Positions 1-64,000 of a stretch of DNA of 64,000 nucleotides are shown here, in pieces. The notes beneath the pieces were generated by a model that was given only the letters and a program-made list of their open reading frames with translations, did no database searches and was not told the DNA's origin. Positions within the stretch are counted from its first letter, which is position 1; each line of letters opens with the position of its first letter. The position numbers and the translations under genes are program-made. Origin of the DNA: Nitrospirota bacterium (lineage in GTDB: Bacteria > Nitrospirota > JACRHJ01); NCBI GenBank assembly GCA_016212105.1, contig JACRHJ010000034.1:1-64000 (forward strand), given 5' to 3'.

Positions 1-149
1 CCGCATCCTCCAGTTGGTTTACGGGAGGATGACAGAGACAATGGGTGGATTTCAAGTAGATTATCGATATGGATAGGCTCTTAACCTTTATTAACAATAT
101 GTTAGAAGCTTATCAGGAATAAACGTCCGGACAGTAGTGATACAATCCA

Positions 150-292
150 GTTATTCCTAAGGGGGAGTAGCTAACAAGCGCAGGGTCAACATACCGGCCA
201 AACGGCCTGGCCCTGCCGTCGTCTAAAAGCCGGCCAGCGAGACCTTTAGCGTGACGGTACCGTCATGCTTGAGTGTCCCGCTTTTTTTGTGT
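150..292 (+). ncRNA. yybP-ykoY family manganese riboswitch
   Basis: Contains aagggggagtagc, ggtcaacatacc and ccagcgagacctttag, the conserved blocks of the yybP-ykoY aptamer, followed by a hairpin and T-tract (gtcccgcttttttt) just upstream of a GDT1-family gene. Confidence 0.88.
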
Positions 293-307
293 TAATAAGG
301 AGTACGC

Positions 308-976
308 ATGCTCGCATACCTCGCATCAACCGCATTCGTCGTCCTCGCGGAGATGGGCGACAAGACCCAGCTCCTCGCGATGGCCTTCGCGACACGGTTC
401 AACTGGCGGGTCGTGATGCTCGGCGTCTTTGCCGCGACGCTCGTAAACCACCTCTTCGCGGTGCTCGCCGGAAACTACCTGACATCGGTAATCCCGATGG
501 TCTACATACAGGTTGGCGCGGCGGCGTCTTTCATCCTGTTCGGGCTGTGGACGATACGAGGCGACGAGCTTTCGGGTGAGGACAAGGGCTACAAGTTCAG
601 CCCGTTCTGGACGGTGGCGATCGCCTTCTTCATCGCGGAGATGGGCGACAAGACGCAGCTTGCGACGGTCGCGCTCGCGGCCAAGTACGGCTCGGTAATC
701 CCTGTCTGGATGGGGACGACCACCGGCATGCTCATCGCGGACGCCATCGGCATAATCGTCGGCATCGTGCTGGGGAAACGCATACCGGAGAAGTTCGTGA
801 AGTGGTTCGCGGCGCTGCTGTTTATAGCCTTCGGCCTCTGGGGGCTGTACGAGTTCATGCCGCGCGTATGGCTCGTCCCGCATGTCGTCGTGCCCGGGAT
901 AATCGTGCCCGCGGTAATCGCATACCTGCTGCTCCGTAACAGCGTCCGGTGCGGATGCGCCGAAGAGGCGGAGTAA
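308..976 (+). CDS. TMEM165/GDT1 (UPF0016) family cation (Mn2+) transporter
   Basis: Two EMGDKTQ motifs in a small multi-TM protein; sits behind the Mn riboswitch. Confidence 0.93.
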   Translation: MLAYLASTAFVVLAEMGDKTQLLAMAFATRFNWRVVMLGVFAATLVNHLFAVLAGNYLTSVIPMVYIQVGAAASFILFGLWTIRGDELSGEDKGYKFSPFWTVAIAFFIAEMGDKTQLATVALAAKYGSVIPVWMGTTTGMLIADAIGIIVGIVLGKRIPEKFVKWFAALLFIAFGLWGLYEFMPRVWLVPHVVVPGIIVPAVIAYLLLRNSVRCGCAEEAE

Positions 977-1060
977 CTGGCGGACGTTACTATTTCAGGT
1001 TCTCTATCGCTTAGTGTGAGTAAACAATGGCGGAAACCGGATACGAGTAACCCCGGATAT

Positions 1061-1141
1061 GTCATTCTGAGCGGAGCGAAGAATTGCTCTAAGTCTTTGC
1101 ATTTCAAGATACAGGCAATTCTTCGCTTCGCTCAGAATGAC
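1061..1141. repeat. MITE-like inverted-repeat element (gtcattctgagcg[ga]agcgaagaattgc ... inverted)
   Basis: 27-bp arms 1061-1087 and 1115-1141 are inverted with 1 mismatch; same end sequence as the repeats flanking the GIY-YIG gene at 53114-53462. Confidence 0.85.
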
Positions 1142-1270
1142 AGGATTTGCCTAAATTGGCCGCTTCCATTAGTAGCGATTTGTTTTGCCCATACTATGTA
1201 AGTGAAGACTCTATTTTAATTTGACATTTCGCCGGCCGCGTGCCAGAATTCAGCGTCAGGAGAAATACAG

Positions 1271-1747
1271 ATGGACCCTAAGGGCGCACTGAAAAAGACA
1301 GAGCTGTTCAAGGACCTGAACTCGCTCGAACTCATCAAGGTTACCGAGGTCGTCAGGAGGCGGTTCCTTGAGAAGGGCGAGGCCATACTCGCCGAGGGCG
1401 AGGAGTTCGGGGACGACCCCTCGCTCTACATCCTCGTTACCGGTCTCGTCAAGGTCGCCGTGCCGGTCGCCGAGAACACGGAGCTTGTCCTCGCCATACT
1501 CTCCCCGCCGGACCACTTCGGCGAGATGAGCTTCATGGACGGCAGGCCGCGCTCCGCCAATGTTGTCGCCATGGAGGACTCCGAGCTTTTCGTGCTATCC
1601 CACGACGCGCTCGAAGGGCTGCTTACGGACGACCGTGACCTCTCGCTCAAGTTCTACCGGGCGCTGTCCCGGAGCCTCGTCCACAAGATGCGCAGGATGA
1701 ACGACCGGGTCGTGCGTCAGCGCGGGGCCCCGCCGGAAGGTTCCTGA
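1271..1747 (+). CDS. Cyclic nucleotide-binding (cNMP) domain protein
   Basis: CRP-like beta-roll pattern (GEAILAEGE..YILVTGLVKV..FGEMSFMDGRPRSANVVA); no HTH. Confidence 0.8.
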   Translation: MDPKGALKKTELFKDLNSLELIKVTEVVRRRFLEKGEAILAEGEEFGDDPSLYILVTGLVKVAVPVAENTELVLAILSPPDHFGEMSFMDGRPRSANVVAMEDSELFVLSHDALEGLLTDDRDLSLKFYRALSRSLVHKMRRMNDRVVRQRGAPPEGS

Positions 1748-4700
1748 AGCACCCTCTCGAATATCCTCCGAGTCGCCTCCGCGTGTCGTCCGCAGTCACG
1801 GTAAAGCACGTCCGCCGCCCCGCTGCCCGTGTAGCCGAGCCTTGCCGCCAGCGCAGCCAGCCCTTCCCCGTCCTCCGGAAGCCTGCTCTCCGGCGTGCTC
1901 GTAGTCATCCTTAGCTTGGACTCTATCTCCCTGAAGAAGTCGTATGAGCGCACAAGCGCGGAGCTGTCCTCCCCGGTCATCAGCCCGAGCGGCGGCAGGG
2001 CGGAGAGCGCAGAGACGGTGTCCGCCGACAGAAGCTCCATGTGCGCCGGGCCGTGTACTATCTGCATGTACTGTGCGACGAACTCGACGTCCACGATGCC
2101 GCCCCGGCCATATTTTATGTCGAAGCCGCCCTTGCCCTTCTTCCCCAGCTCCCGCTCCATGCGTCTTCTCATCGCCCGGACCTCGGCCGCGGGGTCCTTC
2201 CAGGCCGTGTCCCGGCCCAGTATCTCCAGCCGCAGGGACTCGAACCCCTCCGACAGGGACGGGTCGCCCGCGACCGCGCGTGCCCGCGTAAGCGCCTGGA
2301 ACTCCCACAGCGAAGCGGACTTGGCGTAGTACGCCCTGAGGCCGTCCAGCGTGTGGACGAGGACACCCTTGGAGCCGCCCGGCCTAAGCCTCGTGTCCAC
2401 GCGGAACGCCTGGCCCTCGCGGGTGAGAGAGGACAGGGCGAATATGACCCGCTCGGACAGCCGTGCGAAGAACTCCTGCCGGCTGATGCCCTTGCCCTTC
2501 CTCGCTGGCGCGTTGTCGTAAATGAATATGATGTCGAGGTCGGAGCCGTAGGAGAGTTCACGCCCACCGAGCTTCCCGAACCCGGCCACGGAGACGCCCC
2601 TGCCCTGCTCGACGCCCGCCGGAAGCCCGTACCTGGCCGCCGTGTCCTTGAAAGCCATCGAAAGCGCCGCGGAGAGCACCGTCTCCGCGAGCGCGGCAAG
2701 GCCGTGGGAGACCGCGCGGTACCCCGGGCTTGTGTAGACGTCCCTGATGCCGATGCGCAGCTCCTCTGTGTGTTTGAAGCGGCGGAGCACGTCCATCTTC
2801 TCCGCGAAGCTCGCCGGCCGGGCGAGGAGCTCCGAAAGCTCGTCCGCCATCTCGGCCGGCGTGCGGTGGAAACCCTCGGCCCCGGACAGGAGCAGGAGGT
2901 CGGACATCTCCGGGTGGAGTATCAGGAGCTTAGAGAAGTAGTCGCTGGAGCCGAATAGTTTGGTTATCAGCGCGGCCCTGTCGGGGCTTTCCTTTATCAG
3001 CCCGGCGAGCGCCTCGCGGGAGCCGAACGTGTCCACGAAGGTCTCGAGGTTGTTGAGCGCCATGTCCGGGTCCGGGGAGTTCGAGCAGCCGTCGAGGAAC
3101 GCTGGTATGACGGACATGAACAGCATCCGGCTCCTCGGCGTGAGCGGAGAGCCGGCTGAGCCGTCACGGAGCTGGGTTACGTTCCTCCATGCACGTGCGG
3201 GGTTCCGGAACCCGGCCCCGGACAGGATGGCGGACGCCTCCTCGGCGGTCGCGTCCATCGAGAGCAGCGCCTCGAACCCGGAGGCCTCCGGCTCCCGATG
3301 GACCTCGTCGTCGTGCCTGTCCGCGAACAGCCCGTCGTAAATCGACCGGACGCGCCGGGTGTGGCGGGCGTGTTCCCGGCGGAAGGCCGCGCCCGCGTCC
3401 AGGCCGTCCGCGTCGCGGTAACCCATCCGGAGCGCAAGGGCGCGCACCTCCGCGTCCTCGTCCGGGAGCGAATGTGTCTGCCGCTCGTCCACCACCTGGA
3501 GCCTGTGCTCCGCCGTGCGCAGGAACTCGTACGCGCGTGTCAGACCGTTCTGCTCCTCGAACGAGATAAGGTCCTTCAGGGCAAGCCTGTGGAGCGCCTT
3601 CATCGTGTTGCGCTCCCTTATGCCGGGGTCGCGGCCCGCGTATATGAGCTGGAGGCAGGAGACGAAGAACTCTACTTCCCGTATCCCGCCCGCGCCCAGC
3701 TTGAGGTCAATCTCGCCGGCCTTCTTGAGCGCGGCGGAGCGTTCGACCTTCTCCTTCATGTCGCGTATCTCGCTTATCGCGCCGTAGTCGAGGTACTTGC
3801 GGAATACGAACGGGCGGACCATCTCGGTGAAGGCCCGGCCCAGGTCCATGTCGCCCGCGCACGGGCGCGCCTTGATAAGCGCCGAGCGCTCCCAGGTCTG
3901 ACCCCACGCCTCGTAATAAAGCTCGCAGCTGTGGAGCGACAGCGCGAGCTCGCCGCGCTCGCCCTCCGGCCGGAGCCGCGTGTCCACACGGAATACGAAG
4001 CCGTCCGAGGTCTTGTCGCCTATGAGCTTCGTGACAAGCTCCGAGAGCTTTATGAAATACTGGTGGTTCGACAGCCTCGACGGGCCGGAGGTTGTGCCGT
4101 TGTCCGTAAGGTAGATGAACATCACGTCTATGTCCGAGGAGTAGTTCAGGTCCTGGCCGCCGAGCTTGCCCAGGGCGATTACGGTGAACGGGCATGGCTC
4201 CGGCTCCCCGCCGGGGCCGGTGTACTCCGGCCGGCCGTACCGGCCTTCCAACTCGGTCCCGGCGACGGCGATGGCGGCATCGAGGCAGGCGTCCGCGAGG
4301 TCGCTCAGCTCACGCGTGGTCTCGGCGAGTTCGGCTACTCCCAGAAGGTCGCGCACCGTGAGGCGCAGGAACTCCCGGTACTTGTACTCGCGGAGCGCCG
4401 TCATGGCCTCCTTTACCGGGGTGTCCGGAGGGCAGGCCGCCGCGAGTTCGGCGGCCATCGTCTCGCGCGTCCTGGGCGCGTCGAGGCGGCCCTTCTCCAG
4501 AAGCCAGCCCAGCAGGGACTCCGGCTCACCGGTTATGTACGTCGTCAGGAAGCGGCTGGATGCGAGCACCGGGGCCAGGAGTTTTATGCTTTCCGGCTCC
4601 CAGGACAGGGCCGACAGGAAGCTTTCCCTCGACTCGGATGCGGCCGAGACCCGCTCGAAGCTGTTGAGGCAGAGATCCGGGTCGGCGGACAGCGAGCAGG

Positions 4701-4869
4701 CCCGGAGCAGCCCGGAAAGCAGCTCGACGAGGAGCGGCACCTCCACCCCCTCGGCCATGTACCGGAGGTTGGCGAGCGCCTTGCCCGCGTCCGAGAAGCC
4801 GTGGTTCGAAAGCTCCTCGTAAGCGTCGTATGCGGTGGTGTCCTTGTCGAGAAGCGTGCGGATGTCCAT
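1717..4869 (-). CDS. glnE: Bifunctional glutamine synthetase adenylyltransferase/deadenylase
   Basis: 1050 aa with two nucleotidyltransferase modules (GKLGGQDLNYSSDIDVMFIY; GKLGGRELSYGSDLDIIFIY). Confidence 0.95.
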   Translation of the reverse strand: MDIRTLLDKDTTAYDAYEELSNHGFSDAGKALANLRYMAEGVEVPLLVELLSGLLRACSLSADPDLCLNSFERVSAASESRESFLSALSWEPESIKLLAPVLASSRFLTTYITGEPESLLGWLLEKGRLDAPRTRETMAAELAAACPPDTPVKEAMTALREYKYREFLRLTVRDLLGVAELAETTRELSDLADACLDAAIAVAGTELEGRYGRPEYTGPGGEPEPCPFTVIALGKLGGQDLNYSSDIDVMFIYLTDNGTTSGPSRLSNHQYFIKLSELVTKLIGDKTSDGFVFRVDTRLRPEGERGELALSLHSCELYYEAWGQTWERSALIKARPCAGDMDLGRAFTEMVRPFVFRKYLDYGAISEIRDMKEKVERSAALKKAGEIDLKLGAGGIREVEFFVSCLQLIYAGRDPGIRERNTMKALHRLALKDLISFEEQNGLTRAYEFLRTAEHRLQVVDERQTHSLPDEDAEVRALALRMGYRDADGLDAGAAFRREHARHTRRVRSIYDGLFADRHDDEVHREPEASGFEALLSMDATAEEASAILSGAGFRNPARAWRNVTQLRDGSAGSPLTPRSRMLFMSVIPAFLDGCSNSPDPDMALNNLETFVDTFGSREALAGLIKESPDRAALITKLFGSSDYFSKLLILHPEMSDLLLLSGAEGFHRTPAEMADELSELLARPASFAEKMDVLRRFKHTEELRIGIRDVYTSPGYRAVSHGLAALAETVLSAALSMAFKDTAARYGLPAGVEQGRGVSVAGFGKLGGRELSYGSDLDIIFIYDNAPARKGKGISRQEFFARLSERVIFALSSLTREGQAFRVDTRLRPGGSKGVLVHTLDGLRAYYAKSASLWEFQALTRARAVAGDPSLSEGFESLRLEILGRDTAWKDPAAEVRAMRRRMERELGKKGKGGFDIKYGRGGIVDVEFVAQYMQIVHGPAHMELLSADTVSALSALPPLGLMTGEDSSALVRSYDFFREIESKLRMTTSTPESRLPEDGEGLAALAARLGYTGSGAADVLYRDCGRHAEATRRIFERVLQEPSGGAPR

Positions 4870-5055
4870 CCGGATAGTTTAGCCATAATCCGCCGAAAAT
4901 GGAAGCGGGAATTGTTGCCAGGCCTCGAATACTCACGGCCGCGGCTCGCACGGGGGGGCGGAGCTTCGGCGCGCAAGCAAAAGGCTTGACCCGGAAGCTG
5001 CATGGCGGTAATATGGAGTTATTGCATGCGGATATCACCGGGTCTGGAGTGCCAT

Positions 5056-6168
5056 ATGTGGGTCAGGGCGATAACGGCGTCTGCGGCTGCGTGTTTAATC
5101 CTTGCGGGTTATGCGCCGGCCGCCGGGGGACAGGCCGGGTCCGGTGGCTGGGACGGCGTGTCGATTATAATGGAACTTGTCCAGTCGGGCGATAAGGCGT
5201 CTGTCGCGGCGCTTCTTAAAGACTCGCCCGGCCTTGCGGACGCTCGCGCGGAGGACGGTTCTTCCCCGCTTCACCTGGCGTCCAGAAACGCCGACGCCGG
5301 CATGGTCAGCGCGCTCATTAAGTCCGGCGCGTCCGCGAGCCTTAAGGACAACAGCGGTTATACTCCTCTGCATGCCGCGTCCATCGCCGGGGCAGAAGAT
5401 GTCGTGGAAATTCTTATCTCAGCCGGGGCGGACTTAAACGCGAGCGACAACTCTGGCGAGACCCCGCTCCACTGGGCTGCAAGGTCCGCGTCCGCCGGTG
5501 TCGTGTCGCTGCTTGCAGGTAACGGAGCGAATGTAGACATCCCGGACCTCACGGGGAGCACGCCCCTGCACCTTGCCGTATCTTCCGGGAGTGCGACGAT
5601 CAGCATGGCCCTTGTCGAAAAGGGCGCGGACATGGCCAGGGCGGACGGAAAGGGCAGGACCCCGCTCCACCTCGCGGCATATAACGGACATGCGGGCCTC
5701 TGTGGTTATTTCCTCGGTAAGGGCGCGGGCATGGACGCCCGTGACACAGGCAACCCCAGGTGCCAGGTGGATATAACCGATACGGGCGGCAACACCCCGC
5801 TCCACCTGGCCGCGTTCAAAGGCAATGAGGACATCTGCGGCATGCTCATAAAGGCGGGCGCGGAGGTGGACGCCCGTCAGAACCTGGGGCTTACGCCGCT
5901 CCACTACGCCGTATCGCAGGGGCATGCCAGGGCTGCCATAGCGCTGCTTGATGCAGGGGCGGACGTCTCGGCCGCCGACGGAGAGGGGATGACCCCGCTC
6001 CACTGGGCCGCATTCCGGACCAACCTCGAACTTGCCGGGATACTCCTCAACAGGGGCGCGGAAGTTAACGCGGCCGACGAGAAGGGCAGGACGCCGCTCA
6101 ACTGGTCGCGGATGTCGGGAGACAACGCGGTTTCGGGATTATTAAGGGAAAGGGGCGGGAAACTTTGA
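5056..6168 (+). CDS. Secreted ankyrin-repeat protein
   Basis: Signal peptide then many TPLHxAA..G ankyrin repeats. Confidence 0.9.
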   Translation: MWVRAITASAAACLILAGYAPAAGGQAGSGGWDGVSIIMELVQSGDKASVAALLKDSPGLADARAEDGSSPLHLASRNADAGMVSALIKSGASASLKDNSGYTPLHAASIAGAEDVVEILISAGADLNASDNSGETPLHWAARSASAGVVSLLAGNGANVDIPDLTGSTPLHLAVSSGSATISMALVEKGADMARADGKGRTPLHLAAYNGHAGLCGYFLGKGAGMDARDTGNPRCQVDITDTGGNTPLHLAAFKGNEDICGMLIKAGAEVDARQNLGLTPLHYAVSQGHARAAIALLDAGADVSAADGEGMTPLHWAAFRTNLELAGILLNRGAEVNAADEKGRTPLNWSRMSGDNAVSGLLRERGGKL

Positions 6169-6785
6169 AGCACCGGGGTTTGGCGAAGGTCTTTGCCGCG
6201 GCATGCGTAATGTTTGCCGCAGCCGTCATGAACGTTTCCATGCCGGGTTACGCGCTCGCGGACGGCGAAATATTCAAGGCAATAAAGGACGGCGACGGGT
6301 CGGCCGCGCGCCTGCTGCTCGCGGCCGACCCGGAGGCCGCGAATAGGCCGGACGCAGGCGGCGCGACCCCGCTCCACATGGCCGCGTTCAAGGGCAAAGA
6401 CGAGGTAGCGGGACTGCTGCTGGACGGCGGCGCGGACGTGAACGCAAAGGACTGCGAGGGCAGCACGCCGCTCCACGTCGCCGCGCTCGGATGCCGGAAG
6501 TCCGCGGCGGCGCTGTTCATTGACCGGGGCGCGGACATCACCGCGCGTGACAACGACGGCTGGACGCCGCTGTTCACGGCGGCATTCGGTGGCTGCAAAG
6601 ACGTCGTGGAACTCCTGCTCGAGCGCGGCGCGGACCCGAGGCTCCACGACTATGGAAGCAAGTCCGCCGCATTCTGGGCGACGAAGGCCGGGCACAAGGG
6701 CATCGCGGACCTGCTGACCGGGAGGGTCAACGGGATGGCCCCGCTTACCCCGGCGCCAGCCGCGCCGCCTGGAGAGCGGAGATAA
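6165..6785 (+). CDS. Secreted ankyrin-repeat protein
   Basis: TTG start overlapping the previous stop; signal peptide and ankyrin repeats. Confidence 0.85.
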   Translation: MKHRGLAKVFAAACVMFAAAVMNVSMPGYALADGEIFKAIKDGDGSAARLLLAADPEAANRPDAGGATPLHMAAFKGKDEVAGLLLDGGADVNAKDCEGSTPLHVAALGCRKSAAALFIDRGADITARDNDGWTPLFTAAFGGCKDVVELLLERGADPRLHDYGSKSAAFWATKAGHKGIADLLTGRVNGMAPLTPAPAAPPGERR

Positions 6786-6788
6786 CCC

Positions 6789-9539
6789 ATGCCAGACCCC
6801 AGGCCCACCCTCTACCTCGTAGACGGCAACTCCTACATTTACCGCGCGTTCTACGCGATACGGAACCTCTCCACGTCGAAGGGGTTCCCGTCCGGCGCGG
6901 CATACGGCTTCACCGCCATGCTGATGAAGGTCGCGGACGAGAAGAGGCCGGACTACCTGGGCGTCGCCTTCGACCCCAAGGGCCCGACCACCAGGAACCA
7001 GATGTACGACAGGTACAAGGCCACGCGCCCCCCCATGCCGGACACGCTCGTCCCGCAGATACCGTATATCCATAAAATAGTCGAGGCCTTCAACATACCC
7101 GTACTCCTCATGCCCGGAATTGAAGCGGACGACGTCATCGCCGCGACCGCGAGGAAGGCGGCCTCGGCCGGGTTCGACGTGACAATCGTCACGGGCGACA
7201 AGGACCTCTTCCAGCTTATAGACGAACACATAAAGGTCTACGACACGATGAAGGAGGAGGTGTACGGCCCGGAGGAGTGCGAGGAGAAGTTCGGCGTCCC
7301 GCCTTCGGCGATACCGGAACTCCTCGGCCTCATGGGCGACTCGTCCGACAACATACCCGGCGTCCCCGGCATAGGGCCCAAGACTGCGGTCGAGCTGATA
7401 AAGGAGTTCGGGAGCATAGAAGGGGTGCTCGCCAACGTCGAGTCCGTCAGGAAGCCCAAGCTGCGCGAGAACCTCAAGGCGCACACAGAAGACGCGCGGC
7501 TTTCGAGGCGGCTGGTGGAGCTTATGAGGGAGCTGCCGGAAGAGGTTGACCTGGCGACACTCAAGCGCCGCCCGCAGGACAGCCGCGCCCTGACCGAACT
7601 CTTCAGGGAGCTGGAGTTCTCCGCCCTCATGAAGCACGTGACGTTTGATGCGGGCGATGCAGTGGAAGCGGGGGTGGCGGAAGGCAATGCCCGGCCGGGC
7701 GAGGCGGCGGAATACATTACCGTATCCACCGAGGAGATGCTAAGCGAGGTAGCGGCGAAGGCGCGCGAGGCGGGCGCACTCGCGGTGGATACCGAGACCA
7801 CGAGCACGCTGCCGATGCTGGCTGAGCCTGTCGGCATATCGTTATGCTTCAACGGGACGGAGTCGTACTACGTACCCTTCGGACACGTGGAGGTGGGCAG
7901 GGGCGGTATGGCCGACCTCTTCCCGTCGCGCGTGGAAGGCCAGCTCGACATGGCAACGGTCGTGCGCATCCTGAGGCCTCTCCTCGAAGACCCGGCGATA
8001 AGGAAGTTCGGCCACAACATAAAGTACGACATCATAGTGCTCAGGAACATGGGCATCGAGATGAAGGGCGTGTCCTTCGACTCGATGGTCGGGGCATACC
8101 TGATAAACCCCGGACGCTCCGGCCACAACCTGGAGAACACCGCGCTCGAACACCTGGGCAGGAGGAAGATGACGTTCGCGGACGCGGCGGGATCCGGGGC
8201 GAAGCAGGTCCCGTTCTCGCAGGTGGACATCCCCACCGCCACACGCTACTCGGCGGAGGACGCGCACGTCACCTTCCTGCTCGCGGGAGTCCTGGAGGAC
8301 AAGCTCCGGGACACAGGCCTCACGAAGCTATTCGCGGAGATGGAGCTGCCGCTCATCGGCGTCCTCGCGCGCATAGAGATGGACGGCGTGTTCGTGGACA
8401 CGGCATACCTCGGCGAGATGTCCAAGGAGATGGAAGGGTACCTGGACAGCATCACGCGCAGGATTTATATGCTCGCGGGCAAGGAGTTCAATATTAACTC
8501 GCCCAAGCAGCTCGGCGCGATACTGTTCGAGAAGCTCGGCCTGCCCACGGCGCGGAAGACAAAGACCGGGTTCTCGACGGACGAGGAGGTCCTGACGACG
8601 CTCGCGCTGTCCCACGAGCTGCCCGCCGAGATACTAAATTACAGGGAGCTGTACAAGCTGAAGTCCACATACGTGGACGCGCTCCCGAGGCTGGTGAACA
8701 GGAAGACGGGGCGGCTCCACACGAGCCTCAACCAGGCGGTGGCCGCGACCGGGCGGCTCAGCTCGTCCGACCCGAACCTCCAGAACATTCCCATACGCGG
8801 CGAGTGGGGAGGGCGCATACGCCGTGCCTTCGCCGCCCCGCCGGGCAGGGTGATAATCTCCGCCGACTACTCGCAGGTGGAGCTACGCATCATGGCACAC
8901 CTCGCGGGCGATGAGTCGTTCATCGAGTCTTTCCGGAACGACGAGGACATACACACACGCACAGCGTCCGAGATATTCGGCGTGCCGGAGGGCAGTGTGG
9001 ACGCGGACATGCGCCGGAAGGCCAAGGCCATTAACTTCGGCATAATCTACGGCATAAGCTCGTTCGGGCTGTCAAACCAGATAGGCGTACACCCCAAGGA
9101 GGCGCAGCGCTACATTGACGCCTACTTCGAGCGGCACGGAGGCGTCCGGGACTACATCGCCCGGAACCTCGAAGAGGTCAGGGCAGCCGGTTACTCGACG
9201 ACGATATTCGGGAGGAAACGGGCCATCCCGGAACTTGCCTCGGACAACAAGACCATAAGAAGCCTGGGCGAGCGGCTCGCCATCAACACGCCCATACAGG
9301 GGAGCGCCGCCGACCTGATAAAGGTCGCGATGATTGACATCAGTCGGACGCTCGCGTCCGAGGGGCTCTCGGCCCTCATGGTGCTCCAGGTGCACGACGA
9401 GCTTGTCTTCGAGTCGCCCGTGGACGAGGCGGACAAGGTCGTCTCGCTCGTAAGGGCCGGGATGGAAGGGGCTGTCGAGCTGTCCGTGCCGCTGAAGGTG
9501 GACGCGGGCATGGGGCCGAACTGGGGCGAGGCTCACTGA
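6789..9539 (+). CDS. polA: DNA polymerase I
   Basis: 5'-3' exonuclease, 3'-5' exonuclease (DTETTS) and polymerase motifs (SADYSQVELRIMAHL, RRKAKAINFGIIYG, QVHDELVFE). Confidence 0.97.
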   Translation: MPDPRPTLYLVDGNSYIYRAFYAIRNLSTSKGFPSGAAYGFTAMLMKVADEKRPDYLGVAFDPKGPTTRNQMYDRYKATRPPMPDTLVPQIPYIHKIVEAFNIPVLLMPGIEADDVIAATARKAASAGFDVTIVTGDKDLFQLIDEHIKVYDTMKEEVYGPEECEEKFGVPPSAIPELLGLMGDSSDNIPGVPGIGPKTAVELIKEFGSIEGVLANVESVRKPKLRENLKAHTEDARLSRRLVELMRELPEEVDLATLKRRPQDSRALTELFRELEFSALMKHVTFDAGDAVEAGVAEGNARPGEAAEYITVSTEEMLSEVAAKAREAGALAVDTETTSTLPMLAEPVGISLCFNGTESYYVPFGHVEVGRGGMADLFPSRVEGQLDMATVVRILRPLLEDPAIRKFGHNIKYDIIVLRNMGIEMKGVSFDSMVGAYLINPGRSGHNLENTALEHLGRRKMTFADAAGSGAKQVPFSQVDIPTATRYSAEDAHVTFLLAGVLEDKLRDTGLTKLFAEMELPLIGVLARIEMDGVFVDTAYLGEMSKEMEGYLDSITRRIYMLAGKEFNINSPKQLGAILFEKLGLPTARKTKTGFSTDEEVLTTLALSHELPAEILNYRELYKLKSTYVDALPRLVNRKTGRLHTSLNQAVAATGRLSSSDPNLQNIPIRGEWGGRIRRAFAAPPGRVIISADYSQVELRIMAHLAGDESFIESFRNDEDIHTRTASEIFGVPEGSVDADMRRKAKAINFGIIYGISSFGLSNQIGVHPKEAQRYIDAYFERHGGVRDYIARNLEEVRAAGYSTTIFGRKRAIPELASDNKTIRSLGERLAINTPIQGSAADLIKVAMIDISRTLASEGLSALMVLQVHDELVFESPVDEADKVVSLVRAGMEGAVELSVPLKVDAGMGPNWGEAH

Positions 9540-9564
9540 AGTCAACGGCAGGAGACGTAAAGAA

Positions 9565-9600
9565 ACGTCCCGCCTTTTTGTAAAAAGGCGGCCCAAATAC
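9565..9600. repeat. Dispersed hairpin repeat (tcccgcctttttgtaaaaaggcggcccaaa family)
   Basis: Related copies at 13311-13352, 21969-22005, 34465-34505 and 59303-59345. Confidence 0.75.
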
Positions 9601-9684
9601 TATTGTGAGGCAGCGACCGGCGGATTGTGCCTTTATCTGATCCCCTCTCCTCGCGGGAGAGGGGCTGGGGTGAGGGGTCTCCTT

Positions 9685-10299
9685 ATGACTGCTTTTACCG
9701 AAACCGCCAGAAAATACCACGAAGAGCTTGACGCCGCGATAGCGCGCGCGCTCGAAGGGCTTGCCGCGAGGGGCAGGCGGGCCACTTGCGCCAGAGGCTG
9801 CGCATGGTGCTGCCGCCTGCCGGTGCGTGCGACGCTCCCGGAGGCCGCGCTTGTCGCGGAGTATCTGCGCGCCAGCCTGACGGACGCCGGGTTGACCGCG
9901 ACAGCCGCGCGGCTTTCGGCCTGGGTCGCATGGAACAACGACACGCTCCCGGAGCTGTCCGCGAAGGGCGTTTCGGTGCAGGCCGCCTGGCACGAACACG
10001 GGCCGGGCTGCCCGTTCCTGAAGGACGGCGACTGCCTGATATACCCGGTCAGGCCTATGGGATGCCGTGTGCATTACTCGACGATTGAGCCGGGCTTCTG
10101 CGGCCCGGACCGGGACAAGGCGCCTCTCTTCTCGGACCCCGGCACGGTCGCCGAGGTCGTGGACGCGGTCAGGCCGGTATGCCTGGACTACCGCGCGCGG
10201 CTTGAGGGCATGGGTATAGTGTTCGAGACGGTAGTAAGGTTCCTGCCGGAGATGGTTTTGGGGGAGGTTGACAAGCAGGGGCTAGGGACTAAGGACTAG
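9685..10299 (+). CDS. YkgJ family cysteine cluster protein
   Basis: CARGCAWCC ... CPFLKDGDCLIYPVRPMGCR. Confidence 0.85.
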   Translation: MTAFTETARKYHEELDAAIARALEGLAARGRRATCARGCAWCCRLPVRATLPEAALVAEYLRASLTDAGLTATAARLSAWVAWNNDTLPELSAKGVSVQAAWHEHGPGCPFLKDGDCLIYPVRPMGCRVHYSTIEPGFCGPDRDKAPLFSDPGTVAEVVDAVRPVCLDYRARLEGMGIVFETVVRFLPEMVLGEVDKQGLGTKD

Positions 10300-10422
10300 T
10301 GGCTAGCAGGCAGGATTGCCGGCTCGTGGTCGTATGGTTCTTTATGTAGGGGCCGACCTGTGTGTCGGCCCTTTTGTTAATCCCCTCTCCTTGCGGGAGA
10401 GGGGTTGGGGTGAGGGGGTTCC

Positions 10423-11883
10423 CTATTTCTTCCCCAGCCCCTTCTTCGCCTTCGCGTTCTTGGGGTCGAGACGAAGCGCCTCGCTGAACGCCTCCTTCGC
10501 CTTGTCGCTGATGCCGGTCCTCTGGTAGAGCAGGCCGAGGTTCGCCTGGTGCTCGGCGTTGTTTGGCTCGATCGCTATCGCTTCGAGCATGGCCTCCTCG
10601 GCCTCCGCCTCGCGTTTCGGCCTCTGGAGGAGCGCAAGGGCCAGGTAGCTGAAGTGCGCTGCGTTGGTCGGGTCCAGCCTCGCGGCCTCCTTGAAGTGTA
10701 CGGTGGCGGACTCGAAGTCCTTCGCCTTGAAGCTCTCGATGCCCTTGTCGAAGGCCTCCTTGGCCTTGGGCAGGTCTTTTGCCTTCCGGGGCTTGCCCGA
10801 CTTCTTACCGCTGTCTCCGACCGCGGTAGCGAGGGAGAGGTCGTACTCCCACCGGCGCGAGTCGTCCGAGAGGATGGAGTGCGCCTCGGTTATCTTGTTG
10901 AACAGCTCCTCGAGCTCGCCTTTAAGACCCTCCATGCCCTCCTTGAACTGGTGGTCGGGGTGGTAGACCCGCGCGAGCCTGTTGTACGCATCCTCCAGTT
11001 CGGCGCTGGACGCCTCGGTATCGACCTTGAGAAGCTCGTAGTAGTTCTGCGACTTGGAGTCTATGTATGCCTTGTGGAGCGACGTCTTGTCGAGCGGCTT
11101 CACGTCTCCGGCCATCTGGGTCGCGGCCGCGGCCTCCCCGGCCGAAGCCTTGCCCTTCTCACCGGCCTGGGCCTCCTCGAGCATCCCGATTGTGTACAGG
11201 ACGTAGACCGCCTTGAGCGCCTCGAAACCGCCGAGTTCGGCCTTCTCGAAGACGCCCTTTATAGTGCGTTTGCCGTCGAAGAGGGCGACGATGCGCTTCT
11301 CCTCCTCGGACATGTCTATCTCCTGGTAGAGCTTGAGCGGGTTGGACGTCACCTTCAGGACGCCGTCCATCGGCGGTATGCCGCGCGAGATGCGGGTCCA
11401 GTCGTCCACCCTCTTTATGCCCTGGAGTATCAGGTTCGCGGTCGAGATATGGAGCGTGATGACCTCCGCCGCCGGCAGTTCGCCGGGCGAGAACTCATAA
11501 GACCCGTCTGTCCAGTCGAACAGGCCGCAGACTATCTCCTGCACCTGGTACTTGACGCCCCAGAAGAGGTCCTTGGGGCTGATGTAGCCGAGCTCCACGA
11601 GGACGCCGCCGAGCCGCTTCCCGGTCTCGATGACGACCTTGGAGGCGGTGTCGAACTGCTTCATGTTTATCTTGCCGGCCTTCAGCAGCAGTTCGCCCAG
11701 CCGGTCGCCCTCGTAGGTCGAGCTTGCGAATATTATCGCGCCGCCCTTGACGAACAGCTTCTTGACTATGCTGTCGCGGGACACGGATACCGTGCCGGTG
11801 CTCTTGAGTTCGTGCAGGTGGTTCAGCAGCCGGGGCAGCGTATTTTCTTCGAGTTTGCCCGAGAAGGGCACGGGGTTAGGCAT
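10423..11883 (-). CDS. DUF4388/DnaJ-like/TPR domain protein
   Basis: N-terminal DUF4388-like region, J-domain-like YYELLKVDTEASSAELEDAYNRLARVYHPDHQF, C-terminal TPRs. Confidence 0.75.
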   Translation of the reverse strand: MPNPVPFSGKLEENTLPRLLNHLHELKSTGTVSVSRDSIVKKLFVKGGAIIFASSTYEGDRLGELLLKAGKINMKQFDTASKVVIETGKRLGGVLVELGYISPKDLFWGVKYQVQEIVCGLFDWTDGSYEFSPGELPAAEVITLHISTANLILQGIKRVDDWTRISRGIPPMDGVLKVTSNPLKLYQEIDMSEEEKRIVALFDGKRTIKGVFEKAELGGFEALKAVYVLYTIGMLEEAQAGEKGKASAGEAAAATQMAGDVKPLDKTSLHKAYIDSKSQNYYELLKVDTEASSAELEDAYNRLARVYHPDHQFKEGMEGLKGELEELFNKITEAHSILSDDSRRWEYDLSLATAVGDSGKKSGKPRKAKDLPKAKEAFDKGIESFKAKDFESATVHFKEAARLDPTNAAHFSYLALALLQRPKREAEAEEAMLEAIAIEPNNAEHQANLGLLYQRTGISDKAKEAFSEALRLDPKNAKAKKGLGKK

Positions 11884-12120
11884 CTGGGGCTCCTTGTCGC
11901 TATTTTCTGGATTTTAAGATTATACCCAAACCGCGACCTTTGTCAATCCCTATAATTTTAAAAGACTTTCGTGGATTTATCGAATTGACAACAAGTTTTC
12001 GGGTGTGTTATAGTCATCCGCGGGGCCGGATGCGCCTGCGTCATGCCTTTGCGCCCCGTTTTCGCCTTGCCGCACTACCTAAAGCTTCACGAGTTCACAT
12101 AACCGAAAGGAGAGTCTTGG

Positions 12121-13164
12121 ATGAAAAAAATCGGCATACTCACCGGAGGTGGCGACTGCCCCGGCCTTAACGCGGTCATCAGGGCGGTCTTCAGGAGGGC
12201 GGAGCAGTTCGGATACACCGTCATCGGCATAAAGGACGGCTGGAAGGGTCTGATGGACATCGACGCGGAGCAGCTCACAAGGCCGCAAGTATCCGGCATC
12301 CACATGTTCGGCGGCACCATCCTCGGCACATCCCGCACAAACCCCTTCAAGAAGGAGAACGGCGCGGAGATGGTCGCGGAGAACATGAGAAAGCTCGACC
12401 TCCACGCGCTCATCGCGGTCGGCGGCGACGACACCCTCGGCGTCTGCAGCAAGCTCTCGAAGATGGGGCTCAACACAATCGGCGTCCCCAAGACCATCGA
12501 CAACGACCTCTCGGCGACGGACGTGACCTTCGGCTACGACACCGCCGTGTCTATAGCGACCGAGTGCATAGACCGGCTCCACACCACGGCGGAGTCGCAC
12601 CACAGGACGCTTGTCGTCGAGATAATGGGACGCCACGCCGGCTGGATAACCTGCGCGTCCGGCATCGCCGGGGGCGCGGACATGATACTCGTCCCGGAGG
12701 AGCCGTTCAACATCCTCGAAGTATGTGATATACTAAAGAAAAGGCACGCGAGAGGCAAGAGGTTCAACATCGTCGCGGTCTCCGAGGGCGCGAAGTTCTC
12801 CGAGGCGCCGGGCGTCGAGGGCAGCATGGTCCTCCAGACCGCGGAGCGGGACTCCTTTGGGAACGTCCGGCTGGGCGGCATAGCGAACATCCTCGCCAAG
12901 GAGATAGAGACCCGCACCGGGTTCGAGACGCGCGCGGTGATACTCGGACACCTCCAGAGGGGCGGGACGCCGACCGCGTTCGACCGCATCCTTGCGACGA
13001 GGTTCGGCGTGCACGCCGTGGACCTCGTCCACGACGGCAACTTCGGCAAGATGGTCGCGCTCCAGGGCACGAAGATCGTCCCGGTGGACCTGGACGAGGC
13101 GGTCGGCAAGACGAAGACTCTCGACATGGACCTGTACGAGACGGCGAAGATTTTCTTCGGGTAA
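12121..13164 (+). CDS. Phosphofructokinase family protein, PPi-type active-site residues
   Basis: GGDDTLG and PKTIDND (Asp/Lys signatures) in a PFKA-fold protein. Confidence 0.9.
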   Translation: MKKIGILTGGGDCPGLNAVIRAVFRRAEQFGYTVIGIKDGWKGLMDIDAEQLTRPQVSGIHMFGGTILGTSRTNPFKKENGAEMVAENMRKLDLHALIAVGGDDTLGVCSKLSKMGLNTIGVPKTIDNDLSATDVTFGYDTAVSIATECIDRLHTTAESHHRTLVVEIMGRHAGWITCASGIAGGADMILVPEEPFNILEVCDILKKRHARGKRFNIVAVSEGAKFSEAPGVEGSMVLQTAERDSFGNVRLGGIANILAKEIETRTGFETRAVILGHLQRGGTPTAFDRILATRFGVHAVDLVHDGNFGKMVALQGTKIVPVDLDEAVGKTKTLDMDLYETAKIFFG

Positions 13165-13172
13165 TATTTTGA

Positions 13173-13266
13173 CGTCACCCCCGCGAAAGCGGGGGCCCAG
13201 TGACTTTGGGGCGCATGACTACACGTACTGCGAAAGTCGCTGGGTTCCCGCTTTCGCGGGAATGAC
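13173..13266. repeat. Dispersed inverted-repeat element (gtcacccccgcgaaagcggg ... cccgctttcgcgggaatgac)
   Basis: Inverted end sequences; related palindromes around 14410, 19603, 44160, 45977, 50203, 53617 and 63851. Confidence 0.7.
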
Positions 13267-13381
13267 AACCATGAGGGCCGACACACGGGTCGGCCCCTGC
13301 ATAAAAGCATGAAAGTTCTTGGGCCGCCTTCTTACAAGAAGGCGGGACTTTGCATATGCCCTTTGCCTTTGGAGGCCCCCC

Positions 13382-14347
13382 ATGAAAAAGATAGGTCTGC
13401 TGACATCAGGCGGCGACTCTTCCGGCATGAACGCGGCGATAAGGAGCGTCGTGCGCAAGGCGGAGGACATGGGCATCATGGTACTCGGCTTCATACAGGG
13501 GTACCAGGGCCTGATAGAGAACAACTTCAAGGAGATGGGCCCGGCCTCGGTCGAGGGCATCGTCCAGCGGGGCGGGACGATCCTGCGCTCCGCGAGGTGC
13601 CTCGAATTCAAGTCCGACTGGGGCCAGAAGACCGCGCTCGAAAACATCGCCAAGAATGAGATAGACGGCATGATAATCGTCGGCGGCGACGGCTCGCTCC
13701 GGGGTGCGCAGATACTGCACGACCTGGGCATCCCGTGCATCGGCCTGCCCGCGTCCATCGACAACGACATATACGGCACCGACATGGCCATCGGCGTCGA
13801 CACCGCGCTGAACAACATCGTCAAGGCGGTGGACGCGCTCCGGGACACGGCCTCGTCGCACGACCGGGCGTTCATCCTCGAGGTCATGGGCAGAAGCTCC
13901 GGCTACCTCGCGCTGACCTCCGCCATCGCGTGCGCGGCCGAGGCGGTGCTTATACCGGAGGTACCGTACAACCTCGAAGCGATCGGGAGCAGGCTCCTCG
14001 AGGCCAAGAAGCGCGGCAAGACCAACAGCATCGTTATCGTCGCGGAGGGCGCCGCGTCCGCGTACGCCATCGAGATGAAGCTCAAGTCGGTCGCGGGCTT
14101 CGAGACGCGCATCACGGTGCTCGGCCACCTGCAGAGGGGCGGAGACCCGACCGTGTTCGACAGGCTCCTGTCCACCAGGCTCGGCGCGTCCGCGGTCAGG
14201 AGGCTCGCCGAGGGAGAGCGCGGCACTATGGTCGGCCTCATAAAGAACGAGATAGTCTCGACGCCGTTCAAGGACGTCTTCGGCAACAGGAAGGTTCTGG
14301 ACGAGAAGAGCCTCGCGGTCGCAAGGTCACTGTCCGGCGTCGCGTAG
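13382..14347 (+). CDS. 6-phosphofructokinase family protein, ATP-type active-site residues
   Basis: GGDGSLRG and LPASIDNDI; start chosen at ATG 13382, 63 bp downstream of the listed ORF start. Confidence 0.9.
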   Translation: MKKIGLLTSGGDSSGMNAAIRSVVRKAEDMGIMVLGFIQGYQGLIENNFKEMGPASVEGIVQRGGTILRSARCLEFKSDWGQKTALENIAKNEIDGMIIVGGDGSLRGAQILHDLGIPCIGLPASIDNDIYGTDMAIGVDTALNNIVKAVDALRDTASSHDRAFILEVMGRSSGYLALTSAIACAAEAVLIPEVPYNLEAIGSRLLEAKKRGKTNSIVIVAEGAASAYAIEMKLKSVAGFETRITVLGHLQRGGDPTVFDRLLSTRLGASAVRRLAEGERGTMVGLIKNEIVSTPFKDVFGNRKVLDEKSLAVARSLSGVA

Positions 14348-14544
14348 GCTGAAAGGCTTTTAAAACCCCCTTCCCTCTCTTGGCTTAAGAGGGGGAAGAA
14401 GCCTTTGCCCGTCATTCCCGCGAAGGCGGGAATCCAGGGTTTTCATAACGCCCCCATCCCCCTCTTGGCTTAAGAGGGGGCATAAGGTGGAGGCCATAGA
14501 TAGATAACTGCATTGAAGGCTTAAACCACTTCAGGAGAGACAAC

Positions 14545-15282
14545 ATGGCCGTGAACATCGACGAGCTGTACATGCGCGGGAGGGAGGCGTACGACAAGGG
14601 CGACTACGCCGAGGCCGAGAAGCATTTCCTCGAGGTGGTCAAGGCGCGGCCTTACGCGGACGTATACAACAAGCTTGGGCTCATATACCACGGCAAGGGT
14701 GAGCTGGGCAAGGCCGCCGCGTCATTCCGGAAGGCGCTCGAGCTGAACCCCAACTACACAGAGGTCTCGCTCAACCTCGCCGTCACGCTGAACGACATGG
14801 GCAGGTACACCGAGGCGAACGAGGTCTTCGGCACCGCGGCGAAGATAGCCCACGGCAGCCCCTTCGCGCTCGACCCGTTCATCAAGGGCAAGCTCGCCAA
14901 CGAGCACGCGAAGCTTGGCGACATATACTATGACCTGGGCCTGTTCGGCGAGGCGGTCGAGGAGTACAAGAAGGCGATAAACCTCCGCCCGACGTTCGTG
15001 GACATCATCACGAAGGTGGGCATAGCGTACCGCGAGAAGGGGCTTTACAACGAGGCCATCCGCGAGTTCGTCAAGTCCAAGGAGATAAACCCGAGGTACA
15101 TGCCCGCGCGCATAAACCTCGGCATCACGTATTACATGAAGGGCTTCATAGACCTCGCCGTGGCGGAGTGGAACGAGGCGCTCGCGGTAAACCCGAACAA
15201 CACCGACGCCCAGATGTACCTGCGGTTCGTCCAGCACGAGCAGGCCGGCGGGGACACGCCGGAGAGCCTGAAGCTGGACTGA
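14545..15282 (+). CDS. Tetratricopeptide repeat protein
   Basis: Repeated TPR motifs (AEKHFLEVVKARP..AAASFRKALELNPNY). Confidence 0.85.
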   Translation: MAVNIDELYMRGREAYDKGDYAEAEKHFLEVVKARPYADVYNKLGLIYHGKGELGKAAASFRKALELNPNYTEVSLNLAVTLNDMGRYTEANEVFGTAAKIAHGSPFALDPFIKGKLANEHAKLGDIYYDLGLFGEAVEEYKKAINLRPTFVDIITKVGIAYREKGLYNEAIREFVKSKEINPRYMPARINLGITYYMKGFIDLAVAEWNEALAVNPNNTDAQMYLRFVQHEQAGGDTPESLKLD

Positions 15283-15295
15283 GGGAAGGATTACC

Positions 15296-15499
15296 ATGAT
15301 TCTCAAGATAGTCCTTGAACCGAGCGACGAGGGCGGCTACACGGTCTACGTGCCGTCGCTGCCTGGCTGCATCAGCGAGGGCGATACGGAGCAGGAGGCC
15401 CTGAGTAACATCAGGGAGGCCATAGAGCTTTACCTTGCGCCGACGGACGACGACGTGCTTATAGACGACGAGGCCGAGGTCAGGGAGCTGGTAGTATGA
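15296..15499 (+). CDS. hicB: HicB family antitoxin
   Basis: EGGYTVYVPSLPGCISEGDTEQEALSNIREAIELYL. Confidence 0.88.
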   Translation: MILKIVLEPSDEGGYTVYVPSLPGCISEGDTEQEALSNIREAIELYLAPTDDDVLIDDEAEVRELVV

Positions 15500-15723
15500 C
15501 CGTTGTCCCGAGCCTCCCCTACCTGAGGATTATCCATGCCCTCCAGCGGGACGGGTGGGTGGTGGTCAGGACGAGCGGCAGCCATATCCGGCTCCAGAAA
15601 CACACCGCAAACAAGACACTGAAAATCACCGTACCCGCGCACAAGCCGGTCAAACGCTCCACGTTGTCGCACATCCTGAAGCAGGCCGAGATTGAACTTG
15701 ACGCGTTCCTGAAATTACTGTAA
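15496..15723 (+). CDS. hicA: HicA family toxin
   Basis: GWVVVRTSGSHIRLQKH...ITVPAHKPVKRSTLSHILKQA; overlaps hicB by 4 nt. Confidence 0.88.
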   Translation: MTVVPSLPYLRIIHALQRDGWVVVRTSGSHIRLQKHTANKTLKITVPAHKPVKRSTLSHILKQAEIELDAFLKLL

Positions 15724-15739
15724 ATAGTTGGCATCCAAT

Positions 15740-16732
15740 ATGACGCAAGACACCCTCATGACCCAGCCTCTCCTATCCGTCAAGGGATTACGCACACAGT
15801 TCACCACCCGCGAGGGAAAATTCCTCGCGGTGGACGGCGTGAGCCTCGACGTGAACAAGGGCGAGGTGCTGGGCGTCGTCGGCGAGTCCGGATGCGGGAA
15901 GTCCGTGACCGCGCTGTCAATCATGCGGATACTCCCGGACCCGCCGGGCAGGGTAATCGGCGGCGAGATAATCTTCGAGGGGCGCGACCTCCTGAAGCTC
16001 CCCGAGTCCGAGATGCGTAAGGTGCGCGGCGGCCGCATCGGGATGGTGTTCCAGGAGCCGATGACCTCGCTCAACCCGGTATTCACCGTCGGCGACCAGG
16101 TGGCCGAGGCGCTTGTCGAGCACAGGTCCATGACTAACGAGCAGGCGCTAAGGCGCGCGGCGGAGCTTTTCGACTTGGTCGGCCTGAAGGAGCCGGGCCG
16201 CCTCGTTAGCCAGTACCCGCACCAGCTATCCGGCGGCATGCGCCAGAGGGTGATGATAGCGATGGCCATCTCGTGCGAGCCGTCTCTCATCATCGCTGAC
16301 GAGCCGACGACCGCGCTGGACGTGACGATACAGGCGCAGATACTGGAACTCCTGGACGACATCAGGAAGAAGTTCGGCACCGCGGTGATGCTCATCACGC
16401 ACGACTTGGGCATCATCGCCCAGATGGCCGACCGGGTCGCCGTGATGTACGCGGGCCGCGTGGTCGAGTACGCGAACACCGACGACATATTCTACGACCC
16501 GCTCCACCCGTACACCGAGGGGCTCCTCGCGTCTCTGCCGAAGCCGGGCGAGAAGGTGCGCCGCCTGAAGGCGATACCCGGCATGGTGCCCAAGCTGACG
16601 GAGCTGCCGACGGGCTGCAAGTTCCTGCCGCGCTGCCCGTACGGCAGGCACGAGTACGGACACAAGGAGCCGGAGCTTTTCGAGGTAAAGCCGGAGCATT
16701 TCGTCCGGTGCTTCAGGGCGAGCGGGGAATAA
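15740..16732 (+). CDS. Oligopeptide/dipeptide-type ABC transporter ATP-binding protein
   Basis: Walker A GESGCGKSV, LSGGMRQR, Walker B, C-terminal oligopeptide domain (GCKFLPRCPY). Confidence 0.92.
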   Translation: MTQDTLMTQPLLSVKGLRTQFTTREGKFLAVDGVSLDVNKGEVLGVVGESGCGKSVTALSIMRILPDPPGRVIGGEIIFEGRDLLKLPESEMRKVRGGRIGMVFQEPMTSLNPVFTVGDQVAEALVEHRSMTNEQALRRAAELFDLVGLKEPGRLVSQYPHQLSGGMRQRVMIAMAISCEPSLIIADEPTTALDVTIQAQILELLDDIRKKFGTAVMLITHDLGIIAQMADRVAVMYAGRVVEYANTDDIFYDPLHPYTEGLLASLPKPGEKVRRLKAIPGMVPKLTELPTGCKFLPRCPYGRHEYGHKEPELFEVKPEHFVRCFRASGE

Positions 16733-16844
16733 TCCAAGTCTAAACATCCTATAATGATTTATATTGCATAATATGCCATATATATGTTAGTTTATATGCA
16801 CACATAGTTGGTATTGGATGTTGTAACATCGTTTTGGTGAATTA

Positions 16845-18305
16845 ATGGACTTCGTTCAAGATAACGACATATTGCAGGTTCTTAGAGGGTTCAACCCGTG
16901 GTGGCGGGATGACTCTTATACCTGTCGCCATAAATTCAAGCGAATCGCCTTTCATGAGACATACCAGTGGTTTTCAAACCCCAAGTTTACCCGGGCGATA
17001 GTGGTTTCTGGTGCACGAAGGGTCGGCAAGACCGTAATCTTGCAACAAATAGCCGAACGGCTCTTGAAGGACCAATGGTCGGTTAAAGAAATCCTTTACC
17101 TGTCTCTTGACCACCCCATTCTGAAGCTGGCTGGGATAGACCGGGTACTGGACGTTTATCATCAGAATGTACTCCCGAACCCGAAACGAATCGCATTGCT
17201 TCTGGACGAAGTTCAGTATTCCAAGGACTGGGGCACATGGATAAAGCATAAAGTAGATTTCCAGCCACACATCCGAATAATCGCTACAGGCTCAGCCGCC
17301 CTGGACATACAGGAAAAAGGCGCCGAATCAGGAACTGGAAGATGGATCACCATCAAAGTCCCGACGTTGTCATTTTATGAATACTTGCATTTAATCAACG
17401 CTCCTGTCCCATCCTTGCCTTCCGACCTCAAGGTTCTCAACTTGGTGAAAATGGAAGTGACCGAACGCGCGAACATCTTGAATGATGTGCTGCCGGTCAA
17501 GGATTACTTCCATAATTATCTGATGCTTGGAGGGTTCCCGGAGCTTGTGGGGATGGACAAAATATCAGATGTCCAGAGGCTTCTAAGGGAAGACGTGGTT
17601 GACAAGGTATTAAAGAGGGATATGACTGCTAGCTTTGGTGTCAGGTCAGTATTGGAACTGGAGCAGTTGTTTATATACCTGTGCCTGCACTCTGGAGGTA
17701 TAATTGAAAAAAATACTATAGCAAGCCAGTTGGAAAAATCTAGCGAGACTGTAGAAAGGTTTCTGGGCCATCTGGAATCGGCAAATCTTATTTACAGGCT
17801 TTATCCTTACAAGCAAACTGGAAAACTTGTTCTCAAGGGGCGTCCAAAGGTACACATCTCCGATGTCGCCTTAAGAAATGCCGTATTGTTAAAGAACGAG
17901 GAGACGTTGACCAGCCCCGAAGAATTGGGGCTTAGTGTCGAAAGCGCGGTATACAAGCATTTCCACACGTTATATTACCGCCAGCAACCAAGGCTGGGAT
18001 ATTGGCGGGATCAAGGCAGGGCTAGGAAAGAAGTCGACCTGGTCGTCGACGTTGATGAGTGGACAATACCCGTTGAGGTGAAATACAAAGAAGACGTACG
18101 CATAGATAAAAAGGACGGTCTTTGGTTATTCATGGAAGCAGACAATTCCGTTAAGGTTGGGATACTGGTATCAAAAAACGAGGCCGACTTTAGAGTTCAT
18201 CCAGGCCCGGACGGCAATTCGCAGGTACTTGTTATCCCAGCGTTTCTATTGCTTTATCTGCTGGGACATTCAGAAAGAAGCTTGGTCAGCCGACTTCAAA
18301 CATAG
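16845..18305 (+). CDS. AAA ATPase with DUF4143-like C-terminal region
   Basis: P-loop [29 protein letters not shown]-terminal VEVKYK; lower GC than flanks. Confidence 0.82.
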
Positions 18306-18397
18306 GCGAAGAACGCATCAAGCAAAGGATCGCCGGTAACAACACCGGCCTAACAATCCACAGTCCATCAACCCCAACTCACAGGAGGCAAAAAACC

Positions 18398-18835
18398 ATG
18401 TTCACCCCGTCCCGCATAAAGACCCTTTTATTCGCGGCAGCGCTTATAGCCATCCCGATGCTCGCGCTCAACTGCTCCGCCGGCAGCAAGGACGGCAAGG
18501 TCAAGACCGCGTCCGGCCTCGTGTACGAGGACGTCAAGGCCGGCACGGGCGCCGAGGCCAAGACCGGCAGCACCGTCACCGTTCATTACACCGGCTGGCT
18601 GACGGACGGCAAGAAGTTCGACTCGTCCCGCGACTCGGGCCGCCCGTTCACGTTCCACCTGGGCGCGGGCGAGGTGATAAAGGGCTGGGACGAGGGCGTC
18701 GCGGGCATGAAGGTCGGCGGCCAGAGGAAGCTCACCATACCGGGCAACCTCGCGTACGGCCAGCAGGGCTACCCCGGCGTTATACCGCCCAACGCGACCC
18801 TGGTATTCGACGTAGAGCTTCTTGATGTCAAGTAA
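18398..18835 (+). CDS. FKBP-type peptidyl-prolyl cis-trans isomerase lipoprotein
   Basis: Lipobox-like [47 protein letters not shown]. Confidence 0.93.
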
Positions 18836-19586
18836 CGAAGACTTTGATATAGACAAGGTAACGATAAGGCTCTCGAAGCTGATGTCCGAACGGGGCTTGT
18901 GCTCCCGTCGCGAGGCAGACACGTTCATCGAGCGTGGCTGGGTCTACGTCGACGGGGTGCAGGTCTCGACGCTCGGGACGAAGGTGGACCCTGACGCGAA
19001 GGTCACGCTCGACGAGCGGGCGAAGAAGACCCAGGCCCGGCTCGTGACGATACTGATGAACAAGCCGGTCGGGTACGTCTCCGGCCAGCCGGAGCAGGGC
19101 TACAAGACCGCGATGTCCCTCATCGGCAGGGACACGCATTACGAGAAGGACAGGACGCGCATAACGTTCTCGCCCGCGCACATGAAGGGCCTCGCCCCGG
19201 CGGGGCGGCTGGACATAGACTCGACCGGCCTGATAGTCTTCACGCAGGACGGGCGCGTCGCCAAGAGCCTCATCGGCGAGTCCTCAGGCATAGAGAAGGA
19301 GTACCTCGTCCGCGTCGAGGGCGAACTCTCCGACGAGGGGTTCGACCTGCTTCAGCACGGGCTGTCCCTGGACGGCAGGCCGCTCAAGCCCGCCGTGGTC
19401 TGGTGGCAGAACGAGGACCAGCTCCGGTTCGTCCTGAAGGAGGGCCGGAAGCGCCAGATACGCCGGATGTGCGAGAAGGTCGGCCTGCGCGTCACCGGCC
19501 TCAAGCGCGTCCGCATCGGGAACGTGATGCTCGGCAACATGCCGCAGGGCCAGTGGCGGTACATGGCCGAGGACGAGGAGTTCTGA
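18822..19586 (+). CDS. RluF/RsuA-type rRNA pseudouridine synthase
   Basis: S4 domain plus [17 protein letters not shown] and [11 protein letters not shown]. Confidence 0.9.
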
Positions 19587-19655
19587 GCCATTAACGTCCG
19601 TCATTCCCGCGAAGGCGGGAATCCAGGAAGTTGTAGTGTTCTTTCATGGGTCTGC

Positions 19656-20825
19656 ATGGATAAACTCTCCTTTATAGACGACGAACTCGCCCGGCTTGCA
19701 TCCGAGGGCCTGCTTAACCCCATACGCGAGATAGGCTCGGCCCAGGGCGCGTGGATAACCGTGGACGGGAGCCGCGCGCTCAACCTCTGCTCGAACAACT
19801 ACCTCGGACTCGCGGACGACAGACGCCTCAAGGACGCGGCGAAAAAGGCTATAGACGAGTACGGCGCGGGCCCGGCGGCGGTGCGTTCCATCGCGGGGAG
19901 CCTCACGCTCCACCGGGAGCTTGAGGAAAAGCTCGCCGCATTCAAGGGGGCTCCAGCGGCCCTCTCTCTCCAGTCCGGGTTCATGGCGAACATCGGCGTC
20001 ATACCCGCGCTTGCCGGGGAGGGCGACGAGATATTCTCCGACGAGCTGAACCACGCGAGCATCATAGACGGCTGCCGCCTCTCGAAGGCGAAGTCCACGA
20101 GATACGCGCACGCAGACCCGGACGACCTCGCAACCAAGCTCGCAGCATCCACGGCTAATAAAAAGCTTGTAATCACCGACGGCGTCTTCAGCATGGACGG
20201 CGACATAGCGCCGCTGGACAAAATCGTCGATGCGGCGGAAAAACACGGCGCGATGGTCATGGTGGACGACGCGCACGGCGAGGGCGTGCTGGGGCGGGGC
20301 GGGCGCGGCATCGTCGAGCATTTCGGGCTGACCGGCCGCGTGGACGTCGAGGTCGGCACGCTTTCGAAGGCGTTCGGAGTAGTCGGCGGTTATATCGCGG
20401 GGCCGCAGAAGCTCGTAACGTTCCTCAAGCAGAAGGCCCGTCCGTTCCTGTTCTCGTCCGCGACTACCGCCGCCGACGTAGCCGCGTGCATCGCGGCCGT
20501 GGAGATACTTGGCGGCTCGGACGAGCTTGTAAAAAAACTCTGGGACAATGCGCGCTACTTCCAGGACAGGATGCGCGGGCTGGGTTTCGACATCGGACGC
20601 ACCGAGACGCCCATCACGCCGGTGATGCTCGGTGACGCTGGGCTCGCACGGCGGTTCTCCGCGGAACTCTTCCAGGAGGGCGTGTTCGCCCAGGCGATCG
20701 GCTTCCCGACGGTGCCCATTCGAAAGGCGCGCATACGGTGCATGGTCTCGGCGGCTCACACGCGCGAAGACCTGGAACAGGCCGCCGGCCTGTTCGACAG
20801 GGTGCGCGCCAGGGTTTCGGCCTGA
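19656..20825 (+). CDS. Alpha-oxoamine synthase (8-amino-7-oxononanoate synthase / glycine C-acetyltransferase family)
   Basis: [34 protein letters not shown]. Confidence 0.9.
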
Positions 20826-20879
20826 GGTTTGGACTTGACAGGTGGCCGCCCGTTGCGCTATAGTTGCCATTAGAATTAC

Positions 20880-21068
20880 ATCCACAGGCGCCCTAAGGGG
20901 CTTAATAGGGAATCCCGTGAAGCGGGGCATCTTTTTGATGGTGCCGGGCTGAACCGGGAGCGGACCCGCCGCTGTAACCGGCGACGAAACCCATGAGAGA
21001 CCACTGCACCGCTTGCCGTGCGGGAAGGTTTGGGGAGTAGGACGACCCGGGAGCCAGAAGACCTGCCT
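20880..21068 (+). ncRNA. Cobalamin riboswitch
   Basis: gtgccgggctgaaccgggagcggacccgccgctgtaaccggcgacg ... ccactg ... cgggaaggtttggggagtaggacgacccgggagccagaagacctgcc. Confidence 0.95.
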
Positions 21069-21136
21069 TGGATATGCCCGCTGTCTGCCCAACGGAAAAG
21101 GGTGCGGGACTACATATTCGGGGTTATGAAAACGGA

Positions 21137-21174
21137 TAATCCCCTTCGCATGCAAGCGGAGGGGATTTTTTTGT
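21137..21174 (+). terminator. Rho-independent terminator, probable riboswitch expression platform
   Basis: aatccccttcgcatgcaagcggaggggatttttttg hairpin plus T-tract between aptamer and cbiM. Confidence 0.75.
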
Positions 21175-21217
21175 GCGTATACGGAAAGGCATGGCGGGCA
21201 TTGCCCGCCCTACAATC

Positions 21218-21952
21218 ATGAACAAGAAATCAACCGTTTTAGCCGTTGCCGCGCTGGGCGCCCTGCTGATGCCGTCACAGGCCCATGCCATGCACATCAC
21301 GGAGGGCATTCTCCCGTTCGGCTGGGCCTCGCTCTGGTTTGTTGTCGCGGCCCCTTTCGTCGGGTTCGGCCTCTACAAGCTTAAAAGAGACAAATCTGTC
21401 GTTTCGGCCAAGCCGCTGCTCGGCATGATGGGCGCAGCTGTCTTCATCATCTCCTGCATGCCGATACCCGTCCCGACCGCGGGGACGTGCTCGCACCCGG
21501 CCGGCACCGCGATGGCCGCGATACTCATCGGCCCGGTGTACAGCGTAGTCGCGGCGGCGGTCGCGCTTCTGCTGCAGGCGCTTTTCCTCGCGCACGGCGG
21601 GCTGACGACCTGGGGCGCGAACGTGTTCTCGATGGGCGTCGTCGGCTCCTTCGCGGGCTACGCCGTATACAAGGGGCTGACAGGGCTGAACGCGCCGCTC
21701 GTCGTCGCGGCGTTCTTCGCGGGCGTAATCGGCGACTGGGCCACCTACACTGCAACGTCGTTCGCGCTCGCGTCCGCCCTCGCCGGGCCCGGCGATGCCC
21801 TGAGTCTTTTCTACACGATAATGCTCGCGTTCGTCCCGACCCAGCTCCCGCTCGGCATCGTCGAGGGTTTCATAACCGCCGGGGCGGTGAAGTTCCTGCA
21901 CTCGCGCAGGCCCGAGCTTTTCGGGGCGCGCATACCGGCAACTGCGGAGTAA
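21218..21952 (+). CDS. cbiM: ECF cobalt transporter component CbiM, with signal peptide
   Basis: AHAMHITEGILPFGWA after an N-terminal signal sequence; behind cobalamin riboswitch. Confidence 0.92.
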   Translation: MNKKSTVLAVAALGALLMPSQAHAMHITEGILPFGWASLWFVVAAPFVGFGLYKLKRDKSVVSAKPLLGMMGAAVFIISCMPIPVPTAGTCSHPAGTAMAAILIGPVYSVVAAAVALLLQALFLAHGGLTTWGANVFSMGVVGSFAGYAVYKGLTGLNAPLVVAAFFAGVIGDWATYTATSFALASALAGPGDALSLFYTIMLAFVPTQLPLGIVEGFITAGAVKFLHSRRPELFGARIPATAE

Positions 21953-21954
21953 CC

Positions 21955-22275
21955 ATGTCAACCTCACAAAAGATTTTTGGTCGCCTTTTTCCAAAAAGGC
22001 GAGTTGTTCTGCCGTTTCTTTTGCTTTTCCTGCTCTTTTCCTCCGGCATTGCCCATGCCGCGGAGGAGAAATGGCCGGGCGTTGACGAGGCCGTCGTCGG
22101 GAAGTACGCGGAGGAGCACGGACGCCCGGCTAAGCCCTCGCTCCTCGAGCTTGAGGGCGACACGCTCCTGTTCGCGTTCCTTGTCGCGGGCGCGGCTGGC
22201 GGGTTCGTCCTGGGTTATTACTACCGGGAGTTTATCTCCAGACCGTGCGCCGGGAGTCGGACCGATGCGCGTTGA
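21955..22275 (+). CDS. Small membrane accessory protein of cobalt ECF transporter (CbiN-position)
   Basis: Signal/TM segment, WPGVDEAVVGKYAEEHGRP, C-terminal TM; lies between cbiM and cbiQ. Confidence 0.75.
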   Translation: MSTSQKIFGRLFPKRRVVLPFLLLFLLFSSGIAHAAEEKWPGVDEAVVGKYAEEHGRPAKPSLLELEGDTLLFAFLVAGAAGGFVLGYYYREFISRPCAGSRTDAR

Positions 22276-23032
22276 GGCCTTCTCCGAAATCTACGCCGCC
22301 GAGGGCGGGTTCGTCCGCGAGGCTGACGCGCGCGCGAAGCTTGTCTTCACGGGAGCCTGCCTCCTGCTCGCGGTGGCCTCGTCCGCACCGGCTGTCCCGC
22401 TGACCGTCGGCGCGGTCTGCCTCGGCATACTCGCGGCATCCGGCGTGCCGATTTCCGCGATACTTCTCCGCATGTCGGAGCCGCTTGTCTTCGCACTTAT
22501 AATCGCCTCCATACAGGCGGCGCTCACCCCGGGCGAGGCGGTCGCGGGCTTTGGGATATACGGCATGGAAGTCTCCGTGAGCGGGCCCGGTGTCCACAAG
22601 GGCGCCGTAATACTGGCGAGGGTGTTAGGCGCGGTCTCGGCGGTGCTGTTCATCACGATGTCCACGACGGCGCACAGGTTGCTTTCGGCTGCGGCAAGTT
22701 TGAAGGCGCCCAAGTCCTTCGTCGAGGTCGCGCTGCTTACGTACCGCTACGTGTTCGTCCTGCTGGAGGACGCTGTTACCGTATACCACGCGCAGAGGGG
22801 GCGGCTCGGGTACTCCGGGTGGCGGCTCGGGATGCGCTCGCTCGGCACGCTCGCGGGCTCGGTGCTCCTCCGGGCATACGGCCAGGCGGAGGCTACGGGC
22901 GAGTCCATGCGGATGCGCGGCTACACCGGCGAGTACGTCCAGGCGCACGACGAACATCTCAGGCCGCTCGACGCGGCATTTCTCGGCGGCGCGTTCGCCG
23001 TATGCCTGACGGTGTTCATATGGACGTCATAA
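22265..23032 (+). CDS. cbiQ: ECF cobalt transporter transmembrane protein CbiQ
   Basis: Multi-TM; LTYRYVFVLLEDAVTVYHAQRGRLGY; context. Confidence 0.9.
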   Translation: MRVEAFSEIYAAEGGFVREADARAKLVFTGACLLLAVASSAPAVPLTVGAVCLGILAASGVPISAILLRMSEPLVFALIIASIQAALTPGEAVAGFGIYGMEVSVSGPGVHKGAVILARVLGAVSAVLFITMSTTAHRLLSAAASLKAPKSFVEVALLTYRYVFVLLEDAVTVYHAQRGRLGYSGWRLGMRSLGTLAGSVLLRAYGQAEATGESMRMRGYTGEYVQAHDEHLRPLDAAFLGGAFAVCLTVFIWTS

Positions 23033-23856
23033 AGGCGGGGGGGCTGACCTTCTCATATCCGGATGGCACGAAGGCGCTCGACTCGGTGGACTTCCGCGCG
23101 GGCAAGGGCGAGTTCGTCGGCATGCTCGCCTCGAACGGCTCCGGCAAGACGACGCTCCTGAAACTCCTCTGCGGTATGCTCAAACCCACCTCCGGCACGG
23201 TCGAGCTTAACGGCCGCCCGGTCGGGGGCATCCCCCCCAAGGAGATATTCAGGATGGCCGGGATGGTCTTCCAGAACCCCGCCGACCAGCTCTTCGCCGC
23301 GACGGTGGCCGAGGACGTCGCGTTCGGCCCGACGAACATGGGCCTGACGAGGTCCGAGATAGACGGGCGCGTCGCTTACGCGCTCGAAGCGGTCGGCCTG
23401 AAGGGCCTGGGCGCGAAGCCGGTACAGCGGCTGTCGTTCGGCCAGCAGAAGCGGGCCTGCATAGCGGGTCTCCTTGCGATGGGCCAGGAACTGATGCTCC
23501 TCGATGAGCCGACCGCCGGGCTCGACCCGATGGGCGAGTACCGCATCATGGAGCTTCTGATGAAGCTGAACCGGGAGAAGGGCATAACGATGGTGATGTC
23601 CACGCACAACGTGGACATGGTGCCGCTGTTCATAGACAGGCTGTACATATTGAGCAAGGGCAAGGTGGCGCGCGAGGGCTCTCCGGCAGAGGTGTTCAAC
23701 GCCTCGTCGCAGTTGAAGGGTATAAAGCTCAGGCTTCCCCAGATAGCCGAGCTGATAGAGCAGATGAAGGACGAGGACCGGGTATCGTTCGACCGGCTGC
23801 CGCTGACCATCGGCGAGGCGAGACGGGAGCTGGTGAAGAGGATGCCGGGGCATTAA
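23020..23856 (+). CDS. cbiO: ECF cobalt transporter ATP-binding protein CbiO
   Basis: ASNGSGKTTLLKLLCG, LSFGQQKR, LLDEPTAGLDP. Confidence 0.93.
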   Translation: MDVIKAGGLTFSYPDGTKALDSVDFRAGKGEFVGMLASNGSGKTTLLKLLCGMLKPTSGTVELNGRPVGGIPPKEIFRMAGMVFQNPADQLFAATVAEDVAFGPTNMGLTRSEIDGRVAYALEAVGLKGLGAKPVQRLSFGQQKRACIAGLLAMGQELMLLDEPTAGLDPMGEYRIMELLMKLNREKGITMVMSTHNVDMVPLFIDRLYILSKGKVAREGSPAEVFNASSQLKGIKLRLPQIAELIEQMKDEDRVSFDRLPLTIGEARRELVKRMPGH

Positions 23857-24030
23857 GACCGTCATTCCCGTCCCGGCTTTAGGTATACCGGGGCAGGCTC
23901 CAGCGGGAATCCAGGAATTTCATAACGCCCCCCACCCCCCCTCTTATCTTAAGAGGGGGGATATTTGAAGGGCGGGCATTGCCCGCCGATTTTTTTTGTA
24001 GGGGCCGACCCGCGTGTCGGCCCTTTTGGT

Positions 24031-24104
24031 CATTGCGAGGAGCAAGGCGACGCGGCAATCTCAGCCTTTAAGAACTGAGATTGCCACGCTCCGCTCGCAA
24101 TGAC
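24031..24104. repeat. MITE-like inverted-repeat element (gtcattgcgagg...caatctcag / ctgagattg...ctcgcaatgac)
   Basis: Terminal sequences are imperfect inverted repeats; a different end sequence from the gtcattctgagcg family. Confidence 0.7.
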
Positions 24105-24119
24105 ATACAAGGCGCGCAT

Positions 24120-24839
24120 TTACCTCTTAGCCGCCTCGGCCACATCGTCCCGCAGCCCCTGCGCCGCCGGGTTTGTCACGTCCGCCGTTACCAGTATGTC
24201 CGCCGGACGCACGTCCCGTCCGTAGTAGGCCTTGTTGCCGCCGTCGTCTATGCCGATTACGGCGCCCTCGAGCGCCAGGCCGATGTACGCACCCTCGGAC
24301 TTGATGAACGACACGAACGCCGCCGTCGGCACCGGCGCAAGCGCGCCCTCCGCGCCCGCGCCCACGGGCCCGACCGCTATGGAGAAGTCGGCCCCGAGCT
24401 TGACCGAGGACGAGTACAGCTTCTCCGCCGCGCTCCTGTTCATGGCGAGCACCACGACCTCGGACTTCGACGCCCCTATCTGGAGCCCGAACGAGGCCTC
24501 GCCGATGTTGACGAACGCCGGCCCGCGCCACACGCCGGTCTCCCTGTCGCGCGCGAGGTACACGCCGTTGCCGCCCGCGCCGCCAAGGAAGAAGCCCGCC
24601 TTGTAAAATGCCGGGACTATGATTATCCCCGCCGCGTCCTTCAGCGAGTCGCGGAACCAGACCATGTCCGGGTCGTCCATGAACGCCTTGAGTGTAATCC
24701 GCGCCTGGTCCACGTTCACCTGCTCGTCGGTAGGCTCCTGTGCGTAAGCCGTCGCCGCGCCCGCCATGCATAGTACGGCAACCGTCAGGAAAACGGCCAT
24801 GCCCAGGGCGGTCAGGCCGCCTAAGAGTCTCGCTCTCAT
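24120..24839 (-). CDS. YSC84/SYLF domain lipid-binding protein
   Basis: Signal peptide; AAGIIIVPAFYKAGFFLGGAGGNGVYLAR, GLQIGASKSEVVVLAMN. Confidence 0.85.
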   Translation of the reverse strand: MRARLLGGLTALGMAVFLTVAVLCMAGAATAYAQEPTDEQVNVDQARITLKAFMDDPDMVWFRDSLKDAAGIIIVPAFYKAGFFLGGAGGNGVYLARDRETGVWRGPAFVNIGEASFGLQIGASKSEVVVLAMNRSAAEKLYSSSVKLGADFSIAVGPVGAGAEGALAPVPTAAFVSFIKSEGAYIGLALEGAVIGIDDGGNKAYYGRDVRPADILVTADVTNPAAQGLRDDVAEAAKR

Positions 24840-25034
24840 AACTTCCTCCTCATGTTGGCGCAAGGTATGCGCAGTTTGTTAATTTGTCCGGTCATGTATA
24901 TAATATAACACAATATCGGCCCGGAGCGCGCTTTCGGGGCGTCGCCTGTTTTACTTGACATATGCACTCCCCGGCGTGTAGAATGCATTGATTATAAAGG
25001 CGTTACAGAGTCGCCCGGCCCGGCCGGTCATCAC

Positions 25035-25523
25035 ATGGAGGTGTTAAACTTGTTTAATTTAAGGTCTTATGGAAAGATATTGGCGCTGGCCGTATCCCTG
25101 TTCGCCCTGATACCCGCTTCCGGATGCGGGAAGGACGAGGTCATCCCGCCATCCGCGGAGGCGGTCAAGGCGGAGCGTGCGCTCGACGCACTGGCGAAGA
25201 TGGAGGCCGCATACAAGGCGAGGGACATTAACGGTGTATTGCAGCCGGTCTCGCAGGACTTCGCCGGCGGACTTGGGGCGCTTGAGGCCAGCGTCCGGAA
25301 GGACATGGAGACGTTCGTGAGGGTGTCCCTTGAGACGCACGTAGACCGTGTCGTCGAGTCCGGCAACGACGTCAGCGTTATGATGCACTGGAACGGCAAA
25401 TGGTGGGACAAGTCCGGCCGCGAGGTCGAGGGGCGCGGCAACGCGGTATTCAGGTTCACGGACACGGGTGAGATGCGGCTTTTCTCCGTCACCGGCGACA
25501 ACCCGTTCGCGGTCGTCCGGTAG
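25035..25523 (+). CDS. Putative lipoprotein, NTF2-like
   Basis: Lipobox IPASGC; short alpha+beta protein. Confidence 0.55.
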   Translation: MEVLNLFNLRSYGKILALAVSLFALIPASGCGKDEVIPPSAEAVKAERALDALAKMEAAYKARDINGVLQPVSQDFAGGLGALEASVRKDMETFVRVSLETHVDRVVESGNDVSVMMHWNGKWWDKSGREVEGRGNAVFRFTDTGEMRLFSVTGDNPFAVVR

Positions 25524-25530
25524 CGCCGCC

Positions 25531-27093
25531 GTGCAGATAAAATCCGGGGTACTTTCCACCGACTACCTGGTCATCGGCTCCGGCGTCGCGGGCCTGCGCG
25601 CGGCTATAGAGCTTGCGATGGCGGGCTCCGTCCTGGTCATAACCAAGGACAAGGTGTCGGAGTCGTCCACCGAGTACGCCCAAGGCGGTGTCGCGGTCGC
25701 GCTCTCGGACGAGGACGAGATACGGTTCCACCTGCAGGACACGCTCGAGGCCGGGGACGGGCTGTGCGACGAAGAGAACGTCGGCATACTCGTATCCGAG
25801 GGCCCGGAGCGCATAAAGGAACTCATATCCTGGGGTGCCGAGTTCGACAAGGAGGGGAGCCGTCTCGCCTTCACGCGCGAGGCTGCGCACAGCCAGAACA
25901 GGATACTCCACGCCAAGGGCGACTCGACCGGCAAGGAGATAGAGCGGGCGCTCCTCGCCAAGGTCAAGGCGACGGGCGGCATCACCAAGTACGACTTCTC
26001 CTCCACGGTGGACCTTATAGTCAAGGGCGGGGCTGTCGTCGGCGCGCTTGTCCTGAAGGAGCGTGAGAAGAAGCTCGTCGCGGTCTACGCGAAGGCGGTG
26101 GTCCTCGCCACCGGTGGGCTCGGGCAGGTCTACCAGCGTACTACCAACCCGACCGTCGCCACGGGCGACGGGATGGCGATAGCGTACAGGGCTGGCGCGA
26201 CGATGGTGGACATGGAGTTCGTCCAGTTCCACCCGACGTCTCTTTTCGTGCCGTCCGCACCGCAGTTCCTCCTGTCCGAGGCGATAAGGGGCGAGGGCGC
26301 GCACCTGGTCAACGTGGCCGGGGAGAGGTTCATGCCGGGCTACCACACGATGGCGGAGCTTGCGCCGAGGGACGTCGTCTCCCGCTCGATAGTGTCCGAG
26401 ATGGCGAAGACGGACTCCGACCACGTCTACCTCGACCTGTCCGGGATGGGCGCGGAGTTCGTGAAAAAACGCTTCCCGAGGATATACGCCACCTGTCTCA
26501 CGTACGACATAGACATAACCGAGGAGAGGGTGCCGGTCTGCCCCGCCGCGCATTACATGATGGGCGGCGTGAGGACGGACAAGGACGGCGCGACCGACCT
26601 GCCGGGCCTGTTCGCCGCGGGCGAGGTCGCGTGCACCGGCGTCCACGGCGCGAACCGGCTCGCGTCAAACTCGCTCCTCGAAGGCATAGTCTTCGGGGCG
26701 AGGGCCGGGGCTGCCGCGGACGAATTCGGCAGGGGCGTCAGCCTCGGCCCCGGCCTGCTCAAGCCCGTCACGTGCAAGGGCCGCGAGATAAAGCAGCTCG
26801 ACCTGGTAAAGCTCAGGAGCAGCCTGAGGCGGCTGATGTGGTCCAAGGCCGGCATCATCCGCTGCGGCAGACAGCTCTCCGAGGCTTTGACAAAACTCGA
26901 TTCATGGGCATACCTGGAGGACGGGACGTTCATGTCCCGCAGGGAGCTCGAGATAAGGAACATGGCCGTCGTCGGGACCCTCATAGCGAGGGCGGCCTCC
27001 GAAAGGAAGGGCAGCGTCGGCGCGCATTACAGGAGCGACGCGAAGGACAGGGGCGTGGACTGGAGGAAGCGTTTCACATTCAAGAGAGGCTGA
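25531..27093 (+). CDS. nadB: L-aspartate oxidase
   Basis: DYLVIGSGVAGLRAAIE, STEYAQGGVAVAL, HGANRLASNSLLEGIVFG. Confidence 0.95.
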   Translation: MQIKSGVLSTDYLVIGSGVAGLRAAIELAMAGSVLVITKDKVSESSTEYAQGGVAVALSDEDEIRFHLQDTLEAGDGLCDEENVGILVSEGPERIKELISWGAEFDKEGSRLAFTREAAHSQNRILHAKGDSTGKEIERALLAKVKATGGITKYDFSSTVDLIVKGGAVVGALVLKEREKKLVAVYAKAVVLATGGLGQVYQRTTNPTVATGDGMAIAYRAGATMVDMEFVQFHPTSLFVPSAPQFLLSEAIRGEGAHLVNVAGERFMPGYHTMAELAPRDVVSRSIVSEMAKTDSDHVYLDLSGMGAEFVKKRFPRIYATCLTYDIDITEERVPVCPAAHYMMGGVRTDKDGATDLPGLFAAGEVACTGVHGANRLASNSLLEGIVFGARAGAAADEFGRGVSLGPGLLKPVTCKGREIKQLDLVKLRSSLRRLMWSKAGIIRCGRQLSEALTKLDSWAYLEDGTFMSRRELEIRNMAVVGTLIARAASERKGSVGAHYRSDAKDRGVDWRKRFTFKRG

Positions 27094-27095
27094 CC

Positions 27096-28856
27096 GTGGA
27101 CGACGCTCTGGGATCTGTACTCCCTGACTACGATGGACGCGAAAAGGACGCCGAGCGTATAAAAGCCCTCGCGGCGCTTGCCCGCGACGTGGTCATGGTG
27201 CTCGTGAAGACGGTCAAGGCCACGAAGATTTACCTGCCCAACAACCCCATCTACCAGAAGTTCCACGAAGAGCTTGGAGAGAGGTTCGGCGCGTTCTTCG
27301 AGCATGAGGAGAGGCTCGGCATCCAGGTGCGGCCGCACGAACTCGCCTTCATGGGACAGCAGGTCTACGAGAACCTGGAAAGGGACGACAACCTCGCCCT
27401 GATGTTCTTCCGGGACGGCATCCGGGAGATATGCTTCGAGAAGGGCGTCACGCCTTACGAGACCAGGGGTTTCATCGACATCCTCAGGCAGGGCTCCGGC
27501 GGCATGGAGCTTGACGACGACCTGGTGACGCTCCTCTGGGACCGGGACTTCACGAACATAACGTACACCCTCACAGAGGAGGAGACCGAGGAAGAGGCGG
27601 CCGAGGAGGCCGCGCTCATGTACGAGATAATACCGTCGTCCGCGGGCGGAGAGGATATGCAGGGCGCGGAGGCCGGCACGGCATTTACCGCCGCCTTCCG
27701 GCCGGACACGGACAGGCCGCCCGTGGTATCGGATGCGGTAAGGTCGACCTCGGCGTCCGGGGCGGCGGAGATGCCCGTTCCGTACATAGACTACCAGGCC
27801 ATCAGGGGCACATTCTCCGCGCCGGACGACCTGGCGCTCCTGGGGGAGCTTACGGAGATATTCCACGAGGTGCTGCTGACCGGGCGGGACAGCGGCCTCT
27901 CGGAGACGGTGGCCGACAGCATGGCGAGAGTGGTGGAGCTGTATGTGAGGCGCGGGGACCTTGCGTCCGCCGCCGGCATCCTCGCGAGGGTAAACGGCCT
28001 CGCGTACGACCCGCTCGCGGGCGACGTCCGGGATGCCGTGGAGCTGATACAGGGGCGTGCCCGCTCCGCCGACGTCGTCGTGGCGGCCGGCGAGGTCATC
28101 GACCGGGGCGTGGCGGGGTCGATAGAGGCCGCCGTGAGCTACTTCATGCAGCTCGACGATAGGGCGGTCCCGGAGCTTGTGGGCCTGCTGGACGCGCTCC
28201 AGGACAGGAGGGCCAGGAAGGCGGCCTGCGACGTCGTGGCGGAGCTTTGTCATGGACGGGGCGCGCCGCTTTTGCCGTATCTGTCCCATCCCCACTGGTA
28301 CGTCGTCCGGAACGTCGTCATGATGCTTGGCATGATAAAGGACCCGGAGACGCTGCCCGCCATAGGCGGCGCCGTGTCGCACCCGGAGACCAAGGTCAGG
28401 CGCGAGGCGCTCACCGCCCTGGCGTCCATGAAGGCCGAAGCCGCCGTCCCGTACATCGAGCAGGCGCTTTCCGACCCGGCCCGGCCCATCCGCATGGTCG
28501 CCGGCAGGGTCCTCGCCGAGGCCGCTCCGGGCCGTGCTTACAGGGCGTTCATGGCGATGGTGTCCGGCAAGGACTTCGACGGCCTCCTGACGGACGAGAA
28601 GAAGGAGATTTACACGCTCCTGGGACGCGCTGGCGGCGGCAAGGCGCTCCCGTTCCTCGCCGAACGCTTTAAGAAGAAGGGGCTTCTGGAAAGGCTCAAG
28701 GGAGACGGGGACAGGGTGCTCGCTGCATACGGACTGGCCGCGACGGGGCTGCCGGAGGCGGCGGAACTGCTTCGGGAGGGTGCCAAGTCCGGCTCAGACG
28801 CGGTAAGGCAGGCCTGCGAGACCGGGCTGAAACGCACCGGGGGGGCAGGACAATGA
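27096..28856 (+). CDS. HEAT-repeat domain protein
   Basis: C-terminal HEAT-like repeats (HPHWYVVRNVVMMLGMIKDPETLPAIGGAVSHPETKVRREALTALASMKAE). Confidence 0.75.
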   Translation: MDDALGSVLPDYDGREKDAERIKALAALARDVVMVLVKTVKATKIYLPNNPIYQKFHEELGERFGAFFEHEERLGIQVRPHELAFMGQQVYENLERDDNLALMFFRDGIREICFEKGVTPYETRGFIDILRQGSGGMELDDDLVTLLWDRDFTNITYTLTEEETEEEAAEEAALMYEIIPSSAGGEDMQGAEAGTAFTAAFRPDTDRPPVVSDAVRSTSASGAAEMPVPYIDYQAIRGTFSAPDDLALLGELTEIFHEVLLTGRDSGLSETVADSMARVVELYVRRGDLASAAGILARVNGLAYDPLAGDVRDAVELIQGRARSADVVVAAGEVIDRGVAGSIEAAVSYFMQLDDRAVPELVGLLDALQDRRARKAACDVVAELCHGRGAPLLPYLSHPHWYVVRNVVMMLGMIKDPETLPAIGGAVSHPETKVRREALTALASMKAEAAVPYIEQALSDPARPIRMVAGRVLAEAAPGRAYRAFMAMVSGKDFDGLLTDEKKEIYTLLGRAGGGKALPFLAERFKKKGLLERLKGDGDRVLAAYGLAATGLPEAAELLREGAKSGSDAVRQACETGLKRTGGAGQ

Positions 28857-30313
28857 CGCCCGGCCATCCGGACATGCAGTCCTTCGACGACGGCTTCAGG
28901 CAGAAGGGCCTGACCTACGGGCGCGTCCTCGTCAACAAGCTCGCCATACTGGTCAGGGTCGCCCAGATGCACGCGGCGGGCAACGTCGCCGTGGACAACG
29001 CCGCGGAGGCGGCGCTTGCCGTCCTCCGCGAGATGTTCGGGGAGCGCGGCAGCTTCTCACTGACGCTCATAGGCGAGTACTTCTTCCTCGAAGGCGAACG
29101 CATAAAATACCGGGCCGAGGACTACCCGAACTTCGAGCTGCTCGTCTCCGAGTTCAAGAGGCGCAGGCTCGGCTCTCTCAGCTTCAACTCCGTCGTGGAC
29201 GCGGCCGAGCTGGTGTCTTTCGCGCGCGTGTTCCTGGCCTCGGACATCTCCGGCCAGGACGCGTACCACGACCTCGCCAGGAGGCTCGGCGCGTCCGGGG
29301 TGTCCGGCCTGGCGACGGGGGAGGTCCGGGCGGCGAAGGCCAGGCAGGACGAGGACGACAGGCCGGGCTCTTCCGGGTCTGCCAGGCGTTCCTACGTCCG
29401 CGTGGTCGCCGCGACCAGGCGGCTGATGACCGGCATAGCGCAGGGCCAGCCGCCGGACATCAGGATGCTGAAGCGCGCGACGCAGTCGCTGGTCGAGACG
29501 GTGTACGCAAACGAGCCGGAGCTGATACGGCTCTCGGCGGTCAGGAGCGGTGGAAACGTCCTGAACCGGCATTACGCGAACGTGGCCGTCCTGTCTCTCT
29601 GCCTGGGCAAGAGGCTCGGGCTTTCGAAATACCAGATGGGCCGTCTCGGCATTGCCGCGCTACTGCACGACATAGGCCGCCTCGACTTCCCGGAGGACAT
29701 ACTCGACAAGGCGGACGACCCGGCGAGCGCGGCCGGGAAGCTTTTCAGGAGACACCCGGAAATCGGGCTCCAGACGCTCCTCAGGTTAAAGGGCTTGAAC
29801 GAAGTCGCGGTTTCGGCTATGATAGTGGCCTACGAGCACCACAGGAACCTGGACGGCACAGGCTACCCGGCTTCCGTGAGGAAGAAGGAGATGAACCTCT
29901 TCTCCAGGATTGTCAGGGTGGCGGACAACTACGACGCGACGACTTCGTCCGGCATTTACGGCATGATACCCGTCCTGCCGTACAAGTCGGTCGAGTTGAT
30001 GCTCACCCGCTCGGGCCAGTATTACGACCCGGGCATCCTGGAGCTATTCACCGCCATGGTGGGCGTGTACCCGGCAGGCTCTCTCGTCATGCTGTCGGAC
30101 GGCCGGATGGGCGTGGTCAGCGAGCCGGGCCGCGCCGTCGCGGGCAGGCCGAGGGTGCGTATTGTGATGAGCCGCGTGCGCACGGGCGGTTATGTATGGG
30201 AGGAGGTGGACACGGGCGGCAAGGACGAAAACGGAAACTACAAGGTGGACGTCGCCGGGGCTCTCGACCCCTACAAGTGCGGCGTGGACATATACCGTTA
30301 CCTGTTCGACTAA
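28853..30313 (+). CDS. HD-GYP-type phosphohydrolase domain protein
   Basis: LLHDIGRLDFPEDIL and HHRNLDGTGYP; overlaps the HEAT gene by 4 nt. Confidence 0.85.
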   Translation: MTPGHPDMQSFDDGFRQKGLTYGRVLVNKLAILVRVAQMHAAGNVAVDNAAEAALAVLREMFGERGSFSLTLIGEYFFLEGERIKYRAEDYPNFELLVSEFKRRRLGSLSFNSVVDAAELVSFARVFLASDISGQDAYHDLARRLGASGVSGLATGEVRAAKARQDEDDRPGSSGSARRSYVRVVAATRRLMTGIAQGQPPDIRMLKRATQSLVETVYANEPELIRLSAVRSGGNVLNRHYANVAVLSLCLGKRLGLSKYQMGRLGIAALLHDIGRLDFPEDILDKADDPASAAGKLFRRHPEIGLQTLLRLKGLNEVAVSAMIVAYEHHRNLDGTGYPASVRKKEMNLFSRIVRVADNYDATTSSGIYGMIPVLPYKSVELMLTRSGQYYDPGILELFTAMVGVYPAGSLVMLSDGRMGVVSEPGRAVAGRPRVRIVMSRVRTGGYVWEEVDTGGKDENGNYKVDVAGALDPYKCGVDIYRYLFD

Positions 30314-30374
30314 GCCACGGGATTTTTAACCCGGCGGGTAAATAGCTATATTAATCGACGTAAGAGGACTTAAG

Positions 30375-30488
30375 AATCCGGCGGGCGAAGCTCGCCATAA
30401 TTTGGCTTCCATCCATACAGGATCGAGGGGATACAAGGGGGAACGTTTCCCCCTTGTCCGGGGGTACAAGGGGGTCGCGCCCCCTTGA
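30375..30488 (+). repeat. ~115-bp dispersed repeat, copy A
   Basis: aatccggcgggcgaagctcgccat...cgaggggatacaagggggaacgtttcccccttgtccgggggtacaagggggtcgcgcccccttga; matches 32767-32881 (inverted) and 55401-55515. Confidence 0.88.
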
Positions 30489-30588
30489 GAGCAAGAAGGG
30501 CAGGCACTGGGACCCGCCCCTGCACAGAGACAAAGGCATGGGCCGACACGACGGTCGGCCCCTACAATTTTGAAGGGGATTTATTTAG

Positions 30589-31329
30589 ATGATCAACATC
30601 GCAATATCGGTTTCTTCGAGCGTCGCTGTTTTCTTCCTGCTGAAAATCCTCACCGGCTACTACCAGTGGGGGCTGGTCGGCGCGACGCTGTCTTTCTTCG
30701 GGCTCAACTACTTCCTGGCGAAGCGCGTAATAGCGAAGGTCGAGGCGCTTATGGCGCAGGTCACGAAGGAGCTGCAGGCCCAGAAGTTCGACAAGGCCAT
30801 AAAGACGCTCAAGTCGGGATACCCGCTCGGCAACTGGCAGTTCTTCGTCAAGGCCCAGTTGGACGCGCAGATAGGCGTCATATACTACCTGATGAAGGAC
30901 GACGATGAGGCATTCAACTACCTCAAGCAGGGTTTCAACAAGCACTGGATGGCCATGGGCATGCTCGCCATCCTGTACATGAAAAAGAAGGACCTCAAGA
31001 TGATGACCGAGACCTTCGAGAAGGCGGTCAAGTCCAGCCCCAAGGAGGGCATGCTCTGGAACCTCTACGCCTACTGCGTCCTGAAGGAGGGCGACCGCGA
31101 CAAGGCGCTCGAAATCCTCGCGCGCGGCCTAGCGAAGATTCCCGGCGACGAGAAGCTCCTGGCCAACCAGACCGCCGTCGCCAACAAGCAGAAGATGAAG
31201 ATGAGGGGCTACGGCGAGCTGTGGCTCCAGTTCTACCTGGAGAAGACGCCGCAGATGGACCAGAAGGTCCCGCAGTACATGCAGGGCCTGGCGATGGCCC
31301 AGGGCAGAAGGCGCATCATCCGCAGGTAA
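30589..31329 (+). CDS. Membrane-anchored TPR-like protein
   Basis: N-terminal TM segments then TPR-like repeats. Confidence 0.65.
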   Translation: MINIAISVSSSVAVFFLLKILTGYYQWGLVGATLSFFGLNYFLAKRVIAKVEALMAQVTKELQAQKFDKAIKTLKSGYPLGNWQFFVKAQLDAQIGVIYYLMKDDDEAFNYLKQGFNKHWMAMGMLAILYMKKKDLKMMTETFEKAVKSSPKEGMLWNLYAYCVLKEGDRDKALEILARGLAKIPGDEKLLANQTAVANKQKMKMRGYGELWLQFYLEKTPQMDQKVPQYMQGLAMAQGRRRIIRR

Positions 31330-31491
31330 GTGGCGCTGTCAATATCCGGCTTCGACGAATTGTAGGGGCCGACCGTCGTGTCGGCCCTGCCTGTCGCCCC
31401 CGTGAAAACAGGGGCCCATTTTGACTTTAAAATGGATTCCCGCTGGAGTCTACCCCGGTACGCCTAAAGCCGGGGCGGGAATGACAAACCT

Positions 31492-31529
31492 AAGGGCCGA
31501 CACGCGCTTCGCTTGGTGCGGCCCCTACC
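31492..31529 (+). repeat. 38-bp dispersed palindromic repeat aagggccgacacgcgcttcgcttggtgcggcccctacc
   Basis: Near-identical to 41783-41820 (inside deoB) and inverted 44082-44120. Confidence 0.88.
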
Positions 31530-31550
31530 TATGAACCTGGCATCCACGAC

Positions 31551-32024
31551 ATGAAAACCATCCCGTACATCCTGCTTATCCTGTTGCTTGCCGTGTCCGC
31601 CGTGCTGCACGGGTGCGGCGGCGAGCAAACGGACGAGGACCTTATAAAGGCCGCCATACAGGAGATGGCCGAGGGCGCGGAGGCAAAGGACCTAGGCCGC
31701 GTCAAGGGGCACATCTCTGACGGCTACAAGGACCCGGCCGGCAACGACTACCAGGCGCTCAAGGGCATCATGGCGTTTTACTTCATGCAGCCCGAGTCGA
31801 TAAACGTCTTCCTGCGCAGGCAGGAGGTCGAGATACGGGACGGCAAGGGTTACGCGACGGTGCGCGCGGTAATTTCGCGCGGGGCAAAGGCGGAGAGCGT
31901 CACCGACCTCGTCCCGTCCGAGGCTGGCGGCTTCATCTTCGACTTCACCTTCGAGAAGGAGGGCGGCGACTGGATGCTGACGTCCGCCATCTGGAGGCAG
32001 GTGGGGATGGCCGAGGCGTTATAA
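31551..32024 (+). CDS. Putative lipoprotein, NTF2-like
   Basis: Lipobox AVLHGCGG; small secreted protein. Confidence 0.6.
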   Translation: MKTIPYILLILLLAVSAVLHGCGGEQTDEDLIKAAIQEMAEGAEAKDLGRVKGHISDGYKDPAGNDYQALKGIMAFYFMQPESINVFLRRQEVEIRDGKGYATVRAVISRGAKAESVTDLVPSEAGGFIFDFTFEKEGGDWMLTSAIWRQVGMAEAL

Positions 32025-32693
32025 CTCCCTGTACCACATCGCAAGCCTCTCCGGCGGCACGCCCGCCATGTACCCGAGTATCACCGCCTGGTTTATCAGC
32101 GTCGTCCTCAGGACGCCGAGCCTCTCCCACCGCCTCGCGGACGTGACCACGCTCGCGTGCGCGAGCTTGACCTGCCCGAAGCGGCCGACCCGGCGCATGA
32201 AGGCGAAGTCCTCCATGATGGGCATTACAGGGAATCCGCCCGCGACGCGGAACGTCCCGGCGAGGATGAATATCGCCTGGTCTCCGTAAGGCAGTCCGAA
32301 CGCCCTGCTCCGGAAATTGGCGAGCCGCTCTATCAGGCGCAGCGCCGGGTGCTGGGATGCAACCTTCAGCCTGAACGCGCCCGCGACCACGTCCGGCCTG
32401 GTGAACATCCCGCGCACGTGCCGGTCGAACCCATCAGGGAGCGTCGTGTCCGCGTGCAGGAACACCAGCGCCTCGCCGGTCGCGGCCTTCGCCCCGGCGT
32501 TCATCTGCGCCGCGCGGCCCCCGGATGCGGTGACGACCTCCGCGCCGCACTCGCGCGCGATGCGCGCCGTCCCGTCGGCGCTGCCGCCGTCCGCGACTAT
32601 TACCTCGACGCCGGGCGTCCGCCGCGCGCGGCGCACCGCGCGGGCGATGTACGCCGCCTCGTTTAGGGTGGGTATTATGATGGATATTCGCAT
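32019..32693 (-). CDS. TIGR04283-like family 2 glycosyltransferase (arsenosugar cluster type)
   Basis: ISIIIPTLNEA, VIVADGGSADGT, GRAAQMNAGAKAATGEALVFLHADT. Confidence 0.88.
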   Translation of the reverse strand: MRISIIIPTLNEAAYIARAVRRARRTPGVEVIVADGGSADGTARIARECGAEVVTASGGRAAQMNAGAKAATGEALVFLHADTTLPDGFDRHVRGMFTRPDVVAGAFRLKVASQHPALRLIERLANFRSRAFGLPYGDQAIFILAGTFRVAGGFPVMPIMEDFAFMRRVGRFGQVKLAHASVVTSARRWERLGVLRTTLINQAVILGYMAGVPPERLAMWYREL

Positions 32694-32766
32694 AAGGCGT
32701 TGACCGTTGTGATACAATTAAGCCGACGGATAAATATCCGGACGTCCTCGTCTGTATTACGCGCAT

Positions 32767-32881
32767 TCAAGGGGGCGCGGCCCCCTTGCACCCCCAGACA
32801 AGGGGGAAACGTTCCCCCTTGCATCCCCTCGATCCTGTTAGGATGGAAGCCAAATCATGGCGAGCTTCGCCCGCCGGATTT
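32767..32881 (-). repeat. ~115-bp dispersed repeat, copy B (inverted)
   Basis: Reverse complement of copy A/C with few differences. Confidence 0.88.
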
Positions 32882-32905
32882 AAAACAACCTGGCCACAAC
32901 CAGCC

Positions 32906-34435
32906 TCACCGCATCCTCTCCAGCCACCGGGCAACCCACTTCTTTACCCGAGGCGTAAGCCGCGTCCGGTTGTACATGTCCGCTACGTGCTTTATGCCTT
33001 CGGCCATCGTGGGGTACGGCTGTATGACGTCCGCGAGCGCGCCGAGACCGATGCCCCTGGATATGGCGAGCGTCAGCTCGCCCAGCATGTCGCCCGCGGA
33101 CTGTGCGACTATGGTCGCGCCGAGTATCCTGTCCGAACCCTTTACGACGTGTACCTTGACGAAGCCCTCCTCGCGTCCTTCGAGCACCGCACGGTCCACG
33201 TCCGAATACCGCCTGACGAACGTCTCGACCTCGATGCCCTGACGCCGGGCCTCGTCCTCGTACAGCCCGACATGCGCGACCTCCGGGTCTGTGAACGTGC
33301 ACCACGGCACGGTAACGTCCGAGAGCTTCTTCCGCCCCTTGAACAGCGCGTTCTGTATGACGATCCGCGCGGCCGCATCCGCCATGTGCGTGAACTTGTA
33401 CCTGCCGCACACGTCGCCCGCTGCGAAGACGTCCGTGTTCGTGGTACGCAGGTGGTCGTCCGCGAACACTCCGGAACGCGGGTCGTACCGGACGCCCGCG
33501 GCGTCGAGGCCGAGCCCGTCGACGTTCGGGACGCGTCCGACGGACACCAGCACCTGGTCGGCCGCTATGACCCGCTCCTCCTCGCCCCTGAACATGTGGA
33601 GCAGCTTCTCGCCGCCTCGCGTCTCTACCCTTCTCAAAGTCCAGTCGCCGTAGATAACACTAATGCCCTCGCGGGAGAATACCGCCTCGACTACCTTCGA
33701 TGCGTCCGGGTCCTCCTTGTCCATGAGACGGGTGGACCTGTGGAGTATCGTGACCTCCGAGCCGAGCCGGGCAAAGGCCTGCGCCATCTCGCAGCCTATC
33801 GCCCCGCCCCCGAGGACGGCGAGCCGCTTCGGAAGTACCGTAAGGTTGAATATGTTCTCGTTCGTCAGGTAGCCGCACCCGGCGAGCCCCTCGACCGGTG
33901 GCATCAGCGGGTGCGCCCCGGTCGCTATAACCGCCTTCCGGAACCTCAGCGTCCTGCCGCCGGCCTCAACCATGTGGTGTCCGGTGAATACGCCCGCGCC
34001 GAGGAATACGTCCACGCCAAGCTCCCGGAACCGGGCCGCCGAGTCGTTCCGGCTTATCCGCGCGCGTAGCCTGCGCATCCGCTCCATCACGACGGGAAAG
34101 TCCGCGTCCGCGCCGCACAGGACGCGTATGCCGTGCCCGCCCGCGTCCTTCACCCCCTCCATGACGCGCGACGAGCTGATGATGGTCTTGGACGGGACGC
34201 AGCCGAGGTTCAGGCAGTCCCCGCCCATCATACGTTTCTCAACCAGCGCGACCTTTGCGCCGAGCCCCGCCGCGCCCGCCGCCGCGACCAGCCCGGCCGT
34301 ACCCGCGCCTATCACAACGAGGTTGTAGACCGGCGCGGGCTCCGGGTCCGTCCAGCCTTCCGGGCGGACGTTAGCCAGAAGCTCCCGGTCGTAGCGGTCG
34401 TCCGGGAGGATAACCTCTTGTTCTTTGTCGGGCAT
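32906..34435 (-). CDS. Mercuric reductase-like FAD/NAD(P)-dependent disulfide oxidoreductase
   Basis: VIGAGTAGLVAAAGAAGLGAKVALVEKRMMGGDCLNLGCVPSKT; no HMA domain. Confidence 0.88.
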   Translation of the reverse strand: MPDKEQEVILPDDRYDRELLANVRPEGWTDPEPAPVYNLVVIGAGTAGLVAAAGAAGLGAKVALVEKRMMGGDCLNLGCVPSKTIISSSRVMEGVKDAGGHGIRVLCGADADFPVVMERMRRLRARISRNDSAARFRELGVDVFLGAGVFTGHHMVEAGGRTLRFRKAVIATGAHPLMPPVEGLAGCGYLTNENIFNLTVLPKRLAVLGGGAIGCEMAQAFARLGSEVTILHRSTRLMDKEDPDASKVVEAVFSREGISVIYGDWTLRRVETRGGEKLLHMFRGEEERVIAADQVLVSVGRVPNVDGLGLDAAGVRYDPRSGVFADDHLRTTNTDVFAAGDVCGRYKFTHMADAAARIVIQNALFKGRKKLSDVTVPWCTFTDPEVAHVGLYEDEARRQGIEVETFVRRYSDVDRAVLEGREEGFVKVHVVKGSDRILGATIVAQSAGDMLGELTLAISRGIGLGALADVIQPYPTMAEGIKHVADMYNRTRLTPRVKKWVARWLERMR

Positions 34436-34712
34436 GGGGCTCCTTAAAGACAAAGTCAACTGCAAGGTCCCGCCTTTTTGGAAAAAGGCGGCCCAAAAAC
34501 TTTCAATAGGTAGGGGCCGACCCGCGTGTCGGCCCTTGCATTTGCTTTTACGGTGTCATTCTGAGCGAAGCGAAGAATCTGCCTGTATATAATAATATTG
34601 TAGGGGCGCAGTTCACTGCGCCCGCACATTATGTTGTCATTCCCGCCAGTTCGGCTTCGCTCAGAATGACACCGTTAAAACCATGACAACGGAACTATGC
34701 CCGCCCCCACGT

Positions 34713-35666
34713 TTATACAAGCGCTCCCTTACACGACGAGCCGCAGCCCGCGGCGCAGCCGAAGCAGTGCTCGCCCGTCACTATTCGCCGGCCGGAGAGC
34801 GCGTCCGCGTCGAAATCCCGGACGTGGCCGGGACAACCGTCCCCGACCGGCAGGCCGAGCGCGAGGTTGAAGTCGCAGTCGAACAGCGCCCCGTCCCACC
34901 GCACGCTGACCATGTCCCTGCACATGAGGCCATCGAGCGTGCCGGGGTTGAACGACTCCTTCAGAAGACGCAGGTATTCGCGGCCCTTCTCCTGCCTGCC
35001 GAGCCCGGCCCAGTAACGCCCTACCGGCATGTTGGTTATGGTGAAGAGCCGCGAGAAGGATATGCCGAACCGCGCGTCAAGCTCGCGCCGGTAGTCCGCC
35101 TCGAGCGCGGCCTGGCCGGGCGGCAGGAACGTCCCGCCGGGGTTGTACACGAGGTCGAGCGAAAGCGCCGGGTCGATGCCGTACCCGATGGAGTTCAGCC
35201 GCCTTATCGCCTCCACGCTCGTCTCGTACACGCCCTCGCCCCGCTGGCTCCGGACGTTCTCCTCCAGGTAGCAGGGCAGGGACGCGACAAGGCCGGCGCC
35301 GTGCTCACGGAGGAATCCGGGCAGGTCGGACTTGCCGGGCAGCATCATCGCGGTCAGGTTCGTACGCACCTGCACACGGACTCCGAGGCCGGCTATAGTC
35401 TCGACGAACTCGCGGAAGAACGGGTTCAGCTCCGGCGCGCCGCCGGTCAAATCCACAAGCGACGGACGCGCCCTCCGCACCGCATCCGCCACAAGGCCCA
35501 TCGTATGCCGGTCCATGGACTCGGTGCGGATGGGCGAGGCCGAGACGTGGCAGTGCCTGCACTGCTGGTTGCACATCAGGCCGAGGTTCACCTGTATGGT
35601 GTCTATGCCCCTGCACCTAAGCACGGAGCCGGTGGCCTCCTCCACGCGCCCGTCGAAACTGTCCAT
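34713..35666 (-). CDS. arsS: ArsS-like arsenosugar biosynthesis radical SAM protein
   Basis: LGLMCNQQCRHCHVSASP, DLTGGAPELNPFFREFV, C-terminal HCFGCAAGCGSSCKGALV. Confidence 0.9.
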   Translation of the reverse strand: MDSFDGRVEEATGSVLRCRGIDTIQVNLGLMCNQQCRHCHVSASPIRTESMDRHTMGLVADAVRRARPSLVDLTGGAPELNPFFREFVETIAGLGVRVQVRTNLTAMMLPGKSDLPGFLREHGAGLVASLPCYLEENVRSQRGEGVYETSVEAIRRLNSIGYGIDPALSLDLVYNPGGTFLPPGQAALEADYRRELDARFGISFSRLFTITNMPVGRYWAGLGRQEKGREYLRLLKESFNPGTLDGLMCRDMVSVRWDGALFDCDFNLALGLPVGDGCPGHVRDFDADALSGRRIVTGEHCFGCAAGCGSSCKGALV

Positions 35667-35671
35667 ATGGC

Positions 35672-36547
35672 TCACTCCTGAATTATGTCTGGGTCGGACG
35701 CGCCCGCCGGGCCTGGACGCGAAAGCGACTCGCCCCCGTCCGGACGCGTCCAGTACGCCCGTTGAACGGTAAATGGCATGGCGATGACCCGCCACAGCCG
35801 GTTGTCGTCCGCTCCGAGGTACGCCGGGACGCCGATGGTCACGGCGCCCTGCGGGACGGCAAGGTTCAGCGTGCCGAATAGCGCGTCCCACCAGCGGAAC
35901 ACGACGGAGTAGTTCGAGTTGGTCTCGGCGCGCACCGCCGAGTGGTGTATCCCGTGCATCCGGGGCGTGACGATGAAAATGTTCAGGAGACGCTCCGCGC
36001 CGACCGGCAGGCGCAGGTTGCTGTGGTGCAGCGCGGTCCCGCATGTGAACACCGTCTGGTATACGAAGAACGTAAGCGGCGAGACGCCGATGACGAGTAC
36101 CTGCGCCGCGCGGAAAGCGGTCGAGTACAGTATCTCGACGAAATGGAACCTGAACGAGGTCGTGACGTCCAGGTCAGGGTCTATGTGGTGCACGTTGTGG
36201 AACCGCCACAAAAGCGGCGCCTCGTGGTTCGCCCTGTGCCACCAGTAAAACGTCATGTCGAGGAGCAGGAAACCTGCCGCGAATCCGGGCCAGGTCGGAA
36301 CAGACGCCCACCCGAGCAGGCCGAAGCGGGCCACCTGCGTCCATTCGAGAAGCCAGGCCGACGTCCCGGTCACGGCGTACGAGCCCATTACGAAGACGGC
36401 AACGGTAAGCGCGAGGTTCACCGGCAGCCTCGAAATGAAAGTGCGCGTCCTCGTCCTGAGCGGGTACAGCCTCTCGATGAGGAAGAGGAGGGCGAATACG
36501 GCCGCGACAATATGCGGCGTGATGTCCTTGATGCCGGTGTCCGTCAT
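35672..36547 (-). CDS. Sterol desaturase / fatty acid hydroxylase superfamily protein
   Basis: Histidine clusters WWHRANHEAPLLWRFHNVHH, MHGIHHS. Confidence 0.88.
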   Translation of the reverse strand: MTDTGIKDITPHIVAAVFALLFLIERLYPLRTRTRTFISRLPVNLALTVAVFVMGSYAVTGTSAWLLEWTQVARFGLLGWASVPTWPGFAAGFLLLDMTFYWWHRANHEAPLLWRFHNVHHIDPDLDVTTSFRFHFVEILYSTAFRAAQVLVIGVSPLTFFVYQTVFTCGTALHHSNLRLPVGAERLLNIFIVTPRMHGIHHSAVRAETNSNYSVVFRWWDALFGTLNLAVPQGAVTIGVPAYLGADDNRLWRVIAMPFTVQRAYWTRPDGGESLSRPGPAGASDPDIIQE

Positions 36548-36769
36548 GTTGCAGGGTAACACGTGTTTTATGGAATATATCAGCGTAATATATAGCATAG
36601 CATAATTATCAAGTAATAAAGGCAATATTTGACAGGCGCATACGGGAATGGGGTACCGGGCACAGCCATTTCAGCGCGTGAGGGTGTCTGGCGCAAGCGC
36701 ATCTATCAGTGATGGAATGGGTGCATTTCCAATGCGGCAGGTGGCGGAGGTGTAGAAGTTTAGGGCTGG

Positions 36770-36999
36770 TTACGCGGTTCTGACCGGCAGGGCGTGCCCG
36801 AGTTTCAGACCCGCCAGTATCCAGTCCTCAAGCGTGGAGTGAAGCTCCTCCTCGCATTCGCGGAGCGTACCGCCGAAGGCCAGGACCCCCTTGCAGTCCG
36901 GTATGCGTCCCGATAACGAGCCGTCCTCCAGCTTGTCATAGACCGCCTGGCCCAGGGCAAGCTCCACGTACTCGCTGAGGATGTATCTTGCGGTTGCCA
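36770..36999 (-). CDS. HicB-like antitoxin, no adjacent HicA seen
   Basis: LEDGSLSGRIPDCKGVLAFGGTLRECEEELHSTLEDWILAGLKLGHALP. Confidence 0.7.
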
Positions 37000-37041
37000 T
37001 TTCGCGCCTCCCGTGTCCGGTTAGCAAAAGAGTTTTTCTAA

Positions 37042-37230
37042 TTATAGTCCACCAATGAAACACGTGCAATCGCTATGATCATGATGGTCAGAATGCCTAT
37101 CACTATAATTTGAATGGTTGGCGCAACAATACGAAATAGCTCGCTTCAAGGCTTTATTGTTAGTCAAATTTACATCGATTTCTTTCAGCTTGAGGATATC
37201 GTGAATTTCCGATAAGTTAGTATTCTCCAT
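37042..37230 (-). CDS. Putative RiPP precursor peptide, 62 aa
   Basis: aggagg RBS 6 nt before ATG; overlaps the 3' end of the radical SAM gene; C-terminus HSN-YSD-R-HSD-HHD-HSD-CTCFIGGL. Confidence 0.7.
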   Translation of the reverse strand: MENTNLSEIHDILKLKEIDVNLTNNKALKRAISYCCANHSNYSDRHSDHHDHSDCTCFIGGL

Positions 37231-38362
37231 GGATGTTCCTCCTGTTAGTAAGCGCATCTATGTCAAGTTTCACTGCGTTGTATACATGCTGGTAGATTTT
37301 TTTAAACCCGTTGCAATTATTATCCGGAGCATAAATAGTGCCGAAATTAAGAAATGCTTCATACATGCATCCAGAAAAACATTTCAATTTTATATCGCAT
37401 ATTGAACAATCTGGTATGTTTCCAGGAACCCTTCTGATAAATTTATCAAATCTTCCTAAATCGTAGATATCTTGAAAGTTTTCTGAAGAAATGTTCCCTA
37501 ATTTAAATAGATCGTTTGTTGTTGTTCGTCCGCATGTATAACAATCACCATTCGGAACAATTGTTAGATGTTTTGTGGAACAATTGCTATTGTAACAAGA
37601 ACCATAACCGCTCCCTTTTAAAACTAATGTCATCATTTGAAATAAGTTCTCAACCATTACTTCTTGGTTTTTATCATAATACCATGTATCGAATAATTTA
37701 ATCAAAAAATCTGTATATTCATCAATCGTTGTTTCAAGGGTTTCACGATTTTTCAGAGCCCGTCCGTGATAAAAGATAGGGTTCGTCTTGAAATTCATAT
37801 TAATTTCTGAAAAGAAATCATAGATTTCGTTAACGTAGTTCAATTTATCTTTAGTTATAATGCAAATGGCACCAAGTTTTAAGCCATGTGCCCTAGCTAA
37901 GCTAACATTGTTCAATACGATGGAGTGTATATCCTTACCAGGCGTTGCTCTGTTTTTGTTGTGCAAATTCTTAGGACCGTCAATTGATGTACTTAAAGAT
38001 ACGGAATGCTCACTAAATAATATAGCATATTCCTCATCCAGTAAGGTAAGATTTGTCTGTATCGCTATATCGAACGATTGATTTTCAACCGCGCTTAATT
38101 TTGTTATGTAGCTAAGAAGTTTATCATAATACTTATGTCCTAAAAGAAGCGGCTCCCCTCCATGAAATGTTATATTAATTGCCCCATTCATGTCGTTGTG
38201 TTTTCTGTATGAGACTATCTTCTCGATAATCTCTTTGGACATTATTAAGTCTATTTTATTATTTGACGATAAATTATTGTCATCATGATAACAATAGTTA
38301 CATCTTAGATTGCAATTCAGAGTGGTCTGTATTGTTATAAAATTTAGGGATGGTATTTGCAC
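37217..38362 (-). CDS. Radical SAM/SPASM peptide-maturase-like protein
   Basis: CNLRCNYC, FHGGEPLL, C-terminal SPASM-like Cys pattern (PNGDCYTCGR..LGNI..CSICDIKLKCFSGC). Confidence 0.92.
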   Translation of the reverse strand: MQIPSLNFITIQTTLNCNLRCNYCYHDDNNLSSNNKIDLIMSKEIIEKIVSYRKHNDMNGAINITFHGGEPLLLGHKYYDKLLSYITKLSAVENQSFDIAIQTNLTLLDEEYAILFSEHSVSLSTSIDGPKNLHNKNRATPGKDIHSIVLNNVSLARAHGLKLGAICIITKDKLNYVNEIYDFFSEINMNFKTNPIFYHGRALKNRETLETTIDEYTDFLIKLFDTWYYDKNQEVMVENLFQMMTLVLKGSGYGSCYNSNCSTKHLTIVPNGDCYTCGRTTTNDLFKLGNISSENFQDIYDLGRFDKFIRRVPGNIPDCSICDIKLKCFSGCMYEAFLNFGTIYAPDNNCNGFKKIYQHVYNAVKLDIDALTNRRNIHGEY

Positions 38363-38365
38363 GGC

Positions 38366-39169
38366 TCACCTGTTTTTTCTGGAATCTGTTCTCTTCACGA
38401 CCATTCTCGTTGAACTATGATCGGTTAAAGTCCTAAATTTAAATAACGACGTTTCAATTTCTGCAATGCCATCTATGGCTGACCAAAGAACAGGCAATGA
38501 CAAGACTCTTTTAATGAAATCAACTTGCTCATTAAAACCAGCGCGGTTGCCGATTGCTAGTAGCTGTTCCCCTATATAAATAGACTTTTCGCACTGGTGA
38601 TTGCAAGGTAAGTGAAGAACACTCCGTAATCCTACCCCGCGTAGCATTACATTTGTTTCTAACGGGCCTTTAACAACGCATCCATTATTATTTAATATAG
38701 CTCCATCAGTAGCGATAGACATTTGCCACGTAGTATCGATAAGCTTGTTTTCTTCCCAAAATATCTTAAAGAACGTTCGACAGCATTTAGGATAACCTAA
38801 TAAAGAACCTATTAACTCGTTATTATTATTTTCCCATGCGTCTTTGAATTCCGAGACATCATTGCTCGCGCCAATGGCGCAGAGGTAATTATACTGTTCT
38901 CCCGGCATTGGCCACTTAATTGAGGCCTGATATGATTGGCCTTTAGCTACTTTTGCAATAGGCAGGATTGAGATGCCATAATTATCTACACGGCATGATA
39001 ATTGTTTAATCCTTTCGACGTTTATAGTAGCTAAAGCGCACCGCCTCAAGCCGTAAGCAATCGAAAGCCATTCTATTTCCTGCCAAGCTAGTAGTGCTTG
39101 GGTTAATTGTGATTTCCAGTATGGATGTTCTCTTTCACATGATAGTGAGAAGTCTATGATGTGGGACAT
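38366..39169 (-). CDS. Uncharacterised protein with GYPxCC motif (DUF483-like)
   Basis: LLGYPKCCRTFF and LPCNHQCEKSIYIG; same strand and AT-rich composition as the radical SAM gene. Confidence 0.65.
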   Translation of the reverse strand: MSHIIDFSLSCEREHPYWKSQLTQALLAWQEIEWLSIAYGLRRCALATINVERIKQLSCRVDNYGISILPIAKVAKGQSYQASIKWPMPGEQYNYLCAIGASNDVSEFKDAWENNNNELIGSLLGYPKCCRTFFKIFWEENKLIDTTWQMSIATDGAILNNNGCVVKGPLETNVMLRGVGLRSVLHLPCNHQCEKSIYIGEQLLAIGNRAGFNEQVDFIKRVLSLPVLWSAIDGIAEIETSLFKFRTLTDHSSTRMVVKRTDSRKNR

Positions 39170-39304
39170 AACCCTACTTTGGCATTATATTGTTATTTGA
39201 CTCTATGTCAAGGTATATTAAAGGATTGGGGACGCTACGGTTAATCGCCCAACCGATTAAGTTTCACCCGCCTCACTTTTCCCCCAAAGCCCGCCGCAAG
39301 CCGA

Positions 39305-40423
39305 CTACAACCCCTTCCCATAAACCCGATACTTCTTATAAAGCTCGCACCCCATCGCCATAATCCCCTTGTTGATGAGGTCGTTGTCCTCCAGCGTCCA
39401 GGACAGCTCGGCGCCCGTCATCCCCATCTCCTTGCCGCGCATCAGCGCCTCGATGTACAGCACCGCGTCGAAACCCTTGCCCCGGTACTCCGGCAGGATG
39501 CCGAGCGCGAACAGACGCCCCTCCTTTATCTTCCGCCGGTAGTACAGGAACTTCAGCCAGCCGAACGGCAGGAGCTTACCCCCCATCTTGATGAGTACCC
39601 GGTTCATGTCCGGTATGATTATGGAGACCGCGACCGCCCTGCCGTCTATCTCTATGAAGTGGACCATCTCAGGTATTATGACGGGTTTGAGCTTCGCGGC
39701 CATGAAGTCCACCTCCGCCTCGGTCATCGAGGCGAAGTCCCAGTTCTTCTCCCAGGCCGCGTTGTATATCTCCTTCACGCGGCCGATCTCCGCGCGGAAG
39801 TCCTTCATGTTTATGTGCCGGATGGTGAGGTTGTTCCTCTCCTTGACACGCTTTACGACACGCTCGACCCGCTCCGGCGGGTCTATGGCCATGGACGAGT
39901 ACCAGGCATAGAGGTCCTTGACCTTTGCGAAACCCTCGCCGACGACCAGCTTGTGGTAGTACTCCGGGTTGTAAGCCATCATGATGCACGGCGGCTTTCC
40001 GTACCCTTCGAGGAGCATCCCCGCCTCGTCGTTGAGCGTAGGGCTCGCCGGGCCAAGTACCTCGGTCATGCCGCGTTCCTTCAGCCATCCGCACGCGGCC
40101 CGGAACAGTGCGCGCGCCACGTCCGGGTCGTCCACGCACTCGAAGAACCCGAACCAGCCGACCTTCTTGTCGTGGTACTTGTTGTAGTTGTGGTCTATGA
40201 TCGCGGCGATGCGGCCGACCGGCTCGCGCCCCTCGCGGGCGACGAAGTACTCCGCCTCCGCGTGCTCGAATAGCGGGTTCTTCTTGCGGTTGAGAGTGGT
40301 CTTGACGTCGAAGGTCAGAGGCGGCACCCAGTTCGGGTCGCCCTTGTATATGATGTGCGGGAGCTTGAGGAAGTCTCTCATCTCCTGGTCGCCGTAGACG
40401 GTGTACACAGCCGGGTAGCTCAT
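39305..40423 (-). CDS. GNAT-like N-acetyltransferase family protein
   Basis: LGILPEYRGKGFDAVLYIEAL; conserved GPASPTLNDEAGMLLEGY. Confidence 0.7.
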   Translation of the reverse strand: MSYPAVYTVYGDQEMRDFLKLPHIIYKGDPNWVPPLTFDVKTTLNRKKNPLFEHAEAEYFVAREGREPVGRIAAIIDHNYNKYHDKKVGWFGFFECVDDPDVARALFRAACGWLKERGMTEVLGPASPTLNDEAGMLLEGYGKPPCIMMAYNPEYYHKLVVGEGFAKVKDLYAWYSSMAIDPPERVERVVKRVKERNNLTIRHINMKDFRAEIGRVKEIYNAAWEKNWDFASMTEAEVDFMAAKLKPVIIPEMVHFIEIDGRAVAVSIIIPDMNRVLIKMGGKLLPFGWLKFLYYRRKIKEGRLFALGILPEYRGKGFDAVLYIEALMRGKEMGMTGAELSWTLEDNDLINKGIMAMGCELYKKYRVYGKGL

Positions 40424-40576
40424 GTCTGCCTCATGGGGTGTGGTTTCGGGCCTCTTCGCGTATAAATATAACACGGAGCGGGCCGGAAGCAAAAGGATAA
40501 TTGTTGACAAGCGGGCGTCGATGTCATAACCTAAAATATGTAAGATGTCAGCACAGGTTGCATTATGGAGGTTAAC

Positions 40577-40870
40577 ATGGCGGGGTCGGCCACCAGGCAC
40601 AGGGTAGAGGGCATCGGAAGGGTTGTCCCGCTTTCCGGGCTCAAGAAAGATATCCTCAACATCGTCACGGAGGTATCGGAGTTCGACGAGAAGGTGACGA
40701 TTACAAAGGACGGCGAACCGGCGGTAGTCATGGTGAACGCCGAGTATTACGAAGGGCTCATCGAGACGCTGGAGATACTTTCGGACAAGAAGTCCGTATC
40801 GGGTATAAGGCAGTCCCTCAAGGACATCCGGGAGGGGAAGGTCCAGACGCTTGACGAGGTGTTCGGGTGA
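40577..40870 (+). CDS. Phd/YefM family antitoxin
   Basis: VTITKDGEPAVVMVNAEYYEGLIETLEIL; RBS ggagg at about 40567. Confidence 0.85.
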   Translation: MAGSATRHRVEGIGRVVPLSGLKKDILNIVTEVSEFDEKVTITKDGEPAVVMVNAEYYEGLIETLEILSDKKSVSGIRQSLKDIREGKVQTLDEVFG

Positions 40871-41148
40871 GGGTACTCATCGCCGAGCACGCAGCGAAGC
40901 AGATAAAGAAACTCGACCAGCCTCTCAAGGACCGGCTGAAAAAAGCCGTCATACACATCTCGGAAAACCCGTCCATTGGCAAGTTCCTCGAAGACGAGCT
41001 CAAAGGCCTTCAGTCATACAGGTTCAGCAAGTACCGTATCATCTATTAGTTCCAGAAGAAAGAAGACGTGCTCTACGTGGTCTGGTTCGGCCACAGGGCG
41101 GACGTTTACGACGAAGTCGAGAAGGCGCTCAAAGACCACAGGTCATAG
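40867..41148 (+). pseudogene. RelE/ParE family toxin with in-frame amber stop at codon 61
   Basis: AKQIKKLDQPLKDRLKKAVIHISENPSIGKFLEDELKGLQSYRFSKYRIIY-TAG-FQKKEDVLYVVWFGHRADVYDEVEKALKDHRS; same frame continues to 41148. Confidence 0.85.
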
Positions 41149-42384
41149 ATGCTCTCCCGCTCCATAATCATAGTCCTCGACAGCCTCGGAGTCGGCGCCC
41201 TGCCGGACGCGGCCACTTACGGCGACGCGGGCTCGGACACGCTCGGCAACATGGCCCGGGCCCTTGGCGGCCTGACTCTCCCGAACCTCGAAGCGCTGGG
41301 GCTCGGGAATATCGGCGATTTTCCGGGCATCGCAAAGCGGCCGGACGCGCTGGGCTCCTTCGGCAGGATGGCCGAGGCCTCGGCCGGCAAGGACACGACC
41401 ACCGGCCACTGGGAGATGATGGGGATACGCCTCGACCGCCCCTTCCCGACGTACCCGGACGGCTTCCCGGCGGAGGTCATGGACGCGTTCTCGAAGGCTA
41501 CGGGCCGCAAGGCCCTCGGGAACAGGGCCGCGTCCGGCACCGGGATTATCGCCGAGCTTGGCGCGGAGCACCTGCGTACCGGCTCGCCCATCGTGTACAC
41601 GTCCGCGGACAGCGTATTCCAGATTGCCGCTCACAAGGACGTCATACCGCTCGAAGAACTCTACCGCATCTGCGGCGTTGCACGCGAAATACTCACCGGC
41701 CCGCACGGCGTGGGGCGTGTCATCGCTCGGCCGTTCGTCGGCGGGCCATCGGCCGGTTCAGCCACTGACGGGGGGCCAAGACAAGGGCTGACACGCGCTT
41801 CGCTTGGTACGGCCCCTGCAGGTTTTGTCAGGACGCACGAGCGGCGCGACTTCTCGCTCGCCCCGCCGGAGCCAACGCTGCTTGACCTTGCGAAGGAGGC
41901 CGGCCTCCCGGTTATAGGCATCGGGAAGATCGGCGAGATATTCGCCGGGCGCGGCGTGACGGAGTCCACGCACACCGAGTCCAACGCGGACGGGATGCGG
42001 AAAACGCTGGACGCGGTCGGGCGCGTAAGTAGCGGTATTATATTTACAAACCTGGTCGAGTTTGATATGTTGTACGGGCACAGGAACGACCCGGCGGGGT
42101 ACTATCGCGCGCTTCGGGAGTTCGACGACTGGCTGCCGTCGTGCATTGCCGCGATGGGCGCGGGCGACATGCTCGTCATCACCGCCGACCACGGCTGTGA
42201 CCCGACGACTCCCTCGACCGACCACTCGCGGGAGTATGTGCCGGTGCTGGTGTATGGCCCGGGACTTCGGCCCGGCGTTTCACTCGGCACGCGGGCGAGC
42301 TTCTCGGACCTCGGGGCTACGGTTGCGGAGGTGTTGGGGCTGCGGCTTTCGTGGGGGCGGAGTTTTTATGGGGCGATAGCGTAA
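41149..42384 (+). CDS. deoB: Phosphopentomutase with in-frame repeat-derived insertion
   Basis: [60 protein letters not shown]. Confidence 0.93.
41783..41820 (+). repeat. 38-bp dispersed repeat inside deoB
   Basis: aagggctgacacgcgcttcgcttggtacggcccctgc, near-identical to 31492-31529 and inverted 44082-44120. Confidence 0.88.
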
Positions 42385-42410
42385 CACACCGCAAGGAATT
42401 CGGTTACATC

Positions 42411-42836
42411 ATGGTCGAACGCTTTCAAGACGACGGCTCCTGGATTGGCGACTTCTCGGACGAAGTGCTCGTGGTATGCCCAAGATGTTCCGGCATGGCG
42501 ACGCTTACCGCTGTCAAGGACAAGGACGGCCGCACCGCCGAACATAGAAGGGTATGCACGTCCTGCGGCAGCACCCACACGTTCGGCCAGGTTGCGGACT
42601 ACTCGCTCTGGCTCGTGACGGAGTGCAAAGGGAATACCCTGATGGCGCTGAACGAACGGCACCTGGACTACATGGAGTCCTACGTGAAGGCTGAGCTTAG
42701 AGAAGGCAACCGGGACGGCTCCGCGGTCTACAGGAACAAGACGGTCGCGAGCAGGCTCCCAGCCTGGATAAAAAGCGCCAAGAACAGGGACGACGTCCTG
42801 AAGTGCATAAAGCGGCTGCGGGAGCGGATTGGGTAA
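42411..42836 (+). CDS. Zinc-ribbon-like protein of unknown function
   Basis: VVCPRCSG...RVCTSCGSTH. Confidence 0.6.
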   Translation: MVERFQDDGSWIGDFSDEVLVVCPRCSGMATLTAVKDKDGRTAEHRRVCTSCGSTHTFGQVADYSLWLVTECKGNTLMALNERHLDYMESYVKAELREGNRDGSAVYRNKTVASRLPAWIKSAKNRDDVLKCIKRLRERIG

Positions 42837-42955
42837 TAGGCAGGGCGGTGTGCTGCATTACCGGGCGGGCCATGAATGTTTAGCTTACCCGTTCCCGCCC
42901 ATTTTGGTATATAATTAAACTAAGTATATATACCGCAATCATAGATAGAGGCCAC

Positions 42956-43996
42956 GTGAACATCAGGCAGCAGACGGAGGAAATAGAGAAGCTCATCCTC
43001 AACGAAAAGGCGGCGCGCGCCGCCGAGTCGAGGGGTCGGGTGAAGCCGGAGAAGGAAGGACTCATCCGCACGGTCTACCAGAGGGACCGCGACCGGATTA
43101 TCCACTCGAAGTCCTTCAGGCGCCTGAAACACAAGACGCAGGTTTTCCTCGCGCCGAGGGGCGACCACTACCGGACGCGGCTCACGCACACGCTGGAGGT
43201 GAGCCAGATTGCCCGGACGATCGCCCGCGCGCTCAGGCTTAACGAGGACCTGACCGAGGCGATAGCGCTCGGCCACGACCTGGGCCACACGCCGTTCGGC
43301 CACGCGGGCGAGGCGGTCTTGAACGCCATACACCCCGGCGGCTTCAACCACTACGTCCAGAGCCTCAGGGTGGTGGACGTGCTGGAGAAGAAGGGCCAGG
43401 GCCTGAACCTCACGCACGAGGTCCGGGACGGGATACTCCACCACTCCAAGGGCAAGGGAGTGATGTTCCCGGAGGACGGACACGGCCGGGCGGAGACGCT
43501 CGAGGGCCAGGTGGTACGGGTCGCGGACGGCATCGCATACGCGAACCACGACCTCGACGACGCGCTCCGGGCGAAGGTCATCAAGGCTTCGGACGTTCCC
43601 AGGGAGCTTATACAGACGCTCGGCGGGACACACGCGCGCCGCATAGACACCATGGTCAAGGACACGATATTCACGAGCCTCGACGCGGGGCTGGACGGGA
43701 TAAGGATGGGCGACGCGGTGCGGCAGGCGACGGAGGAACTCCGGAGCTACCTGTACGCGAACGTGTACGAGAACGACATGACGCACGGCGAGTTCGTCAA
43801 GGCGACGAAGATACTGACCGAGCTGTACGGGCACTTCATGGAGCGCCCGGAGGACGTGCCGGGCGATGCAGTACCCGGCGGCGAGGGCGAGCCACTGGAG
43901 CGCAGGGTGTGCGACTTCGTGGCCGGCATGACCGACCGCTACGCCATGATGCTGTACAACAACATCTTCCTGCCCAAGCCGTGGGGGGAGATGTAA
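42956..43996 (+). CDS. dgt: dGTP triphosphohydrolase (dGTPase)
   Basis: RLKHKTQVF, RTRLTHTLEVSQIARTIARAL, GHDLGHTPFGHAGE. Confidence 0.95.
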   Translation: MNIRQQTEEIEKLILNEKAARAAESRGRVKPEKEGLIRTVYQRDRDRIIHSKSFRRLKHKTQVFLAPRGDHYRTRLTHTLEVSQIARTIARALRLNEDLTEAIALGHDLGHTPFGHAGEAVLNAIHPGGFNHYVQSLRVVDVLEKKGQGLNLTHEVRDGILHHSKGKGVMFPEDGHGRAETLEGQVVRVADGIAYANHDLDDALRAKVIKASDVPRELIQTLGGTHARRIDTMVKDTIFTSLDAGLDGIRMGDAVRQATEELRSYLYANVYENDMTHGEFVKATKILTELYGHFMERPEDVPGDAVPGGEGEPLERRVCDFVAGMTDRYAMMLYNNIFLPKPWGEM

Positions 43997-44081
43997 AGCA
44001 AATCCCACCTTTTTCAAAGGGGGGGATGAACCGGTTTACCTCCCCTTTGAAAAAGGGGGACTGAGGGGGATTGGGGTTTAA

Positions 44082-44120
44082 TGTAGGGGCCGTACCAAGC
44101 GAAGCGCGTGTCGGCCCTTA
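44082..44120 (-). repeat. 38-bp dispersed palindromic repeat (inverted copy)
   Basis: tgtaggggccgtaccaagcgaagcgcgtgtcggccctta. Confidence 0.85.
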
Positions 44121-44219
44121 ATTATAAACGCCCGATAAATCGGGCAACTACAACTTCCTGGATTCCCGCTTTCGCGGGAATGACGGGATTATGTGTCGCG
44201 GGTTTATTCTGGAGGCCCT

Positions 44220-45110
44220 TTGGACGCGGAAGAGGCAGGTTTTTACGAAGAGACGCTCGCGAGGATAAGGGAGATCGTCCGGGAGGAGCTAAGGCAGGGG
44301 CTCAGGAAGACGTCGGGCGCGGAGCACCCCTCGCCGCCTGCCACGGAGCCCTCCGGCCGCGTGCTGTCCGGCGACGTGAGGCACTTCCGCATGCCGGAGG
44401 TGCTCCAGCTCGTCTCGCTCCAGAGGCTCACGGGCAGGCTGTCGCTGTGGCACGGCGACCAGACGGTGGACGTCTACATGCGTGACGGCCGGGTTGCGTA
44501 CGCGACCGGCGAGAAGCGCAGCCGCAGGGAGCAGCTCGGGACGATACTGGTAAACATGGGCCGCATCACCCAGGCCGCGCTCGAGGCCGCCCTCGAGAGG
44601 GGCTCGAAGACCGGCGCCAGGCTCGGCCGGATGCTTGTCGAGGAGGGCCTGGTCAAGAAAGACGACATACGCGCCGCGCTCCACAAGCAGGCCGAGCGGT
44701 CGGTGTACAAGGCGATGGCCTGGGACGAGGGACGTTTCACGTTCGACATATGCGTCCTGCCGGACTTCGTCGAGGACGTGCCGATAGCGATCCGGGTCGA
44801 GGACCTGATACTCGAGGGCGTGAGGCGTATCGAGGAGGGCAGGGTGATTGCCGAGAAGATACCGAGCCTCGATATAGTGTTCACGAAGACGGTGCAGGCC
44901 GACGAGGAGCTGGAGGGCATGGGCCTGAAGGAGGACGAGAAGAGGGTGCTCGGCGCCGTGGACGGCAAGCGGGACGTGAGGGAGCTTATCGAGGCCACCG
45001 GCCTCGCGGAGTTCGCGCTCATGAGGGCGCTCTTCGCGCTGTACTCGGCGGGTATCGTCAGGAAGTCCGCCCCGGCGCTGAAGGCGGCGGACAGGACGCA
45101 GTACCTGTAA
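44220..45110 (+). CDS. DUF4388 domain protein
   Basis: GDVRHFRMPEVLQLVSLQRLTGRLSLWHGDQTVDVYMRDGRVAYA; TTG start with ggagg RBS. Confidence 0.75.
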   Translation: MDAEEAGFYEETLARIREIVREELRQGLRKTSGAEHPSPPATEPSGRVLSGDVRHFRMPEVLQLVSLQRLTGRLSLWHGDQTVDVYMRDGRVAYATGEKRSRREQLGTILVNMGRITQAALEAALERGSKTGARLGRMLVEEGLVKKDDIRAALHKQAERSVYKAMAWDEGRFTFDICVLPDFVEDVPIAIRVEDLILEGVRRIEEGRVIAEKIPSLDIVFTKTVQADEELEGMGLKEDEKRVLGAVDGKRDVRELIEATGLAEFALMRALFALYSAGIVRKSAPALKAADRTQYL

Positions 45111-45227
45111 GGTCATTGCAGGGGCCGGCCCGTATGCCGGCTCGCTTATACCGGGTCTGGGCACAGGACAGGGCGCCTGTCGACGGTACGGCCGCCGGGG
45201 ACAGGCCGCGACACAAGGGGGAGAGAC

Positions 45228-45818
45228 ATGCCTAAGCTTACCGACATAGTGAAACGGGAAGTCGACAAGATCAAAGAGATACTCTACTCGGACAAGGTCA
45301 CGATCGTCGGGAAGACCATCGCGCTCAAGGAGCTTGGCAGGAAGATCGCCGAGGAGCTATATACCGCCCAGTACAACTCGCTCGACGAGTTCTACGCGGA
45401 CTACGACAGGGGCGCGGACCCTATGCAGGCGCTCGAGGGCAGGGGCACCCGGAAGGGCGACCTCGTGATTCTCGACGACTGCCCGGTCGCCGGGCTGCAC
45501 GACTCCGCCATAGACCTGTTCAAGGAGGGCGGCGCCTTCCCGCCGGAGTGGGACGCGATAGTCGAGGAGTACAAGCAGGTGTTCAAGAACGAGGCCATCC
45601 TGCACCCGCTCTGCATAGTTCACCAGAGGATAAGGGAGGAACTGGCCAAGAAGATACCCAAGGGTACCAGCTACGTACACGCTACCGAGGTCGCCTGCCG
45701 CTCCATGAAGACCGGCAAGATAGTCATGTCCGACTGGGGCATGCAGCTCTCCGGAGAGGCGAAGGAAGAGATAGAGAAGCTGATAGACAAGAAGGCGTGC
45801 ATATACTATATCGCGTGA
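45228..45818 (+). CDS. Conserved protein of unknown function
   Basis: 196-aa ORF with strong coding bias and RBS (gggggagagac). Confidence 0.6.
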   Translation: MPKLTDIVKREVDKIKEILYSDKVTIVGKTIALKELGRKIAEELYTAQYNSLDEFYADYDRGADPMQALEGRGTRKGDLVILDDCPVAGLHDSAIDLFKEGGAFPPEWDAIVEEYKQVFKNEAILHPLCIVHQRIREELAKKIPKGTSYVHATEVACRSMKTGKIVMSDWGMQLSGEAKEEIEKLIDKKACIYYIA

Positions 45819-46228
45819 GGGCAGGCGCATCATTGGTTGTCGTCCCGACCGAAGTGGAGGGACCTGCTGTTGGCCTTCAAGGCATTGGCAGATTCCTCGG
45901 CTTCGCTCGGAATGACAGTCACGGGCTGCAATGCCGGTCAGGCGACGTAGCCACAACCTCTGCATGCAAGAAACTTCCTGGATTCCCGCCTTCGCGGGAA
46001 TGACGGTCGATGCAGGAGGTTGCCGCGCCGCTTCGCTCCCCGCAAAGACGGCGGCCCATTGCGCTTGTCCGGTCCGCGCCGCTTCCGGGGATGTATCCAT
46101 TTCCCCGCCCTAAATTCCCGCCTATAACAAATATGCTTGATTTTATTCGTGATTTGTAATATATATATACTAATTGCCCGAGAGGTACGCGGGCCGGTAT
46201 GCGCATACCGAAACTTAGGAGGAAAATG

Positions 46229-47440
46229 ATGGCCCACAAGCTTCTTTTGGCGGACGACAGCATTACCATCCAGAAGGTGGTGGAGCTTACACTTTCGGAG
46301 GAGGACTTCGACGTCACCGCGGTAGGCGACGGCGAGGCCGCCCTCGAAGCCGCCAGGACGCTCATCCCGGACATCATCCTCGCGGACGTCTTCATGCCCA
46401 AGATGGACGGCTACGAGCTGTGCGGCAAGGTCAGGCAGGACCCGGCCCTCAGGGGCATACCGGTCGTCCTGCTTGCCGGCACATTTGAGAACTTCGACGA
46501 GACGAGGGCGGCGCAGGTAGGGGCCTCGGGCCACCTTACCAAGCCGTTCGAGTCTGGCGAGCTTATATCCAAGGTCAAGAGGCTTGTGGACCAGAGAGGC
46601 TCCGTGGCGGGGGTGGCCCCGGCCGTGGCCATGCCCGCCGCCGCGACGGCAGCCGCCGCGTTCGACGAGCCGTTCGGCGACGTGGCCCTCGCGGAAGAGG
46701 TCGAGGAGGCCGCTGCCGTGGACGACGCGGACGACCTCTGGAGCGTTGTGGACATGGGCAGCCCGGGCCAGCCGCTCGCCGGCGCCACCGCCGCGATAAG
46801 CGAGGACGACCTCTGGAAGAGGGCGAACATCCTGGGTGACAGCGGAGAGACCGCGGCCTTCCCCAAGGAGGACGACAGCCTCTGGGCCACCGCCGCACCG
46901 GTCGCTGAGCCTGAGATGGAACTGGCCGGCGAGATGGTCGAGGACGAGATGATGGCGGCCGAGATGGAGGACGACTTCCCCGAGGCGGCGCTCGACGATA
47001 CCCCCGCCTCCGACAGGACGGCGGTGCTCGACATGGACAGCCTCAACCTCTCGGCGTACGGGCGTCCTGCCCCGCAGCCGGAACCGGAGCCCGTGGAACT
47101 CGCCGAGGTATCCGGGCCGTCCGAGTTCATGGCCTTCGACGGGCTCCACCAGGCTACCGCCGCGGAGGAGCACACGCAGCGCCCGCAGCCGGCATACGCG
47201 CCGCAGCCCGCGGCCGCGCAGGCGCGCCCAGTGGCGTCCGCGGGCCCGGCTTTGTCTCCGGAGATGATAAGGGAAGAGGTGGCCAGGGCGGTCGGCGACC
47301 TCCTCGACAGGAAGATAAAAGAGGCGCTCGCCGGCCTCAGCTCAGAGATGATAGAGAAGGTCGTCTGGGAGGTCGTGCCCGACCTCGCGGAAGAGATACT
47401 GGTAAAGGAGATAGACAGGCTCAAGGCCGGGACGAGTTAG
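46229..47440 (+). CDS. Response regulator receiver-domain protein
   Basis: LLADDSITIQKVVELTLSEEDFDVTAVGDGEAALE..PDIILADVFMPKMDGYELC; acidic linker and C-terminal helical region. Confidence 0.85.
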   Translation: MAHKLLLADDSITIQKVVELTLSEEDFDVTAVGDGEAALEAARTLIPDIILADVFMPKMDGYELCGKVRQDPALRGIPVVLLAGTFENFDETRAAQVGASGHLTKPFESGELISKVKRLVDQRGSVAGVAPAVAMPAAATAAAAFDEPFGDVALAEEVEEAAAVDDADDLWSVVDMGSPGQPLAGATAAISEDDLWKRANILGDSGETAAFPKEDDSLWATAAPVAEPEMELAGEMVEDEMMAAEMEDDFPEAALDDTPASDRTAVLDMDSLNLSAYGRPAPQPEPEPVELAEVSGPSEFMAFDGLHQATAAEEHTQRPQPAYAPQPAAAQARPVASAGPALSPEMIREEVARAVGDLLDRKIKEALAGLSSEMIEKVVWEVVPDLAEEILVKEIDRLKAGTS

Positions 47441-47538
47441 ACAGCCCCGGCTTCGTGGTATTTACGCAAGTGTGAGCGAGACCTCCCCCACGGTCGTGAC
47501 GCGACTTTTTTCACACCAAGTAACGACAGAACCACGCC

Positions 47539-49194
47539 ATGAAACTGCCCGAAATCGACAGAGTCCTAAGCAGTGCCAGGGCCGAGGCGGCGTTCGTCCT
47601 GGCCGCCTGCGTCCTTGCCGCGCTGTACCGTGGCGCAGGCGTCATGTCAGTACTCCTGGGCGGCATCCCGCCAATCAGCCACATCAGCTACGACGGCGTC
47701 TACTACGCCCAGATAGCGAGGAACATCCTCGCGGGTGACGGCCTCGGATGGGAGGCGATGATATTTCCGGCGCTCCAGCCGGTGTTCATTGCCGCCATAG
47801 CATACGTCACGGGGATAGACAACCTCGCGTTTCTCTCCGGATACGTCTCGCAGGTCGCAGGCATCGCGCTCCTCGTACCCGTATACCTGCTCGTGCGGGA
47901 CCTGCTCGGGAAGAGTGCCGCCGTGGCGGCCGTCTTCGTGATAATACCATACCCGCACCTGGTCGCCATATCCTCGGCGGACACCGTCGAGTCGCTGTAC
48001 GCCTTCTTCGTGTTCCTCTCGATATACCTCGGGTACCGCGCCCTCTCCGGAGCGCCGCCCGTCTGGCTCGCGTTCACAGGCATCAGCCTCGGCCTTACGT
48101 ACCTCGCCCGTCCGGAGGGGCTCATCGTCTTCGCCGGGTTCCTCCCCATCGCGGCCTGGAGGCTTTACGAGGCCGGAGGGCGCGGCCTCGCGCTGCGCGG
48201 GCTCGGCATCATCGCCGCCGCGTTCTTCGTGGTCTCGCTTCCATACATGGTCTTCCTCACCAAGAGCTATAAAAGGGTGGTCCTCAGCCCCAAGCTACCC
48301 TACGAGTCCGTGGTCATGAAGAGCAAGGTCTTCGGCGAGGACATGAGCTTCCGCGACGTGGAGGGCCTGACAGCGAAGGGCGAGATAGTCTGGCGCGAGA
48401 AGGGCGGGGCGGGCCTGGTCCTCGGGTACTTCCGCGAAAACCCGGCGAGGTTCGTCCGGTCTTACCTGGGCAACCTCGTCAGCGAGCTGCCGTGGAACGT
48501 CGGTAACAGCAGCCACCTCGAAGGCTACCCGATAGTCTACCCGGTCTACATCTGGCTCCTTGCCATGGCGGGCTTCGCCTTCCTCGTGCTCCCGCCCGGC
48601 AGGAGGTGGGCCGCGCTCCTGCTGCTCGCCCCGTTCGCCAACCTCTTCGTCTACCCGGTGTTCACGAAGGGCTTCTGGATATACCACGCCCCGTACGTCC
48701 CGGCGCTGGTTACGTTCGCGGCCGGCGGCGTCCTGCTCCTGTCCAGGGAGACCGAAAGGCTCACCGGCAGGGCGGTCCCGCTTCTGCTCGTCCTGGTGCT
48801 GACATGGGGCGGCTACTCCGCCTACATCAGGTACAGCTGCAGCCCGCAGCAGGTGGAGGCGGTGAACTTCAAGTCGGTCATCTCCGAGGAGTCCAAGAAG
48901 GTCGGACGGTGGGCGCGCGTGAACATCGGCACGGACGTGACGTACATGACGACCTGGAGCAGGCTGGTCTACTACCTGGGCGGAAGATGGGTCTCCATCC
49001 CGATGGACGACCACAAGCGTGTCGTGTCCTACGGCATCAAGAACCATGCCGACTATATCGTCGAGGAGCTTGTCGGAGACGCCGCGATTGCCGGCCCGGA
49101 GTACACCGACGTGCCGTCGCTCGAGCATTACTTCACGTACCAGTCGCCGGACGCCCCGTACGCGGTCGTGTTCTGGAAGATAAAAAACAGGTAG
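47539..49194 (+). CDS. GT39/ArnT-like membrane glycosyltransferase
   Basis: Multi-TM with GGIPPISHISYDGVYYAQIARNILAGDG N-terminal loop pattern. Confidence 0.75.
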   Translation: MKLPEIDRVLSSARAEAAFVLAACVLAALYRGAGVMSVLLGGIPPISHISYDGVYYAQIARNILAGDGLGWEAMIFPALQPVFIAAIAYVTGIDNLAFLSGYVSQVAGIALLVPVYLLVRDLLGKSAAVAAVFVIIPYPHLVAISSADTVESLYAFFVFLSIYLGYRALSGAPPVWLAFTGISLGLTYLARPEGLIVFAGFLPIAAWRLYEAGGRGLALRGLGIIAAAFFVVSLPYMVFLTKSYKRVVLSPKLPYESVVMKSKVFGEDMSFRDVEGLTAKGEIVWREKGGAGLVLGYFRENPARFVRSYLGNLVSELPWNVGNSSHLEGYPIVYPVYIWLLAMAGFAFLVLPPGRRWAALLLLAPFANLFVYPVFTKGFWIYHAPYVPALVTFAAGGVLLLSRETERLTGRAVPLLLVLVLTWGGYSAYIRYSCSPQQVEAVNFKSVISEESKKVGRWARVNIGTDVTYMTTWSRLVYYLGGRWVSIPMDDHKRVVSYGIKNHADYIVEELVGDAAIAGPEYTDVPSLEHYFTYQSPDAPYAVVFWKIKNR

Positions 49195-49259
49195 CCGCCC
49201 ATCATAACGCTTGAAGGGCGGCAATACGGCCGCGTCCCGCAAGAGGCATACGCACCCAG

Positions 49260-50183
49260 GTGAGGCTCGTCAAAGACATACTGGCCATGATGAGGCCCCA
49301 CCAGTGGATAAAGAACCTCTTTGTCTTCCCGGCCCTCATATTCTCGAAAAACCTCTTCCACCCGTACTACCTCGCCGAAAGCCTATCCGCGTTCGCCCTG
49401 TTCTGCGCGGCATCGGGCTCCATATACATCTTCAACGACATCATGGACGTCGAGGAGGACAGGCACCATCCGGTCAAGAGACAGAGGCCGCTCGCGGCCG
49501 GAAGGGTGTCGTCCCGGGCAGCGTGGACCGCGTCCTGCCTGATTGCGGCGGCCAGCCTCGCCCTCTCGTTCGTCCTCGGCACCGGGTTCGGGGCGATACT
49601 CCTCGTGTACATCGTCATGAACCTGGGCTACTCGATGGGGCTGAAGAGGGTCGTCATCGTGGACGTGCTGATAGTCGCGCTCGGGTTCGTCATGAGGGCG
49701 GCGGCGGGCGGAGTCGTCCTGTCGGTCGAGGTCTCGCCCTGGCTCCTCGCGTGCACGATACTGATCGCGCTCTTCCTGGTGCTTGCCAAGAGGCGGCACG
49801 AGCTGACGCTGATGGACGACCGCGCCAACATGCTGCTCGAACTCTCCATAGCGTCGGACGACGGCGACAGGGCGGTCAGGTACAGGAAGAGCCTCGAAGA
49901 CTATAGCCCGTACTTCCTCGACCAGATGATCGCGGTCACGACCGCGTCCACGCTCATGTGTTACATCTTGTATACGCTTTCCGAGGATGCTATAATCAAG
50001 TTCGGCAGCCACAACCTCGTATACACGGTGCCGTTCGTCATATACGGTATATTCCGGTACCTGTACATCATACACCGGAAGAGGGAGGGCGGCAGCCCGA
50101 CGCGGGACCTCGCGGGCGACGCGCCGCTCATCGTGGACGTGCTCCTGTGGGGCGCGTCGGTCGTCGCCGTGCTGTATATTTAA
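49260..50183 (+). CDS. UbiA-family prenyltransferase, DPPR-synthase-like
   Basis: MMRPHQWIKNLFVFPALIFS, IFNDIMDVEEDRHHPVKRQRPLAAG, KRRHEL. Confidence 0.88.
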   Translation: MRLVKDILAMMRPHQWIKNLFVFPALIFSKNLFHPYYLAESLSAFALFCAASGSIYIFNDIMDVEEDRHHPVKRQRPLAAGRVSSRAAWTASCLIAAASLALSFVLGTGFGAILLVYIVMNLGYSMGLKRVVIVDVLIVALGFVMRAAAGGVVLSVEVSPWLLACTILIALFLVLAKRRHELTLMDDRANMLLELSIASDDGDRAVRYRKSLEDYSPYFLDQMIAVTTASTLMCYILYTLSEDAIIKFGSHNLVYTVPFVIYGIFRYLYIIHRKREGGSPTRDLAGDAPLIVDVLLWGASVVAVLYI

Positions 50184-50310
50184 CATGCAACCAAAGCCAC
50201 TGGATTCCCGCTTTCGCGGGAATGACATTAATTGCTTGTCGTCCCCGTGAAAACGGGGACCCGGCGACTTATTAGTAATTTGCCGCATAGGATAATTATT
50301 GGAGGGTAAC

Positions 50311-51396
50311 TTGGCAAAGTCAGTCGTCGCTGTGCTCAAGACAAGGCCCGAGACCGTGCTGGAGGACTACGGCCGCCTGATGCGGATGGCCGGGTACCAG
50401 GACGTCATCAAGAAAGACCGCGACACCGCGCTCAAGATTAACATATCGTGGCACGTCTTCTACCCCGCATGCTCGACCACGCCCTGGCAGCTGGACGGCG
50501 TCATAAAGACGATGCTTGAGGACGGATACGACAGAGACCTCATACACGGCTGCCACAACCGGACCGTGGTCGTATCGGCCAAGCGCGGCGAGGTCTTGAA
50601 CAAGCACAAGCCGGTGATAGAAGCGCACGGCCTCAGGAACGTCCACCTCTACGAGGACGAGGAGTGGATAACATACGTCCCCAAGGGCAGGATGCTCGTC
50701 CTGAACGAGATATACCCCGAAGGCATACAGATTCCCAGGAGGTTCATCGGCGAGAACATCATACACCTGCCGACGATGAAGACCCACGTCTTCACGACGA
50801 TGACCGGCGCGATGAAGAACGCCTTCGGCGGGCTGCTCCACGAGAAGCGGCACTTCACGCACTCGGTCATTCACGAGACGCTGGTGGACCTGCTCACCAT
50901 CCAGAAGGAGATACACCCCGGCGTCTTCGCGGTGATGGACGGCACCTTCGCGGGCGACGGCCCTGGGCCGCGCTGCATGGTCCCGCACGTCAAGGACTAC
51001 ATCATCGCCTCCGCCGACCAGGTGGCGATAGACGCGGTCTCGGCGAAGATGATGGGCTTCGACCCGATGTCGCTCCCGTTCATCAGGCTCGCGCACGAGG
51101 CGGGGCTCGGCTGCGGCGAGCTGAAGGACATAGAGATAAAGGGCGAGGACATCTCGGAGGTCAACTGGCATTTTTCGAAGGGGCAGAACACCTTCGCCTC
51201 GAAGGGCCAGAAGATGATATACTGGGGGCCGCTCAAGCCCTTGGAGAAACTCCTGCTCAGGACGTTCATAGCCCCCTGGTCGTACGTCGCCTCCATAGGC
51301 TACCACGACTGGTACTGGTACCCGCTGATAGGGAAGCACCGCGTTCGTCAGGCGCTGTACGGCACGAAATGGGGCGAGCTTTTCCGGAAATACTGA
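50311..51396 (+). CDS. DUF362 domain protein
   Basis: KINISWHVFYPACSTTPWQLDGVIK, IIHLPTMKTHVFTTMTGAMKNAFG; TTG start with ggagg RBS. Confidence 0.82.
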   Translation: MAKSVVAVLKTRPETVLEDYGRLMRMAGYQDVIKKDRDTALKINISWHVFYPACSTTPWQLDGVIKTMLEDGYDRDLIHGCHNRTVVVSAKRGEVLNKHKPVIEAHGLRNVHLYEDEEWITYVPKGRMLVLNEIYPEGIQIPRRFIGENIIHLPTMKTHVFTTMTGAMKNAFGGLLHEKRHFTHSVIHETLVDLLTIQKEIHPGVFAVMDGTFAGDGPGPRCMVPHVKDYIIASADQVAIDAVSAKMMGFDPMSLPFIRLAHEAGLGCGELKDIEIKGEDISEVNWHFSKGQNTFASKGQKMIYWGPLKPLEKLLLRTFIAPWSYVASIGYHDWYWYPLIGKHRVRQALYGTKWGELFRKY

Positions 51397-51419
51397 ACCT
51401 GTCATAGAAAGGCCTCGAC

Positions 51420-51863
51420 ATGAACTGGACCCTGTCCAACAAGCTTATACCCGGCGAGGAGGTAGTCGACCAGCCGGACGAGAACGGCGGCTTCGGGATG
51501 AAGGCGGTCTACACGCCCGTGCTAACGAACCGCCGCGTCATATTCAAGTTCAACAGCCTGTCCACCGGGCTCGTCCAGTCGTTCTACTACGACGAGATTA
51601 CCGACGCCCGCCCCACCAGCAGGCTTCTGGTCAAGTACCTCAAGCTGACCGCGCGCGGCAGGGAGCACGTGCTCCACGTATACGAGCCGGACTCATGGGC
51701 GTGGAAGATAATGGAGTACAAGGAGCAGTTCGGTGGAGGCGCATCGGATAAGGCCGCGAAGCCGTCCGCCGCGGACCTGCTCGTGATGCTCAGCACGCTG
51801 AAGGACAACGGGCTCCTGACGGACGCGGAGTTCGAGGAGAAGCGCGGGAGGCTAAACAGATAA
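51420..51863 (+). CDS. PH-like/SHOCT domain protein
   Basis: C-terminal DLLVMLSTLKDNGLLTDAEFEEKRGRL (SHOCT). Confidence 0.75.
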   Translation: MNWTLSNKLIPGEEVVDQPDENGGFGMKAVYTPVLTNRRVIFKFNSLSTGLVQSFYYDEITDARPTSRLLVKYLKLTARGREHVLHVYEPDSWAWKIMEYKEQFGGGASDKAAKPSAADLLVMLSTLKDNGLLTDAEFEEKRGRLNR

Positions 51864-51873
51864 GGAGGCGCGC

Positions 51874-53034
51874 ATGCCGCAGTACCTTGAGGTAGTACAG
51901 TTCATAGACACCACCGGCGAGGAGATGGTCCACCGTGTGCCGGAGTCCGGCTCAGGGGACCTCAAGTACGGCGCGCAGTGCATCGTGCGCGACACCCAGG
52001 CCGCCGTCTTCTTCAAGGACGGCAAGGGGACGGACGTGCTCGGCCCGGGCCGGCACACCCTCTCCACGAAGAACATACCGGTCCTGACCAAGATACTGAT
52101 GCTCCCCTGGAAATTCGAGAGCATCTTCAAGGCCGAGGTCTACTTCGTAAACCAGAAGGTCTTCACCAACCTCCGCTGGGGCACCCGCGACCCGGTCGTC
52201 TTCAAGGACAGCGAACTGGGCATGGTAAGGCTCCGCGCCTTCGGCATCTACACCCTCCAGATAACGCAGCCGCTCCTGTTCGTGAACACCATCGTGGGCA
52301 CGCAGGGCGCAAGCTTCAACGACACCATCAAGGACTACCTCCGGGACGTCATCGTCTCTCGGCTGAACGACCTCATCGGCGAGAGCCTCGACACGATACT
52401 CGACCTGCCCAAGGAGTACGACGAGATAGCGGCCGTGGTCAAGTCGCGCCTCGCCAAGGACTTCTCGACCTACGGAATGGAGCTGAAGGACTTCTATGTC
52501 ACCTCCATCACGCCGACGGAAGAGGTACAGGCGGTGATAGACAACCGCACCCAGATGGGCGCGGTCGGCGACATGGACCGGTTCCTGAAGTTCAAGGCGG
52601 CGCTCGCGCTCGGCAAGGTCGGCGAGGGGCTCGGGGCCGGGGCGGCCTCCGGCGGGTCCGGCGGCATGGGCGAGGGCCTCGGGGCCGGAATGGGCATGGG
52701 CATGGGCGCGGGCATGGGTATGATGCTCCCCGGGATGATATTCAAGACGCTGAACGGCGGCATGGGCACGCCGGAAAAGATAGCAGAAAAAGGCTCGGTG
52801 AACTGCCTGAAATGCCACGGGGAGGTGCTGCTCGACGCGCGTTTCTGCCCGCACTGCGGACACCAGATGGTCGTCTCGAACAAATGCCCGAAATGCGGGA
52901 AGGACCTCCCGCCGGAGGCTAACTTCTGCATGAAGTGCGGGGCCTCGCTCGGCCAGAAGCTCACATGTCCCGGCTGCAAGACGGAACTGCCGCCCGGCAC
53001 GAAGTTCTGCACGGGGTGCGGGGAGAAGATATAG
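51874..53034 (+). CDS. SPFH/band-7 domain protein with C-terminal double zinc ribbons
   Basis: SPFH-like N-terminus; CLKCHGEVLLDARFCPHCG, CPKCGKDLPPEANFCMKCG, CPGCKTELPPGTKFCTGCG. Confidence 0.88.
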   Translation: MPQYLEVVQFIDTTGEEMVHRVPESGSGDLKYGAQCIVRDTQAAVFFKDGKGTDVLGPGRHTLSTKNIPVLTKILMLPWKFESIFKAEVYFVNQKVFTNLRWGTRDPVVFKDSELGMVRLRAFGIYTLQITQPLLFVNTIVGTQGASFNDTIKDYLRDVIVSRLNDLIGESLDTILDLPKEYDEIAAVVKSRLAKDFSTYGMELKDFYVTSITPTEEVQAVIDNRTQMGAVGDMDRFLKFKAALALGKVGEGLGAGAASGGSGGMGEGLGAGMGMGMGAGMGMMLPGMIFKTLNGGMGTPEKIAEKGSVNCLKCHGEVLLDARFCPHCGHQMVVSNKCPKCGKDLPPEANFCMKCGASLGQKLTCPGCKTELPPGTKFCTGCGEKI

Positions 53035-53113
53035 CAGGAGTGCGTTCGTTTCTTATTGTTCGAGTGGAAGAAACCACCTTGGAGCATGCATGCGGCCCGT
53101 GTTCCTCAAGTTT

Positions 53114-53462
53114 GTCATTCTGAGCGAAGCGAAGAATTGCCTTTGACTTGACGTATTACGTATACATACTGACGAACGAATACAAAAAGCTCTATACAGG
53201 AGTCACGAACAACATCGTGAGGCGCATGGCGGAGCACAAGAGCGGTCTGGCCAAAGGCTGGGCCGTGAAGTATAAGCTCGACAAGCTCGTTTATGTCGAG
53301 GAAACAGGCGACATAAGAGAGGCGATAACAAGAGAGAAGCAGATAAAAGGATGGCTGAGGGAGAAGAAGAACGCCCTGGTTTCATCGGCTAACCCCGAGT
53401 GGCGGGACTTGACCGGCGACCTTTGGTAGTCAAAGGCAATCCTTCGCTTCGCTCAGGATGAC
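53114..53462 (+). mobile_element. Candidate minimal mobile unit: GIY-YIG ORF bounded by 34-bp inverted repeats
   Basis: gtcattctgagcgaagcgaagaattgcctttgac (53114-53147) and its inverted near-copy gtcaaaggcaatccttcgcttcgctcaggatgac (53429-53462; 2 mismatches). Confidence 0.7.
53148..53429 (+). CDS. GIY-YIG nuclease domain protein
   Basis: YYVYILTNEYKKLYTGVTNNIVRRMAEHKSG; TTG start. Confidence 0.9.
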   Translation: MTYYVYILTNEYKKLYTGVTNNIVRRMAEHKSGLAKGWAVKYKLDKLVYVEETGDIREAITREKQIKGWLREKKNALVSSANPEWRDLTGDLW

Positions 53463-53654
53463 ACAGTTATATCCGTGTCTTTTATGGAGGGGCCGGCCCA
53501 CGTGTCGGCCCTTCAAATAATGCGGCTTCAACAAATCTCCCCTCGCCCCTTGCGGGAGAGGGGCCGGGGGTGAGGGTGTTTTTGGCGGTGGGCCATGCCC
53601 ACCCTGCAAATTCCTGGATTCCCGCTTTCGCGGGAATGACGAGCAAGGTTGAAA

Positions 53655-55184
53655 ATGCCCATCACCGTATCCACCAAATGCCCGTCCTGCGCGGGCGAGG
53701 TCGAGTTCGAGCAGGGTACGAACGCGGTCCACTGCGGGTTCTGCGGCTCGGACCACCTCGTCACCGGCCGGGGCCGGGTGCTGTCGTACTACGTCCCGGA
53801 GAAGGTGCCGGTCTGGGAGGCGCTCGCCCGCGCGCGTGAGGCGCTCGCGGGCGTCGGCATACCGGACGCGAAGACACGCGACGCTACTCTGTTCTTCGTC
53901 CCGTTCTACCACCTCATCGGCCAGGCGCTCCACTGGGAGGCGAAGGAGGACGCGGAGCGCAAAAAGTCGTGGAGTACGTCGGGCGTTTCGGTCACCATGA
54001 CCAGCTCCGATACCGAGGACGGCGCGGGGTTCGGACAGTCCGGCATGGGTTCGCTGTTGATGGAGGGCCTGGGCGGTAACCTCCTCAAAGCCCTGAAGGG
54101 AGACGGGGCGCCAAACCTCGTCCGGAAGACGTTCGAGCCCAGGTCGGCCTACATCAGCAGGAGCGCGCCCGCACTCGACATCCCGGAGCTGAAGGTACCG
54201 TCGCTCGGCGTCAGGGCGGACGTCCTCAAGCTCGCGCTGTTCGAGAAGGCGGCGGTCACGGTGCGCGGCCAGGTAGTGCCGGTAAAGGCTTCGTTGCCGG
54301 ACTACGAGGCCAGGGGTTACGCGCCATCAGGGTCCGAGGAGGCGGTGGCGAGGACGGTATTCGGCAAGGTGCGCTCGGTCATCTACTTCCCGTTCTGGCT
54401 GGTCGAGTCAGGCGGCGCGCCCGGCGGGCCCGGCTCGTTCACGGTCGTGGACGCGGTCAGCGGCGAGGTCGCAAACCCGCTCGCCCCGGCGGAGATCCTC
54501 GACAAGCTGGTCGCCAGAGACGGGATAAGGTTCGACGTCGCGGGCCTCAGGCCGCTCAAATGCCCGGACTGCGGCAACGGCCTGCCGGTAAAGCCCAGGG
54601 ACGCGGTCTTCGTCTGCGGCACGTGCAGGAAGGCGTGGATGGTGAGCGGAGACGGGTTCGAAGGCATACCCTGCTCCATCGCCGCGCCGCAGAAGAAGGG
54701 CTCGGGGGAGCCGGTATACTTCCCGTTCTGGGTGGTTACCGCGAGGCTAAGCACGCCGGACCTGACGGTCGAGAACAAGTATGACCTGGGCCGGCTGATG
54801 CCCGGGCTGAGGGTGCCTACCGAGGAGGACAAGGCGCTCCCGCTCAGGTTCTTCGTGCCCGCGCTCCGCATCGGGAGCCAGCTGGCCCTCTCCCGTCTCG
54901 CGACCAACTTCACGCGGTTCCAGCCGACCTGGGAAAAGGACATCCCGTACAGCATTAGCGCCAAGGGCTGCCACATCACGCAAGACGACGCGCTATCGCT
55001 TATCCCGCTTATACTCTTCGCAATGGCGCCCAAGGACAACATACACAAGGTACGGTTCGCGCTCGAGGCGAAGGTTGAGCCATCCGGGGTCGAGCTGGTG
55101 CTCATCCCGTTTTACAAGGGGCGCGGCGACTACGTGGACTCGATCCTCGGCCAGTCACTTCAGGCGGCCGCCGTCAAGGACTGA
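53655..55184 (+). CDS. Zinc-ribbon protein of unknown function
   Basis: CPSCAGEVEFEQGTNAVHCGFCGSDHLV and CPDCGNGLPVKPRDAVFVCGTCRKAW. Confidence 0.75.
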   Translation: MPITVSTKCPSCAGEVEFEQGTNAVHCGFCGSDHLVTGRGRVLSYYVPEKVPVWEALARAREALAGVGIPDAKTRDATLFFVPFYHLIGQALHWEAKEDAERKKSWSTSGVSVTMTSSDTEDGAGFGQSGMGSLLMEGLGGNLLKALKGDGAPNLVRKTFEPRSAYISRSAPALDIPELKVPSLGVRADVLKLALFEKAAVTVRGQVVPVKASLPDYEARGYAPSGSEEAVARTVFGKVRSVIYFPFWLVESGGAPGGPGSFTVVDAVSGEVANPLAPAEILDKLVARDGIRFDVAGLRPLKCPDCGNGLPVKPRDAVFVCGTCRKAWMVSGDGFEGIPCSIAAPQKKGSGEPVYFPFWVVTARLSTPDLTVENKYDLGRLMPGLRVPTEEDKALPLRFFVPALRIGSQLALSRLATNFTRFQPTWEKDIPYSISAKGCHITQDDALSLIPLILFAMAPKDNIHKVRFALEAKVEPSGVELVLIPFYKGRGDYVDSILGQSLQAAAVKD

Positions 55185-55400
55185 AGGCTGCCCGCCCGTC
55201 CAGTTCCCCCCATCCTCCCTTTTTTCGAGGGGGAGGTATGCTATTGCCAACCCGCCCCGTCTGTGATAAAATCCGGAAGTTTTCCACGCAATTATTAAAC
55301 CGGCGGCTGAATATTTGGATTCATCGCCGATACTTCATAACGCCCCCCGGCCCCCTCTTATCTTAAGAGGGGGAGTCATAGGTTGGGGGCAGATTGTTAT

Positions 55401-55515
55401 AAATCCGGCGGGCGCAGCTCGCCATAGTTTGGCATCCATCCATATAGTATCGAGGGGATGCAAGGGGGAACGTTTCCCCCTTGTCCGGGGGTGCAAGGGG
55501 GCTGCGCCCCCTTGA
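55401..55515 (+). repeat. ~115-bp dispersed repeat, copy C
   Basis: aatccggcgggcgcagctcgccat...cgaggggatgcaagggggaacgtttcccccttgtccgggggtgcaagggggctgcgcccccttga. Confidence 0.88.
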
Positions 55516-55585
55516 GGCCGCTATACCCAAGAGGATGTCCGGATTTTTAACCGACGGATTAATAACACAGGACAAAGGGCAACAC

Positions 55586-56935
55586 ATGCGTTCCGTCATA
55601 CATATATTACTCGGCATTATAATATTCGCGTCGCTCGCCGGCTGCGCCGCTCCGGGCAGGCGCGTAGGCACGGCGTCCAAGCCCGTTGTCGTCAAGAAGT
55701 CCGTCAGGACATTCGTCCTGGGCAACGGCGCGACACTGATAGTGAAGGAGGGCAGGAAGCCCGGCCCGACCGCGCTCCAGGTCTGGGTTACACAGGGCAG
55801 CCTGTCCGACCCCGAAGGCATGCCGGGTATCTCGCACTTTGTCGAGCACATGCTTTTCACCGGCTCGCTCCACCTGCCCAAGGGCAGGATGGAGCATTAC
55901 CTGGAGTCCATGGGCGGGCGGCTGTCCGGGCATACCGGGCGGGACTTCAGCTACATCGGCGTGACGCTCCCCGGCCCCGGCTGGCAGCGCGGCCTCGACA
56001 TCCTGTACGACCTCGCGGCCTACCCCCTGTTCAAGCCCGAGGACGTCGGGAGGCAGAAGAAGGTGGTCCAGCTCGAGATTGCCCAGAGGGAGAGAGAGCC
56101 GGACACGCTGGTCATCGACAACCTGTTTGGAGCGGCCTACGTCACGAACCAGTACAGGAACCCTGTAACCGGTACGGAGAGAGACGTGGCCGGGTTCACG
56201 AGGGACGACGTCTCGGGATACTACAGTGAGACATACGTCCCGTCGAACATGGTCATAGTGGTGGTTGGCGACGTGGACACGGCCGAGGTCAGGGCCGCTG
56301 CCGAGAAGACGTTCGGCGCGATAGCCATGCAGGAGTACACCCCGCCCCGCGCAAGGCCGGAGGCCTTCCAGGCGCACACCCGCACGAAGTCCGCCGAGGG
56401 GCCGTACAGCCTGACGTACATGGCGATGGGCTGGCACATCTGCTCCGCGTCCGACCCGGACATGTACGCGGCCGAGGTGCTGCGCGCGATACTGGGGCAG
56501 GGCAAGGGCTCGCGGCTCTACCAGGAGCTCCGGGAGAGGATGGGCGCCGCGTTCGACGTCGAGGCCGAGCTGTTCCCGCTCCGGGAGCCGGGCCTGTTCG
56601 TCCTTACCGCGCACCTCAAGGCGGACGACCTGCGCCGCGTGACCTCCGAGGTCCTGCGCCAGGTGAACAAGCTGAAGGACGAGTACGTCACGGACGCCGA
56701 GCTTGCGCGCGCCGTGGACTCCATCGAGGCCGGCTACCTGCTCGACAACGAGACCGCCGAGGGCCAGGCCTACGGGCTCGGCTACTGGGCCACGGTGCAC
56801 GGCGAGGACGACCCAGGCATGTACGTCGAGAACATCCGGAGGGTTACGCCGGAGGACCTGCGCCGCGTCGCCCAGAAGTACCTCGGCGAGGGTAACTACA
56901 CGCTGTCGCTGGTGGGGCCGGAGGGCGGCAGGTAG
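55586..56935 (+). CDS. M16 family zinc peptidase, lipoprotein
   Basis: Lipobox SLAGC; GISHFVEHMLFTGS (HxxEH); KKVVQLEIAQRERE. Confidence 0.92.
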   Translation: MRSVIHILLGIIIFASLAGCAAPGRRVGTASKPVVVKKSVRTFVLGNGATLIVKEGRKPGPTALQVWVTQGSLSDPEGMPGISHFVEHMLFTGSLHLPKGRMEHYLESMGGRLSGHTGRDFSYIGVTLPGPGWQRGLDILYDLAAYPLFKPEDVGRQKKVVQLEIAQREREPDTLVIDNLFGAAYVTNQYRNPVTGTERDVAGFTRDDVSGYYSETYVPSNMVIVVVGDVDTAEVRAAAEKTFGAIAMQEYTPPRARPEAFQAHTRTKSAEGPYSLTYMAMGWHICSASDPDMYAAEVLRAILGQGKGSRLYQELRERMGAAFDVEAELFPLREPGLFVLTAHLKADDLRRVTSEVLRQVNKLKDEYVTDAELARAVDSIEAGYLLDNETAEGQAYGLGYWATVHGEDDPGMYVENIRRVTPEDLRRVAQKYLGEGNYTLSLVGPEGGR

Positions 56936-56939
56936 CTAT

Positions 56940-57251
56940 ATGATAATAGTCCCGTCGGTAAACGGAGTGCCCATCCGCCTGACGCAGGAGCGCTGGGCGC
57001 ACATAGTCCGGAACCACCCCGAGATGGACGGGTGGAAGGATACGGTACTGGACACGCTGGCGCACCCGGACATGGTCCAGGAGGGCGATTACGGCGCGCT
57101 GATCGCCCTCGGATATCACGAGGAAACCGTTTTGGGTTCTAAGTGGATGGTGGTAATATATAAAGAGACGGACGTCGACGACGGTTTTGTGCTTACCGCA
57201 TATTTCACTCGCAGGCCGTCGGCTTCAAGGAGGGTAGTATGGAAGCGTTGA
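56940..57251 (+). CDS. Small protein resembling PBECR/DUF4258-type nucleases (tentative)
   Basis: IRLTQERWAHIVRNHPEMDGWKDTVLDTLAHPDMVQEGD; overlaps the following DUF2283 gene. Confidence 0.6.
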   Translation: MIIVPSVNGVPIRLTQERWAHIVRNHPEMDGWKDTVLDTLAHPDMVQEGDYGALIALGYHEETVLGSKWMVVIYKETDVDDGFVLTAYFTRRPSASRRVVWKR

Positions 57252-57454
57252 AGATACTCGAAAGGAATGAAAACCTGAGCTGGGATTATGACGGGGAGGC
57301 GGACGTTCTGTACATAAGCGTCGGCGAACCCGGCAACGCCCTCGGCGTGGACGTGGGCGATGGCGTTGTCATCAGGTACAACGAAGATACAGGCGAGATG
57401 GTCGGCCTGACCATCATCGGCGTCCGCCAGAGAAGCATATCCGCCTTGAAGTGA
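57239..57454 (+). CDS. DUF2283 domain protein
   Basis: SWDYDGEADVLYISVGEPGNALGVDVGDGVVIRYNEDTGEMVGLTIIGV. Confidence 0.88.
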   Translation: MEALKILERNENLSWDYDGEADVLYISVGEPGNALGVDVGDGVVIRYNEDTGEMVGLTIIGVRQRSISALK

Positions 57455-57638
57455 CAATCCGCTCGCGGCTGTGTTATAAAGACTTGACGATGCGGGCGCG
57501 ATTAATCGCGCCCATACGATTTTAGATACAGGCGGATTCTTCGCACAGCCTGCCCCATAATGCAACCCGGCGCGCCGAGGGCGTCGCGCCCTACAAATGA
57601 CAAGCAGATTATCACCCATACACAGGAGGCATTATAAA

Positions 57639-59291
57639 ATGGCAAAGGTAAAGAGGGCGCTCATAAGCGTCTCGGACAAGACGGGCGTAATAGATTTCGC
57701 CAGTAAGCTCGCGAAGATGGGCGTCGAGATACTCTCGACAGGCGGCACCGCCAAGGCGATGCGCGACGCGAAGGTCGCCGTCAAGGACGTGTCCGAGTTC
57801 ACCGGATTCCCGGAGATGCTCGACGGCCGGGTAAAGACGCTGCACCCCAAGGTGCACGGCGGGCTGCTGGGCCGCCGCGGCGACAAGTCGCACGTCGCCC
57901 AGATGAAGGAGCACGGCATCGAGGCCATAGACATGGTCGTCGTCAACCTCTACCCGTTCGAGGCGACGATAAAGAAGGACGGCTGCGGCTTCGAGGACGC
58001 CATCGAGAACATAGACATCGGCGGCCCGGCGATGATACGCTCCGCCTCCAAGAACTTCATGGACGTGGTCGTCATCGTGGACCCGGCGGACTACGACGCC
58101 GTGGCGAAGGAATTGAAGGACGGCGCGGTATCGCCCAGGACCCGCTTCCGTCTCGCGGCGAAGGCATACGAGCACACAGCGAAGTACGACACGATGATAT
58201 CGTCATTCTTCAAGGCCGCGGGCGCGATAGATACCGAGTACCCGTTCTTCCACAAGTCGGAGATGAAGACGACCAAGTCACGCCCGTACCCGGAGGCCGT
58301 GCCCGCGCACTTCTCGGAGCAGGGCAAGGCGGACAGCCCGTTCCCGATATTCACCTCGCTGCCGCTCATCAAGGTGCAGGACCTCCGCTACGGGGAGAAC
58401 CCGCACCAGAGGGGCGCGTTCTACAGGGAGCCGGTCGTCACCGAGCCGTCCGTCGTCACGTCATGCCAGCTCCAGGGCAAGGCGATGTCGTTCAACAACT
58501 ACCTTGACGCGAACTCGGCCCTCGAACTCGCCAAGGAGTTCACCGAGCCGGTCTCGGTCATCATAAAGCACAACAACCCCTGCGGCGTGGCGACGGCGGA
58601 CAGGATTGTGGACGCATATGTACGTGCGAGGGAGATCGACCCGGTCTCCGCCTTCGGCGGCGTCCTCGCGTTCAACCGCAAGGTGGACGCGGCTACCGCG
58701 AAGGAGATAACCTCCACGTTCGTCGAGGTCGTCATCGCCCCGGGCTTCGACAGGAAGGCGCTTGAGCTGTTCAAGAAGAAGGACAACATACGCCTCCTCG
58801 ACATCGGCTCTGCGATGCACGGTACGGCGTCCGGCTTCGACATGAAGCGCGTCGTCGGCGGCATGATAATTCAGGAGCGCGACCTCGGCATGATTGGCGA
58901 CATCAAAAAGCTCAAGGTGGTGACCAAGCGCAAGCCGACGGCGGAGGAGTACAAGGGCCTCGCCTTCGCATGGAAGGTGGCGAAGCACGTCAAGTCGAAC
59001 GCGATAATCTACTCATACGGGACGCACGTCATAGGCATCGGCGCGGGCCAGATGTCCCGCGTGGACAGCACCCGCCTCGGCGCATTGAAGTCCAACTTCC
59101 CGACCAAGGGCGCATGCCTCGCGTCCGACGCCTTCTTCCCCTTCCGGGACGGCATAGACGAGTGCGCGAAGCACGGCGTCACGGCGATAATCGAGCCGGG
59201 CGGCTCGCTCAAGGACCCGGAGGTCATCGCCGCCGCGAACGAGTACGGCATAGCGATGGTGTTCACCGGGATGAGGCATTTCAGGCACTAA
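57639..59291 (+). CDS. purH: Bifunctional AICAR formyltransferase/IMP cyclohydrolase
   Basis: ALISVSDKTG, STGGTAKAM, GRVKTLHPKVHGGLLGRR, IKHNNPCGVA. Confidence 0.97.
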   Translation: MAKVKRALISVSDKTGVIDFASKLAKMGVEILSTGGTAKAMRDAKVAVKDVSEFTGFPEMLDGRVKTLHPKVHGGLLGRRGDKSHVAQMKEHGIEAIDMVVVNLYPFEATIKKDGCGFEDAIENIDIGGPAMIRSASKNFMDVVVIVDPADYDAVAKELKDGAVSPRTRFRLAAKAYEHTAKYDTMISSFFKAAGAIDTEYPFFHKSEMKTTKSRPYPEAVPAHFSEQGKADSPFPIFTSLPLIKVQDLRYGENPHQRGAFYREPVVTEPSVVTSCQLQGKAMSFNNYLDANSALELAKEFTEPVSVIIKHNNPCGVATADRIVDAYVRAREIDPVSAFGGVLAFNRKVDAATAKEITSTFVEVVIAPGFDRKALELFKKKDNIRLLDIGSAMHGTASGFDMKRVVGGMIIQERDLGMIGDIKKLKVVTKRKPTAEEYKGLAFAWKVAKHVKSNAIIYSYGTHVIGIGAGQMSRVDSTRLGALKSNFPTKGACLASDAFFPFRDGIDECAKHGVTAIIEPGGSLKDPEVIAAANEYGIAMVFTGMRHFRH

Positions 59292-59363
59292 AAGCCGAGA
59301 GGCAAAGTCCCGCCTTTTTGTAAAAAAGGCGGCCCAAAAACTTCTGTGCGGGAAACATCAAAG

Positions 59364-59990
59364 ATGAAAATATTCATTGCCGTGTTGCTGCTCTTGTGCC
59401 TTGCCATCCCCGCATACGCGGAGGACGAGGGCGTCGACGCCAGAGGAGATATTGTATCGTCGTCGCACTACGACATCGACGGAGACGGCGAGCTGGAGAG
59501 GGTGGACATATACCTCGCGTCCGGAAGGCGGTACGTGGACGATACGGACTGGTGCGGCAAGGGCGAGAAGTGGGAGGGCGAGTTCCATGTCCGCATCACG
59601 GACAACAAGAAGCTCCTCCGCGACAACCCGGAACCGCTCCATGTCGAGTTCTTCTGGCTGCCTGCCTTCGAACTGAGGTTCGCGGACTACAACTCCGACG
59701 GCAACGTTGACTTCAACGTAACCGGGTATTCCGGCTGCAACCTCCGCGAGGTCTACCTCTACACGATATACCCCGGCGGCAGGGTCGAGCGGCTCGATGT
59801 CGACGGCGACATACTTGCGTCCACGTCAGAGAGCTCGACCGGCATCGTCAACGCGCTTGGGGACGGCTGCCTGACCACCCAGCACACCGACGATGAGCAG
59901 GGCGTGGTGCAGGAGACCTGGTGCTGGAACAGCAGCATGTTCTTCCTGAAGGACACGATACTCGTCGGCGGGGAAGAGGGAGTGGAGTAG
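59364..59990 (+). CDS. Secreted protein of unknown function
   Basis: Signal peptide MKIFIAVLLLLCLAIPAYAED; VCBS-like YDIDGDGELERVDIYLASGRR. Confidence 0.55.
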   Translation: MKIFIAVLLLLCLAIPAYAEDEGVDARGDIVSSSHYDIDGDGELERVDIYLASGRRYVDDTDWCGKGEKWEGEFHVRITDNKKLLRDNPEPLHVEFFWLPAFELRFADYNSDGNVDFNVTGYSGCNLREVYLYTIYPGGRVERLDVDGDILASTSESSTGIVNALGDGCLTTQHTDDEQGVVQETWCWNSSMFFLKDTILVGGEEGVE

Positions 59991-59999
59991 GCACTGGGC

Positions 60000-60647
60000 A
60001 TGAAAACCGGCGGGCGATACGACACGTCAGGCCTTGCCGAGGCCCGGTCCGAGCCGGGCTCCCGTGGACGCGTGCTCAGGAACAGGCTCGGCATTACCCG
60101 CAAGCGGGAGATGGACGCGGCGGAATACAATGCGTATAACGCCGCTATCGTTTCCCTGTTGAAGTCGTATGGGCCGGAGCACCGCTTCACTGCATCTGAC
60201 ATCCAGAAGATGCACCGCCTATGGCTGGGTGGCATCTACGAATGGTCGGGCGAGTACCGGCAGGTGAACGTGAGCAAGGGCGGCTTCTTCTTTGCCGCCT
60301 CAGGGCAGATACCGCTGCTCATGGCCGAGTTCGAGAAGGGGCCGCTGAGTCGGCATACGCCGTGCGCGTTCAAGGACATGCCGAGGGTCATCGAGGCGCT
60401 GGCCGAGGTACATGTCGAGCTTCTGTTGATCCATCCGTTCCGGGAAGGCAACGGACGGCTTGCGAGGCTGCTCTCAGTTTTGATGGGAACTCAGGCGGGT
60501 TTGCCGCTCTTGGACTTCTCATGCATAAGAGGGAAAAAGAAGGAAGAATACTTCGCAGCCGTGCGGGTAGGGCTGGACAGGGATTACAAACCGATGGAGA
60601 GGATATTTGAGCTTGTGATAGACACGGCGCTCAAGGCTTCTTGCTGA
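60000..60647 (+). CDS. Fic/DOC family protein
   Basis: Fic motif HPFREGNGRLAR; HRLWLGGIYEWSGEYRQVNVSKGGF. Confidence 0.92.
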   Translation: MKTGGRYDTSGLAEARSEPGSRGRVLRNRLGITRKREMDAAEYNAYNAAIVSLLKSYGPEHRFTASDIQKMHRLWLGGIYEWSGEYRQVNVSKGGFFFAASGQIPLLMAEFEKGPLSRHTPCAFKDMPRVIEALAEVHVELLLIHPFREGNGRLARLLSVLMGTQAGLPLLDFSCIRGKKKEEYFAAVRVGLDRDYKPMERIFELVIDTALKASC

Positions 60648-60810
60648 CGGTTGCCAACCTGGTTGCCGGTTTCGCGGGTGCGGCGGTTGCCTGGCGGACG
60701 TGTATACCCTCTATGGCGAACGAGGATACTGCGTGCCTGGTGATAGCCTCTTGCAGCGCCTTGGGGTCTTTGAGGTACGGGTTGGTTTCGATAAGGCTCT
60801 TCTTTTTCAT
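60631..60810 (-). CDS. Small protein with Fic-inhibitory-helix-like motif
   Basis: MKKKSLIETNPYLKDPKALQEAITRHAVSSFAIEGIHVR; SFAIEG fits [ST]xxxE[GN]; convergent with fic. Confidence 0.55.
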   Translation of the reverse strand: MKKKSLIETNPYLKDPKALQEAITRHAVSSFAIEGIHVRQATAAPAKPATRLATVSKKP

Positions 60811-60863
60811 GGAAATATGATAGCATGGGGGGGCCTTGAAGTAAAGGGGGATGTGGGGGGGCG

Positions 60864-61215
60864 TTTGAGGTCGCAAATTGCGACCGCAAAACACGTAACA
60901 CATTGATTATCAAGGGTTGTTTGAGATCACAAATTGTGACCTCAATTGCCAATTATTTCAATGGGTTGCGAGCTTGAGGTCGCAATTTGCGACTTCATGT
61001 TTGTAACTTGTTGATTTTGCAGGGCTGTATGAGGTTGCAATTTGTGACCTCAAACTCCTAATCATCTTGATGGGTTATGGACTTGAGATCACAGATTGTG
61101 ATTTCAAGTTGGCAATATACAGCTTTTCAGGGGATTTGCGGTTGCAAATTGTGACCGCAAATCTATTGCCATATCAGATAGTTACGTGTTTGTGGTCACA
61201 AATTGTGACCGCAAA
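60864..61215 (+). repeat. Array of seven palindromes upstream of ORF6N gene
   Basis: Centres at about 60877, 60933, 60986, 61041, 61095, 61148 and 61202 (spacing 53-56 bp); core [tn]TNNCAA[at]TTGNGA. Confidence 0.92.
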
Positions 61216-61234
61216 TTACGGTTGCGGAGGCTAA

Positions 61235-61750
61235 ATGGAGTCCAGCGTTATACCAGCGGAGCGAATCGAACATTCGATATATGCTATACGAGGTAAGCGA
61301 GTCATGTTGGATTCCGACTTGGCAGAGGTATACAACGTATCTACGAAGGTACTCAACCAGCAGGTTAAACGAAACCTTGACCGTTTTCCTGAAGACTTCA
61401 TGTTTCAGTTGAACCGGGAAGAGTTCAACCGTTTGCAGTCGCAAATTGCGACCGCAAGTTTGACCAAGCGACGCACCGCTCCCTACGTCTTCACCGAGCA
61501 CGGCGCGGTCATGCTCGCGAGTGTCTTGAACAGCCCGGTCGCGGTAGATGCGAGCGTGCAGGTCGTGCGCGCGTTCGTGAAGCTCCGGCAGTTGCTCGCG
61601 TCGCATGCGGACCTTGTGCGGAAGATTCACGCGCTTGAGAAGAAGTACGACTCGCAGTTCTCGGCCGTCTTCAAGGCGATTAACGAACTGATGGAGCCGG
61701 TAGAGAAGGGCAAGAAGAAGGTGGTTGGGTTTCGGGCTGGGGGGAAGTGA
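61235..61750 (+). CDS. ORF6N domain DNA-binding protein
   Basis: VMLDSDLAEVYNVSTKVLNQQVKRNLDRFPEDFMFQLNREEFNRLQSQIATA...PYVFTEHGAVMLASVLNS. Confidence 0.9.
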   Translation: MESSVIPAERIEHSIYAIRGKRVMLDSDLAEVYNVSTKVLNQQVKRNLDRFPEDFMFQLNREEFNRLQSQIATASLTKRRTAPYVFTEHGAVMLASVLNSPVAVDASVQVVRAFVKLRQLLASHADLVRKIHALEKKYDSQFSAVFKAINELMEPVEKGKKKVVGFRAGGK

Positions 61751-61772
61751 GCGGGCGAGGACGTAAAGGGGG

Positions 61773-62423
61773 ATGCACATGTCGGACTTAATTAACCAGG
61801 AAGATGTAAAGTTAAGTATTTTGCGAGGAATCGCAGATGCCCATCAGGACTATTTGCACCTGTCTGGTGGCGAATGGCTCGAGTGGGCTCCTGAATATTT
61901 TATTACAACAAGTATCGCACGCTCGGTAAAGAGGTCTATTCCATTAGATATATTTCTTGAAAACAATACTCGTGAAGCAGCTCAAGACTCTGGCGCACAT
62001 GGAAAAGGCCGTCTATCTAAATTAATAAGGCCTGAAGGGCGCATAGATATACTTATATATGGTTTACCGGACTCTGAAGAAAATATATATCCCAAAGTGG
62101 TCATTGAAGTTAAGCACAGAGTTTATTCATTTGAAAAAATTAGACCTGATTTGGAAAGAATAAAGGGATTGCTTCGTCGCGATAAAACAGACAACACAAC
62201 AATGCAGTTTGGAGCGCTGGCTTTTTATATTTCAAGAAATGATGGAGAGAGAGGGAAAAGTGATAATAGGATTAGAACAATATTGGACAAAATCGAAACC
62301 GAGTCAATAAAGTTCTTCGGTGAATCATGTCATGTCGAGCTAAGCTATAATCTATATGTAGAGGTGAAAGATGCCTGGACGGCGGCGTGTATTATGATCA
62401 TACCGAAGGAAACTAGCGTATAA
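61773..62423 (+). CDS. Putative PD-(D/E)xK nuclease-like protein
   Basis: GRIDILIYG...PKVVIEVKHRV (D...ExK) in an AT-rich ORF. Confidence 0.5.
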   Translation: MHMSDLINQEDVKLSILRGIADAHQDYLHLSGGEWLEWAPEYFITTSIARSVKRSIPLDIFLENNTREAAQDSGAHGKGRLSKLIRPEGRIDILIYGLPDSEENIYPKVVIEVKHRVYSFEKIRPDLERIKGLLRRDKTDNTTMQFGALAFYISRNDGERGKSDNRIRTILDKIETESIKFFGESCHVELSYNLYVEVKDAWTAACIMIIPKETSV

Positions 62424-62443
62424 CACCTTCACGGAGGAAATAA

Positions 62444-63715
62444 ATGAAAGTCCTGGTAGTCGGCGGCGGAGGCCGCGAACACGCCCTGGTCTGGAAGCTC
62501 ACGCAGAGCAAGAAGGTCAGGAAGATATTCTGCGCGCCCGGCAACGCGGGCATCGGCAAGATGGCCGAGTGCGTCAACATCAAGGCGGACAAGGTCGAGG
62601 AACTCCTGAACTTCGCCCGGTTCGAGGGCATCGACCTGACAGTCGTCGGCCCGGAGGCCCCGCTCACGCTCGGCATCGTGGACCTCTTCGAGAAAGAGGG
62701 CAAGCGCGTATTCGGCGTCAGCAAGGCTGCGGCCCAGTTAGAGGGCTCCAAGGTCTTCGCCAAGGAGCTGATGCGCCGGTACAACATCCCGTCGGCCGAG
62801 TACAAGGTCTTCTTCTCGCCCATAGAGGCGGAGAAGTACGTCCGGATGAAGGGCGCGCCGATAATCATCAAGGCGGACGGGCTCGCCGCCGGCAAGGGCG
62901 TCTTCGTCTGCACCACGGTCGAGGAGGCGGTCGAGGCGCTCGACATAATCATGCGGAAGCGGGCGTTCGGCGCGGCCGGCGACCGTGTCGTGATAGAGGA
63001 ATGCCTCATCGGCGAGGAGGCCTCGTTCATGGCCTTCTCGGACGGCGAGACGGTCGTGCCTATGGCGTCCTCGCAGGACCACAAGCGCGTCTTCGACAAC
63101 GACAAGGGGCCGAACACCGGCGGCATGGGCGCGTACTCGCCCGCCCCGGTCGTGACACCGGAGATGGAGGAGCGCATCATGCGCGAGGTCATGCTCCCGA
63201 CGGTGCGCGGCATGAAGCAGGAGCGGATGCCGTACAAGGGCGTCCTGTATGCGGGCATCATGATGACGGAGTCCGGCCCCAAGGTGCTGGAGTTCAACGT
63301 CAGGTTCGGCGACCCGGAGGCCCAGCCGATACTGATGCGGCTCGACAGCGACATACTCGACATAATGCTCGCGGTCTCGGACGGGACGCTGAAGCCCGAG
63401 ATGGTGCGCTGGAAGAACGACGCGTCGGTCTGCATAGTCGCTGCGGCGAAGGGCTACCCCGGTTCATACGAGAAGGGCTTCCCAATCACCGGGCTGGAGG
63501 AGGCGGCCGCGATGGAGAACACGTTCGTCTTCCATGCAGGGACGGCCGACAGGAAGGACGCGGTCGTGACCAACGGCGGACGCGTCCTCGGCGTCACGGC
63601 CATAGGCCAGGACGTCGCCGAGGCCATCAGCCGCGCGTACGCCGCGATAACGAAGATACACTTCGACGGGATGCATTACAGGAAGGACATCGGGGCAAGG
63701 GCGTTGAAGAGGTAG
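62444..63715 (+). CDS. purD: Phosphoribosylamine-glycine ligase
   Basis: MKVLVVGGGGREHALVWKL, GPEAPL, IKADGLAAGKGV, EFNVRFGDPEAQ. Confidence 0.97.
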   Translation: MKVLVVGGGGREHALVWKLTQSKKVRKIFCAPGNAGIGKMAECVNIKADKVEELLNFARFEGIDLTVVGPEAPLTLGIVDLFEKEGKRVFGVSKAAAQLEGSKVFAKELMRRYNIPSAEYKVFFSPIEAEKYVRMKGAPIIIKADGLAAGKGVFVCTTVEEAVEALDIIMRKRAFGAAGDRVVIEECLIGEEASFMAFSDGETVVPMASSQDHKRVFDNDKGPNTGGMGAYSPAPVVTPEMEERIMREVMLPTVRGMKQERMPYKGVLYAGIMMTESGPKVLEFNVRFGDPEAQPILMRLDSDILDIMLAVSDGTLKPEMVRWKNDASVCIVAAAKGYPGSYEKGFPITGLEEAAAMENTFVFHAGTADRKDAVVTNGGRVLGVTAIGQDVAEAISRAYAAITKIHFDGMHYRKDIGARALKR

Positions 63716-63931
63716 TGCATAGGGTGTCATTCTGAGCGAAGCGAAGAATCTGCTTGTATACGATTACTGTAGGGGCCGACCATCGTGTCGGCCCTTGTTT
63801 CTTTTCAATGTAGGGGCGGGTCCCCGTGCCCGCCCTCTTGCATTTATAATTCCTGGATTCCCGCCTTCGCGGGAATGACGGACAAACAAGGGCGGGCACG
63901 GGGACCCGCCCCTACATAAATTCAAAATCCT

Positions 63932-64000
63932 TTACAGCCCCGCCTTCCTTATCTCCGCAATCCCCGCCGCCGGGTCGTGCTCCCCGACATCGCGGACCTT
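63932..64000 (-). CDS. C-terminal fragment of a gene running off the window
   Basis: Minus-strand frame reads KVRDVGEHDPAAGIAEIRKAGL-stop; no product assignable. Confidence 0.35.
   Translation of the reverse strand, partial: KVRDVGEHDPAAGIAEIRKAGL

Follow-up and report, generated by a model that had tools for sequence, protein, structure and literature searches.

The ORF6N gene and its palindromes

Eight copies of one 25-nt palindrome are present in the window (the whole 64-kb stretch of Nitrospirota DNA analysed), seven located 5′ of an ORF6N gene and one inside it (Table 1). The gene is the only ORF6N gene in the 3.05-Mb genome, and its product was assigned to PF10543 with a score of 122 bits against a cut-off of 27.8. 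Besides the ORF6N gene, whose product is PADLOC PDC-S05, the interval between purH and purD (window positions 57597-63715) encodes a Fic protein (PADLOC PDC-S04), a small secreted protein and a protein with a weak match to Tin (2e-10); together they are a candidate small defence cluster in a housekeeping locus. No ParA was found within ~4 kb of the gene (purH, Fic, an unnamed gene at 61773-62423 and purD) by ORF listing, Pfam or tblastn, and a ParB/parS partition system, with its adjacent ParA-type ATPase and cluster of centromere-like sites, was rejected as a description of the locus.

Table 1. Positions of the ORF6N gene and of the eight palindromes in the window
Feature	Position	Strand	Remarks
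ORF6N gene, 171 aa	61235..61750	+	PF10543 E 1.1e-35; AF2 model
Upstream palindrome 1	60865..60889		G-type
Upstream palindrome 2	60921..60945		A-type
Upstream palindrome 3	60974..60998		G-type
Upstream palindrome 4	61029..61053		one half G-type, one half A-type
Upstream palindrome 5	61083..61107		A-type
Upstream palindrome 6	61136..61160		one half G-type, one half A-type
Upstream palindrome 7, TTGTGGTCACAAATTGTGACCGCAA	61190..61214		centre at -33 from ATG; offset 4 is A, as predicted from Q42
In-gene palindrome, TTGCAGTCGCAAATTGCGACCGCAA	61433..61457		encodes LQSQIATA, residues 67-74; offset 4 is G

The seven upstream palindromes spaced 53-56 bp apart and the eighth in the gene had been described in the initial annotation, and all were recovered at the positions given there except the sixth, which starts at 61136 and had been placed at 61135; the peptides quoted for the copies had been read correctly. 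Start-to-start distances are 56, 53, 55, 54, 53 and 54 bp, followed by 243 bp to the in-gene copy. A search of the 3.05-Mb genome with the pattern GGTYRCAAWTTGYGACC, allowing up to two mismatches, returned this locus and a single 2-mismatch match elsewhere, and the reversed control of the pattern returned one match; the pattern search and its control exclude chance as the source of the eight-copy set. In the whole window there are 11 palindromes of the CA...TG type, of which eight are this set.

With 10.5 bp to the turn, the array spacing amounts to 5.05-5.33 helical turns. A similar spacing of 53-56 bp recurs at two other loci (L034 and L036), but arrays elsewhere are spaced by ~34 bp, so that the five-turn phasing noted initially is not general. 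A repeating unit of ~54 bp with a shared spacer block had likewise been proposed; the similarity between spacers is weak, reaching 76% identity over 51 nt in only one pair of units. A CAGGG element shared by the spacers of the window and L034 arrays was out of phase and judged to be chance, and no promoter-like site was found on the plus strand of the window array. A 28-nt direct repeat (79%) ending in GTAAAGGGGGATG flanks the array and the ORF6N gene at 60826-60853 and 61748-61775 and is possibly a recombination or insertion scar.

The AF2 model of the ORF6N protein (pLDDT 87.8) contains helices at residues 37-46, 101-137 and 140-153. Residues 37-46, carrying K38, V39 and Q42, are the predicted recognition helix, and the long C-terminal helices of the model could dimerise. 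A fold search of the PDB with the model gave no match at E ≤ 0.001, and the best PDB sequence match had an E-value of 0.64; placement of the recognition helix therefore rests on the AF2 model and on the covariation described below.

The in-gene palindrome across the ORF6N family

To sample the family, 80 ORF6N loci were collected by means of peptide patterns lacking the motif, together with two viral loci, and further loci were obtained by Pfam search of the Nitrospirota, the phylum of the window, and of the phylum of a Cytophagales genome (G025). Loci fetched by a palindrome pattern were then removed and the numbers recomputed, leaving an unbiased set of 153 unique ORF6N genes. A 25-bp dyad, TTGAGGTCGCAAWTTGCGACCTCAA and its relatives, was located at the motif codons almost everywhere in the collected loci. 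In the unbiased set 125 of the 153 genes (82%) carry a palindrome within the ORF, scored as at least 10 of 11 pairs over offsets 2-12, compared with 0.9% when these same proteins were synonymously recoded. Many bacterial phyla contain ORF6N genes with the palindrome in the ORF, some of them with further copies shortly upstream. Upstream arrays are a minority feature; that the in-gene copy characterises the whole family had been missed initially. Some ORFs contain two or three in-frame tandem palindromes 39 or 45 bp apart (L109, with up to three copies, L135 and L032), some of which differ in half-site class. Few ORF6N-like genes were found in phages, mostly distant ones, and a Brevibacillus antirepressor contained no such palindrome.

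The palindrome is not tied to one reading frame. Across the full set its centre is positioned in codon frame 0 in 142 genes and in frame 1 in 19, and in one subfamily (L013, L014, L034, L045, L049, L067 and L076) it is read one frame over, giving EVVANCDHLKK instead of LRSQIATS. AF2 models of one frame-0 and one frame-1 protein agree in the succession of helices and strands at the palindrome site. The two arms also change together. Pairing was found at offset 4 in 170 of 178 sites, with 60 expected for independent arms (A-T 69, G-C 62, C-G 37), and at offset 10 in 176 of 178, with 103 expected; it extends to offset 13 (85% versus 36% expected) and shows no excess at offset 1. The presence of the same palindrome in two frames, together with the covariation of its arms, indicates a constraint on the nucleic acid. 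The codon-like pattern of variation noted initially among the window copies is accounted for by dyad symmetry, the same covariation being found when the palindrome is read in another frame, and the nearly identical peptides on the two strands, which had been called odd, simply follow from a palindrome.

The sites are also confined to ORF6N loci. A blind fetch with a strict pattern covered 42 genomes with an ORF6N locus and a 396-genome sample of the phylum. Among the 61 strict-pattern palindromes examined, 52 were inside the ORF6N domain, seven within 800 bp of it and two elsewhere; the reversed control pattern had no match in the genomes searched with the strict pattern. Among 61 relatives the strict pattern was present in 14 of the 35 genomes with ORF6N and in none of the 26 without it, and a broader pattern gave a few matches in ORF6N-free genomes, at a level similar to that of control matches. 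The only two strict-pattern palindromes away from ORF6N genes (L147:896 and L152:1508) are possible trans targets; one is situated between an ABC gene and an apparent DUF1016-type nuclease gene, and the other ~360 bp upstream of an apparent Fic gene. Relatives without ORF6N (G044-G046; L206, L207 and L208) have one worn palindrome just after purH, of varying half-site class. Lost genes may thus leave sites behind, and these worn palindromes at the purH-purD junction may be such relics or may be target sites.

Correspondence between helix residues and palindrome bases

Among alignment columns outside the motif, residues 42 and 39 ranked first in mutual information with the base at offset 4. Both are located in the model helix 37-46, 25-30 residues before the motif. 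Gln42 was accompanied by A at offset 4 in 61 of 67 cases, Glu42 by G in 56 of 62, and Arg42 or Lys42 by C at all 32 paired sites, with a single Leu42 accompanied by T. Residue 39 followed the same base, Arg39 with G, Val39 or Ala39 with A, and Asn39 or His39 with C. Lys38 was found with G at offset 7 in 112 of 112 cases, and at offset 5 Arg42 was found with G and Lys42 with T. Gln-A, Glu-C and Arg/Lys-G are familiar preferences in protein-DNA readout, and the ORF6N code, read on the opposite strand where needed, is this same set.

In the unbiased set the residue-42 code at offset 4 was followed at 128 of 133 sites, and the five misses were all Gln42 with G. In the joint table of all genes, G occurs with Arg39/Gln42 in four genes and with Val39/Gln42 in the window gene only. 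A phylogenetic test was made with independent pairs on a tree built without the helix and the motif. For Glu42 or Gln42 against G or A, 7.9 of 10 pairs (~8) changed in the same direction and none in the opposite (p ~0.008), and for Arg39 against Val39 or Ala39 the numbers were 8.4 and 0. Lys or Arg against Gln or Glu agreed in 4 of 4 pairs, too few for a test.

Thirteen plasmid ORF6N genes fetched after the code was fixed served as a held-out set. Eleven carried an in-gene palindrome, the two without one being L215 and L217, and the predicted base was found at offset 4 in 9 of 9 symmetric sites, while each of the two asymmetric sites agreed with the code on one half. In a Parabacteroides plasmid (L219), three tandem ORF6N paralogs have two specificities, predicted as well as observed, and all fit the offset-4 code. 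Helix residue 42 also covaries with motif residues 69 and 72 (Q with S..V, E with S..A, K with F..G). The agreement between palindrome bases and the predicted recognition-helix residues strongly suggests that the protein reads the dyad. Across the family the site is that specified by the predicted DNA-reading residues of its own protein, with the in-gene site of the window excepted at offset 4.

Upstream copies are less orderly. A recognisable copy within 500 nt was found upstream of 24 of 169 ORF6N genes; most genes have none. The positions of these copies are concentrated between -16 and -33, next to the ribosome-binding site. A simple rule that each obeys the code of the gene that follows was rejected, since 45 of 88 half-sites conformed over the 24 loci, 31 of 48 when the nearest copy was taken, and 8 of 14 in the window. 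Owing to this poor match, it is not claimed that all upstream copies function as operators. Clear relics of lost paralogs are found among them (L194, L118 and L112); at L194 an array with 34-bp spacing and mixed half-site classes begins inside a truncated ORF6N remnant.

The window protein, with Val39 and Gln42, should read A but has a G-type site in its own gene, and it is the sole exception among Val39/Gln42 proteins; upstream copies 2, 5 and 7 do carry the predicted A. At the same purH-purD junction the nearest relative (G043) has a 70%-identical ORF6N protein with Arg39/Glu42, whose gene has a G-type site and lacks an array. Three readings of the mismatch are considered. The locus may have been caught in the middle of a specificity switch, the new sites being those of the array; the protein may tolerate both purines; or the array may be made of relics.

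Proposed autoregulation, alternatives and known systems

From these sequence comparisons it is probable that the dyad is bound by the ORF6N protein, which thereby controls its own gene from an operator within the coding sequence, supplemented at this locus by the upstream copies. Autoregulation, dimer formation and the sign of regulation are points that we infer. An assumed ORF6N dimer would present two copies of helix 37-46 to two GTnnCA half-sites; Lys38 would recognise the offset-7 G, and residues 39 and 42 the base pairs of offsets 4 and 5, so that the predicted binding sites would be TTGAGGTCACAAATTGTGACCTCAA-type dyads. One operator would be kept ~70 codons into the protein's own ORF, ~210 bp downstream of the start, and the signature LRSQ[IF][AV]TS would then be the translation of the site. 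Some loci, the window included, have extra copies 5′ of the gene, often beside the ribosome-binding site at 16-33 nt from the start codon. Transcription of the gene would be blocked by its bound product, which would form a roadblock on the in-gene dyad and occlude initiation from proximal upstream sites. The outcome would be a negative feedback that the ORF takes along on every transfer; with the operator inside the ORF, feedback would stay intact behind a foreign promoter, which would suit a gene of patchy distribution. Several results argue against this reading: one helix per half-site should not need symmetry reaching to offset 13; most genes lack an upstream copy; the upstream copies follow the code poorly, some being relics; the in-gene site of the window is an exception; the window array showed no plus-strand promoter-like site; and no PDB fold matched with confidence. 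The initial proposal that the palindromes are operators for the ORF6N protein is strongly supported as regards recognition of the site by the protein (by the code, the independent pairs, the unbiased set and the held-out genes).

An alternative is that the palindrome acts in the mRNA, as a hairpin with an 11-bp stem and a 3-nt loop that controls translation or stability. Pairing kept at all of offsets 2-13 with offset 1 free is what a stem with a triloop would give, and mismatches in the upstream copies of the window lean to G-U. Mismatches between in-ORF arms across genes are not biased in this direction, however (19 GU and 33 AC), unlike those expected of a sense-strand stem, the helix residues predict the bases by a classical DNA-readout code, and copies also occur as scattered non-coding sites, so that a hairpin is unlikely. 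The palindrome could instead be a selfish repeat resembling the Rickettsial palindromic elements or PARCELs, living in ORF6N genes and producing the arrays as it spreads. Such an element would fit the occurrence of as many as three copies within a single ORF (L109), the varied frames and positions, the upstream arrays, and the lone palindromes that persist between purH and purD in relatives lacking ORF6N. It is nevertheless a quite improbable explanation: the dispersal in unrelated genes that marks those elements was not seen, 59 of the 61 genome-wide copies lying in ORF6N genes or within 800 bp of one with two exceptions, the strict pattern was absent from the 26 related genomes without ORF6N, and a free element would not track the helix residues of its host protein.

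The initial annotation had also offered the upstream copies as silent cassettes, donors for gene conversion of the coding motif. Copy 1, the closest to the in-gene copy, matches it at 23 of 25 bases, and at L036 an unusual TCT centre is common to upstream and in-gene copies. Such a system would have donors partly identical and in a usable frame; no upstream copy is identical, and because the 53-56 bp spacing is not throughout a multiple of 3 the array units share no reading frame. Most ORF6N genes have no upstream copy to serve as donor, and the motif varies with the helix of the protein itself and not with the upstream stock, making this proposal, which did not survive the analysis, very unlikely. 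As for conservation of LRSQ[IF][AV]TS for the fold, with codons palindromic by chance, the motif is indeed a conserved stretch of the family alignment, as had been stated initially. Chance codon palindromy is excluded by the synonymous null of only 0.9% and by the second reading frame, in which a subfamily encodes EVVANCDHL from the same DNA palindrome, with frame-0 and frame-1 models keeping the same architecture there; such an explanation is scarcely credible.

The operator reading can be extended, tentatively and with some doubt. Each ORF6N protein might recognise only DNA bearing its own in-ORF site, controlling itself and incoming genes of the same specificity in the manner of phage immunity groups; coupled drift of helix and motif might leave graveyards of old sites as arrays; and part of the apparent coevolution of residue 42 with residues 69 and 72 might be carried through the DNA. 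Covariation of residue 42 and the motif through DNA would be a trap for coevolution-based contact prediction. With operator and reader in one ORF, the family would be a natural record of change in DNA-binding specificity, and mixed-site loci such as the window may be intermediates in it. The analysis provides a lead into the widespread and uncharacterised ORF6N family (the PADLOC defence candidate) in the form of a predicted site, its reading residues and the offset-4 code, and it suggests that what is conserved as a protein signature can in fact be an operator in the DNA and not a feature of the protein.

No description linking ORF6N to this palindrome was found in the literature searched, and to our knowledge no regulator family has been described whose signature motif is its own operator, conserved across phyla and in more than one reading frame. 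In E. coli, lac O2 and gal OI are operators in transcribed coding regions of the regulated genes and not of the regulator's own gene. The likeness is a protein site in a transcribed coding region, where control by roadblock or looping is possible; the ORF6N site differs in being located in the regulator's own ORF (~82% of genes), in fixing a conserved motif and in changing in step with the specificity residues. ParB/Spo0J and parS resemble the ORF6N system in having a palindromic site and a specificity set by few helix residues. One B. subtilis parS is inside spo0J. That statement was not found in PMC7614844. Preferences of ParB and Noc have been changed by a few helix residues (PMC7383237). 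Unlike ParB, the window ORF6N has no ParA partner and no origin-wide sites, its sites being confined to the gene's own locus.

Each ingredient has some precedent: operators within genes, switches of specificity (PMC7383237), and coding sequence bound by its own product (PMC11789052). Palindromic DNA in coding sequence that has spread horizontally is also represented by Rickettsial palindromic elements and by PARCELs (PMC2996958), but these are found in many unrelated ORFs, whereas the ORF6N palindrome is found in one family and matches the reading helix of the protein. RGG motifs encoded by RNA G-quadruplexes are a case in which the coding sequence itself binds its product (PMC11789052), as proposed here. 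That case concerns RNA and a low-complexity effect of the genetic code, whereas the ORF6N palindrome would be a sequence-specific double-stranded DNA dyad with a residue-base code.
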